Origin: Rhodohalobacter sp. SW132
Lineage (GTDB): Bacteria > Bacteroidota > Rhodothermia > Balneolales > Balneolaceae
Assembly: GCF_003390325.1 (NCBI RefSeq)
Contig: NZ_QUOK01000003.1
Location: 1-64,000 of the forward strand
DNA: 64,000 nt
Reading direction: 5' to 3'
Shown here: positions 1 to 64,000 of the stretch, piece by piece
Position numbering within the stretch: position 1 is the first letter of the stretch
Layout of the letters: the number at the start of each line of letters is the position of its first letter
Position numbers and translations under genes: made by a program
Notes under the pieces: generated by a model
Told to the model about the DNA's origin: nothing
The model's database searches: none
Seen by the model: only the letters and a program-made list of their open reading frames with translations

Positions 1-111
1 CATTGATGCAATAAACTTGATTAAATTCTCGTGATTTTGTGAACTTTTCTCACCCCCTCACTCTGTCACTGGATCACCCAATCTCTCATTCACTCACTCA
101 ATCACTCCCTC
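1..111. other. Intergenic, pyrimidine-rich tract
   Basis: No gene is visible. From about 50 to 117 the plus strand is a low-complexity run of CACTC/TCACT words. Similar tracts recur at about 629-690 and 922-985. Nothing else is recognised here. Confidence 0.5.
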
Positions 112-486
112 TCAAACAACCCACTTCTCCGGAAACCTCGCCATATTAACAAGCTTACCGATGATAAAATCATATTCCCTGTTCAACATTTTATAAGGTT
201 CCGGATCGATATATTTACATTTGAACGCAAAATCCAGCCAGGTTTGGGTTTCTGCGGCCTCTGCCTCGGCATCGGAGAGTTTAGACACAAATGATTTCGG
301 ATATTTCCGTTTTCTAAACGCCTCAGATATATTTGCGGATACCGAACGGGATGATCTACGAACCTGATCGGTCAGCGAATACTGCTCCTCTCGTGGAAAA
401 GCTTTCGAAAGTTCAAATAGTCGCATCGATGCGTCAAACGACATCCTATATACATCCAGCTCTCTGTGTGAATGTATTCTTTTCAT
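112..486 (-). CDS. Four-helix bundle (IVS / S23-like) protein
   Basis: This 124-residue protein matches the small four-helix bundle family first seen as proteins encoded by intervening sequences in 23S rRNA genes and now found scattered through Bacteroidota genomes. The family pattern is visible: an N-terminal HRELDVYRMS-like helix, a central block with QVRRSSRSVSANISEAF (residues about 41-57), and a third helix rich in Ala/Glu. The length is typical and the start is an ATG. No rRNA lies nearby, so it is a stand-alone copy, as is common. Its molecular function is unknown; the fold and basic surface suggest RNA or protein binding, which is inference. It is unrelated to the neighbouring polysaccharide genes. 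Confidence 0.85.
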   Translation of the reverse strand: MKRIHSHRELDVYRMSFDASMRLFELSKAFPREEQYSLTDQVRRSSRSVSANISEAFRKRKYPKSFVSKLSDAEAEAAETQTWLDFAFKCKYIDPEPYKMLNREYDFIIGKLVNMARFPEKWVV

Positions 487-907
487 CTCGTCTCTTTTTA
501 TTTTCTCTCAATTCTTAAATATATACGAATCAGAATAACCCGCAAGTTTGAAATGAAGTGAGTGAAATTTATCAACAGACTATTGAAAAACAAGCCAATT
601 GACCAAACCAGACCCTGTTTTTCGGCTTTTTCACCCTTTCTCTCCTTCACTCCCTCACCCCGTCTCATTTTACTCCCTCACTCTCCTGACATACTGATGA
701 ACTGTAGAACTGAGAACACATCTTACCCCAATTTTCATTAACTTTCTTTAATAAATCAACCAAGAACCGATAATAAAAGAGTCCCGGAACGGTTTACCAC
801 AGATGTTTAAATCAGACCTCGTAATAAACTATTAGAGACCTATGCCCAAGACATCCCTTTGGGAAAATCTTTAGTCGACTCAATAAACAATTTTCAATAC
901 CCGCTAA
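487..907. other. Intergenic region upstream of wzi
   Basis: No gene is recognised in 420 bp. A CACTC-rich pyrimidine tract lies at about 629-690. The stretch separates the leftward four-helix gene from the rightward wzi gene and so should carry divergent promoters. No clear promoter match was identified. Confidence 0.4.
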
Positions 908-2377
908 ATGTCCAAACGTTCAACATCACTCACTCCCTCCCTAAGTCTCACCCTCTCTCTCCTTCTCTCCCTCATCATCCTTCCTACCCAAATCCATGCC
1001 CAGTTCTCTACACCAGAATTCAGCTTCGAAACAACCGGCATCATCAGCTCCTCCGGCACCACCCCGTTTTGGCTGCAGAGCAATAGGCACGGGATGTTCT
1101 CAGGCGAAGGCAGCCAGTTCCTTACAAGACTACAGGCCCACAGCACCGGTAACCAACTAACCGATAACCTCTCCCTCAGCTATGGAGCCGATTTTATTGC
1201 ACGGCCGGGAGTGAAATCCACCGCCTCTTTTAACCAGGGATATCTGAGGCTGGATGGATATGGGCTTTTCCTGCAGGCGGGGCGGTTTCATAACACCTCA
1301 CCGATTCATGATGAAGAGTTAGGGATGGGTTCTTTGGGTATTAGCAACAACGCATCACCCATACCGCAGGTTCGGGCCGGATTGAAGGACTGGACCTCGA
1401 TTTCATTTACAAGGGATTTTATTCAAATAAAAGGCTACATCGCTCATGGGTGGCTAGGAAGCAGGCGCATAACTGAAGATGTTCTGCTTCATGAAAAAGT
1501 GGGACATGCACGATTTGGGGGTGACTTCCCTTTAAATTTTTACGGCGGCTTGGCACATTATGTAATCTGGGGAGGAAAAAACCATCCCGATCATGGGGAT
1601 ATACCAGCTTCTCTGAGCGATTTTAAAAATGCCTTTTTTGCACTGAAAGGAGGTCCCGATTCACCGGGGCAGTTTCGTAATTACATGTATGGAGATCATA
1701 TCGGCGCCTGGGATTTTGGCTTTTTTCTCGAATTTGACAGGGTTGATATAAAAGCTTATCGCCAGTTCCCAATTGAAACCAAAGATAATCTAAAGTTCAT
1801 AAGCCCTCAGGATGCATTGACAGGTCTTCATTTTGATTTTAATGAAAACTGGGAACTACCGATTAAGGCGCTCACGTATGAATTTTTGTATACCAAATAC
1901 CAAGACGGCCCCCGTCGCCCCAATATTGGTGGTGACTTGACCAGAGATGAATTCAGAGGAAATGAAAACTACTATAACCACGGACTGTACCGTACCGGTT
2001 GGGTCTATAATTCACGTACAATTGGAAATGCCCTGTTTGTACCCAGTAGTGATCCGGATATTGGAGTGTTCAACAACCGGATCGTTGCCCATCATCTTGG
2101 TATTTCATTTGCCCTGCAATATAATGTGAAATTAACGACTAAAGGCACATTCAGCCGCAACTACGGCAAAAGATGGGATAACCGAATTCCTGATGATAAA
2201 GAAAAAATGGACCTGTTTGATCCATATATAAACCAATGGAGCTTTTTTACAAGAATTGAGGTTCCCATTACATGGAGAGGTTATTTAGTAACGATCCTGG
2301 CCGAATCCGGATTTGATAACGGTGCACTTGTAGGAGATCAATTTGGATGGCTTTTTGGTATAAGATTAGGAGTTTAA
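908..2377 (+). CDS. wzi: Capsule assembly Wzi family outer-membrane protein
   Basis: This 489-residue protein belongs to the Wzi capsule-assembly family, an outer-membrane beta-barrel that anchors or organises surface polysaccharide. A Ser/Leu-rich signal peptide ends near residue 32 (IHAQ). The mature part starts with the family-typical stretch around FETTGIISSSGTTPFWLQSNRHG. Aromatic, alternating beta-strand-like segments follow to the C terminus. The gene converges on the GT26 gene and their stop codons overlap (2374-2377). It is the only plus-strand gene of the polysaccharide locus and may be transcribed separately. The signal peptide is encoded by a pyrimidine-rich CACTC tract like those in the upstream intergenic DNA, which is odd. 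Family assignment is firm; the polysaccharide it serves is inferred from its neighbours. Confidence 0.88.
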   Translation: MSKRSTSLTPSLSLTLSLLLSLIILPTQIHAQFSTPEFSFETTGIISSSGTTPFWLQSNRHGMFSGEGSQFLTRLQAHSTGNQLTDNLSLSYGADFIARPGVKSTASFNQGYLRLDGYGLFLQAGRFHNTSPIHDEELGMGSLGISNNASPIPQVRAGLKDWTSISFTRDFIQIKGYIAHGWLGSRRITEDVLLHEKVGHARFGGDFPLNFYGGLAHYVIWGGKNHPDHGDIPASLSDFKNAFFALKGGPDSPGQFRNYMYGDHIGAWDFGFFLEFDRVDIKAYRQFPIETKDNLKFISPQDALTGLHFDFNENWELPIKALTYEFLYTKYQDGPRRPNIGGDLTRDEFRGNENYYNHGLYRTGWVYNSRTIGNALFVPSSDPDIGVFNNRIVAHHLGISFALQYNVKLTTKGTFSRNYGKRWDNRIPDDKEKMDLFDPYINQWSFFTRIEVPITWRGYLVTILAESGFDNGALVGDQFGWLFGIRLGV

Positions 2378-3144
2378 TCACTTTTTCTCCTCAGTACTCT
2401 CTCTTTAAATGCCTGAATAAGAACAAGGGGAATAAATCGTGGCGCTTCAATTAAATACCGTTTATAGAGCCTCTTCGGTTCTTTTATTAGTCGATAAAAC
2501 CACTCTAAGCCATATTTTTGCATCCACTCAGGTGAACGTTCAATATCACCAACCACCACGTCAAATGCTGCTCCTACCCCAATTGCAATGTTGACATCCA
2601 GCTTATCGAAATGTTCATGAATCCAATAATCCTGTTTTGGTGCAGTTAGGCTAACCCAAAGCACATTGGGCTTAACTTCGTTGATCATATTAATCATTTT
2701 CTGGTTTTCTTCTTCAGAAAATGTTTTTGCGTATGGAGGCGAGTAGGTACCTACAACATTCAACCCCGGGTTTTCAACCTCAAGTTTATCTTTTAACCGA
2801 TCAGCTACACCCTCTGCAGCACCTAAGAGAAAAAAAGAATACCCATTTTCGGCTGCGATTTTTGAAAATTCTGGAAGTAGGTCTAATCCCGTTACTCTTC
2901 CACGAATTGGATCTCCAAGAAGTTTAGATGCCCAAATAAGTGGAACACCGTCAGCTGTGCTGATATCTGCTGAATTATAAATATGTTCAAGTTTTGGGTT
3001 TCTTTTAGCCCAGAGCAGACAATTAACAGGAGTTACTGTGACCCTGATTTTATCATTTGTTTCTATAGTATCAGTAAAAATTTCAAGTGTCTCACCAAGA
3101 TTTTGCTTGTTTACGTAGCTTTTCAAAATATTTACTTTGTACAT
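2374..3144 (-). CDS. WecG/TagA/CpsF family glycosyltransferase (GT26)
   Basis: This 256-residue protein is a GT26-family glycosyltransferase like WecG, TagA and CpsF. These enzymes usually add the second sugar to an undecaprenyl-diphosphate-linked first sugar on the cytoplasmic face of the membrane. Diagnostic stretches are TVTPVNCLLWAKRN, the ADGVPLIWASKLLG block (residues about 63-76; the Asp is the conserved catalytic candidate), and GAAEGVADRLKDKL, followed by WVSLTAPKQDYW and GVGAAFDVVVG. The start codon overlaps the stop of the upstream GT4 gene by one base (TGATG), which indicates translational coupling. It is the last gene of the minus-strand polysaccharide operon. The sugar donor cannot be told from sequence; ManNAc and ManNAcA are known donors in the family. 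Confidence 0.9.
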   Translation of the reverse strand: MYKVNILKSYVNKQNLGETLEIFTDTIETNDKIRVTVTPVNCLLWAKRNPKLEHIYNSADISTADGVPLIWASKLLGDPIRGRVTGLDLLPEFSKIAAENGYSFFLLGAAEGVADRLKDKLEVENPGLNVVGTYSPPYAKTFSEEENQKMINMINEVKPNVLWVSLTAPKQDYWIHEHFDKLDVNIAIGVGAAFDVVVGDIERSPEWMQKYGLEWFYRLIKEPKRLYKRYLIEAPRFIPLVLIQAFKERVLRRKSD

Positions 3145-4250
3145 CAGACTGAAGCTTTACTCAATACGTTTTCCATATTTCTCCAAAAAGCCTCAATGCT
3201 ATAGTTTTTCAGAAAAGCTTTTCTACCATTGCTACCCATTTTCAATCTGAGATTTTTATCACACATCAAAATTTGAATTTTTTTTGCAATTAAATCAGGA
3301 CTCTTAATAGGGACAATAAATCCTGTTGACTTTGACTGAACAATACTACTGGCGGCTCTCCAATCTGTAGCGATAACCGGCAATTCAAATTGCATGGCTT
3401 CAATAATTACGTTTCCAAAAGATTCATTTTCATAGTAAGTAGGAAAAACAAGAAGATGACACTTAGAAAACATTTCCCATTTTGAATCACCGCTGAGTTT
3501 ACCATGAATCTTAACCACTTCTGTAAGGCCATTCTTTTGGATAAATTTTGTTAGTTTTAGTTTAAACTCATCACTTCTGAAACCTCCAACTAAATGAATG
3601 ATAAACCTTTCTCTTTTTTCTAATAATATTTTACCGGAATGTAGTAAATCTAATACGCCTTTAGATTCCTGTATGGATCCAATATAAAGAATTTGCATTG
3701 GTGATTCGGAAAGGTTTCGTTTCACCGTGTAGCTTTTATGCACGTCCAAGATTCCATTGGGTACCACTTCTACTGATTTAGCCTTTATAAATTTACCATC
3801 TTCAGGATTTAATTCAGATAATTGTATAGCAAGTACTGGGCGTCGATATGCTAAATTGAATAGGACTTTTTCAAACCAAAACAAAGTATTATAAACTTCA
3901 TCAATGCCTGCGGACCTAAAATGAAAAAGAGTGGCTTTAAAAAACGGCCTCAAAGAGATTAGTATAAACACATCACGATAGAAAGGGAGTCTACCCGAAC
4001 ATGCAGGCATATAATATAAATTTCTCACACCTTTCAAGAACCTTAATTCTAATGACTTGAAAATAACAGGGAATAATTGAATAATTTTTGATAACCTGAA
4101 CTTTCCTACCTCCTCAACCCTCTTTGAATAGTTAGCCTCCACAAAATGTAGTTGCATTTTTGTATAATGGCCTGCTAATAATCTTTCTGTTGAAAGTGAT
4201 TGACCATGGATGGGTGGTGGTATTTGACCGATAATCAAAATTTTCTTCAT
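3144..4250 (-). CDS. Glycosyltransferase family 4 (GT-B)
   Basis: This 368-residue GT-B enzyme is a GT4-type retaining glycosyltransferase. The N-terminal half begins with a KKILIIGQIPPPIHGQS strand-loop typical of the acceptor domain. The C-terminal half has YIGSIQESKGVLDLL and, near residue 290, the EX7E donor-binding motif in NESFGNVIIEAMQ, followed by PVIATDWRA. It probably adds one sugar of the repeat unit on the inner side of the cytoplasmic membrane. It is coupled by overlap to the GT26 gene downstream and sits 10 bp after the GT2 gene, in one operon. Donor and linkage are unknown. Base composition here is intermediate between the AT-rich genes upstream and normal DNA downstream. Confidence 0.88.
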   Translation of the reverse strand: MKKILIIGQIPPPIHGQSLSTERLLAGHYTKMQLHFVEANYSKRVEEVGKFRLSKIIQLFPVIFKSLELRFLKGVRNLYYMPACSGRLPFYRDVFILISLRPFFKATLFHFRSAGIDEVYNTLFWFEKVLFNLAYRRPVLAIQLSELNPEDGKFIKAKSVEVVPNGILDVHKSYTVKRNLSESPMQILYIGSIQESKGVLDLLHSGKILLEKRERFIIHLVGGFRSDEFKLKLTKFIQKNGLTEVVKIHGKLSGDSKWEMFSKCHLLVFPTYYENESFGNVIIEAMQFELPVIATDWRAASSIVQSKSTGFIVPIKSPDLIAKKIQILMCDKNLRLKMGSNGRKAFLKNYSIEAFWRNMENVLSKASV

Positions 4251-4260
4251 ATAATTTAAC

Positions 4261-5082
4261 TTAATTAAAATACTTTTGTGATAAATACTTTTTTAAGTAT
4301 TTACTTTTTAAGAAATAATACTTAATAATATATGCTTTCTTAAGTATTTTGATTCTATAATTTTGATTATCTAAATTAAACGATGGATATAAGTAATTTT
4401 TATATGAGTATGCAATTTCTAATCTTTGTTGATCATTTAGTACTCCACTTTTTATCTGCTCACCAGTTTTATTATCATCAGTTACTCTGAAATCAGTTAG
4501 AATATGATCTATCAACTTAATATTATACTCTTTACCACATCTCATATACCATTCAGTATCCATCATATAATGAAACTGATCATTAAGAAGGTTTTTCTTA
4601 AGTATAGCAGAACGAAAAAAAGTACCGGATGAGGGAGGAAGGTGAATTCTAAATAAAGTTAAATTGTAATCAAAGTCTATATGATATATGGTTCTTATTA
4701 ATTCCAGTTTTTTATTTACAAGATTAACATGTCCATACAGTACATCAGAATCAGGATTGCTATTGATATAATTTAAAAATTTATTAATAGCACCATCTTT
4801 TAAAAGATCATCTGCATTTAACCAAAGAATCCAGTCACCATTGGAAATTTTAAACCCTTTATTTAGCGCTTCACTTTGTCCATTATCAGGTTCAGAAATA
4901 TATCTTATATGATCATAATTATTCTTGTAATAATTTAAAACCTCTAAAGTCTTATCTGTACTTTCATTATCGATTATAATGTGTTCTAAATTGGAGTAAT
5001 CCTGACTAATAACACTTTCAATTGAGTCCGAAATATAATCCCCCTGATTAAAAGAAGGTGTAACGACAGATATTTTTACCAT
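4261..5082 (-). CDS. Glycosyltransferase family 2
   Basis: This 273-residue GT-A fold enzyme is an inverting GT2 glycosyltransferase. The N terminus has the classic nucleotide-binding strand VKISVVTPSFNQGDYISDSI, then IIIDNESTDKT, and a DXD-like NADD metal site at residues 89-92. The region around residue 172 (MMDTEWYMRCGKEY) resembles the acceptor-side aspartate block. It most likely adds a sugar of the repeat unit. The start codon overlaps the stop of the polymerase gene by one base (TAATG). The gene is markedly AT-rich, with Asn/Lys/Ile-rich codons, unlike the housekeeping genes in the window. This suggests horizontal exchange of the serotype-specific part of the locus. Sugar specificity is unknown. 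Confidence 0.88.
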   Translation of the reverse strand: MVKISVVTPSFNQGDYISDSIESVISQDYSNLEHIIIDNESTDKTLEVLNYYKNNYDHIRYISEPDNGQSEALNKGFKISNGDWILWLNADDLLKDGAINKFLNYINSNPDSDVLYGHVNLVNKKLELIRTIYHIDFDYNLTLFRIHLPPSSGTFFRSAILKKNLLNDQFHYMMDTEWYMRCGKEYNIKLIDHILTDFRVTDDNKTGEQIKSGVLNDQQRLEIAYSYKNYLYPSFNLDNQNYRIKILKKAYIIKYYFLKSKYLKKYLSQKYFN

Positions 5083-6359
5083 TATATTCTTAATCTTTTA
5101 ATCTTTATTACCATTACCATTGTCATTATAATAACTATATAAATACTAGATCCAGCAGCAATTCCAACGCCGAACACACTACTTATACTTACATATATAA
5201 ATAAAGAAACAATTTGTGCATATAATAACTTTAGTTTCTTTGATTCATTATTAAATATTCGATTTTTAAATAAACTTTTAATAGTTATAATATATGACAT
5301 AGAGAGTATAATAAACCCAATTATACCTAAGTCTGCTAATACTTTTAATATCGCATTATGTGCTGAACCTAACGGAATTCCATCTCTCACAAATTCTGCA
5401 AGTAACCATCTTGAACCCGCTGCATATCCATATCCAACTATTGGTGATTCAAGCCATCTATTAAATAAAAATTCAAAAACACCAGCTCTCGCACTTAATG
5501 TCATTATTACATCAATTGATTGTCCTCTTGAAAAGTACAGAATCAGATTATCAAAATATCCCAGCACTCCAGAGACTATTACTACTCCAAACGAAATATA
5601 GATAAATAATGCCTTGTGTATAAACTTTTTATATATAAATATATTTATAAATAATACTAGTATAGCAGCTATCATTGATGATCTAGTGAAGGTCAATAAT
5701 AAGAATATCCAAGTTATAAAATAACATATCCAATATATTTTCAATCTTGCATCAGATAAATATTCTTTTCCATGTAAACAAACTGTGATAAAATAAATAC
5801 CTGATATTACTGCTGCTGCTCCATAATCACCAAATATTCCTCCCACTAGTCTGTAACCATAATTCCATTCTTCTCTTCCTACAAGATTAGGGTCGATAAA
5901 ATAAAATATAATTATCAAGAATAACTGGATGATAAATGCATAGAATATTAACAAGAGTGGTTTAGTCCAATCCATCCATTTTTGAATTAAACCTACTAGA
6001 AGGATGAGAATTAATATTTGAAAACTAAAAAATAGTGTATATAAAGTGTTCGGAGAATATATAGATGAGATTATAGCAAATAAACCATAAATAGAATACC
6101 ATTTGGTTGGATTTGATGTTAAAATATCATAATAGTATTTTTTGTTTTTTGAAAAATACACAAGTACAATTAAACCGCTAATTCCCCACACCACCATCCT
6201 CAATATATTGGAAAAATCCAAATTAAATGAACTTTCAAATGCCAATTGACTTGCTAGTTCTCTAGTATTTGTATTTCTGTCCTCTACTTTTAATTGTGGT
6301 GGGCCAAGAATGCACAATACTAAAAATACAAGGGTGATATACTTTACTTTTAGAACCAT
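5082..6359 (-). CDS. O-antigen ligase/polymerase family membrane protein (Wzy-like)
   Basis: This 425-residue, strongly hydrophobic protein has about ten predicted membrane segments. It carries the O-antigen ligase/Wzy_C-like signature in a large loop before GSAHNAILKVLADLGIIG (about residues 330-347), where a conserved His-containing loop follows RWLESPIVGYG. In an operon with Wzx and Wzz the likeliest role is Wzy polymerase, which joins lipid-linked repeat units on the periplasmic side. Ligases of the WaaL type look alike, so ligase cannot be excluded. It overlaps the GT2 gene by one base. It is very AT-rich, consistent with the variable core of a capsule locus. Confidence 0.82.
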   Translation of the reverse strand: MVLKVKYITLVFLVLCILGPPQLKVEDRNTNTRELASQLAFESSFNLDFSNILRMVVWGISGLIVLVYFSKNKKYYYDILTSNPTKWYSIYGLFAIISSIYSPNTLYTLFFSFQILILILLVGLIQKWMDWTKPLLLIFYAFIIQLFLIIIFYFIDPNLVGREEWNYGYRLVGGIFGDYGAAAVISGIYFITVCLHGKEYLSDARLKIYWICYFITWIFLLLTFTRSSMIAAILVLFINIFIYKKFIHKALFIYISFGVVIVSGVLGYFDNLILYFSRGQSIDVIMTLSARAGVFEFLFNRWLESPIVGYGYAAGSRWLLAEFVRDGIPLGSAHNAILKVLADLGIIGFIILSMSYIITIKSLFKNRIFNNESKKLKLLYAQIVSLFIYVSISSVFGVGIAAGSSIYIVIIMTMVMVIKIKRLRI

Positions 6360-6376
6360 AAATTCTTAAAAATAAA

Positions 6377-7606
6377 TTAAGTTTTACAAACAGCCCAAAT
6401 GGGTAAATAGTGCTTGCCTGATATATTTCTACCCATCATCGCGCAAACCCTGTGTTTCCCACTTGTTACTGCTCCATTAGTAGTTTCTATTGGATCTTTT
6501 TTAAACATTTCAATAATTTCTTTTTCACTCATGTCTGATAGAGACTCGTAATAATCCTTAGTATATAATTTCGGGAATTTTACTTCCTCAATATATTTAT
6601 TAGCTAAATGGTATGGTGTAACTCCCTTTTTGTATTCAAATAAAATACAATACAAAAAGTAGTTGTTCCCAGACTGCCAAAAATTTTGATCCAAATTTAC
6701 AGGCTCATAGAATTCCTCAGTCATATCTGTTTCATTTATGTCTTTGACTATCTTATGTAGTGTATTCTTTGACTTTAAATATGAAACAATATCCTTTATT
6801 TTTGTATACTTCCCTCCATCGGTAAATATATCAAGGTGAGGCTTTCTCCATTTCCAATTAAACGAATCCATGGGTTCAATATTTAAATTTAAAAATTCCT
6901 CTTCATCTAGTTGTTTATAATGAACCCCTAAAAATCTAAACGGTATGTTAGTTATTTGTCTTAATGAATGTGGTAATTTAAAACATACTCGAATCGCTAA
7001 TTCTTGTACTTTATTCTTATAGTTACGCGGGTTTGACGTTTTTAATCGTCTTAAAAAATTTCTGATACGATTGATTAAATTGGGATTATACATAATCTCA
7101 AGAAGCCGATCAGTTTCTTTTGGTACAAAAAATTCTTCACCATAAATTTCTATGCATTCAAAATCTTCAAATAGATGTTTAGGGAACCATTTTTGCCCAT
7201 ATCCAACTTCCCTTCTCTCTTGTTTGAAAATACAGATATCTATATATCTATAGTCTCTACAAACAGAAATCATTTGATCATTATCACGTATGACTTGAAA
7301 CCCTTTATCAAGTAAATTTGGTAAAACATTGTTCTTAAAGTTATCTTTATCCTCCTTCCAAATGCTAATATCATCGTCATGATCATCTAAAAATTGATTT
7401 TCTTTGTATAATCCTAAAAGTGTTTTTCCCTGCAACCAATACCTGATATTTTCTGATGTCAAACTCTTCGTTAGGTCCTTCAAGTTTCTAATACGAATTG
7501 ACAACGCACTTTCAAAACCTTGTTTCAGCCAATAATGTTTATTCACCAAGAAATCATACTTTGACCAGTTTTCAGTATGAATTACATCATTATTTGTGTT
7601 TATCAT
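6377..7606 (-). CDS. LicD-like nucleotidyl/phosphocholine transferase fused to a ParB-like C-terminal domain
   Basis: This 409-residue protein has two parts. Residues about 40-175 match the LicD family, which transfers phosphocholine or related phospho-groups to surface glycans. The hallmark is GKTLLG at 60-65, followed by an acidic cluster DDHDDD at 74-79 and YIDICIFK at 121-128. Residues about 240-409 do not match LicD and end in TSGKHRVCAMMGR (381-393) and LPIW. These resemble the GxxR and following helix of the ParB/sulfiredoxin-like nucleotide-binding fold. The next gene upstream has the same motif at its C terminus. It lies 12 bp after that gene, so the two are probably co-translated. 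The LicD part is well supported; the ParB-like assignment is motif-based and moderate. It may modify the repeat unit with a phosphate-linked group. Strongly AT-rich. Confidence 0.7.
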   Translation of the reverse strand: MINTNNDVIHTENWSKYDFLVNKHYWLKQGFESALSIRIRNLKDLTKSLTSENIRYWLQGKTLLGLYKENQFLDDHDDDISIWKEDKDNFKNNVLPNLLDKGFQVIRDNDQMISVCRDYRYIDICIFKQERREVGYGQKWFPKHLFEDFECIEIYGEEFFVPKETDRLLEIMYNPNLINRIRNFLRRLKTSNPRNYKNKVQELAIRVCFKLPHSLRQITNIPFRFLGVHYKQLDEEEFLNLNIEPMDSFNWKWRKPHLDIFTDGGKYTKIKDIVSYLKSKNTLHKIVKDINETDMTEEFYEPVNLDQNFWQSGNNYFLYCILFEYKKGVTPYHLANKYIEEVKFPKLYTKDYYESLSDMSEKEIIEMFKKDPIETTNGAVTSGKHRVCAMMGRNISGKHYLPIWAVCKT

Positions 7607-7618
7607 AACAAGTATAAT

Positions 7619-8530
7619 TTAGAAATTATTTACTGATCGTTGACACCAATCATTAAAACAAGCTGGTAACCTTCCATGAAATATTCTATTAAATATTTGC
7701 CTAGCCTCTTTTTTTGTATACAATCCTGATGTGACATTTGGCCATATATCGAGGTCATCAATATCAACAATTTTATTTACTCTAATGGGTATGGTTTTTT
7801 TTCCTAAAGCTGATAAAACTGACAGTCGGTGTTGTCCAGTAGTTGCCATCCAACTCCAGTTATCATTCTCATCGATTAATACGGTTGATTTTATATCACC
7901 ATCAGGGTTACTGTTTCTTTTATATCCGTATTTCTTAACGGATTTTAAAAGTTTATGTAGTCTTTTAGCTTCAATATTTAATTTAAATTCAGATACAGGA
8001 CCTGTCCATGCCCACCCATGTGAAGCATCTATATTTATACCAGCTCTATTATTCTCTATGATAATCGATTCTTCGTTTTTCTTGGCCCACTGTTCGATTG
8101 ATTCTATATCCCAGGGCAATACGCATGTCCATGCGGGATAGTTGAATAGTTCATTATTATTATCATTTAATCCAAGCAATTCAGCTGCATATTTAGGCTG
8201 CACATTTTCATAATAAATCTTCAATTCATTATAAATTATCTCTAAGCTTTTAGTTGATATTAAAGCTTTCTTTGCAGCAATTACGAATGGATGTGAAGCA
8301 GATGGATGAAATGAAAATACCGGATGTCCTCGTCCTTTCTCAATCGGAGCATCAATTATTACTGGTTGAGATTTACAATAATACCTTAAAAACTTTGGAT
8401 CATTTCCTTTTTTTCTCACATCAATGGGGAACTGAATATCATTCCTTTTAAAGTATTCAAGACTATGAATCCTATATCCAAATGAATTGAATATTTTCTG
8501 AACAATATCTTCTATAGATTTTTTTTGCAT
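7619..8530 (-). CDS. Uncharacterised polysaccharide-locus protein with ParB-like GxHR motif
   Basis: I do not recognise the full-length family of this 303-residue protein. The C-terminal third contains TVLIDENDNWSWMATTGQHR, with GQHR at residues 232-235, then SALGKKTIPIRVNKI. This is the arrangement of the ParB/Srx-type fold, in which a GxxR helix binds nucleotide phosphate. There are no membrane segments or signal peptide, so it is cytoplasmic. It sits 14 bp downstream of the flippase gene and 12 bp upstream of the LicD fusion, whose C terminus shows the same motif. The pair may form one biochemical unit. Relatives of this fold include free-serine kinases as well as DNA-partition proteins. 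In this context an activating enzyme for a glycan substituent is more plausible than a partition role; this is inference. Confidence 0.6.
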   Translation of the reverse strand: MQKKSIEDIVQKIFNSFGYRIHSLEYFKRNDIQFPIDVRKKGNDPKFLRYYCKSQPVIIDAPIEKGRGHPVFSFHPSASHPFVIAAKKALISTKSLEIIYNELKIYYENVQPKYAAELLGLNDNNNELFNYPAWTCVLPWDIESIEQWAKKNEESIIIENNRAGINIDASHGWAWTGPVSEFKLNIEAKRLHKLLKSVKKYGYKRNSNPDGDIKSTVLIDENDNWSWMATTGQHRLSVLSALGKKTIPIRVNKIVDIDDLDIWPNVTSGLYTKKEARQIFNRIFHGRLPACFNDWCQRSVNNF

Positions 8531-8544
8531 AAGAAAATTACCTT

Positions 8545-10092
8545 TTACCGAAAAGCAGGCATTAAATTAATTTTTTGACATAATTTTGAAATAAAAAAAC
8601 CAATACCTCCACCAATCAGCATAAACAGAAGAAACAGTGGTATCATCATCCAAATTTGATATGACAACCATGGATAATTAATTAACCAAAATATTATTAG
8701 TAGAAAGGGAACAATGGCAGGAATGAAGTAAGATAAGTTTGATTTAATATCTAACTTTTTAAAAACTATTTTCTCCGACACGATTCGCATTATTAGTAAT
8801 GACGGTATACTTACTAACTTTGCCAAAGCGGCTCCCACTAAGCCATATACCGGCATAAGAAGTAGCATTAAACCCAGCGTCAATGGAACTGTGATTGCTA
8901 AAAATTGAGTATTAAGTTTAACAAGGCCTGTACCTAATAAAAAGTGATGATTGATAATTCCAATTGGATGAAACATATATTTAGCAAGAAAAACATATAA
9001 AATTAATATTGCTTCATTTGCAAAATCTGTTCCCATCCATATTTCTAGCAAACTAAAACCAAATAAATAGGTTGGTGTAATTATTGCAATTGTTGCTATA
9101 ACAATGAAGAATGTAGCTTTATGATAAATTTCTTTAAGTCGTTTAATATTTCCTTTTTCTACTAATTGAGAAACCATTGGAAAAACGAAAGAAGTTGCCC
9201 TGGCTAAAACACTATGAATTATCTCGGCTACTTTTAATGCAATTACATAATAGGTCAATCCACTTACACTAATAATGCCGGCAATTAAAAATCTGTCGAG
9301 TTTTGATTGACTAAGTCTAAGAATACTTTGAAGCCACGTGTAAAAACTGTAGCTAAATACTTCTTTCAAGACCGACTTGTCATATAGTGGTATAAAGGAC
9401 AAGCTATTGATGAAATATTTTTTTGATATATAAGCTTTAATCATCCCACCAATAACCAGAAAAATAATACTCGATAATAGGACCGCTAATAAATCAAAAC
9501 CTGCAATTACAAGAATTACATTAATTACCATGGTAACTATATCAATACCCATAGTAACTTTAGCATTTACATCGTGTCGTTCAAAGGCATATATTACAGA
9601 TCTGAAAACATCATTAAAAAATCGAGCAACAATACCTATTCCACCTATCTTTAAGGCAATGATCGTCAATTGGATATTACCTTCTTCTACTCTAAATACA
9701 TTTTCAACAAGTAATTCAGCGAAACCAAAAACTACAATACCTACAAGTATTCCCATTAAACAATAAACCGTCATTGTTGTGCGGGAGACTTTTACAATTG
9801 CTGGTATATCATTAAGTGCCCGGTATTTAGAAACGAACTTAACAGTAGCGTCTGTCAGGCCTAATCCCATCGCCCCACCACCAAATCCAATAAAACCATT
9901 TACGAGCATCCAAATGCCATATTGTTCAGCACCCAGATAGTGAACAAAGATAGGCGTCGAAATTACCCAAAGAAGTGGATAAAGAATAGTTTCTGAAGAA
10001 TTATAAAATGCATTTTTTAAACTTACTTTAAAATCTATAGATCTATTTTTTAGATCAAAATAATCAGTGATTTTTTGGTAGAATTGCTTCAA
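8545..10092 (-). CDS. Oligosaccharide flippase, Wzx-like (MOP superfamily)
   Basis: This 515-residue protein has about 12-14 hydrophobic helices and the layout of MOP-superfamily polysaccharide flippases. The start is a first-helix block near LYPLLWVISTPIFVHYLGAEQYGIWM (about residues 37-62), and a second pseudo-repeat begins near 255. It should move the lipid-linked repeat unit across the cytoplasmic membrane. The only start giving full length is TTG at 10092; the next ATG, near residue 62, would remove the first helix, so TTG is chosen. It is followed closely by the ParB-like gene and preceded by wzz at 53 bp. Family is firm; the exact substrate is unknown. AT-rich like the neighbouring serotype genes. 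Confidence 0.87.
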   Translation of the reverse strand: MKQFYQKITDYFDLKNRSIDFKVSLKNAFYNSSETILYPLLWVISTPIFVHYLGAEQYGIWMLVNGFIGFGGGAMGLGLTDATVKFVSKYRALNDIPAIVKVSRTTMTVYCLMGILVGIVVFGFAELLVENVFRVEEGNIQLTIIALKIGGIGIVARFFNDVFRSVIYAFERHDVNAKVTMGIDIVTMVINVILVIAGFDLLAVLLSSIIFLVIGGMIKAYISKKYFINSLSFIPLYDKSVLKEVFSYSFYTWLQSILRLSQSKLDRFLIAGIISVSGLTYYVIALKVAEIIHSVLARATSFVFPMVSQLVEKGNIKRLKEIYHKATFFIVIATIAIITPTYLFGFSLLEIWMGTDFANEAILILYVFLAKYMFHPIGIINHHFLLGTGLVKLNTQFLAITVPLTLGLMLLLMPVYGLVGAALAKLVSIPSLLIMRIVSEKIVFKKLDIKSNLSYFIPAIVPFLLIIFWLINYPWLSYQIWMMIPLFLLFMLIGGGIGFFISKLCQKINLMPAFR

Positions 10093-10145
10093 GATAATCT
10101 AATATGAAAATTGATTTCATTTTGTAAATATTTCAACTAGTCTGA

Positions 10146-11330
10146 TTATTTTAAATAAAATTTTATTAACCAAAATCCAATCCCAATACTTATCCCCAAT
10201 ATTAATGTTATCATTACAATAAAACCGCGTCTCGGACTAATCTTATCACTCGGCACATTTACTGCCTGTACCACACTAAACACTGGTCTCTGCTCCTGAA
10301 GACGCAACCGTGCCTCTTCAAGTTGCTGAGACAGGCTGCTATATAAATTAAAGGCAAGGTCTTTCTCATCCTGAAGCCGCTCCAGTTCTGTTTGGGCCCG
10401 GGCAGTTGCAAGCGAAATATTCGCATCCCGAAAATCAGCCAGGGCGATCTGACGCTCTTCAAACCGTTCACGGGCAGATGCGTGCTGCTCCTCCACAAAC
10501 TCAAGGTCCTGGCTTGTCTTTTCGATTCGATATTGTGTTACGTACTCCTTCAACAACTCAATAAGATGTCTGTTTAACTCTGCCGCAGCCCTCGCATCAT
10601 GCAATGTTACCCGGGTGGTCAATAAACCGGTCTCTTCATCAAGTCTCACCGAAATTCGATTTCGTATATTGTCAATTAATTCCAGGTCTTTTTTGCTAAC
10701 CTGGATAAATTCCGCTTCAAAAGGATCATTTACTTGTACAGTACGTTCCTCTTCCCTGATCCAGTCTAGCACTGTAAAAGGAAGCCCAATAGTGAGTTTC
10801 TGTAGATACTGAGTCAATGAAGGCGAGTAATGATTTTCATAAAAGTCGGGAAGAGTCGTCGATAGTGTGTAATCTGCAAACCGGATCTCTTGCTCCATCA
10901 ATTCCATTTGAAAGGAAAGACTGTTTACAATACGCGGGTAAATCATTGGAGGAATCGTACCATGCTGTGCCTGTGACAGATCAACTCCGCCCATTCCAAA
11001 AGCACCACCAAAACGCTGAAGTAATTGTCCGGCTCTCCCCTGATCAGCCTGCTGAACTTCCGGCATCAGAATCGCTTCACTCTCATACTCCACCGGGCTA
11101 AAAAAGGCAATAAAGAGGCCGATTGCCACAAACACACCGGTGATTTTGGCAATGGTCCACCGTCCGTTCCAGATATTTTTGGCAAGTTCGACCAGGTCAA
11201 TCTCGTCATCATCTCCCTCATTTATATGGGGCATATATTCGATGGGGACGTACCGGACTTCGGGCGTGGTTTCTTTCTCTTTTTTTAGCTCCTCGGGAGA
11301 GCCGGGGTTGTTATTTAATTCGTCAGACAA
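10146..11330 (-). CDS. Wzz-type polysaccharide chain-length determinant
   Basis: This 394-residue co-polymerase controls chain length in Wzx/Wzy systems. An N-terminal cytoplasmic leader with DEIDLVELAKNIWNGRW precedes transmembrane helix 1 (about 53-75, ending in FFSPVEYESEAILMP). A long periplasmic part with coiled-coil character (about 250-345, QDLEFVEEQHASARERFEERQ) leads to a Pro-containing second helix near the C terminus (SDKISPRRGFIVMITLILG). No C-terminal tyrosine kinase is present, so it is the Wzz rather than the Wzc type. The 5' end reads TTG at 11330; an ATG at residue 33 (11234) would cut into the conserved leader, so TTG is preferred. Base composition is normal here, marking the edge of the AT-rich cassette. 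Confidence 0.87.
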   Translation of the reverse strand: MSDELNNNPGSPEELKKEKETTPEVRYVPIEYMPHINEGDDDEIDLVELAKNIWNGRWTIAKITGVFVAIGLFIAFFSPVEYESEAILMPEVQQADQGRAGQLLQRFGGAFGMGGVDLSQAQHGTIPPMIYPRIVNSLSFQMELMEQEIRFADYTLSTTLPDFYENHYSPSLTQYLQKLTIGLPFTVLDWIREEERTVQVNDPFEAEFIQVSKKDLELIDNIRNRISVRLDEETGLLTTRVTLHDARAAAELNRHLIELLKEYVTQYRIEKTSQDLEFVEEQHASARERFEERQIALADFRDANISLATARAQTELERLQDEKDLAFNLYSSLSQQLEEARLRLQEQRPVFSVVQAVNVPSDKISPRRGFIVMITLILGISIGIGFWLIKFYLK

Positions 11331-11677
11331 GAGGAATTGGAGATTATAGATTTGAGATTAAAGGTATAGTTCTTTGAAAAACATATGGAGTAAGAAAAAA
11401 CCTTCTATTTATTTATCGGTCCTGTCGTAACATGGATCGTTTGTAGTTCACTGCTTAATAAATCCACAGTATTAACACAACTAAGATTTATCTGTTATTT
11501 TTAATAGAACAGATAGTCTAAAGGTTTACGACTGATCATTATGATGAAGATTTCCGCAGACAATTCACCAAACTCTATCAGTAAAACCTTTATACCCCTA
11601 TTTTATTTCAGATTTAGTTTAATCTGGTGAATACATCAAGCCCTAAAAACTCAACACTCATCACTAAAAACTAAAAC
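11331..11677. promoter_or_regulatory. Intergenic region between pgt and wzz
   Basis: About 350 bp without a gene. It must carry the leader or promoter of the wzz-to-GT26 operon if that operon is transcribed apart from the initiating transferase gene. A CACTCATCACT low-complexity piece lies near 11648-11676. No confident promoter or terminator was seen. Confidence 0.3.
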
Positions 11678-12391
11678 TCAGTGCCCATTCGTTTTTCGAG
11701 TCACCATCTGGGCTACTGTGCGGTAGATAATCATCAGATCCAGTTTCAGCGAGTTTTTTTCGATGTAGATCAGGTCGTTATCCAGTCTTCGGCGCATCAG
11801 CTCCACATCCAGGGTTCCTCCCCTCAGACCCCTTGCTTGTGCATACCCCGTAATACCGGGTGTAAGAATATATCGGTAGTAGTGGTCATCAAACGTATTA
11901 TTCCAGTACGCACACTCCTCAACCGGGTACGGCCGCGGCCCCACCAGGCTCATATCCCCTTTCATTACATTGATGATCTGGGGCAGTTCATCAAGATTCA
12001 TTTTCCTGAGAAACTGACCAAAACCAAAAATTCGGTTATCCCCTTTTTGCGTTACAACCGGCTGCCCGTTTTTCGATTGCTTCTGAACAACGTGCATGGT
12101 TCTGAATTTATAACATTGAAATACCGCCCCATTTCTCCCGGTCCGGGGCTGCTTGAACAGAACAGGCCCGCGGGATGACAGCTTAATTCCGAGAGCTATA
12201 AACGGAAAAAGCAGCATGTAAACCAAAAAGCCGGCGGCTCCAAGAACCAGGTCAATTTTTCTCTTGACCGGGTAAGGCTTAATTCTGATATCGTTAAACT
12301 GTTCAGAATGAATTGATTCTTTAAAGTGTTGTTCTTCAGGAGGTAAAGTTCTTACATGAACTCTCTTGGCCCGTTGTAATGTTAATCCCAT
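11678..12391 (-). CDS. Initiating sugar-phosphate transferase (bacterial sugar transferase, WcaJ/WbaP type)
   Basis: This 237-residue monotopic phosphoglycosyl transferase starts repeat-unit synthesis by moving a sugar-phosphate from a UDP-sugar to undecaprenyl phosphate. The single re-entrant membrane helix is at about residues 50-70 (LVLGAAGFLVYMLLFPFIALGIKLSSRGPVLFKQ). Family motifs follow in order: PRTGRNGAVFQCYKFRTM, LRKMNLDELPQIINV with the catalytic Asp-Glu pair, GDMSLVGPRP, and TPGITGYAQARG. It is the short core form without the N-terminal multi-helix domain. It lies at the head of the wzz-wzx-wzy gene series and just downstream of repeat array A. The first sugar cannot be assigned from sequence. 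Confidence 0.92.
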   Translation of the reverse strand: MGLTLQRAKRVHVRTLPPEEQHFKESIHSEQFNDIRIKPYPVKRKIDLVLGAAGFLVYMLLFPFIALGIKLSSRGPVLFKQPRTGRNGAVFQCYKFRTMHVVQKQSKNGQPVVTQKGDNRIFGFGQFLRKMNLDELPQIINVMKGDMSLVGPRPYPVEECAYWNNTFDDHYYRYILTPGITGYAQARGLRGGTLDVELMRRRLDNDLIYIEKNSLKLDLMIIYRTVAQMVTRKTNGH

Positions 12392-12859
12392 ATCTGCTTA
12401 AATCCTATGCCGATTTTTTTGTAGTTTTTTCTCTGTAGTGATGTTGTACATTTAAGCGCAAAAAATAAGTGTTAAGATCTTCTAATCCAAATAGTATGTA
12501 ACGATTCCTACACTTTTTTCTTTACCAAAAACTACACAACATTTAATGATACACTACAAATGCATTATATACCTATACAAACTCTGCACCGTGAATGGAT
12601 GTATATTCTGAAATGAATGATTCGATCAGGTTTCAACCCACGTTTTATACGGTTCACAACGATTATCGGTGGTTTTGGAGAATTTCTTAAATAGATTTTA
12701 CAGGATATATTCTATTTTTTTATAAATCCCGGTCTATTCTAAAAGGAAACATTTTACAGTATTGGAATATTTTTCCGTAAAGTTATGTGTGCAGGGCGAC
12801 ACAATTTGTATAAGGGTTGAATTTGAGTATCTGGTTTTTTTACCCACTCCCACCAACGG
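12392..12859. promoter_or_regulatory. Leader region of the initiating transferase gene
   Basis: No gene. On the minus strand a motif reading AAAAAAGTGTAGGAATC lies at about 12504-12520. Closely related AAAAAGTGTAAGG motifs occur upstream of the T9SS-sorted gene and of comF, so this may be a promoter element. The 12740-12859 part shows only weak similarity to repeat array A. Confidence 0.35.
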
Positions 12860-14870
12860 CCCCAGATGAAATATGAGTTTGTAGCCCGGGTTAATGGATA
12901 TCCATAAAACATTGTAACATCCAGATACCGGTCCTGGAAGGGCCAAATGTGAATATCCCCCAGGTGTAGAACGATACAATCGGGCGTAACCCAGGAATTG
13001 ATGTGGCAATAGAACCAGGCCATCGGGCGATATATCAGCGAATGATTGGGAATTTAATCCGATGGCTGTTCATCGATTTTGATCAACGGAAACGGTGTTG
13101 TGATGAATAATATATCGAACAACCCCTCGGTGGGTTCATTGATTTTGCTGAATTTATTGCCTCGGGATTCCTGTTTTCGATTTCCAACGTATTCCCGGGG
13201 TAAAAACCCCGGGCTATTCACATTTAGCCCCGTTCGGGGCTTGGGTTAGTGGCCTACGTTAGATCGGGGTAAATTATATGTTATGAAATCTAATACTCTT
13301 GAATCATCCGATTCGCCTACAGGCATTATGTGTTCCCCACACATGGACCATAGAGGACAAATGTTTGTAGCTCGGGTTAAAACGGATATCCCTAACGCAT
13401 TGCAATGTCAAGAAACCGACCCTGAAAGGGCCAAATGTGAATAGCCCCGAGTGGTGCACGATGTAATCGGGCATAACCCGGGGATTATATGGGGTCATTG
13501 GATCCAGGCCATCGGGCGATACATGAACGAAGGATTGGGAATGATATCCGATGGCCGTTCATCGATTTTGATCAACGGATTCTGTGAGGTGGATGATTTC
13601 TCGGACAACCCCTCGATGTGTTCATTGATTCTGCGGAATTCATTGCCTCGGAATTCCTGTTTCGATATCCAACGTTTTCCAGGGGCTGCAACCCCGGGCT
13701 GTTGATTTGCGCCCGTTCGGGGCTGGGAAAAGTGACCTATCTTCAATTGAGTTCATTAAAATGGCACGAAATCAATCGCCCTTGAAACATTCGATTGGTC
13801 TTCTATCATTATTTTGCCCACACATGATTTTTTTCGAGACGTGGCCCCGGAGGGGACATATATTTGTAGCCCAGGTGTAGCACGATGCAATCGGGCGAAA
13901 CCCGGGGACAAAATGAGGTCATTGGATCCGGGCCATCGGGCGATACATGAACGAAGGGCTATGAATTATATCCGATGGCGGTTCACAGATTTTGATCAAC
14001 GGATTCGGTGCGATGGTTGATTTCTCGGACAACCCCTCGGTGAGTTCATTGATTTTGCTGAATTCATTGCCACGGGGTTCCTGTTTTCGATTTCCAACGT
14101 ATTCCCCGGGCTGCAGCCCCGGGCTGTTGATTTGCGCCCTGTTCGGGGCTAGATTTATTGACCAATCTTTTATTGGGTTATTTTATAGGGTATGAAATTT
14201 ATCACCTTTGAAATATCCAGTGGACCTTCAAACAGTCTGATGTCCAAACTGGCCCCGTAGGGGACATATATTTGTAGCCCGGGTGTAGCACGATGCAATC
14301 GGGCGTAACCCGGGGATAATATGCGGTCATTGGATCCAGACCATCGGGCGATACATGAACGAAGGGATAGGAATTATATCCGATGGCGGTTCACAGATTT
14401 TGATCAACGGATTCGGGGCGATGGATGATATTTCAGACAACCCCTCGGCAGGTTCATAGATTCTTTAGAATTCAACGCCTCGGGGTTCGTGTTTTTATGC
14501 CCAATGTTTTCCCGGGGTAAAAACCCCGGCTATTCACATTTAGCCCCGTTCGGGGCTGGGGTTAGTGACCTATCTTTAATTGGAATACTTTGTATGGTAC
14601 AAAATCTATCACCCGTGAAACGTTCGCTGGACCTTCAAACATTGTTTCGTCACCACACCGGTCCTGGAGGGGAAATATATTTGTAGCCAGGATTGTCCGG
14701 ATGTCCCTCAAGCCTTGCGGTATACGGACGCGGCCCCGAAAGGGCCAAATGTGCATATCCCCGGATGGTACACGATGTTATCGGGCATAACCCGGGGAAA
14801 TGATGTTGAAATTATATCAAAAGAAGAAATTAAAAACCACCGGGTGGTTCAATTCCCGGCGGTTAGTCGG
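12860..14870 (+). repeat. Array A: about five tandem copies of a 400-500 bp hairpin-rich repeat
   Basis: The anchor word TTTGTAGC and the sequence after it recur at 12878, 13364, 13863, 14271 and 14680, giving units of 486, 499, 408 and 409 bp, all in the same direction. Each unit contains a CCCGGGT...ACCCGGG hairpin around a GATGCAATCGGGC core. A CCATCGG...CCGATGG inverted pair comes next, then ACAACCCCTCGGTGGGTTCATTGATT with a matching CCTCGGGGTT. A CCCGGGG(N)CCCCGGG palindrome and a GCCCCGTTCGGGGC hairpin end the unit. Short open frames in the units are not conserved as proteins and are read as accidental. The GTAG directly before a palindrome resembles REP elements. The unit could be a mobile or structured non-coding element. 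Confidence 0.85.
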
Positions 14871-14888
14871 GTGTTCGGATGGTTTAGG

Positions 14889-17315
14889 TTACTTCAAGAG
14901 CGTCATCTTTCTTGTTTGAACGATTCCATTTGTTTGTAAACGGTAGAGATACAGACCGCTGGAGAGCGTTGATGCGTCGAACTCGATCGTGTGACGGCCA
15001 GGCTGCTGTGCTTTACGCTGAAACAAGGCAACCCTCCTGCCGATGGCATCGAACACCTCAAGCTGAACGTCTCCAGGATCAGAGAGTGTGTAGGGTATGG
15101 TCGTGGCCGGATTAAACGGGTTGGGATAATTTGGCAGCAGCTTAGTTTTCCCCGGCCGTTCATCTGCTTCCGGTTCCAGTGAAACTGAAAGTTCTGAACT
15201 CAGTGCTGCATTCCGGAGAGGTACCGTATTTCTCTCCGAGGCCGCCACAGCCCGAAGAAGATTAATCGAAACCGGGGTTTCCCAATCTTTCTCAGCCTTG
15301 ATGACAATTCGTGCAAGATTGCTGGCCTTAACCTGATCAGAAAAGCCTTTATGTATCCACGTTGCGGCTAAGAAATCATCATGCGAGGCTTGAAACTCTA
15401 TAAGCCGGTTTTCACGTTGCCACTCTTCTCCCCATTCAATCGGAACTGCAGTTTCTGTGCTCCAGCTTTCCGGATCTATTCCGTTTACTGAAATCCGAAA
15501 TGAAAGACCTGATAACGAGACTGTCCCATCCACTATCAAATAGAGCTCAGCGGTTTCTCCGGCTACTAATGGGTCAAGTGTGATCGATGAAATTGCTGAA
15601 ACACTTCTTTTCTGTCGGCCTCCCCCACTGCCTGAACTTCCTTCCGGATGGGTTTTTCCAAAATGGAGACCAACAAGCTGAAGATCGTTATGATCTACGC
15701 GTCCGCTTCCGGAGGCGTCTGCATAGGTTGCCGCCTCGGGGATCCAGGCCTCGACGTCACGTGCTGCCCAGTCTGAACTGTTGTATATTGGCTTCGGACC
15801 TTCGGAGAGCCAGTAGTAGCCCAGGGGAATCACATCCAGCTCATCCACAACACCGTCATGGTTTGTATCCCCCGGCCAGACGCTGATTCGTTTGGCATTC
15901 GGATTGATTCCGGTAATCACAATATCATCGATTCGGTTTGTTCCACCTGCTGCAACCGCACTCGCATCGTTCGGACTAATTCGCAAACTATCCGTCTGAA
16001 CCCATCGGATATATAGTTCAGGCTGATCATTCAAAGCTTCCGGAAGCGGGAGCTGGTCCACAACCCCGGTTGTCCAGTTTGTCCCGACCTCAATCGCTCC
16101 ACCCGGGACATCTTCCCAGGTTTCTCCGTTCAGACTCGACTGAATTTGGAAATCCCTCGGACCAGTACCAGAACCATATTGTTTGGATGTAATACGAAGC
16201 TGTTCAAAGTTTTCTGTTGAAATAACAATCTGCCAGTAGTTTTCACCCTCAGCAAATTCGTGCCATCCGGATGAGTTGAGTGCCAGCCCTGTAGAGCCTG
16301 ATGTAAATCCGTCTCCGCTGAATGATGCACCGTAAAGCTCTACCTCAGAGGTTTGATTCACCGGGGTTGAGAGTCTCGGCAGTACAGTTTCGCCAACAAA
16401 ATCCCATTCCGCAATGGTGTATCGGAACGGTGGCTGTTCGAGAATTTCCATAACTGCGGATGGACTTTCGCTGCTGTCCCATTCCCCATTGATCCCGCCG
16501 TATTTGTAATTGAGATCTTCATCTAAATCAGTGCGGATTGCAACGTAATACTCCCCCGTTTCTCTCATAAATGCGATTTCCCCGGTATACAGGAAATAAT
16601 CCTCGCTGTCCTGTTCCGTAAACTCCATGAGCTGCCAGCTTGATTCGTCCCAGGTTGCGGGATTAGTATCCTGCTCATTCACTCCGGCCCACATCCGGAT
16701 TCTCTCACTGTTTTCCTCATCACCCGTAACGCCGTTTGCGTATACACGTCCTGTAGCCTGATATTCATCCCCTTCGGTTACATCAATCGAAGCCGGTGTG
16801 GTAAGTTCAACCAGTGCAATCGACTCCATCACCTCAAATGTTGGCGATTCCAGTGGTCCGGTATCGATTTCGGTACCGGAAGAATTTGCCAGTTTCACCT
16901 CATCAAAGGAAAAAGAACCATCCCCCACCGGAGTTTTCTCCCGGACCCTGAATGTGAGAACCATCAGTCCGCCGGAAGCGTTGGATACCTGTTGATCGGT
17001 TCGGGATGCTGATGCACCAATTACTCCGGGTGACAGATGGTCGGCAAAAGCCACTCCAGTTGCTGTAATGCCGCTTGGCTGAATCGCCAGGAATTCGAAT
17101 ATCTCTATGTCGTACGCCAGTTCAATAGAAATAAAATAAGCGTCAGAATTATATGTTGCTGATAGGGTGAGTTCGATTTCATCACCGGCGTAGAGTTCGG
17201 ATGATGAAAGCTCTGCGTTGAGGGTTACCTGTGCGGCTGCAGAATAATTGATCGCAAGCCAGAACAGTAGTGTAAATGATATGGATATAGGAATTGTAGG
17301 TTTTCGTATGATCAT
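14889..17315 (-). CDS. Secreted protein with cohesin-like and dockerin-like parts and a T9SS C-terminal sorting domain
   Basis: I start this gene at the ATG at 17315 (808 residues). The longer GTG start at 17363 would put a basic 16-residue extension before a normal signal peptide (MIIRKPTIPISISF...SAAAQ). A cohesin-like beta domain follows (VTLNAELSSSELYAGDEIELTL), then modules without clear match. A dockerin-like pair of calcium-loop segments (GDTNHDGVVDELD and SGSGRVDHNDLQLVG) lies around residues 480-560. The last 85 residues are a type A Por/T9SS sorting domain: LPNYPNPFNPATTIPYTL, then GLYLYRLQT and a basic end. The protein should be exported by Sec and moved to the surface by T9SS. It lies between repeat arrays A and B. 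No catalytic domain is recognised; a scaffold or adhesin role is inference. Confidence 0.82.
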   Translation of the reverse strand: MIIRKPTIPISISFTLLFWLAINYSAAAQVTLNAELSSSELYAGDEIELTLSATYNSDAYFISIELAYDIEIFEFLAIQPSGITATGVAFADHLSPGVIGASASRTDQQVSNASGGLMVLTFRVREKTPVGDGSFSFDEVKLANSSGTEIDTGPLESPTFEVMESIALVELTTPASIDVTEGDEYQATGRVYANGVTGDEENSERIRMWAGVNEQDTNPATWDESSWQLMEFTEQDSEDYFLYTGEIAFMRETGEYYVAIRTDLDEDLNYKYGGINGEWDSSESPSAVMEILEQPPFRYTIAEWDFVGETVLPRLSTPVNQTSEVELYGASFSGDGFTSGSTGLALNSSGWHEFAEGENYWQIVISTENFEQLRITSKQYGSGTGPRDFQIQSSLNGETWEDVPGGAIEVGTNWTTGVVDQLPLPEALNDQPELYIRWVQTDSLRISPNDASAVAAGGTNRIDDIVITGINPNAKRISVWPGDTNHDGVVDELDVIPLGYYWLSEGPKPIYNSSDWAARDVEAWIPEAATYADASGSGRVDHNDLQLVGLHFGKTHPEGSSGSGGGRQKRSVSAISSITLDPLVAGETAELYLIVDGTVSLSGLSFRISVNGIDPESWSTETAVPIEWGEEWQRENRLIEFQASHDDFLAATWIHKGFSDQVKASNLARIVIKAEKDWETPVSINLLRAVAASERNTVPLRNAALSSELSVSLEPEADERPGKTKLLPNYPNPFNPATTIPYTLSDPGDVQLEVFDAIGRRVALFQRKAQQPGRHTIEFDASTLSSGLYLYRLQTNGIVQTRKMTLLK

Positions 17316-17559
17316 GGATCTCTTGGTTTTGTTCTTGATTGATTTTTTGAATCCCCTGACCACCCCTTGATTCTCTTTTGATCGGGGGCTTCTCTTTTAA
17401 GAGCTGATTTTCAGGATTTCCTTACACTTTTTTTCTGATTTTATTCTGAAAGCCGATAGCAAAATGAACAACCGCCTCGATTTTTATGTCGATATTTTTT
17501 GATATTTTACTTCGGGAATGACTGATTTTTTTTGAATTCATCATCTCCAATCGTACAAT
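17316..17559. promoter_or_regulatory. Leader region of the T9SS-sorted gene
   Basis: The minus strand carries an AAAAAAGTGTAAGGAAATC motif at about 17417-17433, around 105 bp before the chosen ATG. It is close to motifs found before comF and before the initiating transferase gene. The rest is unremarkable; repeat array B begins near 17560. Confidence 0.35.
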
Positions 17560-19180
17560 CCCATACGGGAGAGCCGGTGCGGATTTCCGGGGACATCATC
17601 GGGGTTAGTCTACGGATCCGGTGCGGTGGATGATTTTTCGGACAACCCCTCGGTGGGTTCATTGATTCTGCGGAATTCATCGTCTCGGGGTTCCTGTTTT
17701 TGATATCCGACGTTTTCCCGGGGTTTGCAACCCCGGGCTGTTGATTTGCGCCCCGTTCGGGGCTGGATTATAAGACCTACCATAAATCGAGGTAAATTAT
17801 ATGGTACGAAATCAATTGCACTTGAAACATTCGATTGGTCTTCTATCATTATTTGGCACACATTTGATTTTTTCGGGAGCTGATCCTAGAGGGGACATAT
17901 GTTTATAGCCGGTTTAACGGATGTTCATCAAGCATTACGATGTCCGGACACCGGCCCTGGAAGGGCCCAACGTGCATAGCCCCGGGTGAAGCACGATGCA
18001 ATCGAGCGAAACCCGGGGATATCATGCGGTAATGGATTCAGGCCATCGGGCAATACATCAACAAAGGATTGGGAATTACATCCGATGGCCGTTCAACGAT
18101 TGTGATCAACGGATTCGGTGTGATGGATGATTTTTCGGACAACCCCTCGGTGGGTTCATTGATTCTGCGGAATTTATCGCCTCGGGATGCTTGGTTTTTA
18201 TGCCCTACATATTCCCGGGGTTGCAACCCCGGGCTGTTGATTTGCACCCCGTTTGGGGCTGGATTATAAGACCTACCATAAATAGAGGTAAATTATATGG
18301 TTCGAAATTAATCGCCCTTGAAACATTCGATTGGTCTTCTATCATTGTTTGGCCCACATTTGATTTTTTCGGGAGCTGATCCTAGAGGGGAAATATGTTT
18401 ATAGCCGGGTTAACGGATGTCCATGAAGCGATGTCCGGACACCGGCCCTGGAAGGGCCAAACGTGCATAGCCCCGGGTAAAGCACGATGAAATCGGGCAT
18501 AACCCGGGGGAATGATGCGGCAATATATTCGGGCTATCGGGCGATGCATCAACTAAGGATTGGGAATTGCATCCGATGGCGGTTCACAGAGATTGATCAA
18601 CGGATTCGATGCGGTGGTGGGTTATTCGGTCAACCTCTCGGTGGGGGTCATTGATTCTGCGGAATTCATCGCCTCGGGGTTCCTGTTTTTGATATCCGAC
18701 GTTTTCCCGGGGTTTGCAACCCCGGGCTGTTGATTTGCGCCCCGTTCGGGGCTGGATTATATAACCTACCATAAATCGAGGTAAATTATATGGTACGAAA
18801 TAAATCACTCTTGAAACTTTCGATTGGTCTTCTATCATTGTTTGGCCCACATTTGATTTTTTCGAGACGTGGACCAGAGGGGACAAATGTTTGTAACCGG
18901 GTAACGGTTGTCCATCAACCATTGCAATGTTCAGAAAACGGCCCTGAAAGGGCCAAACGTGCATAGCCCCGGGTGAAGCACGATGCAATCGGGCGGAGCC
19001 CGGGGAGATGATGTGACAATAGATTCGGGCCATCGGGCGATGCATCAACGAAGGATTGGGAATTATATCCGATGGCTGTTCACAGATATTAATCAGCGGA
19101 TCGAGTGTGGTGGATGTTTTCTCGTATAATGCCTCGGTTAATTTGTTCAACGGATCATATCCCGGTAGAATTTTCTTAGA
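17560..19180 (+). repeat. Array B: three to four copies of the same long hairpin-rich repeat
   Basis: The unit of array A continues here in the same orientation, with anchors TTTATAGCC at 17902 and 18398 and TTTGTAACC at 18890 (spacings 496 and 492 bp), plus a partial unit before 17902. The copies here are more alike to each other than to those in A, for example all share GGATTATAAGACCTACCATA or a close variant after the GCCCCGTTCGGGGC hairpin. The perfect palindrome at 18214-18233 (CCCGGGGTTGC and its complement) is diagnostic. The last unit decays toward 19200. No gene is recognised inside. Confidence 0.85.
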
Positions 19181-19270
19181 TAACCTCTGCAAACCCATCA
19201 ATTTTGCGGAATTATTTTCAATAGATTTTTTCAGCTCTCACACCATCTCCAGTCATTTCATCCCGTAAAT

Positions 19271-19300
19271 AAAAAACGCCCCGGTTGGGGCGTTTTTTTT
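19271..19300. terminator. Bidirectional intrinsic terminator
   Basis: A perfect AACGCCCC-GGTT-GGGGCGTT stem-loop has an A-run on its left and a T-run of eight on its right, so it can terminate transcription from both directions. It sits 50 bp past the stop of the SLBB exporter gene and insulates it from array B. Confidence 0.9.
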
Positions 19301-19351
19301 AAACGAATACATTCTGTTTTATGAAATGAAATAGTATCAACCGATAAAAAA

Positions 19352-21805
19352 TTACCGTCGAATCTGGAAAATCGTATTGGTGACGATGGCCGCCATGGAA
19401 ACGATCGTTGAATAGATCGCAATCCTTTCCTGCGGACTCATTCGTTCAATCTCTTCTTCTCTCGGAATCACAACTGTTGCTCCCGGTTCAAGGGATGGAT
19501 CGTTCCGGATGAACAGAAAACGTTTCGACCGGTCTACTTCACCATTGGCATAAACAACATAGGTTCTTCTTTCCTGCGCCCGGTCTGTAAATCCGCCGGC
19601 ACGATTGATTGCATCCCGCACAGACATCCCGTCATCATAACGAATACTCACGGGAAAAAGAACCTCTCCTTCTACCCGGATGGTCTGCAGCTCTTGCGGT
19701 ATATGGAGAACATCACCGGGCTCGAGACGTAAATCCTGGGGGCCACCCGGATTTTGAAGAATATCAGCCAATCGGATTCCAACCCGGGTGTTGCTCCTAT
19801 CCTCAACTTCAAACAGTTCATCTGCTATATCAAGATCCTCCAGGGATTCTTCATCCCGATCGATCTGACGGGTAAGTGAAGCTCCGCGGGGATAGGCATA
19901 ATCAGAGAGTCCGCCTGACCATTGAATCAGATCACTGATTCGTGCATCACGTTTTTCCAGAACATAATTGCCGGGAAAATTCACTTCGCCGTCCACTTCT
20001 ACGGTTTGCTGTTCACGATAATTAGGCTGACGACGCACAAACACCTGGTCAAACGGCTGCAGTACAAAATCTTCCTGACCGTCTACAAACTCCAGGTTTT
20101 GATTTACCTCAAATTCAAATCTTTCAGCGAGCTGATTGCCTTTTATAAAACGATCGAGTCCTGTCATTCGACGGGCGACCTCCACTCTGTAGGGCGCAGC
20201 AGATTCCCGGAATCCATCCGCAAGATAGATCGCATCACTGACTGTCAGGTTTTCAACAAAATCAAACTCACCGGCTTCATTCACGGCACCGCTTACCCGA
20301 ATCGTATACTCTTCCCGCATATCAAACAGAGAAGTGATCCGAACAACATCATCACGCCTGAGTTCGATATCTGCAGCTCTGCCTTCCAGCACATCATCAA
20401 CAGAGAATGCAACAGATTCGGTTGTCAGATTATCACGGGTTCTCAGAATGATTCCTCGCTGCCTGTAGGCATCTTCCCTTACACCTTCCGCTTTTTCGAT
20501 CAGATCCGTTAATGTCATGCCCTCACTCAGCTCAAACTCACCTTCACGAAATACAGCTCCCTCTATCTCCACACGGTTTTCAAACCTTTCAAGGAGCTCA
20601 CCTACACGAAGTTCATCACCGGCCCGCATAACCAGGTCGCCGCCTTCCGGCCAGCTGACATCCGATATACTTCGCTGCACGTCCGTTGATCGGCGCAGAA
20701 CCAGCCGCCGGGTATAGGCATTCTCCGTAAATCCGGATGTAAATTCAATCAGATCGCTGAGAGTTTCGCCCTCTTTCATCTCAAAGATGCCGGGTCGTTT
20801 AACTTCACCCCTCAGACGAACCCTGTTGATGTATGGATCAATTTTAATGATATCCTGGTCTCTCAGCCGGATATTGTCGCTTTGATCCCCGTATACCAGG
20901 AAATCGTAAATATCGAGTGTAGCTGCTACCTCCTGTCCGCGAATGATCTGGATATTCCGGAAAGTACCCGAATCCGAGGGCCCTCCGGCAGCATAAAGTG
21001 CGTTAAAAACTGTGGATAAGGACGAGACGGTATAGGTACCCGGCTGCATCGCTTCTCCCATAATTGTTACTTTAATACTGCGAACATTTCCAATGGAAAC
21101 CTCAGCAAAGGTATTTGCGTTTTCGGGCTGATTGGGTCTCAGGCCTGAATAAATATTCTGTAACCGGTCAAGAATTCGGGTCCGTGCGTCCTGCATACTG
21201 AGGCCGTCGAGCTGAATGGGGCCAAGGTTTGGAATTCGGATTACCCCCTCAGGTGAGACCGTCAGCCGGTAATTCGCTTCTGCTGCTCCCCAGATGTTAA
21301 TAACAATTTCGTCCCCTGCACCGAGTGTATAATCTATCGGGGTTGGGATATTCATGGAGGGTTCAAAGGAAATTGCACGATCACGGAAAATATTTGCACC
21401 AAACACCCTGCGTTCATGGGCCAGGCTGTCCGGCAGCTCTATCGACCGGAGCACTCTCATTGTATCCTGTTCACCGAAACGTTCACGTTCCCGTTCCCTT
21501 AAAACGTCTGAATCCATGTCTCGATCCCCTGTTCGGACCTGCGTTCTAACCTGATTCAGCCTGTTCCGCAGTTTCGATACTTCACCTGCAGACATCCCCC
21601 TGCTTTGGGCAAGAGCCCCGATTTGCTGGACATTGAGATTTTCCTCCTGTGCGCGCTCCCAAATTTGACGAATCTGCGCGTCGGATAAATTATCAACATT
21701 TACAGACGCAAAATCGATACCACCTATATCTTGTGCTGATAGCTCGAATGAAAAAAAGAAACAGACAAACAGGAGTAATGCACCTGATACTCTAATGAAT
21801 TTCAT
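19352..21805 (-). CDS. SLBB-domain polysaccharide export protein (Wza-like)
   Basis: This 817-residue protein has a signal peptide (ending near residue 25, FELSAQ) and a coiled or helical spacer. The polysaccharide export domain begins near residue 152 (DYTLGAGDEIVINIWGAAEANYRLTVSPEGVIRIPNLGPI). A series of about six SLBB-type ligand-binding beta-grasp repeats follows (RVRLRGEVKRPGIFEMKEGETLSDLI, VEIEGAVFREGEFELSEGMTLTDLI and so on). A hydrophobic helix at the very end could span the outer membrane as in Wza. There is no lipobox Cys, unlike E. coli Wza. It should form the export channel for the polysaccharide made by the locus. It is on the same strand as the biosynthetic genes but separated from them by the T9SS gene and both repeat arrays. 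Confidence 0.9.
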   Translation of the reverse strand: MKFIRVSGALLLFVCFFFSFELSAQDIGGIDFASVNVDNLSDAQIRQIWERAQEENLNVQQIGALAQSRGMSAGEVSKLRNRLNQVRTQVRTGDRDMDSDVLRERERERFGEQDTMRVLRSIELPDSLAHERRVFGANIFRDRAISFEPSMNIPTPIDYTLGAGDEIVINIWGAAEANYRLTVSPEGVIRIPNLGPIQLDGLSMQDARTRILDRLQNIYSGLRPNQPENANTFAEVSIGNVRSIKVTIMGEAMQPGTYTVSSLSTVFNALYAAGGPSDSGTFRNIQIIRGQEVAATLDIYDFLVYGDQSDNIRLRDQDIIKIDPYINRVRLRGEVKRPGIFEMKEGETLSDLIEFTSGFTENAYTRRLVLRRSTDVQRSISDVSWPEGGDLVMRAGDELRVGELLERFENRVEIEGAVFREGEFELSEGMTLTDLIEKAEGVREDAYRQRGIILRTRDNLTTESVAFSVDDVLEGRAADIELRRDDVVRITSLFDMREEYTIRVSGAVNEAGEFDFVENLTVSDAIYLADGFRESAAPYRVEVARRMTGLDRFIKGNQLAERFEFEVNQNLEFVDGQEDFVLQPFDQVFVRRQPNYREQQTVEVDGEVNFPGNYVLEKRDARISDLIQWSGGLSDYAYPRGASLTRQIDRDEESLEDLDIADELFEVEDRSNTRVGIRLADILQNPGGPQDLRLEPGDVLHIPQELQTIRVEGEVLFPVSIRYDDGMSVRDAINRAGGFTDRAQERRTYVVYANGEVDRSKRFLFIRNDPSLEPGATVVIPREEEIERMSPQERIAIYSTIVSMAAIVTNTIFQIRR

Positions 21806-21954
21806 ATACCCGCTTTTATTGATAATAATTTTTGAAACCTGAAAGATAGAAAATTAAAAAGATTTAACGAATGAAGATTTCACTTATCGACAAAAATGAA
21901 AATTTCTAAAATGGAATCGTGAGTGCAGGCGTTGTCTGTGTTGAACTGTTGAGG

Positions 21955-22171
21955 GCGGGCTGCGCCCCGTTGAGTTGTGGAGTGTGGGTTGCACCCACGT
22001 TGAATAGTAGAGCTGTTGAGAGTGATCTGCGCTCACTTGAAGATGTTGAAATCTGTGCCCTCTCAACAATTCAACCTCGCACGTAGTGCGACACTCAACA
22101 GTACACGCAGTGTACATCTCAACAGTTCCACCTCGCGCGCAGCGCGAAACTCAACCGCATGCGCAGCGTGC
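21955..22171. repeat. Array of seven short triloop hairpins with CTCAAC/GTTGAG linkers
   Basis: Seven 13-17 nt inverted repeats lie between the GNAT-like gene and the SLBB exporter gene. The last four (22077-22091, 22101-22115, 22133-22147, 22157-22171) each have a 6-bp stem and a GTA or GCA triloop, spaced 24, 32 and 24 bp. The first three (centres about 21962, 21991 and 22029) have TGC loops, so they are the inverse orientation. Linkers carry CTCAAC on the right side and GTTGAG on the left. Stem sequences differ completely while pairing is kept. The stop codon of the GNAT-like gene lies in the last linker. Confidence 0.85.
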
Positions 22172-22174
22172 CCC

Positions 22175-23317
22175 TCAACAATCCCAGCGATATGTCCGAT
22201 GCGTTTTATGATGATGACACCCAAGCGCTTCGAGGCTTCGCTGCATGAGCCAGTTTTTTTCGCTGATCCACGCTCCTTCTAAGTAATCGAGTGACGGAGC
22301 GGCTTTTTTTGTCATCTGTATTCCGCGCACAAATACTAACGCTTCAAGCCCTTTTTTTCGATACTCCGGCAGAGTTCCAAAGACCAAATTCCGAAGACGA
22401 CGTGCGCGCCGTTTCAATAAAAAAAGTTTTGGGATTTGCCACCAGCGGAGCTTTCCTCCAGTCTCTTTTGATACCTGGTTCAGATCAGGCACTGAAACGA
22501 TAAATGATGCCGGTACTCCATCCACGGATGCGATCAGCACGCTGTCGCGGATCACAATTCGTTTGAGCTGCTGCACCATATCCCGAACGGTTTCCTTTTT
22601 TAGTTCGGTGAATTCCTGCTCGCGATCCACAATATCCTGCTCCGACCATGCCCGGTTATAGATTGTTCGTATCGCTTCGGCATCTTTTTCGGGATTTTTA
22701 AAGTTCACCGGACGAATTTCAACATTCAGTTTCTCCTCAATCCGGTCGGTGATCTTTATCAGCCGTTCGGGCAGCGGCTGGTCGAAATCACGCCGGTAAC
22801 TCCAGTGATCGTCCAGTTGCACCGCCCCGGTTTTTTCAATCAGTTCTTTGTAATACGGGGGATGATAGTGCATGCCGTAAATCGGTTCTTCATCAAAATT
22901 TTCTACCAGAAGTCCCCAGAAGTTATCGTTCTCCCCAAAATTTACCGGTCCCCGAAAAGCACTATATCCGTGTTTTTGATGCCATTCTTTTGCAAACCGG
23001 ATCATATCATCCATCACGGATTGATCATTTATCAGTTCCACAAACCCAAAACCGCCCATCACCGGTTTCAGCACTTTATCTTTTTCAGGATGATTCATCA
23101 CCGCAAACCGCCCCACCATCCGGTTTCCATCAAAAACCAGGTACCGTTCACAGTTGCCCCCTTTGAAAAACGGATTTTTATCCGGATTGAAAATCTTTTC
23201 GATTTCAAACCGAAACGGCGGGATCCAGTTTGGAAACGATTCGTAAATCTGTTTCTGAAAACTGTAAAAAAGATCCACCTGTGATGCGGTTGAAACCTTT
23301 TGATATTGGTATCTCAT
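22175..23317 (-). CDS. GNAT-like acetyltransferase family protein (YghO-like)
   Basis: This 380-residue cytoplasmic protein resembles the YghO-type group of large N-acetyltransferase-like proteins. Visible family-like blocks are WIPPFRFEIEKIFNPDKNPFF (about residues 32-52), GRFAVMNHPEKDK, and GYSAFRGPVNFGENDNFWGLLVENFDEEPIYGMHYHPPYY. The C-terminal GNAT-like stretch contains FGTLPEYRKKGLEALVFVRGIQM and SWISEKN-like residues (LEGAWISEKNWLM). The start is the ATG at 23317; the codon before it is a TTG. Substrate is unknown. Its stop codon falls inside the triloop hairpin array, which therefore forms its 3' UTR. It may be co-transcribed with the SLBB gene 370 bp downstream, but a functional link is not shown. 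Confidence 0.65.
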   Translation of the reverse strand: MRYQYQKVSTASQVDLFYSFQKQIYESFPNWIPPFRFEIEKIFNPDKNPFFKGGNCERYLVFDGNRMVGRFAVMNHPEKDKVLKPVMGGFGFVELINDQSVMDDMIRFAKEWHQKHGYSAFRGPVNFGENDNFWGLLVENFDEEPIYGMHYHPPYYKELIEKTGAVQLDDHWSYRRDFDQPLPERLIKITDRIEEKLNVEIRPVNFKNPEKDAEAIRTIYNRAWSEQDIVDREQEFTELKKETVRDMVQQLKRIVIRDSVLIASVDGVPASFIVSVPDLNQVSKETGGKLRWWQIPKLFLLKRRARRLRNLVFGTLPEYRKKGLEALVFVRGIQMTKKAAPSLDYLEGAWISEKNWLMQRSLEALGCHHHKTHRTYRWDC

Positions 23318-23568
23318 CAATGTTCAGTTATTCGTACATTTTAATTTGTCACCCGGCTGCTTATTTCCAACCGTCACGGGCAAGTATACTCAATCCGATC
23401 TACTTTATCGGATTTTTTTGCAGAAATGATCTGCCGGCCGGTTATAAGTCGAGTGATAAGATGAATATTCTGCTCCGTATATGGAATGAACTACCTCGGG
23501 GCAGAGCCCACGAAGTATCAAATTGGTTTCCATACCTTTTTGTTCGATATGGAGTTTATTCTGGAGTG

Positions 23569-23586
23569 TCCCCCTTTGAAGGGGGA
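23569..23586. repeat. Perfect 8-bp stem hairpin in intergenic DNA
   Basis: The 23318-23671 gap between divergent genes holds this TCCCCCTT/AAGGGGGA stem-loop. It is of the same general kind as the CTCCCCTCAAAGGGGAG hairpin at 30712-30728. No T-run follows, so it is more likely a dispersed repeat than a terminator. Confidence 0.55.
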
Positions 23587-23671
23587 CTTTCATCCTTTCC
23601 GACCCAGAGCGTCGGGGAATTAAACCACTTATGATTAAATCCGTATTAATCCCATCAATTCTGATTATTCA

Positions 23672-24399
23672 ATGAAGATCTGTTTAGCCCAGATAAAATC
23701 CAAAAAGGGTGATGTTGCATCAAACATTCACACCCACCTCAAATGGGTGAAGAAGGCTGTATCATTTGGGATATCGGCCACATTTTCCCTGAACTTTCCC
23801 TTACGGGATACGAATCTGCACTTGCACGCAGATTGGCAACCCATCCTTTTGATTCAAGGCTGGATCAATTAGCTGAAATGGCCGACAGGGAAAACATCGT
23901 TATCGGATTGGGATTACCAACAACAAACGGGTCTGATATTTTTATCAGCATGATATTTTTGAAACCGGGTGGTAATCGATCAATCTACTCCAAACAGATA
24001 CTTCATACCGATGAAAAACCTACCTTTTCTAAAGGTGATGAATCATTCATGTTAACAATACAGGGAAAAAATATTGCACCGGCGATCTGTTATGAAAGTT
24101 TACAGACCGATCATGCTCATGATGCTTTTGAACGCGGTGCCGATATCTACCTTGCAAGCGTTGAAAAATCGCAGAATGGTCTGGATAAGGCACGTATCCA
24201 TTATCGAAAAATCGCCCAAAAGTATTCGATGCCTGTTCTTATGGTGAACTGCATCGGTTTTTGTGATGACTTTGAAAGTGCAGGTCAAACATCAGCCTGG
24301 AATTCAAATGGAGAATTATTGGATATACTTGATGAAGATCGGGAGGGATTGCTTATTTTTGATACAATTACGGAAAGTGTTCAAACTTTACAATTATGA
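23672..24399 (+). pseudogene. Carbon-nitrogen hydrolase (nitrilase superfamily), single-base frameshift
   Basis: Two overlapping frames together make one nitrilase-superfamily amidohydrolase of about 242 residues. The first frame (23672-23770) gives MKICLAQIKSKKGDVASN...KKAVSFG. The second continues from 23770 with DIGHIFPELSLTGYE and runs to 24399. Adding one G to the GGG at 23768-23770 joins them without any other change. All three catalytic residues survive: Glu in FPELSLTGYE, Lys in YSKQILHTDEK and Cys in PAICYES. The break is therefore recent, or a base-calling error in a G run. Members hydrolyse amides or nitriles; the substrate here is unknown. No operon partner is evident. Confidence 0.85.
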
Positions 24400-24538
24400 T
24401 ACAATTCTGATTTCTCTATTGATGGATGATGTACAATCAATGTGAAGTGGGGCTGAACTGACAATTCAGCTTTTCCGGTCGGGGTTAACAGCATTTAAAT
24501 AATTTATAAACAGGTATTTCGGTATTTCAGAGGTTTTG

Positions 24539-24979
24539 ATGGATAAAAAAGGATGGCTTGCACTTTTGCTTATTCTCTGCTGCTTTTTGGCAGGGGCACT
24601 TCATATTCAAATCGATCCGGAGAAAATACAGCGGCTAAAATCTCCGGCACAAATTGATTCATTAATTGCACAAACAACGTATGATTTCAGGATCAGTCCG
24701 GATCAAATTGCCATTCGAACCGTTACTGTGGATTCTGTATTCAGTCGGAAAATCTATACGATTCGCGTACCGCCCGGTTTTTCGAAAACTACATTTCACC
24801 ACCATCTTCACTATCGCCTCTATCCGCTGAATGCTGAAACCTATGGAACCGTTCAATTTCCAGAACGCGATCTTAACCTTCAGATCGTTTATAACCGAAC
24901 GGTGCACCGGACGCTTTTTATCGTAACAGATTCTGAACTGACAACTCCGCACCAGATCATTCCGCGTTTACCGGATTGA
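24539..24979 (+). CDS. Hypothetical exported or membrane-anchored protein
   Basis: I do not recognise this 146-residue protein. The first 22 residues (MDKKGWLALLLILCCFLAGALH) form a signal peptide or single membrane anchor. The Cys-Cys pair there could be a lipobox variant but lacks the normal spacing. The rest is a mixed alpha/beta sequence with TTYDFRISPDQIAIRTVTVDSVFSRKIYTIRVPPGF and a His-rich FHHHLHYRLYPL stretch. The start is the ATG at 24539, with AGAGG eight bases upstream. It lies 27 bp before the lipase gene and is probably co-transcribed with it. Confidence 0.6.
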   Translation: MDKKGWLALLLILCCFLAGALHIQIDPEKIQRLKSPAQIDSLIAQTTYDFRISPDQIAIRTVTVDSVFSRKIYTIRVPPGFSKTTFHHHLHYRLYPLNAETYGTVQFPERDLNLQIVYNRTVHRTLFIVTDSELTTPHQIIPRLPD

Positions 24980-25006
24980 TCCCTCAAAATTAAAGGATGA
25001 CTACCG

Positions 25007-25864
25007 ATGAAACTGATTGAACCGCAAAAATTTCTAAAAAAGTTTGAACTGCTTGATTTCCCGCAGCCTGAAATCCTGTTTTTGAAATATCCGCTGTTTA
25101 TGTGTCACGGTTATGGTGGGATTGCCGGATTGGTACGTCCCGCTCCAATTCACGCACCCTGCATGACGCTCCGTGGCCACGGTATTCATGCGTTTGCCCC
25201 CAATATTGTACCGTATGCAAAAATTGCCACACGTGCTGAACAGTGGGCTGAAAAAATCGAACAGCTTAAGGAGCAGTACGGGTACGAAAAGTTTAATGTG
25301 GTGGGCCACAGTATGGGCGGTCTCGATATGCGGTATGCAATTTCAAAACTCGGCATCGCCGATTCGGTGGCATCTCTAACGACCATTGCCACACCGCACA
25401 GAGGTACAAGTCTGGCTGAACTGATACTGACCACTCCCGGAATTTTGAAAGATAAACTGGGTGAAGTGTTTGATTGGTTTGGGGAGAGCATCTTTCCGAA
25501 TGCAAAAAGCAATGCGGTGGATGCTGTTGAGCAGCTAACTCGCGAATATGTTTGCAGTGAATTTAACCCGAATGTCGTGGATCACAAAGATGTACCCTAT
25601 TTCTCATTCAGCGCGGCTGTGGGTAAAGGAACAAATCATCCGCTTAATCCTATTTATCGTTTTCAGAACGGGCATATTTACAACCAGGAGGGGTTGAATG
25701 ATTCATTCGTTTCAGTGGAAAGTGCCACCTGGGGTGAACATATCCAGACAGCACCGCTCAGCCACATGGAGCAGCTCGATATCCAGGTGAGTAAAGAGCG
25801 CGAAAAATATGTGGAGCACTTCTGGCTGGATCTTGTTGAAAACCTTCAAAAACATGGGTTGTGA
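25007..25864 (+). CDS. Alpha/beta hydrolase, triacylglycerol lipase-like
   Basis: This 285-residue hydrolase resembles bacterial lipases of the Burkholderia/Pseudomonas family I type. The oxyanion segment FMCHGYGGIAG is at residues 31-41. The nucleophile elbow NVVGHSMGGLDM places the catalytic Ser at 102. TIATPHRGTSLAE follows at about 127. A Ser-containing DSFVSVESATWGEH segment and a C-terminal His (PLSHMEQLD) fit the usual Asp/His positions. There is no signal peptide, unlike true secreted lipases, so an intracellular esterase or membrane-lipid hydrolase is likely. An inverted-repeat element (25883-25957) starts 19 bp after the stop codon. Confidence 0.85.
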   Translation: MKLIEPQKFLKKFELLDFPQPEILFLKYPLFMCHGYGGIAGLVRPAPIHAPCMTLRGHGIHAFAPNIVPYAKIATRAEQWAEKIEQLKEQYGYEKFNVVGHSMGGLDMRYAISKLGIADSVASLTTIATPHRGTSLAELILTTPGILKDKLGEVFDWFGESIFPNAKSNAVDAVEQLTREYVCSEFNPNVVDHKDVPYFSFSAAVGKGTNHPLNPIYRFQNGHIYNQEGLNDSFVSVESATWGEHIQTAPLSHMEQLDIQVSKEREKYVEHFWLDLVENLQKHGL

Positions 25865-25882
25865 TCACTGAATATTATCGAC

Positions 25883-25957
25883 GTCATCGGATGAGCTCCA
25901 GGAATAATCAAGACATTGTAAATCAATAAATTATCTGCTAATGACTCATCCGATGGC
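25883..25957. repeat. CATCGGATGAG inverted-repeat element, copy 1
   Basis: A 75-bp element bounded by GTCATCGGATGAGC and GACTCATCCGATGGC. Related elements lie just after the stop codons of surE, the histidine phosphatase gene and ggt. It could fold into a long hairpin in the 3' end of the lipase transcript. Confidence 0.75.
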
Positions 25958-25990
25958 TCTCGAATATATATTTCGAGTCGAACAAGAACG

Positions 25991-26060
25991 GGAGATGCCG
26001 TGTCGGGGCACGGCATGACTGTGGTTAACTTCATACCCCTTTCAACGTCATCGCGGGCTC
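25991..26060. repeat. 70-bp direct repeat, left copy
   Basis: It is 68 of 70 bases identical to 27161-27230, with a third, degenerate copy at about 27311-27355. It contains an ATGCCGTG/CACGGCAT hairpin at 25995-26016. The two good copies flank array C. Confidence 0.85.
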
Positions 26061-26069
26061 TGAACCTGT

Positions 26070-26830
26070 GATCTTCTTTTTGATCAACGGATTCGGTGCA
26101 GTGCATGATTTCTCGATCAACCCCTCGATAGGTTCATTGATTCTGCTGAATTCATTGCCTCGGGATTCTTGGTTTTTATGCCCTACATATTCCCGGGGTT
26201 GCAACCCCGGGCTGTTGATTTGCGCCCCGTTCGGGGCTGGTTGAGGAACCTACCATAGTTCGGGATAAATTAAATGGTACGAATTCCATCACCCCTGAAA
26301 CGTACAATGGATCCTCAAACAGTGTGTGGCCTCCACACCGGCCCCGGAGGGGACAAATGTTTGTAGCCCCGGGTGTAGCACGATGCAATCGGGCGCAACC
26401 CGGGGAAATGATGTGGCAATAGATTCAGGCCATCGGGCGATACATAAACAAAGGATTGAGAATTAAATCCGATGGAGGTTCATCGATTTTGATCAACGGA
26501 TTCGGTACGGTGGAGCGGTGGAGGGTTTTTCGGTAAACCCCTCGAATTATTTGTTCGCCATTTCCTGATGTTTCGCCTCGGGAAATCTTGCATGCAAATC
26601 AATCTGTAGTTTCTACAAACATACCAACCAACCGGGGCGGTTTTCGGGGAAATCATTAGCTTGGTCAATAGATTCGGTGTGGTGCAATATTCATCGGATT
26701 CCCCTCGGTGTGTTCATTAATTCGGCTGAATTCATCGCCTCGGGGTTCCGGGTTTTTATGCCCAACGTATTCCCGGTGATGCAACCCCGGGCTGTTGATT
26801 TACGCCCCGTTCGGGGCTGATCACTTTTAT
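26070..26830 (+). repeat. Array C: partial copies of the long hairpin-rich repeat
   Basis: One nearly full unit and two fragments of the arrays A and B repeat, in the same orientation. The anchor TTTGTAGCC is at 26360 and the palindrome at 26192-26211. The ATCAACGGATTCGGT module appears at about 26091 and 26493, and a final GCCCCGTTCGGGGC hairpin near 26803. The part around 26540-26640 is unrelated to the repeat, so this copy is rearranged. Confidence 0.8.
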
Positions 26831-26896
26831 TGTGGTAAACCATGCTCCTATCGGTGCATTATATTTGTAGAACAAATGAATGCCAATGGGATCGGG

Positions 26897-27039
26897 CGTG
26901 CCGTAGGCACGTTATATTTCGCGTTTGATTTGGGATCTACGCATGGATGGTAGCCTGTACAGGAAAATAAATTGTTCCTACGGAACAACCTTGGTTGGCA
27001 ACGATTGGTTTTCTACAAATATATCGTCTCTACGAGACG
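26897..27039. repeat. Three triloop hairpins
   Basis: GTGCC-GTA-GGCAC (26897-26911 with flanking bases), TTGTTCC-TAC-GGAACAA (26972-26988) and CGTCTC-TAC-GAGACG (27025-27039) are perfect stems with TAC or GTA triloops. They resemble the triloop hairpins at 21955-22171, with variable stem and constant loop. No gene lies in this stretch. Confidence 0.7.
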
Positions 27040-27160
27040 GGTTCTGAGGTAGATAGTTTGCAGTATTTCTGGGTGCAACCACCACGTCATGGCGGGCCCT
27101 GATCTGCGGTACAAGAAAAGATCGACCCCTGGAAAGAATTCACAGATCGGCCATGAATGG

Positions 27161-27230
27161 GAGATGCCGTGTCGGGGCACGGCATGACTGTGGTTAACTT
27201 CATATCCCTTTCAACGTCATCGCGGACTCC
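27161..27230. repeat. 70-bp direct repeat, right copy
   Basis: It is the partner of 25991-26060, differing at two positions. Such near identity 1.17 kb apart, on both sides of array C, suggests recent duplication or insertion. Confidence 0.85.
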
Positions 27231-27381
27231 GATCCGAGATATCCTATCTAAGATTCAAAATTCAAAGAAAAGATGCTATCCCTGAACAGGATTCACAGAT
27301 CGAACATGAACGGTAGATGCCGCACCAAAGCACGTCATGACGGTTTGAACTTCATTCAGTCATTGACATTTCAATGCAAAA

Positions 27382-27458
27382 GTCATCGGATGAGTCAATT
27401 TTAATTTGTCGTATAGGAATAAATTCAAAGCCTCCTCAAAGTTCACTCATCCGATGAC
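27382..27458. repeat. CATCGGATGAG inverted-repeat element, copy 2
   Basis: A 77-bp element with perfect 14-bp ends, GTCATCGGATGAGT and ACTCATCCGATGAC. It lies 15 bp beyond the surE stop codon, inside the surE 3' region. The interior is AT-rich and unlike copy 1. Confidence 0.8.
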
Positions 27459-27473
27459 GTTAATAACTGTAAT

Positions 27474-28244
27474 CTACAACTCCGTACTCTTCAGCGAATC
27501 GAGAAGCTCTCGGGCGGTGAGGTCGTATTGAATCGGTGTGATGGATGCGTAACCTTTTTCAAGAAAATCGATATCGCTGCCGCCATTTTTTTCAAGAAGC
27601 TCAAATTTCCCGGTCATCCAGTAATAATCACGGTTATGCGGATCAACCCTCCCTTCAAACTCTTCTACATACCGGCTTTTGGCCTGCCGTGCCCAGCGAA
27701 TTCCTTTCAGCGGACCTGATGGAGCATTTACATTTAACGTCACCCCTTTCTGAATTCCATTTTTAAGCACGTACCGAATCACCCTTCTCGCTGCCTCCTT
27801 ACACCCGTGCAGATCGGCATCTTCATCAAAATCGGTGCAGGAGAATGCGATGGATGGATACCCCAGAATTGTACCTTCCGTTGCGGCACTCACCGTACCG
27901 GAGTAGATGATATTAATCCCCGCATTGCTTCCGTGATTAATCCCGCTGACAACCAGGTCCGGTTTACGATCAAGAAGCTGATTGTGAGCCAGTTTAATGC
28001 AATCAGCCGGTGTGCCGTTCACAGCCCGGCCGCTAAACTCTTTATCGAGCTGGAGCACCCGTGCCCTTAATGGCGTGGATACCGTGATGGCGTGCCCAAC
28101 CGCGCTCTGCTGACGATCAGGAGCCACAACTTCAACATCACCAAACTCGGCGGCCGTCTCCATCAGCGCTTTTATACCATTTGAAAAAATTCCGTCGTCG
28201 TTGCAAACAAGAATCAGGGGGCGTTTATCTTTACTGTTGTTCAT
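27474..28244 (-). CDS. surE: 5'/3'-nucleotidase SurE
   Basis: This 256-residue protein is SurE, a metal-dependent survival-type nucleotidase that removes phosphate from nucleoside monophosphates. The N-terminal LVCNDDGIFSNGIKAL supplies the Asp-Asp metal pair. DRQQSAVGHAITVSTPLR and NGTPADCIKLA follow, and VVSGINHGSNAGINIIYSGTVSAATEG is the classic SurE Asn/Ser block. The length is normal. The ATG at 28244 is chosen over the TTG one codon upstream. It lies 19 bp after panB in what looks like an operon menG-fabZ-panB-surE on the minus strand. Confidence 0.95.
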   Translation of the reverse strand: MNNSKDKRPLILVCNDDGIFSNGIKALMETAAEFGDVEVVAPDRQQSAVGHAITVSTPLRARVLQLDKEFSGRAVNGTPADCIKLAHNQLLDRKPDLVVSGINHGSNAGINIIYSGTVSAATEGTILGYPSIAFSCTDFDEDADLHGCKEAARRVIRYVLKNGIQKGVTLNVNAPSGPLKGIRWARQAKSRYVEEFEGRVDPHNRDYYWMTGKFELLEKNGGSDIDFLEKGYASITPIQYDLTARELLDSLKSTEL

Positions 28245-28263
28245 CAAAAATCGATAAAGTTAA

Positions 28264-29091
28264 TTAGATATACTGTTCATCCTCATTCGGGAAATCACCC
28301 TCTTTCACGTCAGAAATGTACTGTTTAACTGCTCGGTCCATCTCGGAATTCAGATCGGCGTATCGGCGTAAAAAACGCGGACTAAAATCTTTATTCAGCC
28401 CGAGCATGTCGTGAATCACCAGAACCTGGCCGTCACAATGCGGACCGGCTCCGATACCGATCGTTGGAATGGAGAGTTCGGCCGTTACTTTTTCTGCAAG
28501 CGAGGATGGGATTTTTTCCAGCACGATGGAGAATACACCGGCTTTTTCAAGTTTCCTGGCGTCGGCAATCAGCTGATCTGCCTCCTCTTCTTCTTTCGCC
28601 CGAACTTTATATGTACCGAACTTATAAATACTTTGTGGTGTGAGCCCGAGGTGACCCATAACCGGAATTCCGGCATCTACAATTTTTTTAACTGTTTTTG
28701 ATATCGCATTCCCACCCTCGAGTTTCACAGCGTGTGCACCAGCTTCTTTCATCATCCGGCCGGCACTGATCAGCGCTTCTTTCGATGTTACCTGGTAGCT
28801 CATAAACGGCAGGTCTGCTATCACAAGAGCCCGGCTGACACCACGCACCACGCATGAGGTGTGATAGATCATGTGATCAAGCGTCATCGGAACGGTCGTA
28901 TCAAAACCAGCCATGACGTTACTTGCGGAATCCCCTACCAGGATCACATCCACCCCGGCCGAATCCACTATACCGGCCATGGTATAATCATAGGCGGTGA
29001 GCATGCTGATCTTCTCACCGTTTTTCTTCATTTCAACCACGGTTTGAGTGGTCACTTTATCGGATCGCTGAGATCGTTTTTGTGTGCTCAT
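28264..29091 (-). CDS. panB: 3-methyl-2-oxobutanoate hydroxymethyltransferase
   Basis: This 275-residue PanB makes ketopantoate from 2-oxoisovalerate and methylene-tetrahydrofolate in pantothenate (coenzyme A) synthesis. Family blocks are [33 protein letters not shown] (metal and substrate residues), [25 protein letters not shown] and [32 protein letters not shown] follows near the C terminus. The ATG start overlaps the fabZ stop by four bases (ATGA), so the two are translationally coupled. Length and motifs are complete. Confidence 0.96.
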
Positions 29092-29528
29092 GCCTTCTCC
29101 CGGGGAACAATCGCGGATGAAGCTTCGAGTTCACACACCACCTTATCATCCACTTTCGCTACTCCTTTCATGGTAACGAAATTTCTGCGGTGGTTTGTGA
29201 GTTCCACCTCCATGATAAGCTGATCACCCGGAACAACTGACTTCCGGAATTTAGCGCTGTTGATACCGGTGAACACCATCAGCGTTTCATCGGGATTTTC
29301 TACAAGAGCGCTGTTCATCAGCATGATGCACCCGGTTTGAGCCATCGCCTCAACCTGCAGAACGCCCGGCATAATCGGCTGACCGGGAAAGTGGCCGTTA
29401 AAAAATTCTTCGTTCGCTGTCACATTTTTCAGCGTAACGATTCGCTTCTCTTCAAGTTCAAGTACGCGATCAACAAGCAGAAAAGGGTATCTGTGAGGTA
29501 TATAATTTTTTATTTCTTCAATCTTCAT
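29088..29528 (-). CDS. fabZ: 3-hydroxyacyl-[acyl-carrier-protein] dehydratase FabZ
   Basis: The FabZ hotdog-fold dehydratase acts in fatty-acid elongation. I choose the ATG at 29528 (146 residues, [22 protein letters not shown]), which is the normal FabZ length. The frame opens further to a TTG at 29636, but the extra 36 residues have no family match. The catalytic His is in the [20 protein letters not shown] block with its downstream Glu. It overlaps panB by ATGA. In many Bacteroidota FabZ is fused to LpxC; here it stands alone. The undefined 36-residue open extension could be translated but I see no reason to think so. Confidence 0.93.
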
Positions 29529-29661
29529 CAGTAAAGATTTTTCGGATTCAAAATTGATGCTGAATTCTCCATGAGTCCGCAGCCTAAATGCCACAGCCTC
29601 ATCTAAATAGCACAGTTCTTCAATTGCAGAATTCAACTCTTAATATAAGGGGGGCAATATA

Positions 29662-30357
29662 CTAATTATCTTTTACGGTGCCCACATATACGTAGGCAAT
29701 ACCACCGGTAAGACTTTCCGATTTTTTTTCTCTGAATACACCGGTGTTGTCCATAAGATCCATAAAAGCGCGGCCGGCCGGAAATGCCGCACTGGTTTCC
29801 GGCAGATAGGTGTAGGCGTCTCGATTCCCGCTGATCCAGCCGCCGATTGCAGGCATCACGTGTTTACTGTAAAATTCATACGGGTATTTGACCACACCAC
29901 CGGGCTGGCCAAATTCGAGAACTACAACCCGTCCGCCGGGCCGGACCACCCTGGCCATCTCCTGAAGGCAAATTTTCGGATCATCTACATTACGGATGCC
30001 AAAAGCGATACTTGCAATATCGAATGAATTATCTTCGTAGGGTAAATCCATGGCATCTGCCACTTCAAACTCTACAACCATTTGCTTTTTATCTGCTTTT
30101 GCAGGGGCGTGTTCAATCATCTCTTTACAAAAATCGGTACCGGTAACCGACCCGGTATGCCCTACACGATTCTTAAATTCAAAAGCGAGATCGCCAGTTC
30201 CGGTTGCACAATCCAGGACACGGTCACCCGGTTGAGCGCCGCTCATCTGTACCGCTTTTTTACGCCAGCCGTTATGTACCCCAAACGAAAGTATACTGTT
30301 GATTTTATCATAATCATCAGCAATATCAGCAAACATGTCACGAACTTTTTCACTCAT
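29662..30357 (-). CDS. menG: Demethylmenaquinone methyltransferase
   Basis: This 231-residue SAM-dependent methyltransferase of the UbiE/MenG family methylates demethylmenaquinone in the last step of menaquinone synthesis. Family signatures are VRDMFADIADDYDKINSILSFGVHNGWR near the N terminus and the SAM-binding loop DRVLDCATGTGDLAFEF. NSFDIASIAFGIRNVDD and GGRVVVLEFGQPGG follow. A ubiquinone role is possible for the family but menaquinone fits this phylum. It heads the menG-fabZ-panB-surE set. Confidence 0.93.
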   Translation of the reverse strand: MSEKVRDMFADIADDYDKINSILSFGVHNGWRKKAVQMSGAQPGDRVLDCATGTGDLAFEFKNRVGHTGSVTGTDFCKEMIEHAPAKADKKQMVVEFEVADAMDLPYEDNSFDIASIAFGIRNVDDPKICLQEMARVVRPGGRVVVLEFGQPGGVVKYPYEFYSKHVMPAIGGWISGNRDAYTYLPETSAAFPAGRAFMDLMDNTGVFREKKSESLTGGIAYVYVGTVKDN

Positions 30358-31098
30358 AGCTCAACTATTTTCAATTGTATTATTATAGGATCTTTTAAAC
30401 AACAAATTCTTAGCGTCCATTCACAAAGGATCTAATCTAATGTACTGCCTCGAAGCAGAACTATTGAGGTAAGAACTTATAATCAATAACTTTTTGATCA
30501 ATTATCTTTTTTAAGTATTGCCCCACTTTTAAAGACTATTTCATTAATATAAACCAATTATAGATTCTTTCCCTGATACTTTTGAACGGTCCCCGAGACA
30601 AAAGCGCTCGGGGCAGGCGGCAGTATCCAAAACCCGCCGGGCTGGTGATTCCTTCAGTCGGGATTTGCGGTCCGTTTTGCGATGTGAACACCCCTCGCGG
30701 CTAAAGCCGCACTCCCCTCAAAGGGGAGATTACAAAGGTCCACATCACTTAGTGACAGTAATCTTAGATTTGGCCGGTAGTTTTTACAAGCATCGCATGC
30801 ACTCCCTGCAAACCAAGCACCTCCTTCAGTAATCAAAGGCCGGAAAATTGAAAGCTGATAAAAGGTCTATTAGTACAATAGTTCATTTGATTCCGTTTGT
30901 AAGATGGACTTTATTCAATTCCTCGGCTTAATGATTTTAAATTGAATAGTGTCGAGACTTGGATATAATATCGTATTGATATCGGATGAGTTTTCCGAAA
31001 AATCGGGCTGCACTGAATCAATATATGATTCATGGATGACTCATACGATGACTATCCAATACTGCGCCCAGAAACGAAAATCGTAAAAAAATAATGGA
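30358..31098. other. 740-bp gene-free region with hairpins
   Basis: No gene is seen. It holds a CCCCGAG/CTCGGGG hairpin at 30591-30614, GCGGC-TAAA-GCCGC at 30697-30710, CTCCCC-TCAAA-GGGGAG at 30712-30728, and a CATCGGATGAG-type element at 30979-31052. The remainder is AT-rich, and promoters of menG probably lie near 30358-30450. Confidence 0.6.
30979..31052. repeat. CATCGGATGAG inverted-repeat element, copy 3
   Basis: About 74 bp from ATATCGGATGAGT to ACTCATACGATGAC. Its left 60 bp resemble the partial copy at 41930-41990. It lies 46 bp past the stop of the histidine phosphatase gene. Confidence 0.7.
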
Positions 31099-31710
31099 TC
31101 AGGTTAAATGTACGATACTGTTCAGATATTCCGCCTCGATCGCTGTACCATTTTTTATAATCAAATTAATGGCACCGTTTGAATGCTCAATTTTGTGCAT
31201 GTTTTTTAATCCGTAGCCGAGCCATTCCGAAAGTAAAATGCGTATCAGCCGGCTATGCAGAATCATCACCTGGGAATCGTCTTTTCCATCCAGGAGCGTT
31301 TTAATCCGGCTGTCGGCTCTTTTAAATACCTCTTCCGGGGATTCACCTCCGGGAATTTTGAGCGACACATTTCCGGATGCCCACTCCGTGTGAATTCTTT
31401 CAATTTCTTCCAATACTTCGGTTTTTCTCTTCCCCTCAAAGTCACCAAAATCCATCTCATCCAGATCTTCAAAAGATTCGATCGGCATACCGAGTTTAGA
31501 TGCCAGCGGCTGCGCTGTCTGTATGGAGCGCATCATGCTGCTGGCCACAATTTTCCCTACTTCTTCTTTTTCAAGGGCAGCCGCTATCTGCAGCGCCTGT
31601 TTCTGGCCGGTTGCATTCAGCGGCGCATCGATGCCCCTGCCCTGAAGCATCTGCTTACGGTTGAAATCTGTTTCACCGTGGCGAATAATAAATAACCGGG
31701 TAAGGCTCAT
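31099..31710 (-). CDS. Histidine phosphatase family protein (phosphoglycerate mutase-like)
   Basis: This 203-residue protein is a histidine phosphatase. The RHGETDFNRKQMLQGRGIDAPLNATGQKQA block at residues 10-40 supplies the phosphorylated His and its Arg partner. ASSMMRSIQTAQPLASKLG follows, then the acidic MDFGDFEGK and the second His in MILHSRLIRILL, where a more usual GH is replaced by HS. Substrate is open; family members act on phosphoglycerate, alpha-ribazole phosphate and small phosphosugars. It overlaps the preceding membrane-protein gene by ATGA, so the two are co-translated. Confidence 0.88.
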   Translation of the reverse strand: MSLTRLFIIRHGETDFNRKQMLQGRGIDAPLNATGQKQALQIAAALEKEEVGKIVASSMMRSIQTAQPLASKLGMPIESFEDLDEMDFGDFEGKRKTEVLEEIERIHTEWASGNVSLKIPGGESPEEVFKRADSRIKTLLDGKDDSQVMILHSRLIRILLSEWLGYGLKNMHKIEHSNGAINLIIKNGTAIEAEYLNSIVHLT

Positions 31711-32345
31711 TTTTTCTTTTTCGTATTGAATTTGATCACTGCATCCTGCACATGCTTCTCCAGCCGCTGTACTTCCTGCGGTGCGATGTTCTCTTTCATT
31801 GAGTATCTGACCAGCAGCATTTTCAGTACACGGTCGTTTAACGGAAGTTTATCTTTCGCTTTCTTTTTATCAAAACGGTCCCAAAAACGCCTGAGAAGGC
31901 CGATTTTGAACAAGAAAAAGAAAATCACACCAAAAAAAAGAGCCAGGTACATGCCGTTGATTCCCATCAGGCTGAGAAGGAGCCCGGCCGCTAACAGCTG
32001 CACAAACTCGTGATGGATCACCCGCAGAACCGGCAGCATTGAAAGAGAGACAAACGCACTTTTATTGAAGTACCACCAGAAATGGAACCCAAATGTTACT
32101 GCCGCGGCGATCCACGGGTTAATAACAAAGGCCAGGGCAAAGTAGAGCAGCATGGCCAGGGAGTCGGTGCTGTCGATCCAGAGGATTGATTTGTGTATGA
32201 GCGATTCGAAGGAGTGCTTTTTCAGGATTCCGGGTACGTACTCCTCTACCGTTTTCCGGGTTGCAAAAAACCAGTGGCCGGCTGACGATATGGTCGACAC
32301 CGGTGATTCTAATATATTTATTCTGTGCGAGCTATTTCCAAACAT
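31707..32345 (-). CDS. Hypothetical membrane protein
   Basis: I do not recognise this 212-residue protein. It has hydrophobic segments around residues 62-80 (LAMLLYFALAFVINPWIAAAVTFGFHFWWYF) and 117-150 (LLAAGLLLSLMGINGMYLALFFGVIFFFLF). A soluble, Lys-rich C terminus of about 60 residues follows, with RFWDRFDKKKAKDK and a basic end. The topology suggests three or four membrane helices with a cytoplasmic tail. It is translationally coupled to the histidine phosphatase by a four-base overlap and follows comF by 40 bp. Confidence 0.6.
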   Translation of the reverse strand: MFGNSSHRINILESPVSTISSAGHWFFATRKTVEEYVPGILKKHSFESLIHKSILWIDSTDSLAMLLYFALAFVINPWIAAAVTFGFHFWWYFNKSAFVSLSMLPVLRVIHHEFVQLLAAGLLLSLMGINGMYLALFFGVIFFFLFKIGLLRRFWDRFDKKKAKDKLPLNDRVLKMLLVRYSMKENIAPQEVQRLEKHVQDAVIKFNTKKKK

Positions 32346-32384
32346 AGACGTAAAGATACTCGCTATATCTTAAAAATCACAGGT

Positions 32385-33086
32385 TCAAGTTCGGGCAATC
32401 GTCACAATAGCAGATTGAATGCCTATTTCCCTGTTCAGCATTCCTGCCAGTTCAAACGTTGTGGCGCCCGTGGTGTAAACATCATCCACAATTACTGCAA
32501 AACACTCATCAGCCGATATATCACCGGCAAGCTGAAAGGCTCCGCTCAGGTTTTTTGTCCTTTGCCGGCTATTCAGTCCGGTCTGTGTTTTTGTTCTTTT
32601 ACGACGTATAATAGCGCCTTCCGGGATCAGATCAATACCGGCAGCCCGGTTTATTCCCTCTGCAATGACTCTCGATTGATTATAACCCCGTTTTCTGTAT
32701 CGCTTTTTGTGCAGCGGTACAGGGATCAGTAGCGTCTTTTCTGCGGATTGATGAAGATTTTCAAGAATCTGGTTTCGAACAAGTGCTCTTCCAATCTCTT
32801 TCCCAAGCCTTCGGCCCACTCCCGCAAGATGATCGTATTTCAACTTGTGGAGCAAATCCTGCAGGTATCCCATTTTATCAAATTGCCAGAGCGCGTACCG
32901 GAATTGTACAAAGTCCGGCAACAGGATCGATTCGTCTTCATGATCAGGTTCAAAACGCGAGCGGATGCAAAATTCACAAATTATCTCTGTTCTGCTGATG
33001 GTAACATCACCACAACAGGCACAAACCGGCGGAAAAACAAGATCTCCAATCGCGTTTCGGAATCGTTCTGCATTTAAAAAAGCCAT
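32385..33086 (-). CDS. comF: ComF family protein (phosphoribosyltransferase-like)
   Basis: This 233-residue ComF/GntX-family protein combines an N-terminal four-Cys zinc site with a C-terminal phosphoribosyltransferase fold. The zinc site is CACCGDVTISRTEIICEFC. The PRPP-binding loop VIVDDVYTTGATTFELAG is near residue 205, and PVPLHKKRYRKRGYNQSRVIAEGI is the ComF hallmark. It is implicated in DNA uptake during natural transformation. The start is the ATG at 33086, one codon inside the TTG. An AAAAAAGTGTAAGG motif lies 67-80 bp upstream at 33153-33165. Confidence 0.93.
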   Translation of the reverse strand: MAFLNAERFRNAIGDLVFPPVCACCGDVTISRTEIICEFCIRSRFEPDHEDESILLPDFVQFRYALWQFDKMGYLQDLLHKLKYDHLAGVGRRLGKEIGRALVRNQILENLHQSAEKTLLIPVPLHKKRYRKRGYNQSRVIAEGINRAAGIDLIPEGAIIRRKRTKTQTGLNSRQRTKNLSGAFQLAGDISADECFAVIVDDVYTTGATTFELAGMLNREIGIQSAIVTIART

Positions 33087-33292
33087 CAATTCGTTTATTT
33101 ATTATTGTGGATGTGTACTCTCTGTTCTTTTATGATCAGATTTAGCACCATCCCTTACACTTTTTTGACACGCTGAAAACCATTCGCTTCTTATGATTTC
33201 GATTCTGAATGCTTAACTTCACTAAATCCCTTTTAGATAGGCTCAGATTTAATTAGATTTCATGTTGTTCACTTTAAAACAAAAGCATTCAA

Positions 33293-34459
33293 ATGCCATC
33301 AATAGGAAATGATCTCGCTTCGATTCGTGCTCACAAAGGTTTATCAATCGAAGACATTCATAAAGCAACACGGTTACCTCTGGACACTCTTCAATCTATT
33401 GAAGATGGATCTATTTTCATGGATAATAAAGAGATTAACACCTATATCCGCAGCTTTGTGCGGACGTATGGCAGAGCACTCAAATTAAATGAAGATCAGG
33501 TAACCCGCGCGCTCGACCAGGAAGAGCTCGGTAATTACAACCATCTGTTACTTCAGGATTTTCCGGAGATTCGAAAAAAGAAAGGATTACAGGAAAATGA
33601 AGAATCGGATGAAGATGAGAGTAAAGAACGTTCCGGTAAGATTGATGACGAGAGTGATGAGTTAACCGACCTTGAAACCGATGCAGAAAAAACCGACTCA
33701 TCCAAGCCAAAAAAGAATGTAAAAAAGTCACCAACCTGGACGTTTGAAGATGAAAAGGGTGAGAAACAAACCCCGCCTTCCGAAAAGAGAACTTCTGCTT
33801 CTTCTGCTCGCAGAGAGCCGGATATGGGAAACATAAATTGGTCAGGTTTAAGCCATGACTCTAAAAGAAAACGTGCACAACCATCCGTCTGGATTATCAG
33901 TGCCGGGTTGATTGTTATTTTGATTGTTACTGCGGCTATCCTGATCACACAGTTCGGATTTTTCACATCAGACGATGTTCCTCCACCGGAAAGTGTGGGA
34001 GCCGAGCAGCCGCTGCCCGGCGCTCCGGAAAGTGAAGAACAGAATCTGGCGCTTGATCTCTCGGATAACCAGCAGGAACAGCCTTCTGCTCCCGCCGTTC
34101 TTGAGGATACACTCCATGTAACCGTCTACGCTGCTTTTGACCGGCTGGATCCGGTGCGCGTCTGGAGTGACCTTAAGCCGCGGATTGATCCCTACTGGCT
34201 TGATCAGGGAACTGCGTACAATTATGAATTCCAGGATACGGTGCGAATAAGAGGAAGCTACTCCAATATGCTGCTATTCCTTAATGGGAATCGTATCGAT
34301 AACTTCCGCGGTCAGTATTTCAACGAAGAGGAAAACGCTGTGGAACTCACCCGGGACCTGTTCGATTCTGATCCCCGATGGGCTACACCGGTTCCTTTTG
34401 AACTCCCGGCGAATGCGGCTGAACCTGACACTGTCTTGACCCGTCCCTCCTTTTTTTAA
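33293..34459 (+). CDS. RodZ-like helix-turn-helix protein with DUF4115 domain
   Basis: This 388-residue protein has the RodZ architecture. The N-terminal Cro/CI-like HTH (residues 3-70) is LASIRAHKGLSIEDIHKATRLPLDTLQSIEDG...YIRSFVRTYGRALKL. A long acidic linker follows, then one membrane helix at about residues 200-222 (WIISAGLIVILIVTAAILIT). A periplasmic DUF4115-like beta domain completes it (TVYAAFDRLDPVRVWSDLKPRI, then FQDTVRIRGSYSNMLLFLNGN). RodZ links MreB to the elongasome in rod-shaped cells; the role here is inferred by family. It is followed 24 bp later by ligA, so co-transcription is likely. Confidence 0.85.
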   Translation: MPSIGNDLASIRAHKGLSIEDIHKATRLPLDTLQSIEDGSIFMDNKEINTYIRSFVRTYGRALKLNEDQVTRALDQEELGNYNHLLLQDFPEIRKKKGLQENEESDEDESKERSGKIDDESDELTDLETDAEKTDSSKPKKNVKKSPTWTFEDEKGEKQTPPSEKRTSASSARREPDMGNINWSGLSHDSKRKRAQPSVWIISAGLIVILIVTAAILITQFGFFTSDDVPPPESVGAEQPLPGAPESEEQNLALDLSDNQQEQPSAPAVLEDTLHVTVYAAFDRLDPVRVWSDLKPRIDPYWLDQGTAYNYEFQDTVRIRGSYSNMLLFLNGNRIDNFRGQYFNEEENAVELTRDLFDSDPRWATPVPFELPANAAEPDTVLTRPSFF

Positions 34460-36490
<2,031 letters not shown>

Positions 36491-36591
36491 TCTTCAATAC
36501 GTGCGAATTCGGGTTCATAATTTTGGTATCATTACGGATGTAATTTGTACTATACCGGTTTGCGCTTCTGTAATTACAAGAATGTTATAAG

Positions 36592-39048
36592 ATGAAAGTA
36601 CTGGAAAAATTAGGCCTGGGTCGAAAAAAGAGTGAAGGAGCTCCGAACATCGGCGAAAAAAAGAAAAAAGAGCAGATTGAGGCCGAAAATAAGCGAAAAG
36701 TGATCTACCGGGTGCTTATTATCTTCGGTTTCCTCGGGCTGATATTGTACGCATCACCGGATGTTATCTACCAGCCTGTTTCGAGTTATTCCGTTGGCGA
36801 ACCGTGGCGGGCTGACGATCTTACCGCTCCGTTCACCTTCTCAGAACTAAAAACTGAAGAAGAGCTCCAGGACGAAAGGGATGCCATACGCTCTGAAACA
36901 CCCCCTGTTTTTCATGTGAACAATGCGGTAAGAAATGAGTCTCAGGACGCACTGGATTCAATGTACCGAAATCTCCAGCCCGTTATTGACGCTTATGTAC
37001 AGTGGCAGCGTTCTAAGCAGAGTGATGATTCGGCCGCACGAAATGACAGTATTCGATTTGTGCAGGAAAAAAACCTGTCAAATGTGGAGTTTACTGACGA
37101 AGCGTGGAATGTGCTGCTCGAAAATTATGCAAATATGCGTCTGAACAACGGCAGCCAGGGTCGCTCGGTGCTTAATGAAATCCGAACGGAGCTCGACCGG
37201 GTGCTCACACAGATCTACAACAGCGGAGTGCTCGACATACCGAAAGATGATATTGAAACACGTGAAATTACGGTCAGAAATCTCCAGGAAAGAACCGAAC
37301 GCACGATCATTTTGAACAATACGCGGGATCTGTACGATGCGATTGAATTTGCTCAAAACAGGATCCGAAATCAATTCTCGGCTGATATCGCCCGAATAGC
37401 GCTGCAGATCACCGACCAGGTTCTCGAACCGAACTGGGAGTATAATGAAGAGGCAACGGAGGCAATACTATCCGAACAGCTGGATGAAATCTCCAGAACC
37501 AAAGGTGTGGTAACCAGCGGAGAGGTGATTATCCGCCGGGGTGATATTGTTACGGCTGAAAGGGAAAATAAACTGAGAAGCCTCGCCGAAGCCCGTGCAT
37601 CCACAGCCACACAATTTGAACGGTTTACACGTCAGGGTGGTGAAGCACTGATCATCATCGTGGTAACCATTCTATTCCTCTATTACCTGTTTCTCTACAG
37701 GAAACCCATTTTTAACGATATTTCGAATTTTTTGATGGTATTCCTGATCCTCGCAGCTCTTTGCGTGGGGAGCGCAATCATCTACCAGTTTGAGACACTT
37801 AACATGCTGGTCGTTCCAATCGCCATTGCACCCATTATCCTTACTATCATTTTCGACTCACGTGTTGGCCTGATGGCAACCATAACGCTGGCCATAATCA
37901 CGGCTGTGATGCACGATAACAATTTCGAATACCTTGTGGCTACCATCACCGCGTGTAGTCTCGGTATCTTTTCTGTGAGAGATATCAAAAACAGGTCACA
38001 GTTTTTCTTATCTACCCCGTTTATCGTTTTCTGCAGCTACATGCTTGTTCTGGGCGGGTTTTCCCTGGCCCGGTATGCCGGATGGACGCAATTTCTGGAT
38101 ACAACACTGGCTGTGGCGATCAACTCAGTGTTTATTCTCTTCACCTATCCGCTGATTCTGATCATTGAGAAGTTGTTCCGGGTCACCACCGATTTTACAC
38201 TGCTGGAGCTGAGTGACACCAATCGTCCGCTAATGAAAGATCTGATGACAAAAGCTCCTGGCTCCTTCCATCATAGCCTGCAGGTTGCAAATCTCGCGGA
38301 AGCGGCTGCATCAGCAATTGAAGCAAACGCTCTGCTCTGCCGTGTGGGCGCAATGTATCATGATATCGGTAAGATGGTGAAACCGAGTTATTTTATCGAA
38401 AATCAGCAGGAAGGCAACGATCACGACAAACTGAAAGCGAAAATGAGCGCCCTTGTGATTAAAGCCCACGTAAGCGACGGGGAAAAAATGGCCAAAAAGA
38501 ATGATCTTCCCCAGGTGGTCATCGACTTCATCAGAACTCATCACGGCACCTCTCTGATCCGGTATTTTTACGATAAAGCGAAAAAGAATTCACGTGACGA
38601 TTCCGATGTGCCGGAAGAAGATTACCGTTATGATGGTCCGATTCCCTGGACCAAGGAGCAAGGTATTCTTCTGCTTGCAGATGGTGTGGAAGCTGCATCC
38701 CGTGCGATGAAAAATCCCACATACAACAAACTTGAAAATTTGATTAATCGAATGGTAGACGATCACATCAGCGAGGGGCAGCTGGATGCATGTCCGCTCA
38801 CGTTTCGTCACATCCAGATTATTAAAGAGACCTTTTTAAGTATTCTTGTCGGCGTATACCACAGCCGGGTAGAATATCCTGAAGATGATGAGCTAAAATC
38901 GAAAAAAGTGATTAAACGTCACCAGGATAGCTCCGAACCGGACATTGAGGCTCGATCTGAGAAACAGGATCCGGACAGGCAAAATCAGCACGGAGAAGAA
39001 AATTCCCAGGTAAATAAAGAAGAGGAAGAGAAACAGGAAGACCGGTGA
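36592..39048 (+). CDS. 7TM-HD family c-di-AMP phosphodiesterase (PgpH-like)
   Basis: This 818-residue membrane protein has the PgpH layout. An N-terminal helix (about 38-56) precedes a large extracellular 7TMR-HDED domain (residues 65-345). Seven membrane helices follow (about 350-525), then a cytoplasmic HD domain with HH near residue 560 (GSFHHSLQVANLAEAAA) and MYHDIGKMVKP near 590. The C-terminal tail is highly charged. PgpH enzymes hydrolyse cyclic di-AMP, so this bacterium probably uses that messenger; the cyclase is not in the window. It overlaps the xer gene by GTGA. Confidence 0.9.
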   Translation: MKVLEKLGLGRKKSEGAPNIGEKKKKEQIEAENKRKVIYRVLIIFGFLGLILYASPDVIYQPVSSYSVGEPWRADDLTAPFTFSELKTEEELQDERDAIRSETPPVFHVNNAVRNESQDALDSMYRNLQPVIDAYVQWQRSKQSDDSAARNDSIRFVQEKNLSNVEFTDEAWNVLLENYANMRLNNGSQGRSVLNEIRTELDRVLTQIYNSGVLDIPKDDIETREITVRNLQERTERTIILNNTRDLYDAIEFAQNRIRNQFSADIARIALQITDQVLEPNWEYNEEATEAILSEQLDEISRTKGVVTSGEVIIRRGDIVTAERENKLRSLAEARASTATQFERFTRQGGEALIIIVVTILFLYYLFLYRKPIFNDISNFLMVFLILAALCVGSAIIYQFETLNMLVVPIAIAPIILTIIFDSRVGLMATITLAIITAVMHDNNFEYLVATITACSLGIFSVRDIKNRSQFFLSTPFIVFCSYMLVLGGFSLARYAGWTQFLDTTLAVAINSVFILFTYPLILIIEKLFRVTTDFTLLELSDTNRPLMKDLMTKAPGSFHHSLQVANLAEAAASAIEANALLCRVGAMYHDIGKMVKPSYFIENQQEGNDHDKLKAKMSALVIKAHVSDGEKMAKKNDLPQVVIDFIRTHHGTSLIRYFYDKAKKNSRDDSDVPEEDYRYDGPIPWTKEQGILLLADGVEAASRAMKNPTYNKLENLINRMVDDHISEGQLDACPLTFRHIQIIKETFLSILVGVYHSRVEYPEDDELKSKKVIKRHQDSSEPDIEARSEKQDPDRQNQHGEENSQVNKEEEEKQEDR

Positions 39049-39956
39049 AACCATTTTCAACTGAACTAAAACGGTACCTTCAGTTTATAAAAGTGGAGAA
39101 AGGTCTTGCCAAAAATTCAGTCGTTTCCTATGAAAATGATCTTGAACGGTATCTGCTGTTCTTACGACGTGAGTGCCGCCTGAACGACCTGGGCGGGGTT
39201 ACACTTCAACACATTGAACAGTTTCTGAATGAACTGACCGAACTGGAACTTTCACCCGGCACAATTGCCCGGAATATTTCGAGCATCCGCAGTTTTCACG
39301 AGTTTGCAGTCGTGGAAAACTTCTCGGAAGCGAATCCGGCAGAATTGGTAGACCTCCCAAAAAAAGCACAGACCCTTCCCGAAGTACTTTCCGCAGATGA
39401 AGTCATTCAAATCATTGATACAACAGACCGTACCGATGATGCCGGAATTCGTGATGCGGCAATTCTGGAGACTCTCTATGCAACGGGAATGCGCGTAAGC
39501 GAACTCACCGGCCTTGAACTGGACAACCTGTATTTTGAAATCGGCTTTATCCGCGTGGTCGGTAAAGGGAATAAGGAGCGGCTGGTGCCGGTCGGCGGGA
39601 TGGCTCAGAGTGCCATTGAGCACTACACAGAATCTGTAAGGGAGCGGTTTATCAATCCCAAAAAACGTTCAAAAGCTGAAAATAAACTTTTCCTTAATCA
39701 GCGCGGCGGACCGCTCAGCCGTATGAGTATCTGGAATATTGTGAACAAATATGCAGAAAAAGCCGGAATTGAGAAAAATGTGTATCCCCATATTTTCCGC
39801 CACTCATTTGCCACCCATCTGCTTGAAGGCGGTGCGGATTTGAGGGCTGTGCAGGAGATGCTTGGCCACAGTTCCATCATCACAACAGAAATATATACAC
39901 ATGTTGACCGCTCCCTCCTTCACCAGGTTCATAAAGAATTTCATCCAAGGGCTTAG
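39045..39956 (+). CDS. Tyrosine recombinase XerC/XerD
   Basis: This 303-residue site-specific recombinase matches XerC/XerD, which resolve chromosome dimers at dif. The N-terminal SAM-like domain (FIKVEKGLAKNSVVSYENDLERYLLFL) is followed by the catalytic core. The core shows Arg in ATGMRVSELTGL (about 149), VVGKGNKERLVPV with the catalytic Lys, HIFRHSFATHLLEGGADLRAVQEMLGH and Tyr in TEIYTHVD near 284. The start is GTG, overlapping the pgpH stop by four bases. It resembles XerD somewhat more than XerC. No attachment site or integrated element is evident nearby. Confidence 0.92.
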   Translation: MKPFSTELKRYLQFIKVEKGLAKNSVVSYENDLERYLLFLRRECRLNDLGGVTLQHIEQFLNELTELELSPGTIARNISSIRSFHEFAVVENFSEANPAELVDLPKKAQTLPEVLSADEVIQIIDTTDRTDDAGIRDAAILETLYATGMRVSELTGLELDNLYFEIGFIRVVGKGNKERLVPVGGMAQSAIEHYTESVRERFINPKKRSKAENKLFLNQRGGPLSRMSIWNIVNKYAEKAGIEKNVYPHIFRHSFATHLLEGGADLRAVQEMLGHSSIITTEIYTHVDRSLLHQVHKEFHPRA

Positions 39957-40226
39957 ATTTTGGGCGGCCGAAGCAACTTTTTGTACAATTTTTAAATTGA
40001 ACTTCGGTTTACAAAATATTCATTATTAACCGATAAATAGAATGTGAATACTCCGTAAAAATTTTTCCTGGTAAATAATCAGGGTGAATTATGTTACTTT
40101 TATACAATGCTTTGAAATACCCGGCTGATGGGTGGCATTAACACGTCAACACACAGAAACAGCGTGCAGTCGGGGTAGTAATGCAAAGCTCTCTTTTACT
40201 TTCGCTAACCGTATCATACATCAGAC

Positions 40227-41924
40227 ATGCACTATCGCTTCGCTCTCATTGCTCTCTTCTTCTGGATCATTTCCGTTCCTGAACTTTCCGCCCAGGTTGC
40301 ATCTCCCATCCCTTACCAGGATGCTGTAATTTCCAGCGCCGATCACTACGCGACCGAAGCCGGACTCGAAATTCTCCAAAAAGGTGGCAATGCTGTGGAT
40401 GCAGCGATTGCCATACAGTTTGCCCTCGCCGTAACCATGCCGAGTGCCGGAAATATCGGAGGAGGCGGTTTTATGGTTTTACGGCTGTCTAATGGGGAGA
40501 TTAAAACGCTTGATTTCAGGGAGAAGGCACCCGCAAATGCTACAAGAAATATGTTCCTGGATGATGATGGAAATTATGTACCTGATAAAAGCCGGATTGG
40601 CGGCCTTGCATCTGGTGTTCCGGGAACCGTAGATGGCATGATCAGCGCACTGGAACGCTACGGAACACTGCCGCTTGAGGTGATTATGGAGCCAGCCATT
40701 GCGCTGGCAAACGGCGGTTTCAGGCTTCGGCACTCACACGCAGAAAGCCTGAACCGATATGCGAAACAGCTTGCTGAATTTGAGAGCTCCCGCGAAATTT
40801 TTCTTCGCCCGGATGGTACAAACTGGAGAGAAGGTCACCTGTTGATTCAGCATGAACTGGGCGAAACACTCGAAAGAATCGCTCGTGTGGGGCGTGATGG
40901 GTTCTATTCAGGGATCACAGCACGTTTAATTGTGCAGGAACTTCAGCGCCAGGGCGGTGTAATGACGCTGCGGGATTTGCGCAACTATTCAAGTGAATGG
41001 CGTAATCCGCTCCGGGCTCACTATATGGGATACGACTTCCACATGATGCCGCCACCCAGCAGCGGCGGTGTCGTGATGAAACAGGTGCTCTCAAAGATTG
41101 GTGAGCTCAACCCCGACGAGACCGGGATCAATTCGTCCGGCTATATTCACCTGCTATCTGAAGCGTTCAGACGCGCATTTGCCGACCGAAACTACTATCT
41201 CGGCGATCCGGATTTTACAGATATTCCGCTTGAAACATTAATGTCGGAAACATATCTGGATCATCGTTTTTCTGATTTCTCCCCCGATCGGGCCACACCC
41301 AGTAATGATATTGAACACGGTTCGGTTCAACCCTACGAAGAAGGACCTGAAACCACCCATTTTTCAGTTGTTGACAGAGATGGAAATACTGTAGCAGTTA
41401 CCACCACCCTGAATGGGTCATATGGAAGTTACGTCACCGTCAGCGGGGCAGGTTTTCTGTTGAACAATGAAATGGATGATTTTTCCGCTAAACCGGGTGA
41501 ACCCAACATGTTTGGCCTGATCGGTGCAGAAGCAAACGCAGTGGAACCCAACAAGCGGATGCTAAGCAGCATGAGCCCCACGATTGTGACCCAAAACGGT
41601 GAGGTAAGAATGGTTGCCGGTGCGGCTGGTGGTCCGCGGATTATCACCTCTACCCTGCAAAATATTCTAAACGTGATTGCATTCGATATGAACGCGACGG
41701 AGGCAATTTCAACTCCAAGGTTCCACCACCAGTGGCTGCCTGACAGAATTGATCACGAATCACTGGCAATTACCAGTGACACGGCAAAATTACTCCGAAA
41801 TAAAGGTCATGAACTCCGGCTTACACGTGATATCGCCCGTGTGCATTTGATTGTGATCGATGAAGATGGCTGGCGAACCGGGGCTGCCGATCCGCGCGGT
41901 GATGGAAGTGTGAAGGGATATTAG
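40227..41924 (+). CDS. ggt: Gamma-glutamyltransferase
   Basis: This 565-residue exported enzyme cleaves gamma-glutamyl bonds such as those of glutathione. A signal peptide ends near residue 23 (PELSAQ). The N-terminal ASADHYATEAGLEILQKGGNAVDAAIAIQFAL-like block is typical of the family. The autoprocessing Thr is in ETTHFSVVDRDGNTVAVTTTLN at about residue 378, which opens the small subunit. The small subunit then has LNNEMDDFSAKPG and GAAGGPRIITSTLQNIL. Periplasmic location is expected. A CATCGGATGAG-type element begins just after its stop codon. Confidence 0.93.
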   Translation: MHYRFALIALFFWIISVPELSAQVASPIPYQDAVISSADHYATEAGLEILQKGGNAVDAAIAIQFALAVTMPSAGNIGGGGFMVLRLSNGEIKTLDFREKAPANATRNMFLDDDGNYVPDKSRIGGLASGVPGTVDGMISALERYGTLPLEVIMEPAIALANGGFRLRHSHAESLNRYAKQLAEFESSREIFLRPDGTNWREGHLLIQHELGETLERIARVGRDGFYSGITARLIVQELQRQGGVMTLRDLRNYSSEWRNPLRAHYMGYDFHMMPPPSSGGVVMKQVLSKIGELNPDETGINSSGYIHLLSEAFRRAFADRNYYLGDPDFTDIPLETLMSETYLDHRFSDFSPDRATPSNDIEHGSVQPYEEGPETTHFSVVDRDGNTVAVTTTLNGSYGSYVTVSGAGFLLNNEMDDFSAKPGEPNMFGLIGAEANAVEPNKRMLSSMSPTIVTQNGEVRMVAGAAGGPRIITSTLQNILNVIAFDMNATEAISTPRFHHQWLPDRIDHESLAITSDTAKLLRNKGHELRLTRDIARVHLIVIDEDGWRTGAADPRGDGSVKGY

Positions 41925-41929
41925 TTTAT

Positions 41930-41990
41930 CATCGGATGAGTTTTTCGAAAATCAGAGAACCATTGGTTCAATATAGAATTCGTGGATGTT
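41930..41990. repeat. Partial CATCGGATGAG element, copy 4
   Basis: It matches the left 60 bp of the element at 30979-31052 (ATCGGATGAGTTTT...AATATA...ATTC.TGGATG) and then runs straight into the IS-associated module L1 at about 41991. The right inverted end is missing. Confidence 0.65.
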
Positions 41991-42420
41991 AATAATCCCG
42001 AAGGGATTTAACGTGAATAGCCCACCCGAAGGGTCGGGTTCTTCGACTGGGTGAAACTCGGGGAAATTAGCAGGGCAAAAAAACACCAACCCCGGAGTGG
42101 GTTGAACAACACGCCTATGTTCACATCAGATATTTCTCATTAAATTCTACCCGGTGTTTTTGTAATACGGAAATATGTACATATCTATTCAGAAATCGTT
42201 AATTCAACCCCATTCGGGGTTGTCGGACTACCGGCCATCTCCCAATCCCCGAGTTTCACCCGGGGCTATTCACTTTATACTCCTTCGGAGTATGTGTGTG
42301 AATTGGCTGGGAAAGCGTCATTCCATAGTATCACAAATAAATAGATTCCAAATCGTTTATCCGGGATTTTGCAGGAGACATCGACCCTAAAGCAGAATCC
42401 CAGGATCTTCCCGCTATCTA
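41991..42420. mobile_element. tnpA-deleted derivative of the adjacent IS200/IS605-like element
   Basis: Module L1 (41991-42109, AATCCCGAAGGGATT hairpin) is followed at 42121-42167 by a copy of the last 15 codons of the transposase gene. It then jumps to a copy of the transposase upstream region (about 42171-42196 matching 43041-43083) and module R1 (42197-42420). The internal 430 bp of the gene are missing, so this is a MITE-like deletion product. Confidence 0.8.
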
Positions 42421-42452
42421 TACTCGTCGATAATTTTCCACTCTCAAAAGAA

Positions 42453-43320
42453 TGGATATTGATAATCCCGGAGGGATTTAACGTGAATAGCCCCGGGTGA
42501 AACTCGGGGAAATTAGCAGGGCAAAAAAACACCAACCCCGAAGCGGGTTGAACTGCATGCCTTTGTTCACATCAAATATTTCTCATTAAATTCTACCCGG
42601 TGTTCTTGTAATAATGTGATCAACTCCTCCCGGTAAGAAATGGTTTTATGATGAGTCTCCTGTTTTTTCACATATTCAATCAGCCGATTTTTTTCTTTAA
42701 TAGAATAGGTAAATGCGGAATACCCTTCTTGCCATGCTGTAAATTCCGGAAACAACAAATTTGACTTGATATACGAATTACAAGAAACTTTGATGTCTTT
42801 TACCAATGACGATACTGAAATTGAAGGATGAACATGAGTAACAATGTGCAAATGATCTTCTACCCCATTGATTCTATACAAATGGCATTTATTGTTTTTC
42901 AATATTCCCCAAATGTATTTAAAAAGCTCTTCACGATTGTCTTTCAAAAGGGTTGGTGTTCTTAGTTTTGTACTAAAGATAATCTGATAAAGGATTTGTG
43001 TATGCGTACTCATGATGGGTTCTCTCTACTTTATTAATTTGAAATAGATAAAATGTACAAATTTATTCATAAATCATGAATTCAACCCCATTCGGGGTTG
43101 TCGGACTACCGACCCTCTCCCAATCCCCGAGTTTCACCCGGGGCTATTCACATTTTACTCCTTCGGAGTATGTGTGTGAATTGGTTGGAAAGCGTCACTC
43201 CATAGCATCACAAATAAATAGATAGCAAATCGTTTATCCGGGATTTTGCAGGAGACATCGACCCTTAAGCAGAATCCCAGGATCCTCCAGCTTTCTATAC
43301 TCGTAGATAATTTTCCATTC
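42453..43320 (-). mobile_element. IS200/IS605-like element with full transposase
   Basis: Module L2 (42453-42554), the transposase gene (42567-43013) and module R2 (43078-43320) repeat the layout of the neighbouring derivative. Ends have several hairpins: AATCCC-GGA-GGGATT on the left, AACCCC-ATTC-GGGGTT and ACTCC-TTC-GGAGT on the right. There are no terminal inverted repeats, as expected for this single-strand transposon family. Exact ends are not resolved. A third left module, L3, follows at 43330-43455. Confidence 0.75.
42567..43013 (-). CDS. tnpA: IS200/IS605 family transposase TnpA (Y1 HUH)
   Basis: This 148-residue protein is a Y1 single-strand transposase of the length typical for IS200/IS605 TnpA. 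The HUH metal motif is in GVEDHLHIVTHVHP (HLH at about residues 53-55). YSAFTYSIKEKNRLIEYVKKQETHH near residues 108-132 contains the helix that carries the catalytic Tyr (Tyr124 in EYVKKQ by position). It is intact and probably active. RAYT (REP-associated) transposases are related, but the short length favours a mobile IS enzyme. Surrounding hairpins are likely its binding sites. No tnpB accessory gene is present. Confidence 0.9.
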   Translation of the reverse strand: MSTHTQILYQIIFSTKLRTPTLLKDNREELFKYIWGILKNNKCHLYRINGVEDHLHIVTHVHPSISVSSLVKDIKVSCNSYIKSNLLFPEFTAWQEGYSAFTYSIKEKNRLIEYVKKQETHHKTISYREELITLLQEHRVEFNEKYLM

Positions 43321-43329
43321 TCAAAAGAA

Positions 43330-43455
43330 TAGATATTGATAATCCCGGAGGGATTTAACATGAATAGCCCACCCGAAGGGTCGGGTTCTTCGACTGGGTG
43401 AAACTCGGGGAAATTAGCAGGGCAAAAAAACACCAACCCCGGAGTGGGTTGAACA
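43330..43455. repeat. Extra left module L3 of the IS200-like element
   Basis: It is nearly identical to L1 (GATAATCCCGGAGGG..., CCCACCCGAAGGGTCGGG hairpin, GGTGAAACTCGGGG, ACCAACCCCGGAGTGGGTTGAAC) and not followed by a gene. It shows that the element has been duplicated or transposed locally. Confidence 0.75.
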
Positions 43456-43664
43456 GATGTCAGTTCTCTACTCAAAATTCCAAATACGCAAAATACATCC
43501 CTCCGTTTTCATTCTTACAGAACGATATTTTTTATTGTGCATTCAATATCTGTTTAGGTATCTTTTGACCTGTCTTTCGCAGGGCAAAAAATAACTATAG
43601 CTACCTGCACGTTACGGGAACCGTTCAACCGAACTGTATCAACATTTAACTGTTCAAACGTTTT

Positions 43665-46661
43665 ATGGATATTGCGTCAACTTTCGCTCAGCATCGAACG
43701 CGAAACATCTTTTTTGCTTTTCTTTCGTGGTTCATCGCCTTTGTCGTCTACACGTTAACAGTTGCACCGACTGCCTCTTTCTGGGACCCCGCCGAATATA
43801 TCGCAATTTCACACACGCTACAGGTAGCTCATCCACCGGGATCTCCTTTTTTCGCCCTGGCTGGCCGCCTGGTTTCCATGTTCATTCCTGCTGAGTATGT
43901 TGCCCTAAGCATAAACATGATCAGTGTCACCGCCTCTGCCCTGACGGTTATGCTGCTCTACCTCGTTACCATTCGCCTGATTGAACAGTTCCGCGGTCCC
44001 ATTGATGAACTTACTCTTACCGACAAAATCGGCAGTTACGGCGGTGCCCTTCTCGGAGCATTCACCTACATGTTCACACATACTCAGTGGTTTAATGCTG
44101 TTGAAGCGGAGATGTACGGTACTTCTACATTTTTCACTGCACTTGTTGTTTGGCTGGCTCTTAAGTGGGCCGCTAATCACAAAGAAAAGCATTCCGAACG
44201 ATGGCTCATCCTCATTGCCTACCTGTTTGGAATTGGAATCGGCGTTCACCTGCTGAACCTGCTTACCGTCTTCTTTGTAGCACTTATCATTTACTTCACA
44301 CTGTACGAATTTTCGGTGAAATCATTTTTAATCACCGTTGCTGCTTCTGTTGCCTGTTTTTTAACAGTCTACCCCATTACCATTATCAATCTGCCGAACC
44401 TTGCTGATGAAATTTCAGCAGCAACCTACGGGCTGATCGGACCGTTTACCTATCTTTTTGTGATTATCGGTGCCCTGATTTTTGGTCTCTATTACACCCA
44501 TAAAAAAGGAAGGCGATATTTGAATATGGGGCTGCTCTGTTATATGATGATTATGATAGGCTACTCCAGTTATGCATTGGTAATCATCCGGTCCCAAGCA
44601 GATCCCCCAATCGATGAAAATGATCCATCCACGCTGACCGACTTTGTTTCATACCTCAGCCGGGATCAGTACGGTACGGCTCCTCTTTTGCGCGGATACA
44701 CTTACAATAACCGTACAGGAAACATCGACCGAACGGAAGAGAAAATGTTTCCGCGAAGGCACTCCGCTCAAGGCCGGCATACACAGTATTATGCCAATTT
44801 TGACAGTGATTGGGAGTTTTTCTGGAGTTACCAGGTCAATCATATGTACCTGCGTTATTTCAACTGGAACTTCATAGGCCGCGATTCAGATATTCAAAAC
44901 GCAAACTGGGTTTCCGGTTTTTCCGACAGCCGCCATAAAAATAACCCGGCCCACTCCTACTATTTCTATCTGCCGTTTCTGTTCGGGCTGATAGGAATGA
45001 TCTATCACTTTCAAAAAGACTGGAGGAGGGGTCTGTCGGTTCTCGCACTGTTTGTGCTCACCGGCCTTGCCATCATTTTCTACCTGAATCAAACCCCGTT
45101 TGAACCGAGGGAGAGGGACTATGCCTACGCCGGATCGTTCTTCGCCTTTTCCATATGGATTGGGATCGGGGCCACCGCTATACTCGAACTGGTGAGGAAA
45201 TTTGTATCAAACAGCAGTGTGGTTTCCTACAGCGCACTGAGCGTGATGATTCTGGCCGTACCGGTTTGGATGGGATATCAAAACTACCCGAGTCATGATC
45301 GCAGTGAGCGGTATGTAGCTCGTGATTACGCCTACAACCTACTGAATTCGGTTGAACCGTACGCCATGCTTTTCACTAACGGCGATAACGATACCTTCCC
45401 GCTCTGGTACCTGCAGGAAGTTGAGGGAATACGTACAGATGTTCGGGTAGTCTGCCTGAGTCTGCTCAATACCGACTGGTATATTAAGCAGATGCGTGAC
45501 CGGCAAACCCATGAATCACTGCCGCTTCCAATCTCGTTTTCCGATGAAGAGATCCAGCAGATAACGGGTCAATTTGAACTTCACCAGCCAGGCAATGTTA
45601 CCATTCCTGTGAATAAACCACTTCTTGAAGCGGCATTTTCAGGTGACGTTACCGAATTCCCCGGGCTGGAAATAACCCCCATGATCCAGAATCAGCTTAG
45701 ATCAGCCGTTCCGTTTTCCATTCCGGTTGAAGAACTTGATGATGAAGTGAGCTGGTATCTTGAAGGACGCCCAGCCGGAAGAGATCAGCAGGGAAATCAG
45801 CGATTCTATCTTCAAGCGCAGGATATTGTCGCGCTTGAACTGCTTGAACAAAACCAGTGGCTGCGGCCGATCTACTTTGCAAACACTGTTTCAGGAGATG
45901 GCCAGCTTGGTCTGCAGGAGTACTTCCAGTTTGAAGGGAAAGCCTTCCGGGTGGTTCCAAAACATCGTCCGGGTTCCGGTCAGTTTGGCTACATTGATAC
46001 TGAAGTTCATGCAGAACGCCTTGCCGGATTCCAGTTTAACAAATGGAACAGCCCAACGGTTTACTTTGATGAGAACATTCGCCGGATGCTCAGTAACTAC
46101 CGATACAGTTTTATGCAGCTTGCTGACGCGTATATGGAGCAGGGTGAACCCGATCAGGCGGCCTACTGGTTGAAATATGGTGAAGATCATATTCCCTTTC
46201 GGGAGGTCGAGAACGACTGGATGATTCCAACTCTCTACTCCTATCGCTATAGCCGGGTTGATGAATTTGAGCGAACAACTGAGCTCTCGTCATTTATCTC
46301 TGAGCAGTTGAAGCACGAGATCCGGTACGACATTAAGGAACTTGAAGATCTGGAGCGGGAAATTTCGCGGCTGGATGATAGGGCGCAGAACGCCAGGGCC
46401 AACGCCAGGATGGAGCGATACCGGTCTCTTCAGGAACAGCTCGACCGACGCAACAGAAATCGCGAGGAGCTGATGCAGGAGCTTAATTTCCGGGTCAGTC
46501 TGATGACTGTGCTCCAGTTTAACTTCTACAGCGCAGAACGCGAAGACCTTGCGGATGAAATCGCCTACGACGTTGAGATTCTCACCGATGGCCGCTTCCG
46601 GCTGCCCGATAGTGAAGAATCCAACCGCCAGGAGGTAAATCGTTTCGGTCTGGGAATTTAA
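43665..46661 (+). CDS. DUF2723 family membrane protein (TMEM260-like glycosyltransferase family)
   Basis: This 998-residue protein starts with a DUF2723 membrane domain: AFVVYTLTVAPTASFWDPAEYIAISHTLQVAHPPGSPFFALAGRL is the family hallmark and includes the acidic residues expected at the active site of GT-C enzymes. About 12 membrane helices run to residue 540. A soluble part with FTNGDNDTFPLWYLQEVEGIRTDVRVV and a C-terminal tetratricopeptide-like and coiled-coil stretch (about 800-950) follow. The eukaryotic relative TMEM260 is an O-mannosyltransferase, so a lipid-linked-sugar transferase acting on exported proteins is likely; this is inference for bacteria. It is not linked to the capsule operon. 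Confidence 0.85.
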   Translation: MDIASTFAQHRTRNIFFAFLSWFIAFVVYTLTVAPTASFWDPAEYIAISHTLQVAHPPGSPFFALAGRLVSMFIPAEYVALSINMISVTASALTVMLLYLVTIRLIEQFRGPIDELTLTDKIGSYGGALLGAFTYMFTHTQWFNAVEAEMYGTSTFFTALVVWLALKWAANHKEKHSERWLILIAYLFGIGIGVHLLNLLTVFFVALIIYFTLYEFSVKSFLITVAASVACFLTVYPITIINLPNLADEISAATYGLIGPFTYLFVIIGALIFGLYYTHKKGRRYLNMGLLCYMMIMIGYSSYALVIIRSQADPPIDENDPSTLTDFVSYLSRDQYGTAPLLRGYTYNNRTGNIDRTEEKMFPRRHSAQGRHTQYYANFDSDWEFFWSYQVNHMYLRYFNWNFIGRDSDIQNANWVSGFSDSRHKNNPAHSYYFYLPFLFGLIGMIYHFQKDWRRGLSVLALFVLTGLAIIFYLNQTPFEPRERDYAYAGSFFAFSIWIGIGATAILELVRKFVSNSSVVSYSALSVMILAVPVWMGYQNYPSHDRSERYVARDYAYNLLNSVEPYAMLFTNGDNDTFPLWYLQEVEGIRTDVRVVCLSLLNTDWYIKQMRDRQTHESLPLPISFSDEEIQQITGQFELHQPGNVTIPVNKPLLEAAFSGDVTEFPGLEITPMIQNQLRSAVPFSIPVEELDDEVSWYLEGRPAGRDQQGNQRFYLQAQDIVALELLEQNQWLRPIYFANTVSGDGQLGLQEYFQFEGKAFRVVPKHRPGSGQFGYIDTEVHAERLAGFQFNKWNSPTVYFDENIRRMLSNYRYSFMQLADAYMEQGEPDQAAYWLKYGEDHIPFREVENDWMIPTLYSYRYSRVDEFERTTELSSFISEQLKHEIRYDIKELEDLEREISRLDDRAQNARANARMERYRSLQEQLDRRNRNREELMQELNFRVSLMTVLQFNFYSAEREDLADEIAYDVEILTDGRFRLPDSEESNRQEVNRFGLGI

Positions 46662-46793
46662 TCTTACAGATCAGGGTGTTATATTAAGTAGCGTCTGGTT
46701 AAAAAAATAAATGCTGAAACCATCTAATCGCAGAAACGTAAACGGGTCTTAGCCCGATTGGTTCAGGAAGATAAATCTTTTGCATATAAACGC

Positions 46794-47264
46794 ATGATTC
46801 ACGATTTCACAACAAAAAATGTAGACGAAATTGCCGATGTACTGGAAGTAAAACCGAAACTTATCGGTAAAGATCTGTTCCGGTTTGAACTTGAAAACGA
46901 AGACAAAACCCATCGCCTTGCACTCGAAATTCACCTCGGCCTCGAAGTAGATGGCAAAAAGTTAAACATGGTTTCTGTCTACAGCGGCGGCACTTTTCTT
47001 CAGCTGCACAACTGCACGGCATTTGTAGCCAGCAAAATGTTGAAACAGGTTACCTTTTTTGGAAAACAGAACGGCATCACATCCGGCCTGATCGTGGAAG
47101 TAGGTGCCGGATGCAGCCTTTACGCCAACGTTGGTGATGAAATTCTTACCGGTGATTTCACCAAACTCCCCGAAGACCTGATGATGTGCGGCGTTGCCCT
47201 CTCTCTTACAGAAACCGAAGGCTTTGACGACTTCACGTATGAAGAAGAAGACGATGTTTCCTGA
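46794..47264 (+). CDS. Conserved-looking hypothetical protein upstream of ybeY
   Basis: I do not recognise this protein of 156 residues from the ATG at 46794 (168 from the TTG at 46758). It is an acidic, soluble alpha/beta protein with VDEIADVLEVKPKLIGKDLFRFELENEDKTHRLALEI, a Gly-rich IVEVGAGCSLYANVGDEIL and an acidic tail (TYEEEDDVS). Three Cys residues are scattered and no zinc pattern is seen. Its 3' end overlaps the start of ybeY, so the pair is co-translated and may share a role in RNA or translation. Codon use is ordinary. Confidence 0.6.
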   Translation: MIHDFTTKNVDEIADVLEVKPKLIGKDLFRFELENEDKTHRLALEIHLGLEVDGKKLNMVSVYSGGTFLQLHNCTAFVASKMLKQVTFFGKQNGITSGLIVEVGAGCSLYANVGDEILTGDFTKLPEDLMMCGVALSLTETEGFDDFTYEEEDDVS

Positions 47265-47721
47265 TCTGCCGGGCGACAGCAATCAGTCCGTTCTTCAGCT
47301 TCACAACCCATCCGGGTTTGATCTTCCCGTTACCGCTGATGAACTCGCATCGATGCTTCAAATCATCCGAGAAACTGAAAACGCAGATTTTTCAGAAGTG
47401 GAAGTGATTTACATGGATGAAGAGGGAATCGTTGAGATCAACAAAAAACATCTTTCAAGAGATTATGTAACCGATATTATCAGTTTCAGATATGATGATG
47501 ATAGCGAAAACCAGCAAATTGAAGGATCCCTTTACTGCTGCGCGCCGAGAATTGCTGAACAAAGTGGTGAATTTGGTACAAACATCCGGGAAGAATTTCT
47601 CCGCGTATTTATACACGGAATACTTCACCTCACGGGATACGACGACCAATCTGATAAAGAAAAAGAAGAGATGACCCGCCTCGAAGATTTTTATCTCGCA
47701 GAATACAGTAAAAACTTGTGA
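47239..47721 (+). CDS. ybeY: Endoribonuclease YbeY
   Basis: This YbeY protein matures 16S rRNA and takes part in ribosome quality control. The zinc signature FIHGILHLTGYDDQSDKEKEEM (HGxxHLxGYDH type, last residue Asp) is at the C-terminal part. The preceding VTDIISFRYDDDSENQQIEGSLYCCAPRI holds the expected D[VI][IL]SF motif. I place the start at the ATG at 47239 (MKKKTMFPDL, 160 residues). The ATG at 47254 is an alternative; both lie inside the upstream gene. The longer frame to 47194 is not supported. Its stop overlaps the GTG start of the next gene by four bases. Confidence 0.92.
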   Translation: MKKKTMFPDLPGDSNQSVLQLHNPSGFDLPVTADELASMLQIIRETENADFSEVEVIYMDEEGIVEINKKHLSRDYVTDIISFRYDDDSENQQIEGSLYCCAPRIAEQSGEFGTNIREEFLRVFIHGILHLTGYDDQSDKEKEEMTRLEDFYLAEYSKNL

Positions 47722-49082
47722 GCGTTTCCGGTTATACGCTTCTGATTGTTGAATCATCCACCCTTGCCACACGAATTCAGCCGATGCTTCCGCAACACGT
47801 GGTCGTAATCGCAACCGATGGATTTCTCTGGACTCCCCATTTTAATCAACTGAAACTGAAACTTGGTATGCGGGCCGTTCCTGAAAAAAGAGAACTTCGG
47901 CGTGAAATTAAGCAGGAATCTGCCCGGGCTGTTAAAACCATTTTGGCCACCGACAGTGATCCATCCGGTGATTTCATCGCTTGGTCTGTCGCTAAAAATA
48001 TCGCATTAAACCGAATTTTCAGGGCTCCCTTGCGCGCCATATCAAAACAGAGCTTAGATGTCCTGATTGAATCTGATACTGTTGTTAACTGGAATCAGCT
48101 TCATCTGAAGCTTCAAAACCGCTACATCCTGCATTCGTTGTGGAAACAGGCCTATCCGAATCTCGATATTAAAACTGCGGCAACGGCTGCACTGTTTGCA
48201 GCTGAATTCCCCTGCCGCTCATTCCGGTCACCCGATGGGGATCGTTTTCAGTCTGACTGTCCGATAGTGGTTCGATACGGCTCAGAAATAAAACTCGATT
48301 CAGAAAGCGACCAAAAGCATTTCAAACACAATGAGCCGTTTAGCACGTTTGATGCCACAGTTAAAGCATTTGACCGAAACGGATCAACCTCCTATCAAAA
48401 AGCACAAGAGAAGCTCTACACCCTCTTTACGACCGCACATCCACAAACCGGTGAAGGATTAATCACCTACCCGCGAACCGACGCCGTAAGTTTTTATCCT
48501 GATACCTGGGATGAACTTTATCAGCAATGGATTGGTCGAAACAGAGCGACGGAATTTCTTCCAGCCTATCTACGGGATAAGCTCACCGGAAACGGAGTTC
48601 ACGAAGCGATTCATCCGGTAAGCATGGATGCCGATCCGGAGTATATCAATAAACACATTCCTTCTGATTTGGGAAATATTTATGCTGCAATTTATGATCA
48701 GACAGAAAAGGCGATCAGAATGCCCGATCAGGCTAAAGTTGTTTTTAATTCAAAATCGGCCGGAAGTTTTTTTCTGTCAGAAAATGACGATTTTAAAAGT
48801 CGTCCGGAAATGCTTCACCCGGTAATCCCGAGAGAAGATTATGGAAAAGAATTGAACCGTTACGGCGTTTTGCGTCCATCCGGTTTTGGCCAGTGGCTGG
48901 ATCGGGCGATCTCGGAAAATATCATACAGGTAAACCGCTGGGGAGACGTTCACCCCGGTGAAACTATTTTACCCCTGATTTCTGAAGGAGATCAATTTCA
49001 TACCAGGATTCTGAAAATGAAGGAAAAAGCGGATGATCCCGGCCTTAAAATTGAAACCATTCGTCAGATTCTCACGTCTTAA
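47718..49082 (+). CDS. Shortened, divergent type IA DNA topoisomerase homologue
   Basis: This 454-residue protein carries scattered TopA motifs. TLLIVESSTLATRI (Glu12) and ATDSDPSGDFIAWSV (Asp79, Asp81) are Toprim motifs. The usual third acidic residue of DxDREGE is replaced by Ser83, and the Arg by Pro82. GEGLITYPRTDAVSF keeps the active-site Tyr251, and GNGVHEAIHPV matches HEAIRP with Arg changed to His. It is much shorter than TopA (about 700-850 residues), lacks the C-terminal zinc fingers, and the GRVQ-type segment is not recognisable. The GTG start overlaps ybeY by GTGA. It could be a topoisomerase with a special substrate, possibly RNA given its partner, or a decaying paralogue. The first is speculation. 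Confidence 0.75.
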   Translation: MSVSGYTLLIVESSTLATRIQPMLPQHVVVIATDGFLWTPHFNQLKLKLGMRAVPEKRELRREIKQESARAVKTILATDSDPSGDFIAWSVAKNIALNRIFRAPLRAISKQSLDVLIESDTVVNWNQLHLKLQNRYILHSLWKQAYPNLDIKTAATAALFAAEFPCRSFRSPDGDRFQSDCPIVVRYGSEIKLDSESDQKHFKHNEPFSTFDATVKAFDRNGSTSYQKAQEKLYTLFTTAHPQTGEGLITYPRTDAVSFYPDTWDELYQQWIGRNRATEFLPAYLRDKLTGNGVHEAIHPVSMDADPEYINKHIPSDLGNIYAAIYDQTEKAIRMPDQAKVVFNSKSAGSFFLSENDDFKSRPEMLHPVIPREDYGKELNRYGVLRPSGFGQWLDRAISENIIQVNRWGDVHPGETILPLISEGDQFHTRILKMKEKADDPGLKIETIRQILTS

Positions 49083-49090
49083 GTCGAGCT

Positions 49091-50221
49091 ATGGAAACGG
49101 ACAAATATTCGCAATCGAACCATCATACTGAAGATGAAAACAGCATTGGATCTAAATCGCTGGAAGATATTCTGACCGACCATTTTCCGGTCGGCATTGA
49201 ATCAGAAAATCAATCCTCTAAACATGACTCCAAATCTAAAAAAAGGCAAGAAAGCTCCCGCCGGCTGAAGTTTCTGCGACCCATACCGTGGATTTTGGGA
49301 GGACTGTTTCTTTTCTCCTTCTGGTGGGATTTTGATGGGATTTGGGCCGAAACGGCGCTTGTAACGTTACAATTTGACGGGCTTATCCGGATCATCTCTA
49401 TCAGCGGTTTGATCGGTTTTCTAACAAACCGGATTGCGATCACCATGCTCTTTCGTCCCGCTAAAAAACGTCCTATTCTTGGCCAGGGACTCATTCCCGC
49501 TCACAAAGACCGGATTGCCCGACGCTTGGCCATTTCTGTTTCGGATGACATGATTAATTCAGAACTGATCCGAAGTAAACTTCGGGAATCCGGAGCCATC
49601 GCCCGTTTCCGTGAAAGCACCACTGGTGTGATTCGTGATGTTCTTCAGAAGCCGGAATTCCGGAGCGATCTTAAAAGCTGGTTATCTGAAGCCCTGGATC
49701 ATATCATATCAGAACCGGACTTTCGCGAGCGGATGACCAGGGAAATAACGGACGAAATCGAAAGAGCCTCATCCCATAAACCGATCGAGCGGGCTGCACT
49801 GAAGACCTATCTCTTCCTGAGGGGCAGTCATATCCGCGACCTTGTTGATGAAGCTCTTCATAAACTTCCTGCAAAACTTCACCGGGAAATTAACATTGTT
49901 GATTCGATTCTCGATGATTTTCCCGACTCGATTGACCAAAACCAAACCACAATCGATCGTGTGGCAACATCACTGCTTGATCGCCTGATTCGTCAGCTCG
50001 ATGTAAAAAAAATTGTGGAAGAAAACCTCAAAACCTACGATGAAGAAAAGCTGGAGCAGATGATAAAAGGTGCCACCAACGAGCACCTCACCACCATTCA
50101 ATACCTCGGCGCAGTACTGGGTACCATCGGCGGATTTGTAATCTGGGAGCCGATATTGAGCCTCATCATAATCGGCAGCCTCGCAGGGATTATCATCCTG
50201 TTGGAGAAGATGCTGGAATAA
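49091..50221 (+). CDS. DUF445 family membrane protein
   Basis: This 376-residue protein matches the DUF445 family. A charged N-terminal region precedes a hydrophobic helix (PWILGGLFLFSFWW) and the hallmark GLIGFLTNRIAITMLFRPAKKRPILGQGLIPAHKDRIARRLA at about residues 112-155. A long helical body follows, with two membrane helices at the end (LGTIGGFVIWEPILSLIIIGSLAGIIILLEKM). Function is unknown for the family; the structure suggests an inner-membrane-anchored helical protein. It is 8 bp after the topoisomerase-like gene and probably in the same operon. Confidence 0.85.
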   Translation: METDKYSQSNHHTEDENSIGSKSLEDILTDHFPVGIESENQSSKHDSKSKKRQESSRRLKFLRPIPWILGGLFLFSFWWDFDGIWAETALVTLQFDGLIRIISISGLIGFLTNRIAITMLFRPAKKRPILGQGLIPAHKDRIARRLAISVSDDMINSELIRSKLRESGAIARFRESTTGVIRDVLQKPEFRSDLKSWLSEALDHIISEPDFRERMTREITDEIERASSHKPIERAALKTYLFLRGSHIRDLVDEALHKLPAKLHREINIVDSILDDFPDSIDQNQTTIDRVATSLLDRLIRQLDVKKIVEENLKTYDEEKLEQMIKGATNEHLTTIQYLGAVLGTIGGFVIWEPILSLIIIGSLAGIIILLEKMLE

Positions 50222-50235
50222 CCCTCCACCTCATC

Positions 50236-50598
50236 AGATATGGTATTTCTGAGGGGATCTAAATTATGCACTATTCATTATCCCAAGAAGGTTTGGTAAA
50301 TCGGAACCTGTTGGTTTCCTTAAGAAATACCATATCTCTTCATTGGCAGGATTTCCGAGCCTTTTTAGATATGGTATTTCTGCGGGTTCTAAATTATGCT
50401 ACATGCTTTAACTCAAATAAGGCTCAATGCCTGGCAACTCGTTGGTTTCCATGAGAAATACCATATCTCTCCGATGGCAGGATTTCCGGGTCTTTTTAGA
50501 TATGGTATTTCTGAAGATTCTGAATTATGCACAATTCAAAATCCAGAAATGACTCAGGACATTGGAATGCGATGGTTTCCATGAGAAATACCATATCT
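50236..50598. repeat. Three tandem 131-bp repeats, each bounded by 15-bp perfect inverted repeats
   Basis: Elements at 50236-50337, 50367-50468 and 50498-50598 each start with AGATATGGTATTTCT and end with the exact reverse complement AGAAATACCATATCT. Spacers of 29 bp between them share GGCAGGATTTCCG and a following T-run. The interior keeps AAATTATGC and TTGGTTTCC. They fill the convergent gap between the DUF445 and outer-membrane protein genes. Confidence 0.9.
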
Positions 50599-50626
50599 CA
50601 GGGATAAGACAATCATCCGATGAAGA

Positions 50627-52339
50627 TTATAGCCCGGCAGTGATCCCCACGTGAACTTTGCCGTTTGCGAGATCTTCATCTGGTGAGATCGCATAACTGA
50701 ATTTGATGATACCGAGAGGTGACTGAAAAGCCAATCCGAAACCAAGTGACGATATTTGTTGAGAAATTTCGAATTGTGAAGTTGCTTCATTAATGAGCTG
50801 CGGGCGATTGTAATATCCGGTTGCTCCAAAAATGAATAGGTATGAATTTCTGTCAAGCAGGTAGCGGCCCTCAAGTTCGGCCCAGACGGCAGATGAAGCT
50901 CGAAACTGATCTTCCCGGAATCCCCGAATCGACTCCGCCCCGCCAAAACGAAACAGATCAGTGATTAAATACGCAGGGCTCTCCAGCAGCATTGTCTCTA
51001 CACGCGGAGCAAGAACCTGACGTGGGCCCAGAGGGATGTACCCGCGAAGGTCAGCCCTGAGGATCGTTTGGCTAAACGACTGCAGATCCGGATCATCAAA
51101 CCTCTCATCATTCATAAATCGCCGACCCCTTTCAAGGGTAACGCTGCTTCTGTAGCCACGCGTGGGAACACGGTAGCGATCAGTATTTCGGATACTGAAC
51201 CCCAGGCCGTAGAAATTTGCTCTTGAATCGAGAGCCGGTGCCGTAATTCCCGATGTAATATCCGCCACCGAGCTTCTTTCTGCACGGACGTGAGTCGTAA
51301 TTTCAAAACCGGTAAATATTCGGTAACCTGATCGCAGCTCCATATTGCGCACAAGGTAGCTCGAATCCTGCTGGGTAAAGTGCAGATTTACACCAGCCCG
51401 CAACGGCAGACCACCGATAAACTGCTGCTCTGCCGTCACATTCAGTTTTGATACGAGCGGTTGAAGTTGCTCATATCTAAGATCGATACTATTCCCGTCA
51501 GAGATCGTATTACGCAGCAGAATATCACCATAACCGGCAATATTCCCGGATCCGGTTGCGTCGGGCACGTAGCCGATCAGACCGTCAAAAAAATTGAGCT
51601 GCTGCTCTTCTACTGTGTAAAGTACGTATGCATCATCTCCTGCAAAAATCAATTCACCGTCAGACACGTCATTGAAATAGCCCGAATTAACAAGATTTCG
51701 CCTTCCTCTCTCAATCAGGCCGGAGTCCGCACGATCACCCGTCCGGATTCCTGAAACACGCCCAAAAAACAAAGGGTTGTTTCGTTCAACGCCTTCAAAC
51801 CGGACTCCCTCAACCGTAATTTCATCTCCCGGAACAATTTCAGCGGAAACAGAAATAGAGCAGGATTCCGGATCTTTTGTAACCTCACTGATTTTAAACT
51901 CACTTAATAAAAATCCCGCTTCATCATAGGCCGACAACCAATCTGAGGAGATTCGGTTAAGCAATTCTTCCGTAAAATATTCTCCCTCATAGCGGCTAAC
52001 GGGGATGAATGCAGGCTGAGAGGCTTCAGCATCGCTGATTACCGATAACGATTCCAGGTGGTAGCGGCACCCTTCCCTGACGTAAACTGAGATCTTTTCG
52101 GGAAAAATCTTCACAGAGTCTACTGAAAAATCAAGGTAGCCCTCTTTACTGAAGCTTAATTGGACGAGAGTGCTGATTTCATCTTCAGCAGCGGCAGCCT
52201 GTATATCTGATTGAATATCAGGAGAAATGGAGAGAGAACCATCTTGGCCAATAATTTCAATTTCTGATGTCTGTGCCGACAACCCAAACATATAGCCGGA
52301 CAGCAGAAAAAGTAAAATTATCGCAGAAAACCGTTTCAT
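50627..52339 (-). CDS. BamA/TamA-like outer-membrane beta-barrel protein
   Basis: This 570-residue protein has a signal peptide (to about residue 22, FGLSAQ) and one or two POTRA-like domains (EGCRYHLESLSVISD and GDEITVEGVRFEGVERN). A 16-strand Omp85-type barrel follows, shown by RVPTRGYRSSVTLERG and the family signature LFRFGGAESIRGFREDQFRA near residue 470. It could be TamA-like or a surface antigen of the D15 type; it is shorter than BamA. It is cut off from DUF445 by the triple repeat, and its stop lies near a CATCGGATGA half-element at 50613-50622. Confidence 0.83.
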   Translation of the reverse strand: MKRFSAIILLFLLSGYMFGLSAQTSEIEIIGQDGSLSISPDIQSDIQAAAAEDEISTLVQLSFSKEGYLDFSVDSVKIFPEKISVYVREGCRYHLESLSVISDAEASQPAFIPVSRYEGEYFTEELLNRISSDWLSAYDEAGFLLSEFKISEVTKDPESCSISVSAEIVPGDEITVEGVRFEGVERNNPLFFGRVSGIRTGDRADSGLIERGRRNLVNSGYFNDVSDGELIFAGDDAYVLYTVEEQQLNFFDGLIGYVPDATGSGNIAGYGDILLRNTISDGNSIDLRYEQLQPLVSKLNVTAEQQFIGGLPLRAGVNLHFTQQDSSYLVRNMELRSGYRIFTGFEITTHVRAERSSVADITSGITAPALDSRANFYGLGFSIRNTDRYRVPTRGYRSSVTLERGRRFMNDERFDDPDLQSFSQTILRADLRGYIPLGPRQVLAPRVETMLLESPAYLITDLFRFGGAESIRGFREDQFRASSAVWAELEGRYLLDRNSYLFIFGATGYYNRPQLINEATSQFEISQQISSLGFGLAFQSPLGIIKFSYAISPDEDLANGKVHVGITAGL

Positions 52340-52377
52340 GCTCCGCGTATTAAAATTTTTGACAGCGCCGTATAAGA

Positions 52378-53229
52378 TCAGCGCCTGATCAGATCCGAAA
52401 CAAATGTGGGCAGCGCGAATGCACCCCGGTGGATATCACTATTATAATAACGAAGACCGCCCAGATTTTTGATGCCATTTTCAATCCGTTTGATGGTTTC
52501 ATCAGACAACGGATCATCTCCGCGGGATGCGCACGCCATCGACCACATTCCGGCGGGATAGAGCGGTATGAAATTGAGATACATTTTTGAAATCGGAAAC
52601 AGATCATCCAGCGCATTGAATACTTTTTTCATGCTCGGATGATATGACTCCACCCAGGGACTTTCTGTCTGGGCTGTTAAGACACCTTCATCAGAAAGAG
52701 CATTCAGACAGTATTGGTAAAAATCTTTTTCGAACAGACCTTCTGCCGGACCTACCGGATCCGAACCATCAATAATGATCACATCGTATGGATCCTTCAC
52801 ACTCTTTACGAACGCGATTCCATCTTCATAGAGTACGTTCAACTTTGGATTTTCAAAATCTCCGACTTCCGGAAAATGTAGTTTTGATGCGTCCACTACC
52901 GTTTTATCGATCTCAACCATATCAACGTGAACAACGGATTGATGCTTCAAAACCTCACGAGCCGTGCCGCCATCCCCGCCGCCAATAATCAGCACACGCT
53001 GTGGGTTCGGATGGGTAAACATGGCGGTGTGGCTGATCATTTCGTGATATACAAACTCATCACGCTCACTTAGCATCACCATTCCATCGATGGTCATCAG
53101 GTTGCCCCAGGTATCGGTTTCGTATACCTCAACCAGCTGATATTCAGACTGTTCAGAGAAGAGAAGTTTTTTCAGGCCGATCGTTAGGCCCGTCTGTTCG
53201 TTGTAGTATTCGTTATACTGTAAAGGCAT
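52378..53229 (-). CDS. speE: Polyamine aminopropyltransferase (spermidine synthase)
   Basis: This 283-residue SpeE-family enzyme transfers aminopropyl from decarboxylated SAM to a polyamine. EYNEYYNEQTGLTIGLKKLLFSEQSEYQLVEVYET begins the beta-hairpin domain. RVLIIGGGDGGTAREVLKH is the dcSAM-binding loop, then VDMVEIDKTVVDASK and DVIIIDGSDPVGPAEGLF with the catalytic Asp. It follows the arginine decarboxylase gene by 28 bp. The acceptor could be putrescine or agmatine; the gene neighbours favour an agmatine route. Confidence 0.93.
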   Translation of the reverse strand: MPLQYNEYYNEQTGLTIGLKKLLFSEQSEYQLVEVYETDTWGNLMTIDGMVMLSERDEFVYHEMISHTAMFTHPNPQRVLIIGGGDGGTAREVLKHQSVVHVDMVEIDKTVVDASKLHFPEVGDFENPKLNVLYEDGIAFVKSVKDPYDVIIIDGSDPVGPAEGLFEKDFYQYCLNALSDEGVLTAQTESPWVESYHPSMKKVFNALDDLFPISKMYLNFIPLYPAGMWSMACASRGDDPLSDETIKRIENGIKNLGGLRYYNSDIHRGAFALPTFVSDLIRR

Positions 53230-53257
53230 TTAGGTGATTTCTGTTCTGAATCCGATT

Positions 53258-53734
53258 TTATTTATACCAGAGCACAGCGGCTGCAAAAACAGATCCGCAG
53301 TTTTTTATTTTGTGCTCAATACCGAATGACTTGATCTCCTTCAGTTTTCGATTTCTGTAGTCAAAACCGTCAATTACCATCTGGCGCACAATACCTTCAA
53401 CAGTGTCGAGATCGGCGTGATCTTCAAACTCCATAATCACTCCGGGCTCGGTATCATCTTCAGGAATTCCAACGGCAATTGCCGCTGAGATCAGTCGTCC
53501 CGGCGTATTCCCGTCAATAGTAGCGTAAGCGAGCGGGATCAGGCCCCCTTTCGGAAAATTGATCTGGCTTACATCCACCTGTTCGGCGGCAGGCGGCAGA
53601 ATACTGCTCATTCGCATAAGATTTGTATCACCGACACCGGCATTCAATAGTGCTTTATCAAAAGCATTTAAACGGGTTCTGCCCTCAGCGGAACCGCGCA
53701 CAAGGCAGTAGATATTTGGGGTTTTCACCATCAT
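53258..53734 (-). CDS. Pyruvoyl-dependent arginine decarboxylase
   Basis: This 158-residue PvlArgDC makes agmatine from arginine. The self-cleavage site lies in NLMRMSSILPPAAEQVD (about residues 38-54), where the second Ser becomes the pyruvoyl group. PKGGLIPLAYATIDGNTPGRLISAAIAVG is the following core. Proteins of this kind occur in archaea and in Chlamydiae and Bacteroidetes-like bacteria. It stands between speD and speE, so arginine is the likely carbon source for polyamines here. Length is normal. Confidence 0.9.
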   Translation of the reverse strand: MMVKTPNIYCLVRGSAEGRTRLNAFDKALLNAGVGDTNLMRMSSILPPAAEQVDVSQINFPKGGLIPLAYATIDGNTPGRLISAAIAVGIPEDDTEPGVIMEFEDHADLDTVEGIVRQMVIDGFDYRNRKLKEIKSFGIEHKIKNCGSVFAAAVLWYK

Positions 53735-53805
53735 ATCAAAAAAAGGTTTATAGAATTATAGTGATTGTGAGATAAGTAAACTCCAGATAGAACCGGCTGC
53801 AGTTT

Positions 53806-54210
53806 TTAATTCGATTTTTCAGAAGGTGCGGGTTTGAACAGAAGACGCTGACCATCCGGCACTTTAAATAGTCCCCGTTTCATTTCCATGCTGGATACAT
53901 TTTTCGACTCAAAATACTCTTTAAGCTTCTCCTGGATTATCCATGGGTCAATCGTATCACCGCAGGTAAAAATATCAACTGCTGCGTAATTGTACTCCGG
54001 CCAGGTATGAATGGCCACATGAGATTCCGCAATCACCACAACACCACTCACACCATACGGGCTGAATTTGTGAAAATTGTGAGAGATAATAGTAGCTCCC
54101 GATGCTTTAGTGGCATTTATCAGAGACGATTCTATGTAATCTACGTCATTTATATTTGATTCTTTGCAATCGTAAAATTCAACAAGGATTTGACGACCGA
54201 GTGCTTCCAT
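53806..54210 (-). CDS. speD: S-adenosylmethionine decarboxylase proenzyme
   Basis: This 134-residue SpeD is the short prokaryotic form and makes decarboxylated SAM for SpeE. The processing site is VVIAESHVAIHTWPEYNYAAVDIFTCGD, where the Ser of ESH becomes the pyruvoyl group. The N-terminal GRQILVEFYDCKESNINDVDYIESSL and the ATIISHNFHKFSPYGVSGVVV block complete the fold. It is the first gene of a speD-arginine decarboxylase-speE operon. The start is an ATG. Confidence 0.95.
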   Translation of the reverse strand: MEALGRQILVEFYDCKESNINDVDYIESSLINATKASGATIISHNFHKFSPYGVSGVVVIAESHVAIHTWPEYNYAAVDIFTCGDTIDPWIIQEKLKEYFESKNVSSMEMKRGLFKVPDGQRLLFKPAPSEKSN

Positions 54211-54372
54211 GGCAAAATCGATTTAGAGTAAAAATTGGCTGAATAAAAAATCAGCATTGTAATTGACAAATAGTGATTATATCCTGTCAGTATGATATTA
54301 CTATATATGCCAAATGAATTTGAACGGCATAAAATTCAAAAGAACAAATAATACGCAGAATTTATCGGAAAT

Positions 54373-56358
54373 ATGATAACTGCCAAAGAAAAAATTTCAA
54401 AAAGTTCAGCATTAGAGATCTACAAAAATCTATTAATGCCGAGACTCATCGAAGAAAAAATGCTGAATCTTCTTCGGCAAAACAAAATCAGCAAATGGTT
54501 TTCCGGAATCGGTCAGGAAGCGATCTCCGTTGGCGTTGCCGCTAACCTCGAAAATGAAGACTATCTCCTTCCGATGCATCGGAATCTGGGCGTCTTCACC
54601 ACACGCGGAGTACCTCTCTATCCCCTTTTCTGCCAGCTGTTTGGAAAGTCTGACGGATTTACCGGCGGACGTGACCGATCGTTTCATTTCGGTACAACGG
54701 AACACCGGATTTTCGGCATGATCTCACACCTCGCAGCGACTATGCCAGTGGCTGATGGAATCGCTCTGGCTCAAAAACTAAATGGCACAAATCGTGTGGC
54801 CGTGAGTTTTTGCGGGGATGGGGGAACCAGTGAAGGCGACTTTCATGAGGCGTTAAACCTTGCCGGAGTGTGGAAACTGCCCGTTATTTTTGTGATTGAA
54901 AATAACGGATACGGCCTCTCCACTCCTGTTTCCGAACAATATGCGTGCGAAAACCTGGCCGACCGCGCCGCCGGTTATGGACTGCACGGTATGATTGTGG
55001 ATGGCAATAACTATTTTGAAGTATCCGAAGCGGTCAAAAAAGCCCGTACACTTGCCATTGGGGGGAAACCAGTTCTCATCGAAGCCAAGACGTTTCGTAT
55101 GAGGGGCCACGAAGAGGCATCAGGCACCTTTTATGTGGAGGATAAAGAGTTCGAAAAGTGGAAGCCAAAAGATCCCATCCACCGTTTTGAGGAGTGGCTG
55201 CGCAGCCAAGATATGGTCGATGATAAGTCGTTACTGGCCTTTCGCGAAGAGTTGACCAGTCAGTTTGAGCCGATTCTCAAGAAAGCACTTAAGGCAGAGG
55301 AACCGGTGTTTGATGAATCCCATGAACGAAACCGTGCGGGACTTGTTCCATTTTCTGTTTCTGAAAAAAACGGTCAGGATTCCGGCTCATCGGAGAAACG
55401 AATGGTGGATGCCATACAGCTTGCGCATCGGCAGGCGTTTGATGAGGATGAGTCATTTATCCTGATGGGTCAGGATGTCGCTGAATATGGTGGTGTTTTT
55501 AAAGTATCGGAAGGATTTGTTGAGAGGTACGGAAAGGAACGGATTCGCAATACCCCGATCATAGAATCCGGTGCGATCGGTGCGGCTATCGGGCTCGCAA
55601 TTGAGGGATTCAAGCCGGTTGTGGAGATGCAGTTCGCGGATTTTATCACCTGTGGGTTTAACCAGATCGTAAACAACCTCACAAAAGGACGCTACCGCTG
55701 GATGCCTGAAATGAATATCACTATTCGTGCACCGCATGGCGGTGGTGTGGGTGCCGGACCGTTTCATTCACAAACACCTGAAGCGTGGTTTATGGGATTG
55801 CCCGGGCTGAGAGTTATCGTTCCGTCATCTGTTCAGGATGCACAGGATATGCTCTACACTGCACTGTATGATCCCAATCCGGTTCTTTTTTTCGAGCACA
55901 AAAAACTTTACCGCAGCGTGAAAGAGATCACACCCGACAGATGTCGTTTTACCGATCTGAGCCGGGCAAAAGTGGTTCGTCAGGGGCGTGATGCGACCAT
56001 CATCACATTTGGATATGGTGTGCACTGGGCCCGTGAGATAGCAGATCAATTTGCAAAAGATAACGTTGAAATTGAGATACTGGACCTGAGGTCACTTGCA
56101 CCGCTCGATCTGAAATCCATCCGAAAAACCGTGGGAAATACAGGAAAAGTTCTGCTTCTTGAAGAAGCATCGGAAATCATGGGACCGATGAGTGAAATAT
56201 CTGCGTACATTTCCGAGCACTGCTTTGACCTTCTTGATGCTCCAGTGATTCGTTGCTCATCCATCCACACCCCGATACCGTTCAGCAAAGAGCTGGAGAA
56301 AGGATATATGGCTGATTATCGTCTGAAGGAGAAGCTTGAAAAGTTGTTGAGGTATTGA
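54373..56358 (+). CDS. Fused alpha/beta E1 component of a 2-oxo acid dehydrogenase
   Basis: This 661-residue protein joins the E1 alpha and beta subunits of a thiamine-dependent 2-oxoacid dehydrogenase, probably the branched-chain or 2-oxoisovalerate type. The alpha part (1-about 330) has the ThDP motif GDGGTSEGDFHEALNLAGVWKLPVIFVIENNGYG. The beta part (about 340-661) has GQDVAEYGGVFKVSEGFVERYGKERIRNTPIIE and PHGGGVGAGPFHSQTPEAWF. No E2 or E3 gene is nearby. Fused forms are seen in Bacteroidota. The acid used cannot be fixed from sequence. Confidence 0.9.
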   Translation: MITAKEKISKSSALEIYKNLLMPRLIEEKMLNLLRQNKISKWFSGIGQEAISVGVAANLENEDYLLPMHRNLGVFTTRGVPLYPLFCQLFGKSDGFTGGRDRSFHFGTTEHRIFGMISHLAATMPVADGIALAQKLNGTNRVAVSFCGDGGTSEGDFHEALNLAGVWKLPVIFVIENNGYGLSTPVSEQYACENLADRAAGYGLHGMIVDGNNYFEVSEAVKKARTLAIGGKPVLIEAKTFRMRGHEEASGTFYVEDKEFEKWKPKDPIHRFEEWLRSQDMVDDKSLLAFREELTSQFEPILKKALKAEEPVFDESHERNRAGLVPFSVSEKNGQDSGSSEKRMVDAIQLAHRQAFDEDESFILMGQDVAEYGGVFKVSEGFVERYGKERIRNTPIIESGAIGAAIGLAIEGFKPVVEMQFADFITCGFNQIVNNLTKGRYRWMPEMNITIRAPHGGGVGAGPFHSQTPEAWFMGLPGLRVIVPSSVQDAQDMLYTALYDPNPVLFFEHKKLYRSVKEITPDRCRFTDLSRAKVVRQGRDATIITFGYGVHWAREIADQFAKDNVEIEILDLRSLAPLDLKSIRKTVGNTGKVLLLEEASEIMGPMSEISAYISEHCFDLLDAPVIRCSSIHTPIPFSKELEKGYMADYRLKEKLEKLLRY

Positions 56359-56435
56359 GAAGTGTTGAGTTATGAGTGATGAGTGATGAGTTATGAGTTG
56401 TTTGATGTAGATCTTTTTTGTGCTTAATTATTTTT

Positions 56436-56488
56436 AAAAACCTCAAACGCTTTGAGTGTCCGGTTGGATACTTAAAGGTTTGAGGTTT
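56436..56488. terminator. Candidate bidirectional terminator hairpin
   Basis: AAAACCTCAAAC and GTTTGAGGTTT form an 11-bp stem with an A-run on the left and T residues on the right. It lies between the converging E1 and thuA genes, where a shared terminator is expected. Just before it, 56366-56400 is a GAGTGATGAG low-complexity tract. Confidence 0.75.
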
Positions 56489-56551
56489 CTATATTCTATA
56501 TTTGAAAATCCTGAGCTCACCAAATTTATGCTTGTTAGAGCTATCGGATGA

Positions 56552-57280
56552 TCAGTGCAGCCAGTCGATTGTGTTTTTCATGAAGGTTACGAACGCTTCG
56601 TGCTGGTGAGCTTCACCATCATGGCCCAGTGTGGTTACGACTACTCTTCCATCACCATAATTTACTGTCCACGCTACGGGATATTCATCTCCGGTATCGG
56701 GTTCGATGCCGATTGCTAAAACATGCATGTCTGATCCGTCCTCATTTCTCTGGAAGCGGTAGAGTTCATCCGTAATCATGAAACGTTCGGGAACGCCGGC
56801 CATCAGCGGGTGTTCGGTGTCTTCCACATACACTTCAAACTCACCAAATGGCCCGTGACTTGATGTTCCGCCGCCGATCAGTTTTTCGTAGTATTCCGGC
56901 CAGTCCCAGATAAACCAGCTCGCTGCATGCACCAGGAACAGGCTGTTGCCTTCCTCAACAAATTCAATGATTCTGTCGGGAAATTCCGGGATATCAATCG
57001 ATTGGTTGGTGTTTATGTTCAAAATATCGATATCAGATAGTGCCGGGATTACCTCATCCGGATTATCTGTATAGCGAACATTTGCCCCGGTTTCAGCAAT
57101 GATGGTGGAATCCTCAATGTTGAACCAGCGGTCAAAATCGTGATGGTCTCCGCCGCCAAAAATAAGCACTTCAGGTGTTTCTTCGTACGCGGCTTCCCTA
57201 TCATCTGAATCACACGCTGTAAACAGAACAAATACCGCAATAAGTGTTGGCAGCAGGGATGTTGTTTTAATATTTAACAT
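56552..57280 (-). CDS. ThuA-domain lipoprotein
   Basis: This 242-residue protein is a predicted lipoprotein: the N-terminal hydrophobic run ends in LFTAC with Cys23. The ThuA-like (trehalose utilisation, glutamine-amidotransferase-like fold) domain follows, with VLIFGGGDHHDFDRWFN, DILNINTNQSIDIPEFP, SLFLVHAASWFIWDWPEY, GPFGEFEVYVEDTEHPLM and VVVTTLGHDGEAHQHEAF. It probably acts outside the cytoplasmic membrane on sugar or a sugar derivative. It ends the arabinose operon, 52 bp after the symporter gene. Confidence 0.85.
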   Translation of the reverse strand: MLNIKTTSLLPTLIAVFVLFTACDSDDREAAYEETPEVLIFGGGDHHDFDRWFNIEDSTIIAETGANVRYTDNPDEVIPALSDIDILNINTNQSIDIPEFPDRIIEFVEEGNSLFLVHAASWFIWDWPEYYEKLIGGGTSSHGPFGEFEVYVEDTEHPLMAGVPERFMITDELYRFQRNEDGSDMHVLAIGIEPDTGDEYPVAWTVNYGDGRVVVTTLGHDGEAHQHEAFVTFMKNTIDWLH

Positions 57281-57332
57281 TTTAATGGTTTGGTTAATGG
57301 TTAATACTGAATCAAAACATATTTATATACAG

Positions 57333-59084
57333 CTAACTAAAATAGATGTAAATCATTACGATCATCACGCAGAGCATGATGGATGAGGCCACATCGCGCC
57401 AATCCCAGCTCTGGCGATTTTCCCGTCTGTCATTATCCGATAGGGTTGAGAATGTCAATCCTGCAATCTTCTCATAATCAGGCGGTTTTGTCATATAGCT
57501 TACACCCACCATTACGGCCACACAGGTGAAAAATATCACCATGCTATAGTACTGGAAGAAGATATTGCTAACAATCCAGAGAAACGTTCCATCTGCGTAC
57601 TCGAACCCTTCAATCAGCGCGACCGGGGTATCGACGGCGAGGCGGAAAAGTCCCATGGCAAAGCCAACAATCAGCGCGGCCATACAACCCTCTTTATTCA
57701 GGCGTTTGTAGAACACGCCAAGGAAAAAGACCACAAAAATTGGCGGAGCAAGATAGGATTGGACACCCTGCAGATAATCATACAGTCCGCGGCTTCCCTG
57801 GATAACCGGTATCCAAAGCAGTCCGATGATCACCATCACAACGGTTGCTATTCTACCCATCCATACGAGACGCTCCTCGGAAGATTCAGGGCGGATTTTC
57901 TTGTAAAAATCCATGGTAAAGAGAGTGGAAGAAGCGTTAAATACACCGGCAAGGGAGCTCATTAACGCAGCAAGCAGTCCGGCTACTACAATCCCCCGGA
58001 TACCTACCGGAAGAACATGCGTCACCAGCATCGGGAATGCGGCCTGTGCATTCTGTGTGATCACTTCTCCATTCTCATCAATTAACGCCTGTTGGAGAGC
58101 CGCAATTTCTCCGGACTGTGCCAGTGCGTATGTGATAATTCCGGGTATGATAAAAATGAACACCGGAAGAAGCTTCAGCAAACCAGCAGCAATAGATCCT
58201 CTGCGCGCTTGCTGAACACTTTCAGCACCCAATGCGCGCTGTACAATATATTGATCGGTTGTCCAGTACCAGAGTCCTACAATTGGTGCAGCAAAGAGCA
58301 TACCGAGCCACGGGTAATTGCTGTTAAAATACCAAGCCATCCGATTTTCATCGAGCACGGGCGCCCAGGTTCCGTCCATCCCTTCGGGTACGAGCGGTTT
58401 CCAGAGGTTAAACATCTCTTCACCCGCTATGTCGTAAAGTCGCCCCCATCCGCCGATGGCATCCAGTCCGTAGATGAGAACCATAAGCGAACCAAAAACA
58501 AGAATCAGGGTCTGGAGAGCTTCCGTGTAGGCAACTGCCCGCAAACCGCCGAGAATGGTGTATGCACCGGTGAAAAGAATGACGAGGATTGAACCGATCC
58601 AAAAGCTGTTCATTCCCATAAAATTCAGCTCAGGCATCAATACACTGAAAACAATCCCTCCTGCAAAAATCCCAACCGCAATTTTGGTAAGCACGTATGC
58701 AACCAGAGAAATCCCGGAGAGAAGTGCCCGCGCCATTGGCGAAAACCGTCTTTCGAGAAATTCGGGCATCGTAAAAACCCTCGACCGAATATAAAACGGC
58801 ACCATGATCCACCCTAGTACAAGCAGACACCATGCATGGAGCTCGTAGTGAGCCATCGCAACGCCATCGGTTGCACCCGATCCTGCCAGGCCTACGAGGT
58901 GTTCCGAACCGATATTTGAAGAGAAAATTGATGCACCTACAATCAGCCAACCGAGATGACGTCCCGCCAAAAAGTAGTCAGTTGAAGTTTCCGTGGGCTG
59001 ACGGATCACCCACCAGGCGAGGCCGGCTATTACGGCAAAATAGAGGCCGATAACAATCCAGTCTAACGTAGCTAAAGCTCCCAT
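57333..59084 (-). CDS. Sodium/solute symporter (SSS family), likely sugar importer
   Basis: This 583-residue protein is an SSS-family Na-coupled transporter with about 14 membrane helices. The hallmarks are DYFLAGRHLGWLIVGASIFSSNIGSEHLVGLAGSGA (residues 33-68) and GGLRAVAYTEALQTLILVFG. The WTTDQYIVQRALGAESVQQARRG block is typical of SGLT-like sugar carriers. Its place in the ara operon makes L-arabinose the likely cargo. It follows araA by 86 bp. Confidence 0.88.
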   Translation of the reverse strand: MGALATLDWIVIGLYFAVIAGLAWWVIRQPTETSTDYFLAGRHLGWLIVGASIFSSNIGSEHLVGLAGSGATDGVAMAHYELHAWCLLVLGWIMVPFYIRSRVFTMPEFLERRFSPMARALLSGISLVAYVLTKIAVGIFAGGIVFSVLMPELNFMGMNSFWIGSILVILFTGAYTILGGLRAVAYTEALQTLILVFGSLMVLIYGLDAIGGWGRLYDIAGEEMFNLWKPLVPEGMDGTWAPVLDENRMAWYFNSNYPWLGMLFAAPIVGLWYWTTDQYIVQRALGAESVQQARRGSIAAGLLKLLPVFIFIIPGIITYALAQSGEIAALQQALIDENGEVITQNAQAAFPMLVTHVLPVGIRGIVVAGLLAALMSSLAGVFNASSTLFTMDFYKKIRPESSEERLVWMGRIATVVMVIIGLLWIPVIQGSRGLYDYLQGVQSYLAPPIFVVFFLGVFYKRLNKEGCMAALIVGFAMGLFRLAVDTPVALIEGFEYADGTFLWIVSNIFFQYYSMVIFFTCVAVMVGVSYMTKPPDYEKIAGLTFSTLSDNDRRENRQSWDWRDVASSIMLCVMIVMIYIYFS

Positions 59085-59170
59085 AAGATCATGATATATT
59101 AAGGTTTTGGTTCAGGTTGATATCTTACGATTGTACTATTTTTTCTTGTGGATTGAAACTTTGATTGCAA

Positions 59171-60571
59171 TTACACTTCCACATACTCAATTCCAAGAAT
59201 TCGTGTGAGTATTTCCCATTTCTGCCGATGGTCGCCCAGGTGCAGCGTTTGATGATGGGTTCCGCCCGCTTTCAGCCAGCCGTCGTTACAGCTGCGCAGG
59301 CCCGTAGACGGTTTGTAATGGAAATAGGGCATCTCGATAGTGGGCACTTCTTCTGTGTCGAGAATCTCTCCATAACTCACAACCAGGCGAAATTTTTCAC
59401 CAACAAGGTGAACAAGCGAGACCATTGTAGCCGGACCCGGTTCCGCCATAAACACTGTGGTTGGCGGATTGTTGAGATCACCTATTCCCAGCTCACGATT
59501 CACAAGCTTTACCGGCTGATCTTTACGAGCAATTTTCCAGTTTCCTTCGCCCATATGACTCATCAGCATGGATCCTTTTTCAAAATCCATGGCGTACATC
59601 TCTGTAAAATGTGCATTTTCTTCGAGCAGATGTCCTGCAGCTACCATACTTGCGGTGTTGGTATCTCCTTCCGCTGCGTAGCCGTACCCTTCAGCCATCA
59701 GGTTTGATGCGGCAAGCATATTGATCTGCTCAAACCGGCCATCGCCTTTGAATGTATCAAAATGAGCAGAAAACCCGGCATAATCCCCTTCTTCAAGAAA
59801 TTTTCTAAACCCCAGATACATTCTCACTGAGTAGTTTAAATTGCTGTCCTCCAGAGTCTCATCAATTTCAAATTTCTCTTTTTCGAGTTCAATCTGTTTG
59901 GAAATTTCATCATCCGTAACTGATTCCATCTGCCGGTGGATTTCGCCCATATACTCCCGGTTTACCTCGGGGCCAATCACACGTGTGAATGCGGCTTCAT
60001 CGGATAGCGTATCCCCCATTCCGTGCATCTTGCCAAATGCTGCAATCTTCATGCGTTTCAGTTCCGATGCGGCCATTGCTGCGCGAGACCAGTCCGAAAC
60101 GTACTCTTTAAACTCATCACTTTTCCAGTCGGCAGAGATCACCTCAAAGCGATCGCCGGAGGTTCGCAAAATGGCATTCGCCATATCCTGCGCTCCATGG
60201 ATACCCTGGTTGTAGGTCAGATCATCCATATTCCAATCGTTTCGAACCCGGGGTTCCGGCTGAATATTAGCCAGAAGCAGCGGCAGTGAATTTTTCTGAA
60301 GTGCCCGTACGGTTCTCATTGCGGGACCGTAGGTTAACATCACAATCATCACGCCGTCAAGCCCTTCATAATTGAACTTTCCGAGTATCTCTTCGATATC
60401 ATCGCGGTTCCGGGCGGCTTTTGGAAAGTACCACTCAGCAACCTCGCTCAGTTCACTGCAAACATTTCGCGCGTACTTCTCCTGTCGTTCTGTGATATCG
60501 GGTATAGATTTATCATAAAGCTCCTGCATAATTCCAAGGAGCCCGATTTTTGGCTTTCGCTTTTCGATCAT
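59171..60571 (-). CDS. araA: L-arabinose isomerase-like enzyme
   Basis: This 466-residue protein belongs to the AraA/FucI-type aldose isomerase superfamily. The metal and catalytic residues fit the AraA pattern: Glu in YAAEGDTNTASM, Glu/His in FTEMYAMDFEKGSMLMSHMGEGN and His in WLKAGGTHHQTLHLGD near the end. It is somewhat shorter than E. coli AraA (500) and clearly divergent. Its position after araB and araD makes conversion of L-arabinose to L-ribulose the likely reaction. It lies 24 bp after araD. Confidence 0.85.
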   Translation of the reverse strand: MIEKRKPKIGLLGIMQELYDKSIPDITERQEKYARNVCSELSEVAEWYFPKAARNRDDIEEILGKFNYEGLDGVMIVMLTYGPAMRTVRALQKNSLPLLLANIQPEPRVRNDWNMDDLTYNQGIHGAQDMANAILRTSGDRFEVISADWKSDEFKEYVSDWSRAAMAASELKRMKIAAFGKMHGMGDTLSDEAAFTRVIGPEVNREYMGEIHRQMESVTDDEISKQIELEKEKFEIDETLEDSNLNYSVRMYLGFRKFLEEGDYAGFSAHFDTFKGDGRFEQINMLAASNLMAEGYGYAAEGDTNTASMVAAGHLLEENAHFTEMYAMDFEKGSMLMSHMGEGNWKIARKDQPVKLVNRELGIGDLNNPPTTVFMAEPGPATMVSLVHLVGEKFRLVVSYGEILDTEEVPTIEMPYFHYKPSTGLRSCNDGWLKAGGTHHQTLHLGDHRQKWEILTRILGIEYVEV

Positions 60572-60595
60572 TATGTAAGCTGTTTCGTTAGTTTG

Positions 60596-61297
60596 TTATT
60601 TTTGTCCGTAGTAGGCATTTTTGCCGTGTTTACGCTCATAGTGTTTACGCCTGAGTGCTTCTTTAATGCGCGGGGTGTCAGGCCGAATCTGCAAGCTAAT
60701 GGCAGCCATTTTTGCGACCTCTTCAAGTACAGCACTGTTGTAGATCGCCTTTTCGGCATTTTCACCCCAGATAAACGGCGCGTGGCTTCCCACCAGCACC
60801 ATCTGCACCTCCTGGTATGATAAATTTCTTTTCTCAAATTCGTTCAGGATCTGCAGACCGGTCTCATGTTCATAATCTCCTTTTATCGCCTCATCACTCA
60901 TGGGAGGTGTGCAGGGAATATCCTGAGCCAGGTGATCGGCGTGCGTGGTTCCGAGAATTGGGATATCGGTAAGTGTTTGAGCCCAGGCCGTGGCATAGGT
61001 AGAATGTGTGTGAACAATGCCGCCGACGCCGGACCAGTTTTTATACAGAACCGCATGAGTTTTGGTATCGGATGAGGGGCGAAGATCCCCTTCAACCACG
61101 TTATTTTCGAAATCGACAATCACCATATCGCCTGGTGTCAAATCACTGTAGGGCACACCGCTGGGTTTGATTGCAAACACCCCGTTTTTATGATCAGCTG
61201 CACTGGCGTTTCCAAACGTAAACAGCACAAGGTCCAGCTCCTCAATTTTCATGTTGGCCCGGTAAGCCTGCTCCTTTATCTCTTTAAAGCTGCTCAT
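60596..61297 (-). CDS. araD: L-ribulose-5-phosphate 4-epimerase
   Basis: This 233-residue AraD interconverts L-ribulose 5-phosphate and D-xylulose 5-phosphate. The zinc ligands are in GIVHTHSTYATAWAQTLTDIPILGTTHADH, and the third His is in VLVGSHAPFIWG. NASAADHKNGVFAIKPSGVPYSDLTPGDMVIVDF is the substrate-binding N-terminal part. It follows araB by 11 bp and precedes araA. Confidence 0.95.
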   Translation of the reverse strand: MSSFKEIKEQAYRANMKIEELDLVLFTFGNASAADHKNGVFAIKPSGVPYSDLTPGDMVIVDFENNVVEGDLRPSSDTKTHAVLYKNWSGVGGIVHTHSTYATAWAQTLTDIPILGTTHADHLAQDIPCTPPMSDEAIKGDYEHETGLQILNEFEKRNLSYQEVQMVLVGSHAPFIWGENAEKAIYNSAVLEEVAKMAAISLQIRPDTPRIKEALRRKHYERKHGKNAYYGQK

Positions 61298-61308
61298 GAG
61301 TCAGATAT

Positions 61309-62985
61309 TCAGTTTTCTTTTATTTCGGTTCGATCTTCCATCACACCGCCAAGTGAGCGGTATCTGCTGTATAAAATGTCATACGCAGCGGCATTTTTTT
61401 CGCGGGGTGAATATTCATGTTCAAACCCCCGGCCCATCGCCTGCTTTGCTTCTTCCACCGAAGAGAAAAGCCCGGCAGCGGTAGCGGCAAACATTCCCGC
61501 GCCAAGAGCGCAGGTCTGCTCACTTCGCACAATCCGGATCGGCATCTTTAAAATATCGGCCAGTGTCTGCATCACATAGGGAGATTTTTTTGCCACACCG
61601 CCCAGGCCGATCACACCTTTGATCGGCACTCCTTCATTCTGAAAACGCTCCACAATCGCACGGGCCCCAAAACAGGATGCTTCCACCAGGGTTTTGAAAA
61701 TCTGTGCAGAACTGCTGCTGAGATTGAGTCCTTCAATCGCTGTGGTTAGTTTTTGATTGGCATCCGGAGTGCGTCTGCCATTGAGCCAGTCCAGCGCCAC
61801 GGGATCAGTCTTTTTCACTTCAATTTTTGAGGCTTCCCCGGACAGGTGTTTGATCAGGTTATCGTCCAGTTCATTCTGTAAGCGCTTTTTCGTTTGCCCA
61901 TCAATAAGATCTGTTTCATCGAGCAGACGATTTACCGGCTGAATGATGAGCTGTTTATACCAGGCGTAGATATCACCAAAAGCGGACTGACCCGCCTCGA
62001 GTCCGATCATCCCTGGAATTATGGAGCCGTCAACCTGACCACATATTCCGCGGATCAGTTTGCCGTCCAGATCTTCCGGCGGGGCGATCAGCATATCGCA
62101 GGTGGATGTCCCCATCACTTTACTGAGGTAATACGGCTCAATTTCACCACCAACTGCTCCCATATGCGCGTCAAAAGCACCTACGCCTACAATTACTTCG
62201 CTATGCAATCCGGTTCGTTCCGCCCATTCCGGCGAAAGAGTTCCGGCCGCATTATCTGAAGTTTCTGTCTGGTCATACAGTCTGCTCCGGAGCCCTGAAA
62301 GCAGCGGATCAAGCTCTGAAAGAAAATTTTCTGAAGGCAGGCCATTAAATTCTTCGTGCCACATCGCTTTGTGGCCTGCAGCACACCGGCTTCGTTTCAT
62401 CTCGGTCACGTCCTTACCGCCGGTGAGCTCAAACGTAATCCAGTCGCAATGCTCTGCCCATGAGTAGGCTTGCTCTCTCACATCTGAATCCACACGAAGG
62501 ATGTGGAGCATTTTAGCCCAGAACCATTCAGATGAATAAATACCGCCCACATATTTTGTAAAATGTGGTCCATCCCAGGAATCTGCCAGACGATTGATCT
62601 CTTCAGCCTCAGCTATTGCTGTGTGATCTTTCCACAGCACAAACATCGCGTTGGGATTCTCCTCAAATCCATCAGTAAGAGCAAGCGGGCGCCCTTCCCT
62701 GTTTACAGCTACCGGTGTAGATCCGGTAGTATCCACCGATATTCCCTTCACATTTTTTTTCTCTTCATCAGAAAGACCGGAAACTACTCCTTTGATAACC
62801 GCCTCCGCACCTTCAATGTAGTCGAGCGGGTGCTGACGAAATCGATTCTCTGCCGGATTACAATATTTACCGTCGGCCCAGCGGGTATATTCATGCACAG
62901 CTTCAGCGATTTCATTGCCGTTTATATCGAGCAGAAGCGCCCGAACTGAATCCGAACCAAAATCAATTCCGATAACGAAGGCCAT
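61309..62985 (-). CDS. araB: Ribulokinase
   Basis: This 558-residue FGGY-family sugar kinase matches ribulokinase AraB, which phosphorylates L-ribulose. The N-terminal VIGIDFGSDSVRALLLDINGNEIAEAVHEYTRW holds the phosphate-1 motif. SVDTTGSTPVAVNREGRPLAL and MAALFVLWKDHTA-like residues follow, then EVIVGVGAFDAHMGAVGGEI, GLEAGQSAFGDIYAWY and IGLGGVAKKSPYVMQTLADIL. It is the first gene of the operon araB-araD-araA-symporter-thuA. A 19-bp inverted repeat lies 83-101 bp upstream of its start codon. Confidence 0.95.
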   Translation of the reverse strand: MAFVIGIDFGSDSVRALLLDINGNEIAEAVHEYTRWADGKYCNPAENRFRQHPLDYIEGAEAVIKGVVSGLSDEEKKNVKGISVDTTGSTPVAVNREGRPLALTDGFEENPNAMFVLWKDHTAIAEAEEINRLADSWDGPHFTKYVGGIYSSEWFWAKMLHILRVDSDVREQAYSWAEHCDWITFELTGGKDVTEMKRSRCAAGHKAMWHEEFNGLPSENFLSELDPLLSGLRSRLYDQTETSDNAAGTLSPEWAERTGLHSEVIVGVGAFDAHMGAVGGEIEPYYLSKVMGTSTCDMLIAPPEDLDGKLIRGICGQVDGSIIPGMIGLEAGQSAFGDIYAWYKQLIIQPVNRLLDETDLIDGQTKKRLQNELDDNLIKHLSGEASKIEVKKTDPVALDWLNGRRTPDANQKLTTAIEGLNLSSSSAQIFKTLVEASCFGARAIVERFQNEGVPIKGVIGLGGVAKKSPYVMQTLADILKMPIRIVRSEQTCALGAGMFAATAAGLFSSVEEAKQAMGRGFEHEYSPREKNAAAYDILYSRYRSLGGVMEDRTEIKEN

Positions 62986-63352
62986 AATAAAATCCTCACT
63001 AATTTTTAACCGGCGTTAGTTTTATCCGGTGTTTCCCTGCCTATTGAATGTATAGTTATAGATGTTTAAGTGTTATTGTAACACTTTTCATGTAATGCTA
63101 CAAATAAAATAGAAGCAATTCGCATGTATGCAAATAGAAATCTTATAGCTTTTCAAAACAGGTTGCACAGGATCCTTTCAAACGCTGAAGCTGTTCGGAA
63201 TGTTAAATTTATGAATCCGGTATAAATGTAAAAAGTGTTCCGTTTTCTTCATTTTTTGATCGCATTCATTGTATACTATCACGATATTGACAAGCTGAGA
63301 TTCAAATTTATCTCACGTCAACTATTTACCTCTAAAATTGCAGTTGCAGTTC
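62986..63352. promoter_or_regulatory. Divergent intergenic region araB / cyclase
   Basis: AT-rich, gene-free region holding promoters for both directions. Apart from the palindrome at 63068-63086 no site is clear. Confidence 0.45.
63068..63086. promoter_or_regulatory. Candidate operator palindrome upstream of the ara operon
   Basis: AAGTGTTA-TTG-TAACACTT is a perfect 8-bp inverted repeat with a 3-bp centre, in the 367-bp divergent region between araB and the cyclase gene. It has the size and symmetry of a dimeric repressor site, for example of a GntR/LacI-type sugar regulator. The regulator gene is not in the window. Confidence 0.6.
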
Positions 63353-64000
63353 ATGAATACCATCTCACAGAATTTTAGCGTCTCCTTTTCGTACAATGTT
63401 GAGTTCACGGAAGGGCTTTTTGAACCGGATAATATTCTCTTCAAAAATACACTAACCAAAAATCTGGGTGGTCCCCGGCCAAAAGTACTGTTTGTTCTGG
63501 ATGAGGGCATGGCGGCCAAACACCCCCATTTGAAGAAAAATATCCAGGCATATGCCAATCACTTCAGAGATGAATTCACTCTGGTTGATGATTTCGTCAC
63601 CATTCCGGGAGGTGAGGCCTCGAAGAATAATCCGGCTCATGTTCAAACCATTCTTGATGCAATTGAAAACGCTGATATCGACCGACACAGCTTTGTGACG
63701 GTAATTGGAGGCGGTGCCGTGATCGATACCACAGGTTATGCTGCAGCCATCGCACACCGGGGCATTCGCCTTGTTCGAATCCCAACCACGGTACTGGCTC
63801 AAAATGATGCCGCTGTGGGAGTTAAAAATGGGGTGAATGCCTATGGAAAGAAAAATTTCCTCGGCACGTTTGTCCCCCCTCATGCCGTCTTAAATGATTT
63901 CAATTTCCTGAAGACACTTGATAACCGCGACTGGCGGTCCGGTATTTCAGAAGCGATTAAAGTGGCGCTGATCAAAGATGAAAACTTCTTTGAGTTTCTT
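63353..64000 (+). CDS. 3-dehydroquinate synthase family sugar-phosphate cyclase (5' part; possibly EboD-like)
   Basis: The gene starts at the ATG at 63353 and runs off the window (216 codons seen). NAD-binding IGGGAVIDTTGYAAAIAHRG and IPTTVLAQNDAAVGVKNGVNAYGKKNFLGTFVPPHAVLND are the dehydroquinate synthase core. In canonical AroB the second block reads VDSSVGGKTGVN, so the GVKNGVN variant here departs from AroB. It resembles what I remember of EboD-type cyclases of the ebo cluster in Bacteroidota and cyanobacteria. That recollection is not certain. The rest of a possible ebo cluster would lie beyond 64000. Confidence 0.8.
   Translation, partial: MNTISQNFSVSFSYNVEFTEGLFEPDNILFKNTLTKNLGGPRPKVLFVLDEGMAAKHPHLKKNIQAYANHFRDEFTLVDDFVTIPGGEASKNNPAHVQTILDAIENADIDRHSFVTVIGGGAVIDTTGYAAAIAHRGIRLVRIPTTVLAQNDAAVGVKNGVNAYGKKNFLGTFVPPHAVLNDFNFLKTLDNRDWRSGISEAIKVALIKDENFFEFL

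Follow-up and report, generated by a model that had tools for sequence, protein, structure and literature searches.

Tandem intergenic repeats in a Rhodohalobacter capsule locus: likely REPIN/BIME-like elements of a HUH/Y1 transposase system with inverted three-hairpin modules

Repeat arrays and the secreted-protein gene at the capsule locus

The window, i.e., the whole stretch of 64,000 nucleotides (64 kb) from Rhodohalobacter sp. SW132 that was analysed, carries long intergenic repeats in arrays A, B, and C, a gene for a T9SS-sorted protein between arrays A and B, and, farther to the right, the gene of a HUH/Y1 transposase, tnpA (Table 1). The same-strand repeat arrays described in an initial sequence-only reading are real, with approximately nine copies at 12.85–19.14 kb and rearranged copies at 26.08–26.82 kb. 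In array A, units start near 12877, 13352, 13829, and 14237, with a truncated unit at 14646. Array B begins with a truncated unit at 17609, followed by units at 17860, 18356, and 18849, the last of which is also truncated. All copies in the window lie on one strand, are 75–91% identical to a reference unit, and are spaced 408–496 bp apart. Every array copy is intergenic and several are located between convergent genes. In array B, adjacent copies can be as much as 95% alike, compared with approximately 80% for copies elsewhere.

A unit consists of two mutually inverted modules, M+ on the left and M- on the right, which together measure approximately 316 bp from end to end and are followed by a spacer of 169–179 bp. 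The statement that all copies share one strand is thus correct for the units, but not for the modules inside them. Two further descriptions had to be dropped. The same ordered hairpins are not kept in each unit, as the units at 13829 and 14237 lack a left segment of approximately 80 bp and the right half of the units at 18849, 26335, and C2:130916 differs from that of the other units. Likewise, GTAG does not directly precede a palindrome in every copy; it is present at six of nine named anchors, and array B has ATAG, ATAG, and GTAA. An alignment of the units revealed compensatory changes in only 4 of 81 pairs, and a single unit folds slightly better than its shuffled versions (z -1.45).

In the genome (5.08 Mb, 45 contigs; C denotes a contig), unit sequence is found at only four places, two of which lie outside the window (C2:130916-131924 and C3:228522-228672). 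A DNA search of 76 other family genomes with the 492 bp unit gave no counterpart beyond two short stretches. Scanning the genome with a strict core pattern returned only eight matches, the pattern being too narrow. Other short intergenic repeats surround array C (25970-26060, 26860-27060, and 27160-27230), among them GTAGAAA-tagged hairpins and a CGTCATCGCGG repeat.

Table 1. Repeat units, modules, and genes in the window. M+ and M- are the left and right modules; bit scores are those of covariance model R1 (see text), given in the order M+ / M- where two are listed.
Feature	Position	Strand	Details
Array A	12850..14855	+	four units, then final left half; period 408-488 bp
Unit A1	12926..13245	+	M+ 12926-13000, M- 13154-13245; 18.6 / 37.6 bits
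Unit A2	13414..13728	+	M+ 13414-13490, M- 13636-13728; 28.4 / 20.4 bits
Unit A3	13845..14153	+	left module (TTTGTAG linker) scores below the threshold of R1; M- 14064-14153
Unit A4	14247..14561	+	M+ 14247-14322, M- 14468-14561; 15.4 / 39.7 bits
M+ with its own third hairpin, at 3' end of T9SS gene	14728..14855	+	33.5 bits
T9SS-sorted protein gene	14889..17363	-	Por_Secre_tail; weak cohesin and dockerin-like domain matches
Array B	17609..19138	+	partial unit (right half), then two full units and a truncated one; period 491-496 bp
M- of partial unit B0	17673..17768	-	24.7 bits
Unit B1	17949..18264	+	M+ 17949-18056, M- 18171-18264; 31.3 / 32.9 bits
Unit B2	18440..18757	+	M+ 18440-18526, M- 18662-18757; 33.0 / 26.0 bits
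M+ of truncated unit B3	18936..19022	+	33.1 bits
Array C, rearranged	26078..26822	+	M- 26143-26242, M+ 26336-26451, M- 26728-26822
Gene-less unit beside tnpA	41990..42296		M+ 41990-42109, M- 42200-42296; 53.4 / 79.0 bits
tnpA-bearing unit	42460..43174		M+ 42460-42555, M- 43078-43174; 77.5 / 76.6 bits
tnpA	42567..43013	-	HUH/Y1 transposase, 148 aa; PF01797, NF033573; Y-x3-Q-x2-HH
Next M+ of tnpA locus	43337..43456	+	48.7 bits

Arrays A and B bracket the secreted-protein gene, as had been noted, and the gene sits between the last M+ of array A and the M- of partial unit B0. In relative G030, its orthologue and that of the gene at 22175 are neighbours; in relative G011, the orthologue of the T9SS gene adjoins Wzz, and the sugar transferase adjoins Wza. 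The gaps beside these orthologues are short and contain no array. Because the orthologues lie beside capsule-locus genes in relatives without arrays, the T9SS gene is, judged by gene order, resident in the capsule locus. The gaps occupied by arrays A and B are short in relatives. That the gene is cargo carried between M+ and M-, in the manner of tnpA, is scarcely credible. Its two flanking modules and a second T9SS-sorted gene between two M+M- pairs (approximately C5:222128-224833) would fit such a role. However, the gene order in relatives argues against the T9SS gene as array cargo, the half units on either side of it are not halves of one unit, and on inspection of other genomes modules were not clearly enriched near T9SS genes. 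At the second site (C5:221565-225259; L134 2566-6260), the T9SS-sorted gene encodes 901 aa, the M+M- pairs have the same orientation, and the flanks are partly repeated on both sides.

The tnpA gene and its three-hairpin modules

The first lead to the transposase came from a BLAST comparison of a unit with the window, which gave 22-base matches near 42.3–43.2 kb, where the Y1 gene sits. The encoded TnpA matches Y1_Tnp (PF01797) and the IS200/IS605 transposase model (NF033573). A sequence search of solved structures gave no match for TnpA; a fold search was successful, and the predicted structure (pLDDT 92) has a fold like that of the TnpA proteins of IS608 and ISDra2, with weaker similarity to the REP-associated transposase 4er8. 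Residues D53, H54, H56, and Y114 are invariant in an alignment of 45 proteins. TnpA contains YVKKQETHH (Y-x3-Q-x2-HH) and WQ, and its HuH motif reads DHLH, compared with DH(I/V)H in PMC6006769. These motifs fit the signature of TnpA_Y1 subclass 1.2, an assignment made by motifs and not by the HMMs of PMC6006769. One side of tnpA shows a hairpin, AACGTGAATA, GCCCCGGGTGAAACTCGGGG, approximately 24 nt, AACCCCGAAGCGGGTT, and GAA, and the inverted version lies on the other side.

Relatives of TnpA (80 proteins, 54–73% identical) were taken with their flanks from named genomes, mostly Bacteroidota, with some Ignavibacteria, Marinimicrobia, Hydrogenedentota, and others. When the flanks were read by eye, the order of three hairpins was constant and the stem sequences differed. 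This module of approximately 95 nt consists of hairpin 1, an AAT(G)TGAATA(A/G) linker, hairpin 2, approximately 25 nt, hairpin 3, and GAA. A mechanical scanner reached at least 21 stem pairs in 30 of the 77 flanks upstream and in equally many of the 77 downstream (60/154), and in none of 462 dinucleotide shuffles or 57 distant controls. Around tnpA at locus L049 (1794-4136), modules follow one another in a long series that is mostly alternating, and the gene-less pairs there measure approximately 190 bp.

From these flanks, 54 modules of other organisms, none of them from the source genome, were aligned (alignment A1). The consensus has 22 pairs in three hairpins, with compensatory changes at 20 of them, and TGAATA(A/G) is the consensus linker. 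Standard pairs fill 94.3% of the cells, compared with 72.5% in shuffles, a share biased upwards by the scanner's choice of modules with paired stems; that selection affects neither how diverse the stems are nor the conservation of the unpaired linker. The covariation score was 0.640, compared with 0.228 for shuffled alignments and at most 0.106 when partner columns were slid. The covariation that had been proposed as a check is weak within the units but strong at the level of the module family. Among 1183 pairs, 1079 are Watson–Crick, 36 are G.U (3%), and 16 are A.C; the rarity of G.U was partly selected, since the scanner demanded Watson–Crick stems, and is compatible with DNA without being decisive.

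A covariance model built from alignment A1, i.e., from sequences flanking tnpA genes of other organisms, was named R1 and run over the window. It gave 22 matches, all in units or at the tnpA locus and none elsewhere in the 64 kb, and within the units + and - matches alternate. Both modules were recovered in almost every unit, with the left module of unit A3 undetected. Both ends of the units are thus diverged members of the module family that flanks tnpA, the divergence following from R1 scores of 15–40 bits for unit modules against 77–79 bits at tnpA. The tnpA locus is laid out as M+ M- M+ (tnpA) M- M+, and the matching module order in the R1 scan identifies a unit as this layout minus the gene. 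The spacing is also alike: the gene-less pair at the tnpA locus measures 307 bp, with spacers of 163–164 bp and a period of 470 bp, compared with the unit spacers given above and unit periods of 488–496 bp. In most unit M+ copies, an extra hairpin (GCCATCGG...CCGATGGC) is found where hairpin 3 should adjoin hairpin 2, and hairpin 3 of the unit may correspond to AACCCCTCGGTGGGTT farther to the right. In the M+ modules at 41990-42109 and 43337-43456, a smaller palindrome (ACCCGAAGGGTCGGGTTCTTCGACTGGGT) is inserted in hairpin 2, and a similar insertion is seen in M- copies at C5.

The source genome has 12 R1 matches at E ≤ 0.001 and four relatives have 24–47; the source-genome sites that were inspected are intergenic, and module pairs lacking a gene are scattered over further intergenic sites of this genome. 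R1 modules are present at 78 of 80 tnpA loci, a share that arises partly by construction, as the locus counts include the 54 training modules. The nearest upstream module is + in 64 of 77 cases and - in 5, and the nearest downstream module is - in 54 of 73 and + in 4 (median 8 bp from the match end, often a few bases past the tnpA stop codon), counts on which it bears that training modules were themselves taken as + upstream and - downstream. Modules occur at 1.91 per kb up to a distance of 1 kb from tnpA and at 0.083 per kb farther out. The training overlap leaves unaffected the window scan, the co-occurrence in family genomes, and the far more numerous other matches. Across 77 genomes of Balneolaceae, modules occur in 15 of 15 with a close tnpA (E ≤ 1e-40) and in 12 of the 62 others (Fisher p 5e-9, phylogeny uncorrected). 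Three of those 12 (G018, G027, and G037) contain a close tnpA in fragments. A genome of another genus (G062; L129 3036-5088, C9) provides an independent case of this anatomy: next to an rlmN-like gene, alternating modules make up a 498 bp tandem array with its own sequence.

Y-x3-Q-x2-HH is present in each of the four full-length Y1 transposases encoded in the source genome; one is the close tnpA copy and the paralogues are 30–35% identical. On the flanks of the other TnpA paralogues, R1 found nothing except one 32-bit match beside L020, and the three-hairpin scanner gave a comparable module at L019, on just one side, a result barely above shuffles at L020, and nothing at L021. The module claim is consequently restricted to the close TnpA subfamily. 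By eye, the paralogues at L019, L020, and L021 have flanking hairpin repeats of their own in similar order (with linkers such as CCGTAG and ATATTTGTAG). Parts of the arrays with TTTGTAG linkers resemble the flank of the paralogue at L021, so two types of module may be combined in the array. Given four paralogues and this resemblance, it is uncertain which TnpA is the partner of the units.

Known systems and competing explanations

REP/BIME sequences, REPINs with RAYT (TnpA_REP), and REPtrons of E. coli and Pseudomonas (PMC3116915, PMC8266576) have much in common with the system described here, namely palindromic modules that are intergenic and come in inverted pairs, tandem copies in which flanking sequence is included, a single-copy HUH/Y1 gene with modules around it, and sequences specific to the family in each genome. 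As in BIMEs and REPINs, M+ and M- alternate in arrays A, B, and C and at the tnpA locus, and spacers of 163–179 bp repeat together with the units. As in REPtrons, modules flank a HUH/Y1 gene and are dispersed in intergenic DNA. REPINs expand in tandem with their flanks in Pseudomonas (PMC3116915) and BIMEs likewise grow in tandem (PMC8266576). The differences concern structure and enzyme. A GTAG-type REP has GT(A/G)G at the 5' foot of a single palindrome of 20–50 nt, and neither feature characterises the modules here; the module has three hairpins and the tag TGAATA(A/G), a pair measures approximately 316 bp, and the period is approximately 490 bp. The genomic RAYT gene that the sequence-only reading named as possible support has a counterpart in the HUH/Y1 gene of the window, but this gene bears the subclass 1.2 signature and belongs to a different transposase subclass than that of REPtrons. 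In vitro work has covered only two transposase groups together with their REPs (PMC8266576).

TnpA resembles subclass 1.2 as described by Quentin et al. (2018, PMC6006769) in its Y-x3-Q-x2-HH and WQ motifs, its length of 148 aa, its occurrence in Bacteroidetes, and its low copy number. That description lists no REP for the subclass and generally no terminal IS200 structures, in contrast to the three-hairpin modules found here at nearly every locus. IS200/IS605 elements such as IS608 and ISDra2 share the transposase fold, the family model, and hairpin ends. However, their hairpins are subterminal, not inverted, and read on one strand, whereas the modules here are inverted on the two sides of the gene, and this subfamily has one copy per genome instead of several near-identical copies. 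In the accessible part of their description (Di Nocera et al. 2013, PMC3733652), TIRtrons/TIRYT are similar in having a tyrosine transposase and flanking inverted repeats with self-complementary parts that are repeated genome-wide; the three-hairpin order and the linker do not appear in that part, and the GGGGWSAS motif given there is absent from the module consensus.

The main rival to movement of the units in trans by TnpA is a relic state, in which the units have a TnpA element as ancestor but have lost recognition by every TnpA, and the arrays exist and vary through homologous recombination and slippage only. This is unlikely, though it accounts for the divergence of the unit modules, the few compensatory changes within units, and the greater likeness of neighbours in array B, as tandem duplication gives; the preservation of paired stems in most unit copies and the dispersal of gene-less module pairs at other intergenic sites speak against it. 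Another possibility is that intergenic DNA with many terminator-like hairpins was simply duplicated in tandem, unconnected with any transposase, which would explain simple tandem periods and the intergenic position of all copies, several between convergent genes. This possibility has almost nothing to recommend it once R1 is considered, as a model made from the tnpA flanks of other genomes picks the unit ends and the tnpA locus and nothing else in the window.

The sequence-only reading also offered a repeated structured RNA, i.e., a non-coding RNA or a cis-regulatory element. Strong conserved pairing at the family level could be read in this way, and two right modules gave sub-threshold matches to the Rfam family Acido-Lenti-1 (24.4 and 22.2 bits; threshold 37). 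Nevertheless, an RNA is very improbable: an Rfam scan of the window and 20 tnpA loci gave no family at threshold, lax settings yielding Acido-Lenti-1 alone, and the modules occur on both strands, inverted on either side of tnpA and often a few bases past its stop codon. The G.U share of 3% is also low for an RNA. The sub-threshold matches lie at 14104-14150 and 18214-18260, and Acido-Lenti-1 (RF01687) perhaps merits a check against transposase-linked DNA hairpins.

Proposed origin and significance of the units

The units are probably non-autonomous, REPIN/BIME-like DNA elements of a single-gene HUH/Y1 TnpA system with inverted three-hairpin modules, and the system is best read as a new, large, three-hairpin variant of the REPtron/BIME. 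Support for a REP-like nature comes from the inverted three-hairpin modules of a TnpA-associated family and from the presence of tnpA in the window. The earlier proposal of a large composite REP-like mobile element is borne out in its composite character, with two inverted modules per unit and a TnpA gene in the window; mobilisation by TnpA is inferred. HUH/Y1 enzymes such as those of IS608 and E. coli TnpA_REP point to the folded, single-stranded module as the likely substrate. TnpA would act like the IS608 and REP transposases in recognising the hairpins and the linker on single-stranded DNA, and may have spread gene-less M+/M- pairs in trans. The arrays would then have grown by tandem duplication of unit plus spacer, via replication slippage or unequal exchange.

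With somewhat less assurance, we lean towards a broader view, in which TnpA_Y1 of subclass 1.2 across Bacteroidota and neighbouring phyla constitutes an unrecognised REPtron class, marked by an inverted module of three hairpins and a tag other than GTAG, and has seeded genomes with long, gene-less multi-hairpin elements that grow into tandem arrays of 400–500 bp. A literature search of freely accessible journal papers gave no description of this system and no report that ties subclass 1.2 to REPs. Such a class would represent a third kind of REP transposase, distinguished by its compound module, its different tag, and the strong covariation of the module, from a phylum in which little had been known, and would provide a defined pair of enzyme and substrate. 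It is also a caution that transposase-linked DNA repeats can look like structured RNAs. For the genomes concerned, the module system would account for families of long repeats in intergenic DNA.

Follow-up and report, generated by a model that had tools for sequence, protein, structure and literature searches.

The 64-kb window (the whole stretch of DNA analysed, 64,000 nucleotides of Rhodohalobacter sp. SW132) contains, between two co-directional genes, an array of small hairpins which probably belongs to a dispersed REP-like family of modular hairpin arrays in Balneolaceae; in this family entire modules would be gained, lost and exchanged between direct-repeat linkers. Several of its features were directly observed: the arrays are dispersed, their loops are specific to one strand, they avoid divergent regions, two relatives lack the array at one locus, and sister species differ by entire modules. 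The full extent of the array is 21940-22179; the first-pass annotation had located it at 21955-22171, where it is indeed found, albeit with both ends cut short. The array and its neighbouring genes comprise the following features.

21940-22179, no strand assigned: whole array; left half in minus orientation, spacer at 22038-22061, right half in plus orientation; folds as a unit (z about -6)
21940-21953, minus strand: linker pair GTTGAACTGTTGAG (CTCAACAGTTCAAC on the minus strand), the exact dispersed 14-mer (16 genome sites, 0 in the reversed control)
21953-21967, minus strand: weak hairpin with a TGC loop on the plus strand (GCA on the minus strand); the stem has 4 bp if the loop is TGC, or 5 bp if the loop is 5 nt long
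21984-21998, minus strand: hairpin GTGGGT-GCA-ACCCAC (read on the minus strand), perfect, 6 bp
21999-22020, minus strand: linkers GTTGAATA GTAGAGCT GTTGAG
22021-22037, minus strand: hairpin AGTGAGC-GCA-GATCACT (read on the minus strand), one mismatch
22062-22075, plus strand: linker pair CTCAACAATTCAAC
22077-22091, plus strand: hairpin TCGCAC-GTA-GTGCGA, perfect
22094-22099, plus strand: linker CTCAAC
22101-22115, plus strand: hairpin GTACAC-GCA-GTGTAC, perfect
22118-22131, plus strand: linker pair CTCAACAGTTCCAC
22133-22147, plus strand: hairpin TCGCGC-GCA-GCGCGA, perfect
22150-22155, plus strand: linker CTCAAC
22157-22171, plus strand: hairpin GCATGC-GCA-GCGTGC, one T.G pair
22174-22179, plus strand: last linker CTCAAC; the minus-strand gene has its TGA stop (22175-22177) in the TCA of this linker
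22175-23320, minus strand: upstream gene encoding 381 aa, which has no Pfam match, resembles an acetyltransferase by eye and is found throughout the family
19352-21805, minus strand: downstream gene, an 817-aa SLBB/Poly_export polysaccharide export protein

From 22062 onwards the right half reads linker pair, hairpin, linker, hairpin, linker pair, hairpin, linker, hairpin, linker, with four plus-strand hairpins carrying GTA or GCA loops, CTCAAC-type linkers and hairpin starts spaced by 24, 32 and 24 nt. The left half (before 22038) holds three hairpins in the opposite orientation, their loops being TGC on the plus and GCA on the minus strand. Loops, CTCAAC/GTTGAG linkers and spacing are as the first-pass annotation had described them, while its seven perfect or near-perfect hairpins amount to four perfect ones, two with one T.G pair or mismatch, and the weak leftmost one (21953-21967). 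The stop codon of the upstream gene, which it had placed inside the array, lies in the last CTCAAC linker (22175-22177), just past 22171; an array of this kind can thus provide a stop codon. Perfect triloop hairpins with a stem of at least 6 bp occur four times in 256 nt, compared to a mean of 0.07 and a maximum of 2 in 2000 dinucleotide shuffles. As the two halves are complementary via their linkers, either strand folds as a branched, long imperfect inverted repeat with side hairpins, and the fold z-scores of the array stretch against shuffles are -6.3 and -5.6 as DNA and -6.3 and -5.9 as RNA.

The search of the genome for CTCAAC-hairpin patterns, which had been proposed from the sequence, revealed a dispersed family. 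The exact 14-mer CTCAACARTTCAAC is present at 16 sites of the 5.08-Mb SW132 genome and at none in the reversed control, and at 39 sites of the same genome when up to one mismatch is allowed. A covariance model of the unit matches 22 places in the genome at E<=1 (the E-values of this model are rough), and further copies are also found by BLAST; since the hairpin set of the model was chosen for pairing, its covariation score is not independent evidence. Within the SW132 genome the stems, which had been described as entirely different, fall for the most part into two types, TCRCRC and GYAYRC, which alternate with a period of 56 nt. Of 394 genomes sampled evenly across the phylum, four have strict model matches, and all four belong to the same family; a more sensitive model search of 37 close relatives gave matches in seven (G045, G050, G051, G056, G058, G059 and G062), all of one sister genus (g12) in that family. 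The array-bearing relatives with named contigs are Balneolaceae; the relatives are draft metagenome bins, and several of their arrays are located close to the end of a contig. G059 has strings of up to nine different hairpins joined by (A)CTCAAC linkers, and the pattern CTCAACN{9,24}ACTCAAC is found 39 times in this genome vs 0 in the control. No earlier description of this hairpin-array family was found in the open-access papers searched.

Bare tandem runs of the 8-nt linker YTCAACAR are present in many other Bacteroidota, mostly without hairpins, and the pattern matches in genome contigs outside Balneolaceae are mostly such runs or chance. Pattern matches in viral contigs, likewise, look like chance or bare linkers, and at distant-blastn sensitivity the array has no match indicative of a phage or plasmid origin. 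Long intergenic runs of YTCAACAR octamers, or of heptamers such as TTAACCC, were seen in Saprospiraceae, Prevotellaceae, Algoriphagus and others (loci L129, L169, L177, L205 and further ones), and some of the Saprospiraceae runs carry GGCC-GAA-GGCC hairpins.

A module of the family is an 11-26 nt palindrome (15-17 nt in the array of the window) between direct copies of the linker (A)YTCAAC, which is sometimes doubled to CTCAACARTTCAAC. The linkers follow each other at 8 nt when bare and at about 18-34 nt, the length of the repeat unit, when a hairpin is enclosed, and in many arrays two halves stand head to head, their linkers reading outward. In a sample of 74 linker-to-linker segments, unselected for pairing albeit not fully blind (the loci were retrieved via linker or model searches), 50% score as hairpins vs 2.6% of shuffles; many of the remaining segments are of the GTGAGC...GCGAAC types, in which the paired arms include two tandem G.A mismatches. 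The G059 and G050 arrays yielded 60 distinct modules, which have no conserved stem sequence and in which G.A/A.G make up 50 of the 97 mismatch cells. A second repeat, CCAGTGCATTTCTGG-T-CCCGACCCATCGGG with its variants, appears to sit as an insertion within an array hairpin's loop (ATTTCGC ... GCGGAAT); this repeat (L044 on contig C17 of SW132, L047, L048, L090 and L104) itself has differing stems.

The loops are strand-specific and mostly of the form C(GNA)G, with AGCT or GGCT loops in the longer G059 modules. Where a perfect triloop hairpin has a linker at each end, its loop is always GNA (8/8 in SW132 and 5/5 in the relatives, copies which share descent and are not independent trials); among hairpins elsewhere, GNA and TNC loops are equally frequent. 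The C(GNA)G triloop is known from the early promoter hairpins of phage N4, whose extrusion under supercoiling requires a C-G closing pair and a loop with G as its first and A as its last base, and in which the loop takes its stable form on one strand only (PMC4496689). The N4 promoters have single hairpins, whereas here they form arrays. The DNA parameters used give GNA and TNC loops equal energies on perfect stems, therefore the case for a strand preference rests on the loop counts and the N4 literature. By analogy with N4, the C(GNA)G motif suggests that the arrays may fold at the DNA level, and the constant loop orientation, together with the retained tandem G.A pairs, suggests recognition of the fold by some factor and counts against passive slippage as the whole account.

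How the stems change can be followed in the sister species G059 and G050. Their HflC is identical at 314 of 315 positions (stop codon counted) and the hflC locus shows 95.1% nucleotide identity over 2,454 bp, ending at the array, which has seven modules in G059 vs four in G050 with differing contents; both genomes are draft bins, and the G059 hflC array is near a contig end, hence misassembly could contribute to this difference. No array follows hflC in G054 and G045. At a second locus the flanks are 96.2% and 92.9% identical and the first and last modules are common to G059 and G050; G059 has 42 nt more, which are exactly two modules with their linkers. Module types recur across arrays, ACGCCGAAGGCGT and GTGCGAAGCAC each being found in six G059/G050 stretches. 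With flanks 93-96% identical, the two sister species thus differ by entire modules at one and the same locus; the stem differences therefore arise largely from turnover of whole modules, and every module type stays a hairpin.

The first-pass annotation had taken compensatory stem change as a sign of selection on structure. Hairpin form, loop type and linker are in fact kept while stems change across the dispersed family in several genomes; the sister species, however, differ by whole modules, and three homologous copies in the SW132 genome (C1:832301, C5:221840 and C5:225404) carry point changes which break stem pairs; some array copies therefore decay. The unpaired drift of stems that it had named as a refutation is not what the sister genomes show: whole modules are gained, lost or swapped, with the hairpin form kept.

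Across the family, simple ORF calls place 19 array sites between co-directional, 10 between convergent and one between divergent genes: the arrays are mostly intergenic and avoid divergent intergenic regions. The array of the window sits where gene order is not conserved. In each relative read, the 381-aa gene is followed by a different sequence, and among the 30 loci read no orthologous site for this array, empty sites included, was found. There is no evidence for an array function specific to the two flanking genes. At L056 and L092 a stretch close to AAAAGTCCAAACTTTTGCGCGGATAGTCCAA, common to two genera, follows arrays and precedes genes, possibly as a site of regulation.

This placement recalls REPs, which lie between co-directional or convergent genes and avoid divergent promoters (PMC3733652). 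REPs, BIMEs and REPINs (PMC3733652, PMC3116915) are short dispersed extragenic palindromes, often head-to-head and downstream of genes, which are able to provide a stop codon, and the CGTC REPs are likewise without a known transposase. The arrays comply with this description in unit length (about 18-34 nt, within a 20-40 bp palindromic unit), in dispersal (the 22 model matches in SW132), in their mostly intergenic position, in their unidirectional or convergent placement near gene 3' ends (19/10/1) and in the opposite-orientation pairing of several head-to-head arrays. They differ in that the stems vary from unit to unit (the 60 distinct modules), in that YTCAAC flanks both sides with no unpaired GTAG or CGTC tag at one end, in that up to nine different palindromes are strung together, and in that no RAYT (Y1_Tnp) gene flanked by the same repeat, as in the GTAG class, was found at the Y1 loci examined. 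As tag, adjacent RAYT and conserved stem all fail, the arrays behave like REPs/BIMEs but are not GTAG/CGTC REPs.

Other known systems show partial likeness. The tandem heptamer repeats of the TAACTGA type in cyanobacteria, Beggiatoaceae and Bacteroidetes (PMC4679880) are also short intergenic direct repeats, and the cyanobacterial repeat module SDR5 (cited in PMC4390886) is one of the small repeat modules inserted at short motifs. Here, however, the linker is of 8 or 7 nt and not TAACTGA, nearly every interval holds a palindrome with a defined loop, and the spacing is not that of a 7-nt tandem direct repeat. TIGR arrays (PMC12045711), a system with a Tas (Nop) protein, likewise alternate constant and variable parts in tandem, yet their 8-12 nt edge and loop repeats enclose 9-nt spacers, A and B, which do not covary, whereas the loops here are of 3-5 nt and the arms pair.

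Movement of the arrays as a miniature element by a dedicated single-strand DNA enzyme (an HUH/Y1 RAYT or another) that recognises linker and GNA hairpin is the best-placed alternative, though an unlikely one. Dispersed copies, head-to-head pairs resembling REP dimers and strand-specific loops speak for it, as do the hflC array, present in G050 and G059 and absent in G054 and G045, and the similar copies with common flanks in SW132 and G045. Nevertheless, none of the Y1 transposase loci examined in SW132 and relatives carries an array, which goes against the hotspot for a single-strand transposase that the first-pass annotation had envisaged; the array-rich draft G051 has no Y1 match, and the 139 ORFs near arrays include no recurrent transposase or recombinase family. 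A RAYT-linked REP was rejected on similar grounds, the better-matching Y1 genes of SW132 lying amid their own, different hairpins. We consider it about equally unlikely that the arrays are an actively shuffled hairpin-cassette system, in which a putative single-strand DNA enzyme or recombinase would recognise the (A)CTCAAC linker and the GNA hairpin on one strand and insert, remove or exchange modules from a genome-wide library.

The Y1 loci of SW132 have repeats of their own. On contigs C10, C1 and C7 (L051-L054) each Y1 gene is amid its own family of short hairpins, and beside the C7 gene there are triloop hairpins which also have differing stems (GCAGC-GGA-GCTGC and CACAGTGC-AGA-GCACTGTG). 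In the window, a RAYT-type Y1 transposase (42567-43013, minus strand) lies within 41985-43475 between direct repeats, 142-184 nt units which are 92-93% alike and 877-878 nt apart, with a 124-nt unit present three times; REP-like hairpins also occur in these repeats and have no relation to the array. Elsewhere in the window (17612-19114) a 496-bp unit stands in three tandem copies (85% matches) with CCCGGGGTTGCAAACCCCGGG-type hairpins.

An RNA element is doubtful; in this reading the mRNA between the two genes would be protected, processed or attenuated by the hairpins, and the stem changes would be compensatory under selection on RNA structure. The flanking genes are co-directional, the 256-nt RNA folds far better than shuffles, and the arrays of the family are mostly in co-directional or convergent positions. 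However, both orientations occur in one array, which puts GNA loops on mRNA and antisense strand alike, and the neighbouring genes vary from array to array. No terminator-like site was found in the array (21940-22179), contrary to the suggested role as a transcription attenuator, and the 64-kb window has no Rfam match at gathering score. The whole-module differences between sister species and the broken pairs in homologous copies are likewise at odds with compensatory change.

That the matched changes come purely from template switching at quasi-palindromes, with neither selection nor recognition, is improbable. Template switching does make multi-base matched changes without selection (PMC8794818), and the arms match closely in most modules, but it leaves the constant linker and the retained tandem G.A pairs unexplained, as well as the loop orientation, loop inversion being an expected product. 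Integron-like recombination sites moving gene cassettes can practically be dismissed: ACTCAAC fits RYYYAAC, and arrays separate toxin-antitoxin-like gene pairs (by eye) on C7 and polysaccharide-type genes on C17, but the linkers are direct repeats round each hairpin and not the inverted R''/R' pair of attC (RYYYAAC ... GTTRRRY round one imperfect hairpin), and many arrays have ordinary chromosomal genes, hflC among them, as neighbours. On C7 (L046, 4500-10700) the toxin-antitoxin-like pairs form a run, with hairpin arrays between some of them.

For a dispersed family changing by whole modules, we propose the following course. While the DNA is replicated or negatively supercoiled, mini-hairpins would form in a row on the linker strand, and the linkers, being short direct repeats, would permit slippage, strand switching or recombination which delete, duplicate or swap whole modules; single-strand slippage or strand switching is the probable route. 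Template switching inside a hairpin (PMC8794818) could keep the arms matched, and the arrays would survive chiefly at sites downstream of genes, where little harm is done.

When stems change in a compensatory way, this is usually taken as proof of a selected structure. Here, stems at one site can differ via module replacement, which calls for caution with covariation arguments in repeats. With its constant linkers, strand-specific extrudable loop and fast turnover, the family is a tractable natural system for the spread and change of bacterial palindromic repeats without a RAYT.
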